Shown piece after piece: positions 1-9,001 of a stretch of DNA of 9,001 bases (positions are counted from its first letter, which is position 1; each line of letters begins with the position of its first letter). The position numbers and the translations under genes were made by a program. The stretch lies in the NCBI GenBank assembly GCA_003694425.1, contig RFJX01000085.1, positions 1 through 9,001 of the forward strand, in the 5' to 3' direction. The notes beneath the pieces are model-generated. The model was not told the DNA's origin, made no database searches, and saw nothing but the letters and a program-made list of their open reading frames with translations. This DNA comes from Gammaproteobacteria bacterium. Its GTDB lineage: Bacteria; Pseudomonadota; Gammaproteobacteria; J113.

Positions 1-27
1 AACCGGATGCTCACCGGGACCCGCTGA
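1..27 (+). CDS. 3' end of an unidentified upstream gene
   Basis: Frame 1 is open from the window edge and ends at TGA 25-27, encoding only the last eight residues (NRMLTGTR). The stop shares its final A with the ATG of the next gene (TGATG), a typical translational-coupling junction. Because the next gene is a histidine kinase, a response regulator is a reasonable guess for the missing gene, but the eight residues carry no diagnostic motif. The open frame could also be chance. Confidence 0.45.
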   Translation, partial: NRMLTGTR

Positions 28-749
28 TGGAGAAGGAGGCGACAGGAGAGAGCAGATCCGGGCGGGAAGCACCGACCGGGATGGATTTCACCCTGGTCCT
101 CGCCTCCTGCATCCACGACATGAAGAACTCGCTCGGGCTGATCCTGGCCCGCCTCGACCAGATCGCCTCCGCCGCCGGGGAGGGGCAGGTCCCGCCGGCC
201 GGGATGCTGGCTCGATTGCGGCACGAGGGCGGACGGCTCAACAACCAACTCATCCAGCTGCTGGCCATCTACCGCATCGGTCACGGTCAGTACTTCCCGG
301 AGATCGAGGAGCATGTGGTCGCTGAGTCCCTGCAGGAGTGGCTGATCCCGCAGCAGGAGTTGCTGGCCGAGCGGGACATCGCCGTGGAAATCGACTGCCC
401 GCCGGAACTCACCTGGTACTACGACCGTGACCTCCTCGGCGGCGTCCTCTCCAACATCCTGAACAACGCCTTCCGCTACACCCGGAGCCGGTTGCTGATC
501 CGGGCGCAGGAGAAGGAGGGGATGCTGGAGCTGCAGGTCCTGGACGACGGACCCGGCTATCCTCCGGCCATGCTGACCGATCCCGACCATCAGCAGGGGA
601 TCGACTTCGGTACCGGAAGCACCGGGATCGGCCTCTACTATGCCTCGCTGGTCGCCTCGCTGCATCGCAACCGCGGGCGGTCCGGCCAGATCCGCCTGGC
701 CAACGAAGGGTTCGATGGCGGCGGCTGTTTCACCATCCGCCTTCCCTGA
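27..749 (+). CDS. Soluble sensor-less histidine kinase (HisKA-like plus HATPase_c)
   Basis: This is a 240-residue protein with the kinase core of a two-component histidine kinase and little else. An H-box-like segment CIHDMKNSLGLIL places the candidate phosphoacceptor at His30. A helical dimerisation region follows to about residue 115. The ATPase domain then shows an N box (LSNILNNAFRYT, Asn143/Asn147), a G1 box (DDGPG, 173-177) and a G2 box (GTGSTGIGL, 195-203). No transmembrane segment, PAS, GAF or HAMP domain is present, so it is cytosolic and any signal must come from a partner protein. The start at 27 overlaps the upstream stop. An in-frame ATG at 81 (Met19) gives a 222-residue form beginning just before the H box, and neither start has a clear Shine-Dalgarno site. 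It probably works with a response regulator from the overlapping upstream gene (inference). The phosphorelay partner and signal are unknown. Confidence 0.85.
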   Translation: MEKEATGESRSGREAPTGMDFTLVLASCIHDMKNSLGLILARLDQIASAAGEGQVPPAGMLARLRHEGGRLNNQLIQLLAIYRIGHGQYFPEIEEHVVAESLQEWLIPQQELLAERDIAVEIDCPPELTWYYDRDLLGGVLSNILNNAFRYTRSRLLIRAQEKEGMLELQVLDDGPGYPPAMLTDPDHQQGIDFGTGSTGIGLYYASLVASLHRNRGRSGQIRLANEGFDGGGCFTIRLP

Positions 750-755
750 ACGGAT

Positions 756-760
756 GAGGA
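756..760 (+). promoter_or_regulatory. Ribosome binding site of djlA
   Basis: GAGGA lies 7 bases before the ATG at 768, in the 18-base gap after the kinase stop. It supports that start and suggests djlA can be translated independently of the kinase gene. Confidence 0.6.
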
Positions 761-767
761 ACCTTCC

Positions 768-1562
768 ATGAGCTGGTGGGGCAAGATCATCGGCGGCGCC
801 TTCGGCTACATGCTGGGCGGCCCCCTGGGTGCCCTGCTGGGCGCGGCCATCGGCCACAATCTGGATCGCGGCATGGAGCGGCAGGGTGAGGCCGGGGCCT
901 TCGGTGGCGCCCCCGGCGAGCGGGAGCGGGTCCAGACCGCCTTCTTCACCGCCACCTTCAGCGTCATGGGGCACCTGGCCAAGGCGGACGGCCGGGTCAC
1001 CGAGGACGAGATCGAGACCGCCAGGCGCATCATGGGACAGATGGACCTGGACCCCGGACAGCGCCGGGCCGCCATCGGGCTGTTCCGCCAGGGCAAGCAA
1101 CCGGGCTTTCCCCTCGACCAGGTCCTGGACCAGTTCCGCGCCGAGTGCGGGCGGCGCGCCAACCTGATGCGCCTGTTTCTGGAGATCCAGCTCACCGCCG
1201 CCTATGCCGACGGGGTGCTCCATCCGGCGGAGAGGGCACTGCTCGAACACATCTGCCGTCGCCTGCGCTTTCCGCCGCGCGAGTTCCAGCGGCTCGAGGC
1301 GTTGGTGCGGGCGGCGAGGACGGGGGACACGACCGGCACGGATACCGGCCGCCCCTCCCTGGCCGAGGCCTACGCCATCCTCGGTGTCTCTCCCGACGCT
1401 CCGCTGAGCGAGGTCAGGCGGGCCTATCGGCGCCTGCTCAGCCAGCACCATCCGGACAAGCTGGTCTCGAAGGGCCTGCCCGAGGAGATGATGCGTCTTG
1501 CGGCGCAGAAGACCCACCAGATCCGCCAGGCCTGGGAGACCATCCGCAGCGCACGCGAGTAG
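768..1562 (+). CDS. djlA: DjlA-type membrane-anchored DnaJ co-chaperone
   Basis: The 264-residue product matches the DjlA layout and length (E. coli DjlA is about 270). The N-terminus MSWWGKIIGGAFGYMLGGPLG is a glycine-rich hydrophobic segment (about 5-29) that would serve as the single membrane anchor. A TerB-like helical domain spans about 55-182, with the acidic motifs AKADGRVTEDE near 71 and YADG near 146. A C-terminal J domain covers about 198-264 and carries the essential HPD triad at residues 228-230 (SQHHPDKL), so it should stimulate the ATPase of DnaK (Hsp70). In E. coli, DjlA overproduction influences the Rcs envelope-stress phosphorelay. A phosphorelay role here would be inference, though the gene directly follows a histidine kinase. 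TAG at 1560-1562 ends the gene, and the last coding bases run into a possible promoter region. Confidence 0.93.
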   Translation: MSWWGKIIGGAFGYMLGGPLGALLGAAIGHNLDRGMERQGEAGAFGGAPGERERVQTAFFTATFSVMGHLAKADGRVTEDEIETARRIMGQMDLDPGQRRAAIGLFRQGKQPGFPLDQVLDQFRAECGRRANLMRLFLEIQLTAAYADGVLHPAERALLEHICRRLRFPPREFQRLEALVRAARTGDTTGTDTGRPSLAEAYAILGVSPDAPLSEVRRAYRRLLSQHHPDKLVSKGLPEEMMRLAAQKTHQIRQAWETIRSARE

Positions 1563-1569
1563 CAGGGTC

Positions 1570-1602
1570 TATACTGAGCGGCAGAGACCGTACACTGCGG
1601 GT
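1570..1602. repeat. Imperfect direct repeat with 21-base period
   Basis: TATACTGAGCGG (1570-1581) and TACACTGCGGGT (1591-1602) match at 8 of 12 positions, and their starts are 21 bases apart, two helical turns. It lies upstream of the CHAD operon. It could be a tandem binding site for a regulator, or chance in GC-rich sequence. Confidence 0.2.
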
Positions 1603-1651
1603 GGGATTCTCCCGCGCAGCGACGACCGACAAAAACGACACGAAGGGCCCC

Positions 1652-1657
1652 AGGGGG
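1652..1657 (+). promoter_or_regulatory. Ribosome binding site that sets the CHAD gene start
   Basis: AGGGGG ends 9 bases before GTG 1667. It is the best Shine-Dalgarno match in the gap and is the main reason for choosing GTG 1667 over GTG 1601 or TTG 1697. The same site is also placed to serve the out-of-frame ATG at 1665. Confidence 0.5.
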
Positions 1658-1666
1658 TCCACCCAT

Positions 1667-3214
1667 GTGGCCGGTAACCGCCAGGGCCTGACCGACTTGC
1701 CAGAGCTGAAGCACTACACCGCTCCCGCGACGGGACTCCGGCAGCTCCAGGAGCTGCTGCCGGATGCATATTCCCTGCAGGGCTGCCCCGGCCACCGCCT
1801 GCAGCGCCGCTGGCTCGACAGCTTCGACCTGCGGCTGGAGCAGGCCGGGCTGCGCTGCCAGCTGCAGCAGGAGGGAGGGGTCTCGGAGCTGTTGCTGATC
1901 AGCCGGGAGGATGGAAAGGTCCTGGCCGCATCCAGCGTGGCCGGACCGCCCCTGCTGGCAAGGGACCTGCCTGAAGGGCCCCTGCGGGACCTGCTCGAAC
2001 CCCTGCTGGAGGTACGTGCCCTGCTGGAGCAGGCGGACCTCGAGACCCGGGTCACCCCCGCCCGGATCTGCGACCGGCGCGGCAAGACCGTGGCCCGGAT
2101 CCAGCTGGAGACCCCGTTCGGGGAGGGGCTTCCATCCTTCCTCACCCTCACCCCGCTCAGGGGCTACCGGAAGCAGGCCCGCCGGATCGATCGGCGGCTG
2201 CGACGCGCGGAAGGGGTCGAGGTCCTGGCAGGTGAGCTGCTGGACACCCTGCTCCAGTGGCGCGGGTACTGTCTCTATCGCCCGCCCGCCGGGCTCTCCG
2301 GGGTGGTCCTGGAGCCGGAGATGGCGGCCAACGAGGCCCTGGCGCGGCTGCTGCTGGGGCTGCTGGCGGTGATGAAGGCGAACGAGGCGGGCATCCTCGC
2401 CGATCTCGACAGCGAGTTCCTCCACGACTTCCGGGTCTCCCTGCGCCGGTCCCGCTCCCTCCTGGGACAGGTGCGCGGGGTGTTCGAGGAGCGGGACCTG
2501 AACCGCTTCGGCCGGGAGCTTGCCTGGCTGGCGGGGGCCACCAGCGACAAGCGCGACTTCGACGTCTTTCTGCTCCAGTTCGACCAGCGGGCCTCGCTCA
2601 TCGGCAGGGGCGACCGTCCCGCCCTGGAGCCGCTGCGGCGCTACCTGGAGCAGCAGCGGACACTGGCCCAGGGCCGCCTGCGCCGCACCCTCGAAAGCCG
2701 CCGCTATGCCCGCTTCAGACAGGCGTGGCGGGAATGGCTGGAACAGCAGGCCGCTCAGCCGGCCCGCCCGCCGACGGCGCTGGAGAGTTTCTCGGAGAAC
2801 ACCTGGCGGGTCTACCGCAAGGTCCTGCGCGAGGGAGGGGCGATCGACGACTCGAGCCCCGTCGAGGCGCTGCACGAACTGCGCAAGAGCTGCAAGAAGC
2901 TGCGTTACCTGATGGAGGCCGGACGCAGCCTCTATCCCCCGAAGCGGATCCGCCGGGCCATCGCCGAACTGAAACTGCTGCAGGACACCCTCGGCGCCAT
3001 CACCGACCTCGATGTCCAGCGCTCGCTGTTGCTGCGCTGGGAGCAGGTGCTGGCGAAGCGGGGGATCCCAGAGGAGACCATCGCCGCCATCGAGGCCCTG
3101 CGCGGGGTCCTGGGCCGGCAGGAACGCAAGGCGCGCAAACGCTTCGCCAGGACCTTCGAACGCTTCTCCGAGCGCGCCAACCGCAAGCGCTACCGGCGCC
3201 TGTTCCGCTCATGA
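1667..3214 (+). CDS. CHAD-domain protein with degenerate CYTH-like N-terminus
   Basis: The gene encodes 515 residues from GTG 1667. The C-terminal half (about 219-515) is a CHAD domain, an alpha-helical fold with conserved histidines and basic residues. The two diagnostic motifs are LHDFRVSLRRSRSLL (His253) and LHELRKSCKKLRYL (His403). CHAD domains bind polyphosphate and CHAD proteins have been found on polyphosphate granules. The N-terminal part resembles CYTH in RRWLDSFDLRLEQAGLRCQL (about 47-66, compare the CYTH pattern of a Y/F-D-T strand followed by L..AG..LR), but the catalytic ExExK signature is absent, so triphosphatase activity is unlikely. The C-terminus is strikingly basic (RQERKARKRFARTF onward), fitting a polyanion ligand. 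Its stop overlaps the parA-like start (ATGA, 3211-3214), implying coupled synthesis. The frame stays open upstream into djlA, but that extension overlaps djlA and is unlikely to be translated. Confidence 0.88.
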   Translation: MAGNRQGLTDLPELKHYTAPATGLRQLQELLPDAYSLQGCPGHRLQRRWLDSFDLRLEQAGLRCQLQQEGGVSELLLISREDGKVLAASSVAGPPLLARDLPEGPLRDLLEPLLEVRALLEQADLETRVTPARICDRRGKTVARIQLETPFGEGLPSFLTLTPLRGYRKQARRIDRRLRRAEGVEVLAGELLDTLLQWRGYCLYRPPAGLSGVVLEPEMAANEALARLLLGLLAVMKANEAGILADLDSEFLHDFRVSLRRSRSLLGQVRGVFEERDLNRFGRELAWLAGATSDKRDFDVFLLQFDQRASLIGRGDRPALEPLRRYLEQQRTLAQGRLRRTLESRRYARFRQAWREWLEQQAAQPARPPTALESFSENTWRVYRKVLREGGAIDDSSPVEALHELRKSCKKLRYLMEAGRSLYPPKRIRRAIAELKLLQDTLGAITDLDVQRSLLLRWEQVLAKRGIPEETIAAIEALRGVLGRQERKARKRFARTFERFSERANRKRYRRLFRS

Positions 3215-3957
3215 AGGTGATCGCCAGCTACAACATCAAGGGCGGCGTGGGCAAGACCGCCGCCTCGGTCAACCTGGCCTTCGCCGCCGCCGCGAGCGGC
3301 CGGCGCACCCTGCTGTGGGACCTGGACCCGCAGGGGGCCTCCAGCTACTACTTCCGGGTCAAGCCGAAGGTGCGCGGGGGCGGCCGCGCCCTGCTCGGCA
3401 AGGGCACCGAGCTCGGCCGCGCGATCAAGGCCAGTGACTGGCCCCGCCTCGACCTCATCCCCGCCGACTTCTCCTTCCGCCACCTGGACCTGGTGCTGCA
3501 GGAGGCGAAGCGCCCGGGCAAGCGCCTGCGCAAGGCACTCGCCCCGCTGGCATCGGAATACGACCTGGTGCTGCTGGACTGCCCCCCCAGCGTGTCGCTG
3601 CTGAGCGAGGGGGTGATGAGCGTGGCCGATCGCCTGCTGGTCCCGGTGATCCCCACCAGTCTCAGCCTGCGGGCCTATCGTCAGCTGCACCGGCTGTGCC
3701 GGGACCTGGAGCTGCCGGAGGGGCTGCTGGCCCCCTTCTTCTCCATGGTCGACCGGCGGCGCAAGCTGCACCGGGAGGTGGCGGCCCAGTTCTCCGGCCG
3801 CCATCGCGAACTCCTGCGCAGCTACATACCCTATGCCAGCGTCGTGGAGCAGATGGGACCCCGGCGGGCCCCCCTGCTGGCCTTCGCCCCCGCCTCCGAG
3901 GCCGGCCGCGCCTTCCGCCAGCTGTGGGAGGAAGTGGCCGCCCGCTGCGAAATCTGA
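3211..3957 (+). CDS. ParA-family (MinD/ParA/Mrp) cargo-positioning ATPase
   Basis: The 248-residue protein carries every core motif of a ParA ATPase. The deviant Walker A is KGGVGKT at 10-16, with the signature Lys10 and catalytic Lys15. Walker A' is WDLDPQG (36-42), and Walker B is LVLLDCPPS (119-127). Late elements typical of the family include FFSMVDRRRKLH (176-187) and a C-terminal IPYASVVEQMG segment. No N-terminal DNA-binding domain is present, so it is the short ParA type. No parB-like gene or parS-like repeats lie nearby, which argues against plasmid or chromosome partitioning. Proteins of this type form ATP-dependent dimers on the nucleoid and move a cargo bound by a partner protein. 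The ATG overlaps the CHAD stop by 4 bases, so the CHAD protein is the obvious candidate partner, with a polyphosphate granule as candidate cargo (inference). Other family roles cannot be excluded from sequence. Confidence 0.88.
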   Translation: MKVIASYNIKGGVGKTAASVNLAFAAAASGRRTLLWDLDPQGASSYYFRVKPKVRGGGRALLGKGTELGRAIKASDWPRLDLIPADFSFRHLDLVLQEAKRPGKRLRKALAPLASEYDLVLLDCPPSVSLLSEGVMSVADRLLVPVIPTSLSLRAYRQLHRLCRDLELPEGLLAPFFSMVDRRRKLHREVAAQFSGRHRELLRSYIPYASVVEQMGPRRAPLLAFAPASEAGRAFRQLWEEVAARCEI

Positions 3958-3961
3958 CCAT

Positions 3962-3969
3962 CGAGGGAG
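3962..3969 (+). promoter_or_regulatory. Ribosome binding site of the PAP gene
   Basis: GAGGGAGA lies 7 bases before ATG 3977 in the 19-base gap after the parA-like stop. It fixes the start at 3977 rather than at the earlier in-frame ATG at 3833, which lies inside the parA-like gene. Confidence 0.6.
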
Positions 3970-3976
3970 ACCAGCC

Positions 3977-5464
3977 ATGTTCGAAGTCGCCGAACTCGGC
4001 CATACCATCAGCAAGAAGGAGTACGAGGAACAGGTGGCCCAGCTGCGGGTCGACCTGCTGGAGGCGCAGCAGGACCTGAAGGATGCGGACTTCCCCGTCA
4101 TCATCCTGGTCTCCGGCGTGGACGGCGGCGGCAAGGGCAACGCCATCAACCTGCTCAACGAGTGGATGGACCCCCGCTACATCCGCACCCACGCCTTCGG
4201 CCCGCGTACCGAGGAGGAGCGGCTCCGGCCCCATTCCTGGCGCTACTGGATGGCCCTGCCGCCGAAGGGACGGACCGGAGTCTTCGTCGGCTCCTGGTAT
4301 TCCGAACCGATCTCGAAACGCATGAAGGGGGACCTGGACACCGCCGGCCTGGATGCCGCCCTGATCCAGATCAACGGCCTGGAGAAACAGCTCACCGACG
4401 ACGGCGCGCTGATCGTCAAGTGCTGGCTGCACCTCTCCAGGGAGCGTCAGAAGAAGCGCATCAAGCGGCTCCTGAAGGACCCGGAGAATGCCTGGCGGGT
4501 GAGCAGGCACGACCTGAAGAACCTCAAGCACTACGACGAGTTCATCTGCGTGGCCGAGCGGGTCCTGCGCGAGACCAGCACCGCCGAGGCGCCGTGGATG
4601 ATTATCGACGGCAGCAACAACCGCTACAGCGCCCTGACCGTCGGCCGGTACGTCCACGCCCAGATCCGCCAGCATCTCGAGGAGCGCAAGCTGGAGCGCC
4701 GCCATCGCCGCAAGCTGCCGCAGGTCGTCACGGGCCAGGAGATCGCCCTGCTCGACGCCCTGGACCTCTCCCTGCGCCTGAACAAGAAGGACTACCGCCA
4801 CCAGCTCGCCCTGCTGCAGGGCCGGCTCAACCGCCTCTCCCGGAAACAGGTCTCCGCCGGTCGCTCCCTCACCGTGGTGTTCGAGGGCTGGGACGCCGCC
4901 GGCAAGGGGGGCTGCATCCGCCGCATCACCCATGCCCTGGACGCGCGCTTCTATCAGGTGATCCCGATCGCCGCCCCCACCGACGAGGAGAAGGCGCACC
5001 ACTACCTGTGGCGCTTCTGGCGCCACATCCCGCGCGACGGCAGGACCACCATCTACGACCGCAGCTGGTACGGGCGGGTGCTGGTCGAGCGGATCGAGGG
5101 CTTCGCCCGCGAGGACGAATGGATGCGCGCCTACACCGAGATCAACCAGTTCGAGGAGGAGCTGTCCAGCCACGGGATCATCATCCTCAAGTTCTGGCTC
5201 CACATCTCCAAGGAAGAGCAGCTGCGCCGCTTCAAGGAGCGCGAGCAGATCCCCTACAAGCGCTTCAAGATCACCGAGGAGGACTACCGCAACCGCGAGA
5301 AGTGGGACGACTACAGCATGGCGGTGAACGACATGGTGACCCGCACCAGCAGCGAATTCGCCCCCTGGCACCTGATCGAGGCCGAGGACAAGCGCTACGC
5401 CCGGGTCAAGGTCCTGCGCACCATCGTGGAGCGGCTGGAGCGGGAGCTGGACGCGAAGTCGTGA
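3977..5464 (+). CDS. pap: Polyphosphate:AMP phosphotransferase (two-domain PPK2, class II)
   Basis: The 495-residue product has two tandem PPK2 domains, the arrangement of polyphosphate:AMP phosphotransferases (Pseudomonas aeruginosa PA3455 is about the same size). These enzymes transfer phosphate from polyphosphate to AMP to make ADP, and with adenylate kinase they can regenerate ATP. Domain 1 (about 12-235) has Walker A GVDGGGKG (47-54), but its Walker B position reads VGSWYSE (104-110) and lacks the Asp-Arg pair. Domain 2 (about 267-490) has Walker A GWDAAGKG (304-311) and an intact YDRSWYGR (360-367), so it is probably the catalytic half. This asymmetry is normal for the class. A highly basic linker (ERKLERRHRRKL, about 236-247) joins the halves. 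The gene follows the ParA-like gene by 19 bases and overlaps queG by 4, so it sits inside the operon. Its chemistry is the strongest functional clue that the upstream CHAD and ParA genes concern polyphosphate. Confidence 0.93.
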   Translation: MFEVAELGHTISKKEYEEQVAQLRVDLLEAQQDLKDADFPVIILVSGVDGGGKGNAINLLNEWMDPRYIRTHAFGPRTEEERLRPHSWRYWMALPPKGRTGVFVGSWYSEPISKRMKGDLDTAGLDAALIQINGLEKQLTDDGALIVKCWLHLSRERQKKRIKRLLKDPENAWRVSRHDLKNLKHYDEFICVAERVLRETSTAEAPWMIIDGSNNRYSALTVGRYVHAQIRQHLEERKLERRHRRKLPQVVTGQEIALLDALDLSLRLNKKDYRHQLALLQGRLNRLSRKQVSAGRSLTVVFEGWDAAGKGGCIRRITHALDARFYQVIPIAAPTDEEKAHHYLWRFWRHIPRDGRTTIYDRSWYGRVLVERIEGFAREDEWMRAYTEINQFEEELSSHGIIILKFWLHISKEEQLRRFKEREQIPYKRFKITEEDYRNREKWDDYSMAVNDMVTRTSSEFAPWHLIEAEDKRYARVKVLRTIVERLERELDAKS

Positions 5465-6543
5465 GCGAGGCCCTGCAGGAGTCCGGGGCCGATCCCGCTG
5501 CCGCCAGCCTGCGGCGGCGGCTGGAGGAGCAGGCCCGGGAACTCGGTTTCCAGCAGCTCGGCGTCGCCGACACCGATCTGGCCCCGGAGGAGGCGCGACT
5601 GCAGGAATGGCTGGCGCGGGGCTGCCACGGAGAGATGGGGTGGATGGCCCGCCATGGCCGCAGGCGCTGCCGCCCCGCGGAGCTGGTTCCCGGCACGGTG
5701 CGGGTGATCAGCGTTGCCCTGGACTATCTCCCCGCCAGGGGGGCGCCGCCGCTCGAGGTGCTGCGCGAGGGCACCCTCGGCTACGTCTCCCGCTACGCCC
5801 TGGGACGCGACTACCACCGGCTGATGCGCCGGCGGCTGCAGCGCCTGGCCGAATGGCTGGAGCGGGAGGCCGGGCCGCTGGGCTACCGGGTCTTCGTCGA
5901 TTCCGCCCCGGTGATGGAGAAGCCGCTGGCGCGCAACGCCGGCCTCGGCTGGGTCGGCAAGCACACCAACCTCATCGGCCGGCGCAACGGCTCCTGGTTC
6001 TTCCTCGGCGAGATCTACACCGACCTGCCGCTGCCCGTCGATCGCCCCTGGGGGGAGAGCCACTGCGGCTCCTGCACCGCCTGCATCGAGGTCTGCCCGA
6101 CACAGGCCATCATCGCCCCCTACCGGCTCGACGCCCGCCGCTGCATCTCCTATCTGACCATCGAGCACCCCGGCCCCATCCCGGAGGCGATCCGCCCCTT
6201 CATCGGCAATCGCATCTATGGTTGCGACGACTGCCAGCTGGTCTGTCCCTGGAACCGCCACGCCCGCCCCAGCCCGGAGACCGACTTCCTGCCCCGCAAC
6301 GGGCTCGACGCGCCGCGCCTGACCGAGCTGTTCGCCTGGGACGAGGAGACCTTCCTGCGCCGCACCGAGGGCAGCCCGATCCGCCGCATCGGCCACGAGC
6401 GCTGGCTGCGCAACATCGCCGTCGCCCTCGGCAACGGCCCCTCCACCGGGGCGGCGCTGGCCGCCCTGCGCGCCCGCCTCGACCATCCCTCCGCCCTGGT
6501 GCGCGAGCACGTGCGCTGGGCCCTGGCCCGCCTGACTCCCTGA
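5461..6543 (+). CDS. queG: Epoxyqueuosine reductase
   Basis: QueG carries out the last step of queuosine synthesis, reducing epoxyqueuosine to queuosine in the wobble position of GUN-anticodon tRNAs, using cobalamin and two [4Fe-4S] clusters. The 360-residue product has the bacterial-ferredoxin-like cysteine sets CGSCTACIEVCP (Cys202, 205, 208, 212) and CDDCQLVCPWN (Cys255, 258, 262), plus Cys228 between them. The conserved VDSAPVMEKPLARNAGLGWVGK region (147-167) supplies the cofactor-binding and presumed acid residue Asp147. A C-terminal HEAT-like helix pair (DHPSALVREHVRWALARL) is the tRNA-binding end. The GTG start overlaps the PAP stop (GTGA, 5461-5464), with only a weak GGGAG upstream, so translation is probably coupled. 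The usual neighbours seen in E. coli (tsaE and the NAD(P)HX repair gene) are absent here. Confidence 0.95.
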   Translation: MSEALQESGADPAAASLRRRLEEQARELGFQQLGVADTDLAPEEARLQEWLARGCHGEMGWMARHGRRRCRPAELVPGTVRVISVALDYLPARGAPPLEVLREGTLGYVSRYALGRDYHRLMRRRLQRLAEWLEREAGPLGYRVFVDSAPVMEKPLARNAGLGWVGKHTNLIGRRNGSWFFLGEIYTDLPLPVDRPWGESHCGSCTACIEVCPTQAIIAPYRLDARRCISYLTIEHPGPIPEAIRPFIGNRIYGCDDCQLVCPWNRHARPSPETDFLPRNGLDAPRLTELFAWDEETFLRRTEGSPIRRIGHERWLRNIAVALGNGPSTGAALAALRARLDHPSALVREHVRWALARLTP

Positions 6544-6551
6544 ACCCGACC

Positions 6552-7739
6552 ATGGCCGGCAACGACGGCAAGCGGCTGCCACGGACGGTGATCGTCCTGG
6601 GTCTGGTCTCGCTGCTCAACGATGCCGCCAGCGAGATGATCACCCCCCTGCTGCCGCTGTTTCTGACCCTGCAGCTGGGTGCCGGCCCGGCCATCGTCGG
6701 CCTCATCGAAGGGCTGGCGGAGACCACCTCCAGCCTGCTCAAGCTGTGGTCCGGGCGTCTGGCCGACCGCGGGGTCCCCGCCAAGGGGCTGGTGCTGGGG
6801 GGATACCTGCTGTCGAACAGCGCGCGCCCCCTGATCGGTCTCGCCACCGGCTGGGGCATGGTCCTCGGCCTGCGCTTCGGCGACCGTCTCGGCAAGGGCC
6901 TGCGCACCTCGCCGCGCGACGCCCTCATCTCGGCGGCGGTGCCGTCCGCGATCCGCGGTCGCGCCTTCGGCTTCCACCGGAGTCTGGACCACCTGGGGGC
7001 GATGATCGGGCCCCTGCTGGCCTTCCTCCTGCTGGCCGGAGGCATGGAGATGGGAGAGGTGTTCCTCTGCTCGGTGGTCCCCGGGATCCTGGTCGTCACC
7101 CTGCTGGCCCTCGGCCTGCCACCCGCCCCCCGGGTCCGCCCGGAGGCACCACCCCCGCTGCGCTGGCGGCCGCTGGATCGGCGCCTGCGGGGGCTGCTGC
7201 TGGCCGCCGCGGCCCTGGCCTTCGCCACCCTGCCCGAGGCCCTGGTCATCCTCTGGGCGGGACAGCAGGGGGTGGCGGTGGCCTGGATCCCCCTGCTCTG
7301 GGCCCTGGCCCACGCCGTCAAGTCCCTGCTGGCCTTCGCCGCCGGGGCCCTCTCGGACAGCCTGGGCCGGCTGCCGGTGGTGGTGGCGGGCTGGCTGCTG
7401 CGGGTTGCGGTACTGGCCGCCATGGCGCTGGCCCCGCCCCACTTCCTCACCGCGGTGCTGCTGTTCCTCGCCTACGCCGGCGGTCTGGCGGCCACCGAGG
7501 GGGCGGAACGCGCCTTCATCGGCGACCTGGCCCCCCCGGCGCTGAAGGCCACCGCCTTCGGCCTCTACCACCTCCTGGTGGGCCTGCTGGCCCTGCCGGG
7601 CGGGCTGCTCTTCGGCCTGCTCTGGCAGCAGTGGGGGATGGAGCCGGCCTTCCTCGCCTCGGCCCTGCTCACCGCCGGCGCCGCCACCACCCTCCTCCTG
7701 CTCACCCGGGCTCAGCCCCGCGCCGGGAGGCAGGCGTAG
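6552..7739 (+). CDS. Major facilitator superfamily permease, substrate unknown
   Basis: The 395-residue product is very hydrophobic with about 11-12 predicted membrane helices, separated near residues 190-212 by a proline- and arginine-rich cytoplasmic loop dividing the usual two six-helix halves. Motif-A-like loops appear in both halves: GRLADRGVPAK (68-78) after helix 2 and GALSDSLGR (265-273). The segment GDRLGKGLRTSPRDALI (110-126) followed by GRAFGFHRSLDHLGA (136-150) is characteristic of one bacterial MFS subgroup, whose substrate I cannot name. The ATG is 8 bases after the queG stop and has no recognisable Shine-Dalgarno site, so expression probably depends on translation of queG. It is the last gene of the plus-strand run. 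Nothing links its function to queuosine or polyphosphate, and export of a small organic compound is only a default guess. Confidence 0.85.
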   Translation: MAGNDGKRLPRTVIVLGLVSLLNDAASEMITPLLPLFLTLQLGAGPAIVGLIEGLAETTSSLLKLWSGRLADRGVPAKGLVLGGYLLSNSARPLIGLATGWGMVLGLRFGDRLGKGLRTSPRDALISAAVPSAIRGRAFGFHRSLDHLGAMIGPLLAFLLLAGGMEMGEVFLCSVVPGILVVTLLALGLPPAPRVRPEAPPPLRWRPLDRRLRGLLLAAAALAFATLPEALVILWAGQQGVAVAWIPLLWALAHAVKSLLAFAAGALSDSLGRLPVVVAGWLLRVAVLAAMALAPPHFLTAVLLFLAYAGGLAATEGAERAFIGDLAPPALKATAFGLYHLLVGLLALPGGLLFGLLWQQWGMEPAFLASALLTAGAATTLLLLTRAQPRAGRQA

Positions 7740-7835
7740 CCCCGGAGCGCCCATCCACCACACCAGCAAGGGGCGCCGGACCAGCGTCTCTGCGGACAGG
7801 GTTGCGACTCCATTCAGGCCGGGATTGGGCCAGGT

Positions 7836-7850
7836 CAGGCACCGTGCCTG
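7836..7850. terminator. Short inverted repeat in the convergent gap
   Basis: CAGGCAC-C-GTGCCTG is a perfect inverted repeat, which as RNA could fold as a six-base-pair stem with a CCG loop. It lies 7 bases beyond the stop of the minus-strand lipoprotein gene and about 97 bases after the permease stop, a position suited to a shared terminator. No T-run follows on either strand, so a classical rho-independent terminator is not supported. A protein-binding site or chance are alternatives. Confidence 0.3.
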
Positions 7851-7857
7851 CGAGGAG

Positions 7858-8544
7858 TCAAGCATGCGGCTCGCGGAATGCCTCTACCAGGACCTGCCGG
7901 GCGATGGTCCGCCGGCGCGGTGGCAGGCGGGGGTCGTCGCGCAGCCGCACAAGGGCCTCTCTGGCCGCCTCCGAGCCGCGGATGGCCAGGGACTTGATCG
8001 CCGCCTCCGCCGGGTAGTCGATGTCCTCCCGGGCGATCGCCTCCAGTTCCGCCACGTCGCGGTCGTCGCCGGTGAAGCCCAGGGCGACCGCCGCCTGGGC
8101 CCGGGCCAGGGGGTCGGGATGGCGCAGGTGGGCGCGGATCGCCCGCAGCCAGGGGGAGTCCGCCCCGCCCTCGATCCGCTGCAGGGTGTGGGCCAGGGCC
8201 ACCCGCAGCGCCGGATCGGCAAAGGCCTCCGGTGCCAGTCCCGAGCCGGGTGGCGGCCCCTCGTTCCAGAGCCGGTGGAGGAAGGAGACCACCTCCGGAT
8301 CACCCCGCAGGTAATAGAGTCGCAGGATCAGGTTGGCCCGCTCCATGGCGTCCCTCGCCCCGGCCAGCAGGGGTAATACCTCCGTCAGGCCGGCCTCTCC
8401 CCGCTCGATAGCAGCAACGGGATCGGCCGCTGCCCCGGGGCGGGAATGGCCGGGTCCCTGTGGCTGCGGCGTGGAATCCTCGCCGCAGCCGCCAAGCAGG
8501 AGGAGCGGCAGCAGCAGGACCGGGAGCCGGGAGACGGCGGTCAC
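7858..8544 (-). CDS. HEAT-repeat lipoprotein
   Basis: The 228-residue product begins with a lipoprotein signal peptide: a short N-terminus with one Arg, a leucine-rich core and the lipobox LLGGC with Cys20 as the lipid-modified residue. Residue +2 is Gly, not Asp, so under the E. coli Lol rule it would go to the outer membrane. A low-complexity Pro/Gly linker (about 23-40) precedes an all-helical body with HEAT-like repeats, the clearest being DPALRVALAHTLQRI (110-124), HPDPLARAQAAVALGFTGD (142-160) and PAEAAIKSLAIRGSEAA (178-194). Such repeats are protein-binding scaffolds. No enzymatic motif is visible. The GTG start overlaps the stop of the upstream oxidoreductase (GTGA on the minus strand) with no clear Shine-Dalgarno site, indicating coupled translation. 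I do not recognise a named family, and its partner is unknown. Confidence 0.8.
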   Translation of the reverse strand: MTAVSRLPVLLLPLLLLGGCGEDSTPQPQGPGHSRPGAAADPVAAIERGEAGLTEVLPLLAGARDAMERANLILRLYYLRGDPEVVSFLHRLWNEGPPPGSGLAPEAFADPALRVALAHTLQRIEGGADSPWLRAIRAHLRHPDPLARAQAAVALGFTGDDRDVAELEAIAREDIDYPAEAAIKSLAIRGSEAAREALVRLRDDPRLPPRRRTIARQVLVEAFREPHA

Positions 8545-9001
8545 GGGATCAGGAGGATCTTGCCCAGCGCCCCGGGCCGGCGCACCAGCTCATGGGCGCG
8601 CGCGGCCTCCTCGAGCGGCAGCCGCTCCCTGATCACTGGGCCGAGCAGTCCCTTCTCGAACCACTGCGCCAGGGCCTCGTGGATCCGCTTCTTCGATTCG
8701 CCCGCGAGGTTGAACAGCGACATCCCGCGGATGTCCGCCTCGCGCCGCATCAGCTCCCGGGGGCGGATCTCCGCCGCGCCCCGGCAGCCGATCACCACCA
8801 CCCGCCCGCCCCGGGCCAGGGATGCAAGGTCGTCGCCCAGGTTGAGGTGGGCGGCCATCTCCAGGATCAGGTCCGCGCCCCGGCCGCCGGTCCGCTCCAG
8901 GAAGGCCTGCAGATGCCCCGGGTCGCGATGGTCCAGCGCCACCGCCCCCTGTTCCCCGATCAGGGCCAGGCCGGCCTCGCTGCCGCCGCTGCCATGACAC
9001 T
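8541..9001 (-). CDS. Zeta-crystallin-like quinone oxidoreductase, 3' part
   Basis: This minus-strand frame is open from the window edge to TGA at 8541-8543 and gives the last 152 or so residues of a medium-chain dehydrogenase/reductase. The segment ADLILEMAAHLNLGDD, followed by a Rossmann strand GGRVVVIGCRG and then IRPRELMRREADIRGMSLFN, follows the order seen in zeta-crystallin/QOR proteins. The end LPLEEAARAHELVRRPGALGKILLIP is the standard C-terminus of that group. These are zinc-free NADPH-dependent enzymes that reduce quinones or activated alkenes, in the cytosol. The N-terminal catalytic half and most of the nucleotide-binding loop lie outside the window, and the apparent GTG start at 8942 is internal. 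The segment HGSGGSEAGLALI upstream of 8942 keeps homology to the family, confirming continuation past 9001. The following lipoprotein gene overlaps it by 4 bases. Confidence 0.88.
   Translation of the reverse strand, partial: CHGSGGSEAGLALIGEQGAVALDHRDPGHLQAFLERTGGRGADLILEMAAHLNLGDDLASLARGGRVVVIGCRGAAEIRPRELMRREADIRGMSLFNLAGESKKRIHEALAQWFEKGLLGPVIRERLPLEEAARAHELVRRPGALGKILLIP

What the first reader, a model, noticed from the sequence alone, without database searches (positions are those of the whole stretch)
1667..5464. CHAD - ParA - PAP gene trio: candidate polyphosphate-granule positioning and use module
Seen: a CHAD protein, an orphan ParA-type ATPase and a two-domain PPK2 are encoded consecutively with a 4-base overlap and a 19-base gap. 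Known: CHAD domains target polyphosphate granules, class II PPK2 consumes polyphosphate, and ParA-family ATPases position non-DNA cargo such as carboxysomes through adaptor proteins. Inference: the CHAD protein binds the granule and acts as the ParA adaptor, so granules are spaced or shared between daughter cells, while PAP draws on the polymer. I do not know of a described system with this exact composition.
Basis: partly seen in the sequence, partly recalled or inferred. Interest (0 to 1): 0.75.

Follow-up and report, generated by a model that had tools for sequence, protein, structure and literature searches.

The report
ParA system likely positioning polyphosphate granules
Two overlapping genes here, for a protein predicted to bind polyphosphate and for a ParA-type ATPase, recur side by side in bacteria labelled as ten phyla, and together they would likely space out and share polyphosphate storage granules between daughter cells, a job for which no ATP-driven machine turned up in the literature searched.

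Summary
The trio is real and placed as stated: CHAD protein (1667-3214, GTG start), ParA-type ATPase (3211-3957, 4-base overlap), two-domain polyphosphate:AMP phosphotransferase PAP (3977-5464, 19-base gap). The conserved unit is the CHAD-ParA pair; PAP is local. In 369 class genomes CHAD lies directly upstream of this ParA at 41 of 56 places, window included; among the 80 nearest named relatives at 54 of 80, labelled as ten phyla, and 36 of those 54 keep the 4-base overlap. Eight of 18 tested genomes with the genes apart carry the same CHAD subfamily elsewhere. Natural CHAD-ParA fusions exist in protein databases, though many look like frameshifts. The polyphosphate-contacting residues of the solved Chlorobium CHAD are kept in the window and in 28-29 of 29 aligned members. 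PPK1 occurs in 50 of 55 ParA genomes, against 42 of 84 without. Best reading: a McdAB-like positioning system whose cargo is the polyphosphate granule and whose adaptor is the CHAD protein. Nothing is shown in cells, and some ParA genomes lack CHAD. Two Acidithiobacillus papers mention parA beside CHAD, neither with a positioning role. New variant of a known kind.

The parts
1667..3214 (+). CHAD protein, 515 aa, GTG start; predicted polyphosphate-granule adaptor
   Evidence: PF05235 E 7e-55; alignment profile matches Chlorobium CHAD 6qv7/6qva at E 1.7e-97, window alone E 2.4e-47
1706..2260 (+). N-terminal domain of the CHAD protein with triphosphate-tunnel (CYTH/TTM)-like fold, without the ExExK motif
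   Evidence: AlphaFold model and Foldseek: best match to a TTM-only structure E 4.5e-5, target TM-scores 0.42-0.69; Pfam CYTH in 0 of 29 members; ExExK in 0 of 29 and in 0 of 32 full-length frames before the DxF motif
2351..3031 (+). CHAD domain with H253, R256, R260, R296, R413, Y414
   Evidence: corresponding residues named in PMC6537752 section 5
3211..3957 (+). ParA-type ATPase, 248 aa, basic (pI 10.2)
   Evidence: PF13614 E 4e-32; Foldseek to Soj/ParA, TM 0.86-0.90; pI
3211..3214 (+). ATGA overlap of CHAD stop and ParA start (likely translational coupling)
   Evidence: sequence; same overlap in 18 of 38 class pairs and 36 of 54 named pairs
3238..3258 (+). deviant Walker A KGGVGKT (signature lysine K10)
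3977..5464 (+). two-domain PPK2, polyphosphate:AMP phosphotransferase (PAP); local neighbour, not part of the conserved pair
   Evidence: TIGR03708 above cut-off; neighbourhood comparison
768..1562 (+). djlA-like co-chaperone upstream (flank shared with some relatives)
   Evidence: PRK09430 318.9 bits, cut-off 162; djlA-CHAD-ParA also in L066 and L085
5461..6543 (+). queG downstream (flank shared with some relatives)
   Evidence: TIGR00276 494.7 bits, cut-off 200; near ParA in L057, L058, L065, L066, L085, L092

Best explanation
The CHAD-ParA gene pair is conserved as a unit, and it likely works as a McdAB-like positioning system whose cargo is predicted to be the polyphosphate granule. Predicted steps: (1) the CHAD domain binds polyphosphate on the granule through its basic groove; (2) ATP-bound ParA dimers coat the nucleoid; (3) the CHAD protein on the granule meets ParA, triggers ATP hydrolysis and leaves a ParA-poor zone behind, so the granule moves along the gradient and several granules end up spaced and shared at division; (4) in this genome PAP, encoded in the same gene run, would draw on the polymer. 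Shown by sequence: the gene pair, its overlap, its spread, the intact ATPase motifs, the conserved polyphosphate residues, some single-chain CHAD-ParA proteins. Inferred: binding of CHAD to ParA, nucleoid binding, movement, spacing.
For: Adjacency 41 of 56 ParA places in 369 class genomes, window included; ParA and CHAD co-occur in 48 of 55 genomes vs CHAD in 72 of 314 without this ParA, Fisher 6e-20 without correction for relatedness. Named survey: 54 of 80 linked, labelled as ten phyla. Four-base overlap in 36 of 54 and 18 of 38. Where the genes are apart, the same TTM-like+CHAD subfamily is elsewhere in 8 of 18 genomes tested, including the 7 Methylococcales tested. PolyP residues H253/R256/R260/R296/R413/Y414 each in 28-29 of 29 (the 29 are the window and 28 of 38 linked frames); the one member that lost them, L080, is a second copy in a genome with an intact pair, L041. 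L231 (Chlorobiaceae) CHAD matches the solved Chlorobium CHAD at E 1.6e-101 and overlaps ParA by 4 bases. Single-chain CHAD+ParA proteins: 32 of the best 120 listed; 8 of 32 pass a profile test of an intact joint and complete ParA, 6 of these without scrambled stretches by eye; one, P0013, has the order ParA-CHAD and a linker like that of SixA-CHAD relatives. PPK1 in 50 of 55 ParA genomes against 42 of 84 without. ParA beside PPK1 without CHAD in L051 and L214.
Against: No experiment. Fifteen of 56 class places and 26 of 80 named loci lack adjacent CHAD (6 of the 26 had under 1.7 kb upstream); 7 of the 55 class ParA genomes have no CHAD, and of 18 named unlinked genomes tested 6 have none, 4 of them Bacteroidota. 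G069 and G199 keep ParA with neither CHAD nor PPK1 found (MAGs 78% and 64% complete), and G097, G217, G316 have the pair but no PPK1 found. Members of the CHAD subfamily occur without ParA (L098, L114, L122, L124). Pfam's BcsQ and MipZ models also pass their cut-offs for this ParA (34.6 vs 21.3 and 32.5 vs 20.7 bits). No long disordered basic N-terminus of the kind recalled for ParA activators is seen (only residues 1-9 under pLDDT 50). Many fusions have a scrambled CHAD end and are probably frameshifts; none of 195 fetched loci holds a fused frame. Polyphosphate genes are near only a minority of pairs: 8 of 40 and 6 of 54 loci, no more often than near CHAD genes without ParA, 16 of 59. The basic pI is also seen in family members without CHAD.
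Confidence: 0.62

Rival explanations
1. ParA acts with CHAD on polyphosphate but as a switch, not a positioner: an ATP-sensing partner (as BcsQ is thought to be for cellulose synthase) that controls access of PPK1/PAP/PPX to the granule or the CHAD protein's activity.
For: Pfam's BcsQ model passes its cut-off (34.6 vs 21.3 bits) although NCBIfam's does not (61.4 vs 157.85); PAP beside ParA in the window; ParA beside PPK1 without CHAD in L051 and L214.
Against: The best sequence and fold matches are Soj/ParA rather than BcsQ; the polyphosphate enzymes nearby vary from locus to locus while CHAD is constant.
Confidence: 0.22
2. The CHAD protein is a class IV adenylate cyclase or triphosphatase (CYTH/TTM) regulated by polyphosphate, and ParA is incidental, as proposed for Acidithiobacillus.
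For: PMC6416229 section 11 (read) proposes a cyclase for the Acidithiobacillus CYTH-CHAD protein in the folD-ppk-parA cluster and reports conserved active-site residues there; the window's N-terminal domain has a TTM-like fold.
Against: ExExK found in 0 of 29 members and 0 of 32 full-length frames; Pfam CYTH matches 0 of 29 at E 0.1; stand-alone CHAD genes without that domain also sit by ParA (G137, G201, G250).
Confidence: 0.07
3. ParA moves or anchors something else (a cargo unrelated to polyphosphate) and CHAD-ParA is only a co-transcribed habit.
For: Family members with quite different neighbours (acyl-CoA-ligase-like and nadA-like in L047 and L053; esterase-like in Bacteroidota; read by eye); ParA kept without CHAD and PPK1 in G069 and G199.
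Against: Co-retention of the same CHAD subfamily when unlinked in 8 of 18, fusions, PPK1 enrichment.
Confidence: 0.09

Closest known systems
McdA/McdB carboxysome positioning (ParA-type ATPase plus cargo-bound adaptor)
   Same: ParA-type ATPase gene beside a gene for a cargo-binding protein; cargo is a metabolic body; McdA structures are among the fold matches.
   Different: Adaptor is a CHAD protein, not McdB; predicted cargo is polyphosphate; only 17-19% identity to McdA in Foldseek.
AlgP, the DNA-binding protein that spaces polyphosphate granules in Pseudomonas aeruginosa (PMC9239181, passages seen)
   Same: Same cargo and same outcome predicted.
   Different: AlgP is a histone-H1-like DNA-binding protein; the 2025 review PMC13052382 (passages seen) marks ATP dependence of polyphosphate granule spacing as unknown.
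Chromosomal/plasmid ParABS
   Same: ATPase fold and motifs.
   Different: No ParB-like protein among the 8 window proteins scanned; this genome has a separate Soj-like gene on contig C116.
CHAD phosins (polyphosphate-binding; Chlorobium CtCHAD 6qva)
   Same: Domain and polyphosphate residues; a similar two-domain architecture is inferred from the published residue numbers.
   Different: No ATPase partner was described for CHAD proteins in the parts of PMC6537752 I saw (passages and section 5 part 2).
Acidithiobacillus folD-ppk-parA-CHAD cluster (PMC6416229, PMC10892726)
   Same: parA next to CHAD and ppk.
   Different: These papers call ParA a chromosome or plasmid partition protein and discuss cAMP signalling or copper, not granule positioning (sections read; passages).

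Membership tests
ParA/MinD deviant Walker A ATPases | KGGxGKT with signature lysine, Walker A' and Walker B Asp | tested here: met
   KGGxGKT 40 of 40; K10, K15, D37, D39, D123 invariant
ParA/MinD deviant Walker A ATPases | Soj/ParA fold | tested here: met
   Foldseek TM 0.86-0.90 to Soj/ParA
ParA cargo-positioning systems (McdAB-like) | adjacent gene for a cargo-bound partner | tested here: met
   CHAD adjacent 41 of 56 and 54 of 80; cargo binding itself is inferred from conserved residues
ParA cargo-positioning systems (McdAB-like) | nucleoid binding, partner-stimulated ATPase, mislocalised cargo in mutants | not testable with these tools
   needs experiments; only the high pI of ParA is known (10.2; median 9.48, 36 of 40 at 8 or more)
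ParABS DNA segregation | ParB partner gene next to parA | tested here: not met
   no ParB-like match among the 8 window proteins scanned; parS sites were not searched
MinD | C-terminal amphipathic membrane helix after the core | tested here: inconclusive
   model ends 3 residues after helix 230-245; membrane binding not tested
CHAD domain (PF05235) phosins | CHAD domain with conserved polyphosphate-contacting basic residues | tested here: met
   E 7e-55; residues in 28-29 of 29
CHAD domain (PF05235) phosins | location on polyphosphate granules in cells | not testable with these tools
   reported for other CHAD proteins in the papers seen, not for this one
CYTH/TTM enzymes (class IV cyclase, triphosphatase) | ExExK motif | tested here: not met
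   0 of 29, 0 of 32 full-length frames; Pfam CYTH 0 of 29
Polyphosphate:AMP phosphotransferase (two-domain class II PPK2) | TIGR03708 above cut-off, two PPK2 domains | tested here: met
   734.6 bits vs 547.65, two PF03976 stretches

The most novel reading that the evidence does not exclude
A phylum-spanning, ATP-driven partition system for polyphosphate granules: ParA surfs the nucleoid and the CHAD protein is at once granule tag and ParA activator, giving polyphosphate bodies the same kind of inheritance machinery as plasmids and carboxysomes.
Probability: 0.5. Interest if true: 0.87.

Novelty: new variant of a known kind. Interest (0 to 1): 0.75.

Why it matters
Polyphosphate granules are widespread bacterial storage bodies, and the 2025 review seen here (PMC13052382, passages) marks the ATP dependence of their spacing as unknown. 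A two-gene unit that can be deleted and tagged makes that question directly testable in species that are not pathogens, and it gives the CHAD family, known mainly as polyphosphate binders, a concrete job. It would also add a new cargo to the ParA/MinD list.

Tried and rejected
PAP as a fixed third member: rejected. A ParA-binding peptide at the CHAD C-terminus: the conserved tail is also present in subfamily members without adjacent ParA (L114, L122, L124), so it is not ParA-specific. CYTH enzyme role. Halothiobacillus neapolitanus as a model already covering this ATPase: its paper PMC10241942 (passages seen) has no occurrence of CHAD, and the ATPases it leaves aside are tied to conjugation and nitrogen metabolism; sequences were not compared. 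CHAD-ParA fusions as clean proof: downgraded, because many of the 32 show a scrambled CHAD end. Polyphosphate-gene neighbours as ParA-specific evidence: downgraded, since CHAD genes without ParA have them as often. Tree: linkage state changes 11 to 14 times on FastTree trees of 136 ParA rows, which cannot tell gain from loss. A distance-correlation test of the two proteins was left out for lack of a fair control.
Full report
Observation. The window carries a same-strand run in close order: djlA-like (768-1562), CHAD (1667-3214, GTG start), ParA-type ATPase (3211-3957), PAP (3977-5464), queG (5461-6543) and an MFS gene (6552-7739). The CHAD stop and ParA start share ATGA.

What is conserved. 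I searched 369 genomes of the class with the ParA protein and with PF05235. ParA (E 1e-40 or better) was at 56 places in 55 genomes, CHAD at 134 places in 120 genomes (one search scored at most 7 candidates per genome). CHAD lay directly upstream on the same strand at 41 of 56, the window being one of them. CHAD was in 48 of 55 ParA genomes and in 72 of 314 without this ParA (Fisher 6e-20, not corrected for relatedness). A PPK2-type gene directly after ParA on the same strand was in none of the 55 class loci or 80 named loci, as far as contigs reach; PPK2-type hits within about 4 kb were in L038, L039, L069 and L070 and in L158, L182, L223 and L236. The flanks djlA and queG recur around CHAD-ParA in L066 and L085 without PAP, and L057 and L058 keep djlA-ParA-queG without CHAD.

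Outside the class. CHAD was directly upstream in 54 of 80 (6 of the 26 misses had under 1.7 kb of upstream DNA). By NCBI label the 54 fall in ten phyla, 31 of them Pseudomonadota and 10 Actinomycetota, 2 unassigned; most are MAGs, so single labels may be wrong. The 4-base overlap is kept in 36 of 54, a 1-base overlap in 8 of 54, of which 3 have doubtful starts set by alignment; in the class set 18 and 5 of 38. The two sets share some genomes (for one, L195 and L085 lie on contigs of the same length).

Pairing beyond adjacency. Of the 26 named loci without adjacent CHAD I tested 18 genomes (with two linked ones as controls, both positive). CHAD is elsewhere in 12 of 18, and in 8 of 18 it is the same long subfamily with the TTM-like front part (profile E 1e-137 or better): the 7 Methylococcales tested and one Acidobacteriota. 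Six of 18 have no CHAD at E 1e-6. In four of the Methylococcales loci a SixA-like gene lies next to this CHAD, and PstS/PstC-like genes are close by in some (names by reading). From the CHAD side, of 60 CHAD places without a ParA hit that I fetched (of 93), one (L100) does have ParA directly downstream, in two pieces; L115 and L134 have weak ParA-like hits about 2 kb away; the others show none (in L154 my profile did not find the CHAD). Four long-subfamily members lack ParA nearby (L098, L114, L122, L124), and their genomes are not among the 55.

Fusions. A search with parts of the window's CHAD and ParA joined gave 557 proteins, of which the best 120 were listed; 32 of the 120 hold both domains. 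In 8 of 32 ParA is complete and CHAD runs intact to the joint by profile (P0005, P0006, P0009, P0013, P0014, P0015, P0016, P0031). By eye P0014 and P0031 still hold scrambled stretches, and P0015 and P0016 hold only the end of CHAD. P0013 has the order ParA then CHAD, and its linker resembles that of SixA-CHAD proteins of the same lineage (P0121, P0130), which argues for a true domain swap; no other ParA-CHAD protein of that lineage was among the 81. Many others show a scrambled CHAD end, as a frameshift in a GC-rich pair would give. No fetched locus of 195 has a fused frame. I treat fusions as support of moderate weight.

Polyphosphate link. The nearest solved structure is the CHAD domain of Chlorobium tepidum, also crystallised with polyphosphate (6qva). 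Its polyphosphate residues His253, Arg256, Arg260, Arg296, Arg418/Tyr419 (PMC6537752 section 5, part 2 read) are H253, R256, R260, R296, R413, Y414 in the window; each is kept in 28 or 29 of 29 aligned members, these being the window and 28 of 38 linked frames. The exception, L080, is a second copy in a genome that also has an intact pair (L041). A Chlorobiaceae locus, L231, has a close relative of the solved protein (E 1.6e-101) overlapping ParA by 4 bases; C. tepidum's own locus was not looked up. PPK1 is in 50 of 55 ParA genomes and in 42 of 84 genomes without it (51 of 94 in all, 10 of the 94 being ParA genomes, 9 of these with PPK1; that call used genomes at least 90% complete apart from the window's own). 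PPK1, PPK2 or PPX lie in the fetched flanks of 8 of 40 class pairs and 6 of 54 named pairs, and of 16 of 59 CHAD genes without ParA, so this neighbourhood signal belongs to CHAD in general. ParA without CHAD sits beside PPK1 in L051 (Gammaproteobacteria) and L214 (Marinobacter).

Anatomy. ParA is modelled at pLDDT 94.5 and matches Soj/ParA best; it is basic (pI 10.2; median 9.48 in 40), but so are family members without CHAD (median 9.34 in 15) and one other ParA-like protein of this genome (9.4), while its Soj-like paralogue is at 5.4. Other ParA/MinD-like genes of the genome sit beside ParB/Gid-like, chemotaxis/motor-like and flagellar genes (read by eye), so those usual cargos are probably served by others. 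The CHAD protein is modelled at pLDDT 91.9; its front domain has a TTM-like fold but neither a Pfam CYTH match nor an ExExK motif, so it is probably not an enzyme of that family.

Literature. Searches of the held library, whose listings are capped, showed no paper on a ParA system for polyphosphate granules; subscription journals are mostly and bioRxiv is not held. Two Acidithiobacillus papers report parA beside CHAD and ppk (PMC6416229 section 11; PMC10892726 section 3.3) without that idea. The 2025 review PMC13052382 (passages) names AlgP for polyphosphate granules and leaves the spacing step and ATP use open.

Verdict. CHAD and this ParA very likely act together; that they position polyphosphate granules is the best-fitting and testable mechanism, at about 0.6. 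PAP is a sensible but local companion.

Noticed in passing
L039, L069-L072, L074, L077, L089, L091, L172, L174, L203 and others; P0052, P0121, P0130: SixA-like phosphohistidine phosphatase genes recur near CHAD-ParA (12 of 40 class pairs, 8 of 54 named pairs) and are fused to CHAD in some proteins.
   Followed up: partly
P0037, P0041: ParA of this family fused to a CYTH domain without CHAD (Pfam PF01928), a second triphosphate-related partner.
   Followed up: no
P0091, P0109, P0112, P0118: Relatives of this ParA fused to a substrate-binding SBP_bac_3 domain (PF00497).
   Followed up: no
L080 and L041 (same genome G289): Two CHAD-ParA pairs in one genome; in one the CHAD polyphosphate residues are lost while ParA is kept.
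   Followed up: partly
L057, L058: djlA-ParA-queG with CHAD missing; in both genomes (G199, G069) no CHAD or PPK1 was found, though the MAGs are incomplete.
   Followed up: partly
L098, L100, L226: PiT-like phosphate transporter and DUF47-like genes beside CHAD or ParA (read by eye).
   Followed up: partly
window 27-749: Histidine-kinase-like protein with an HATPase domain but no HisKA match in Pfam.
   Followed up: no
window 7858-8544 (minus strand): HEAT-repeat protein with a lipoprotein-like start by eye, function unknown.
   Followed up: no
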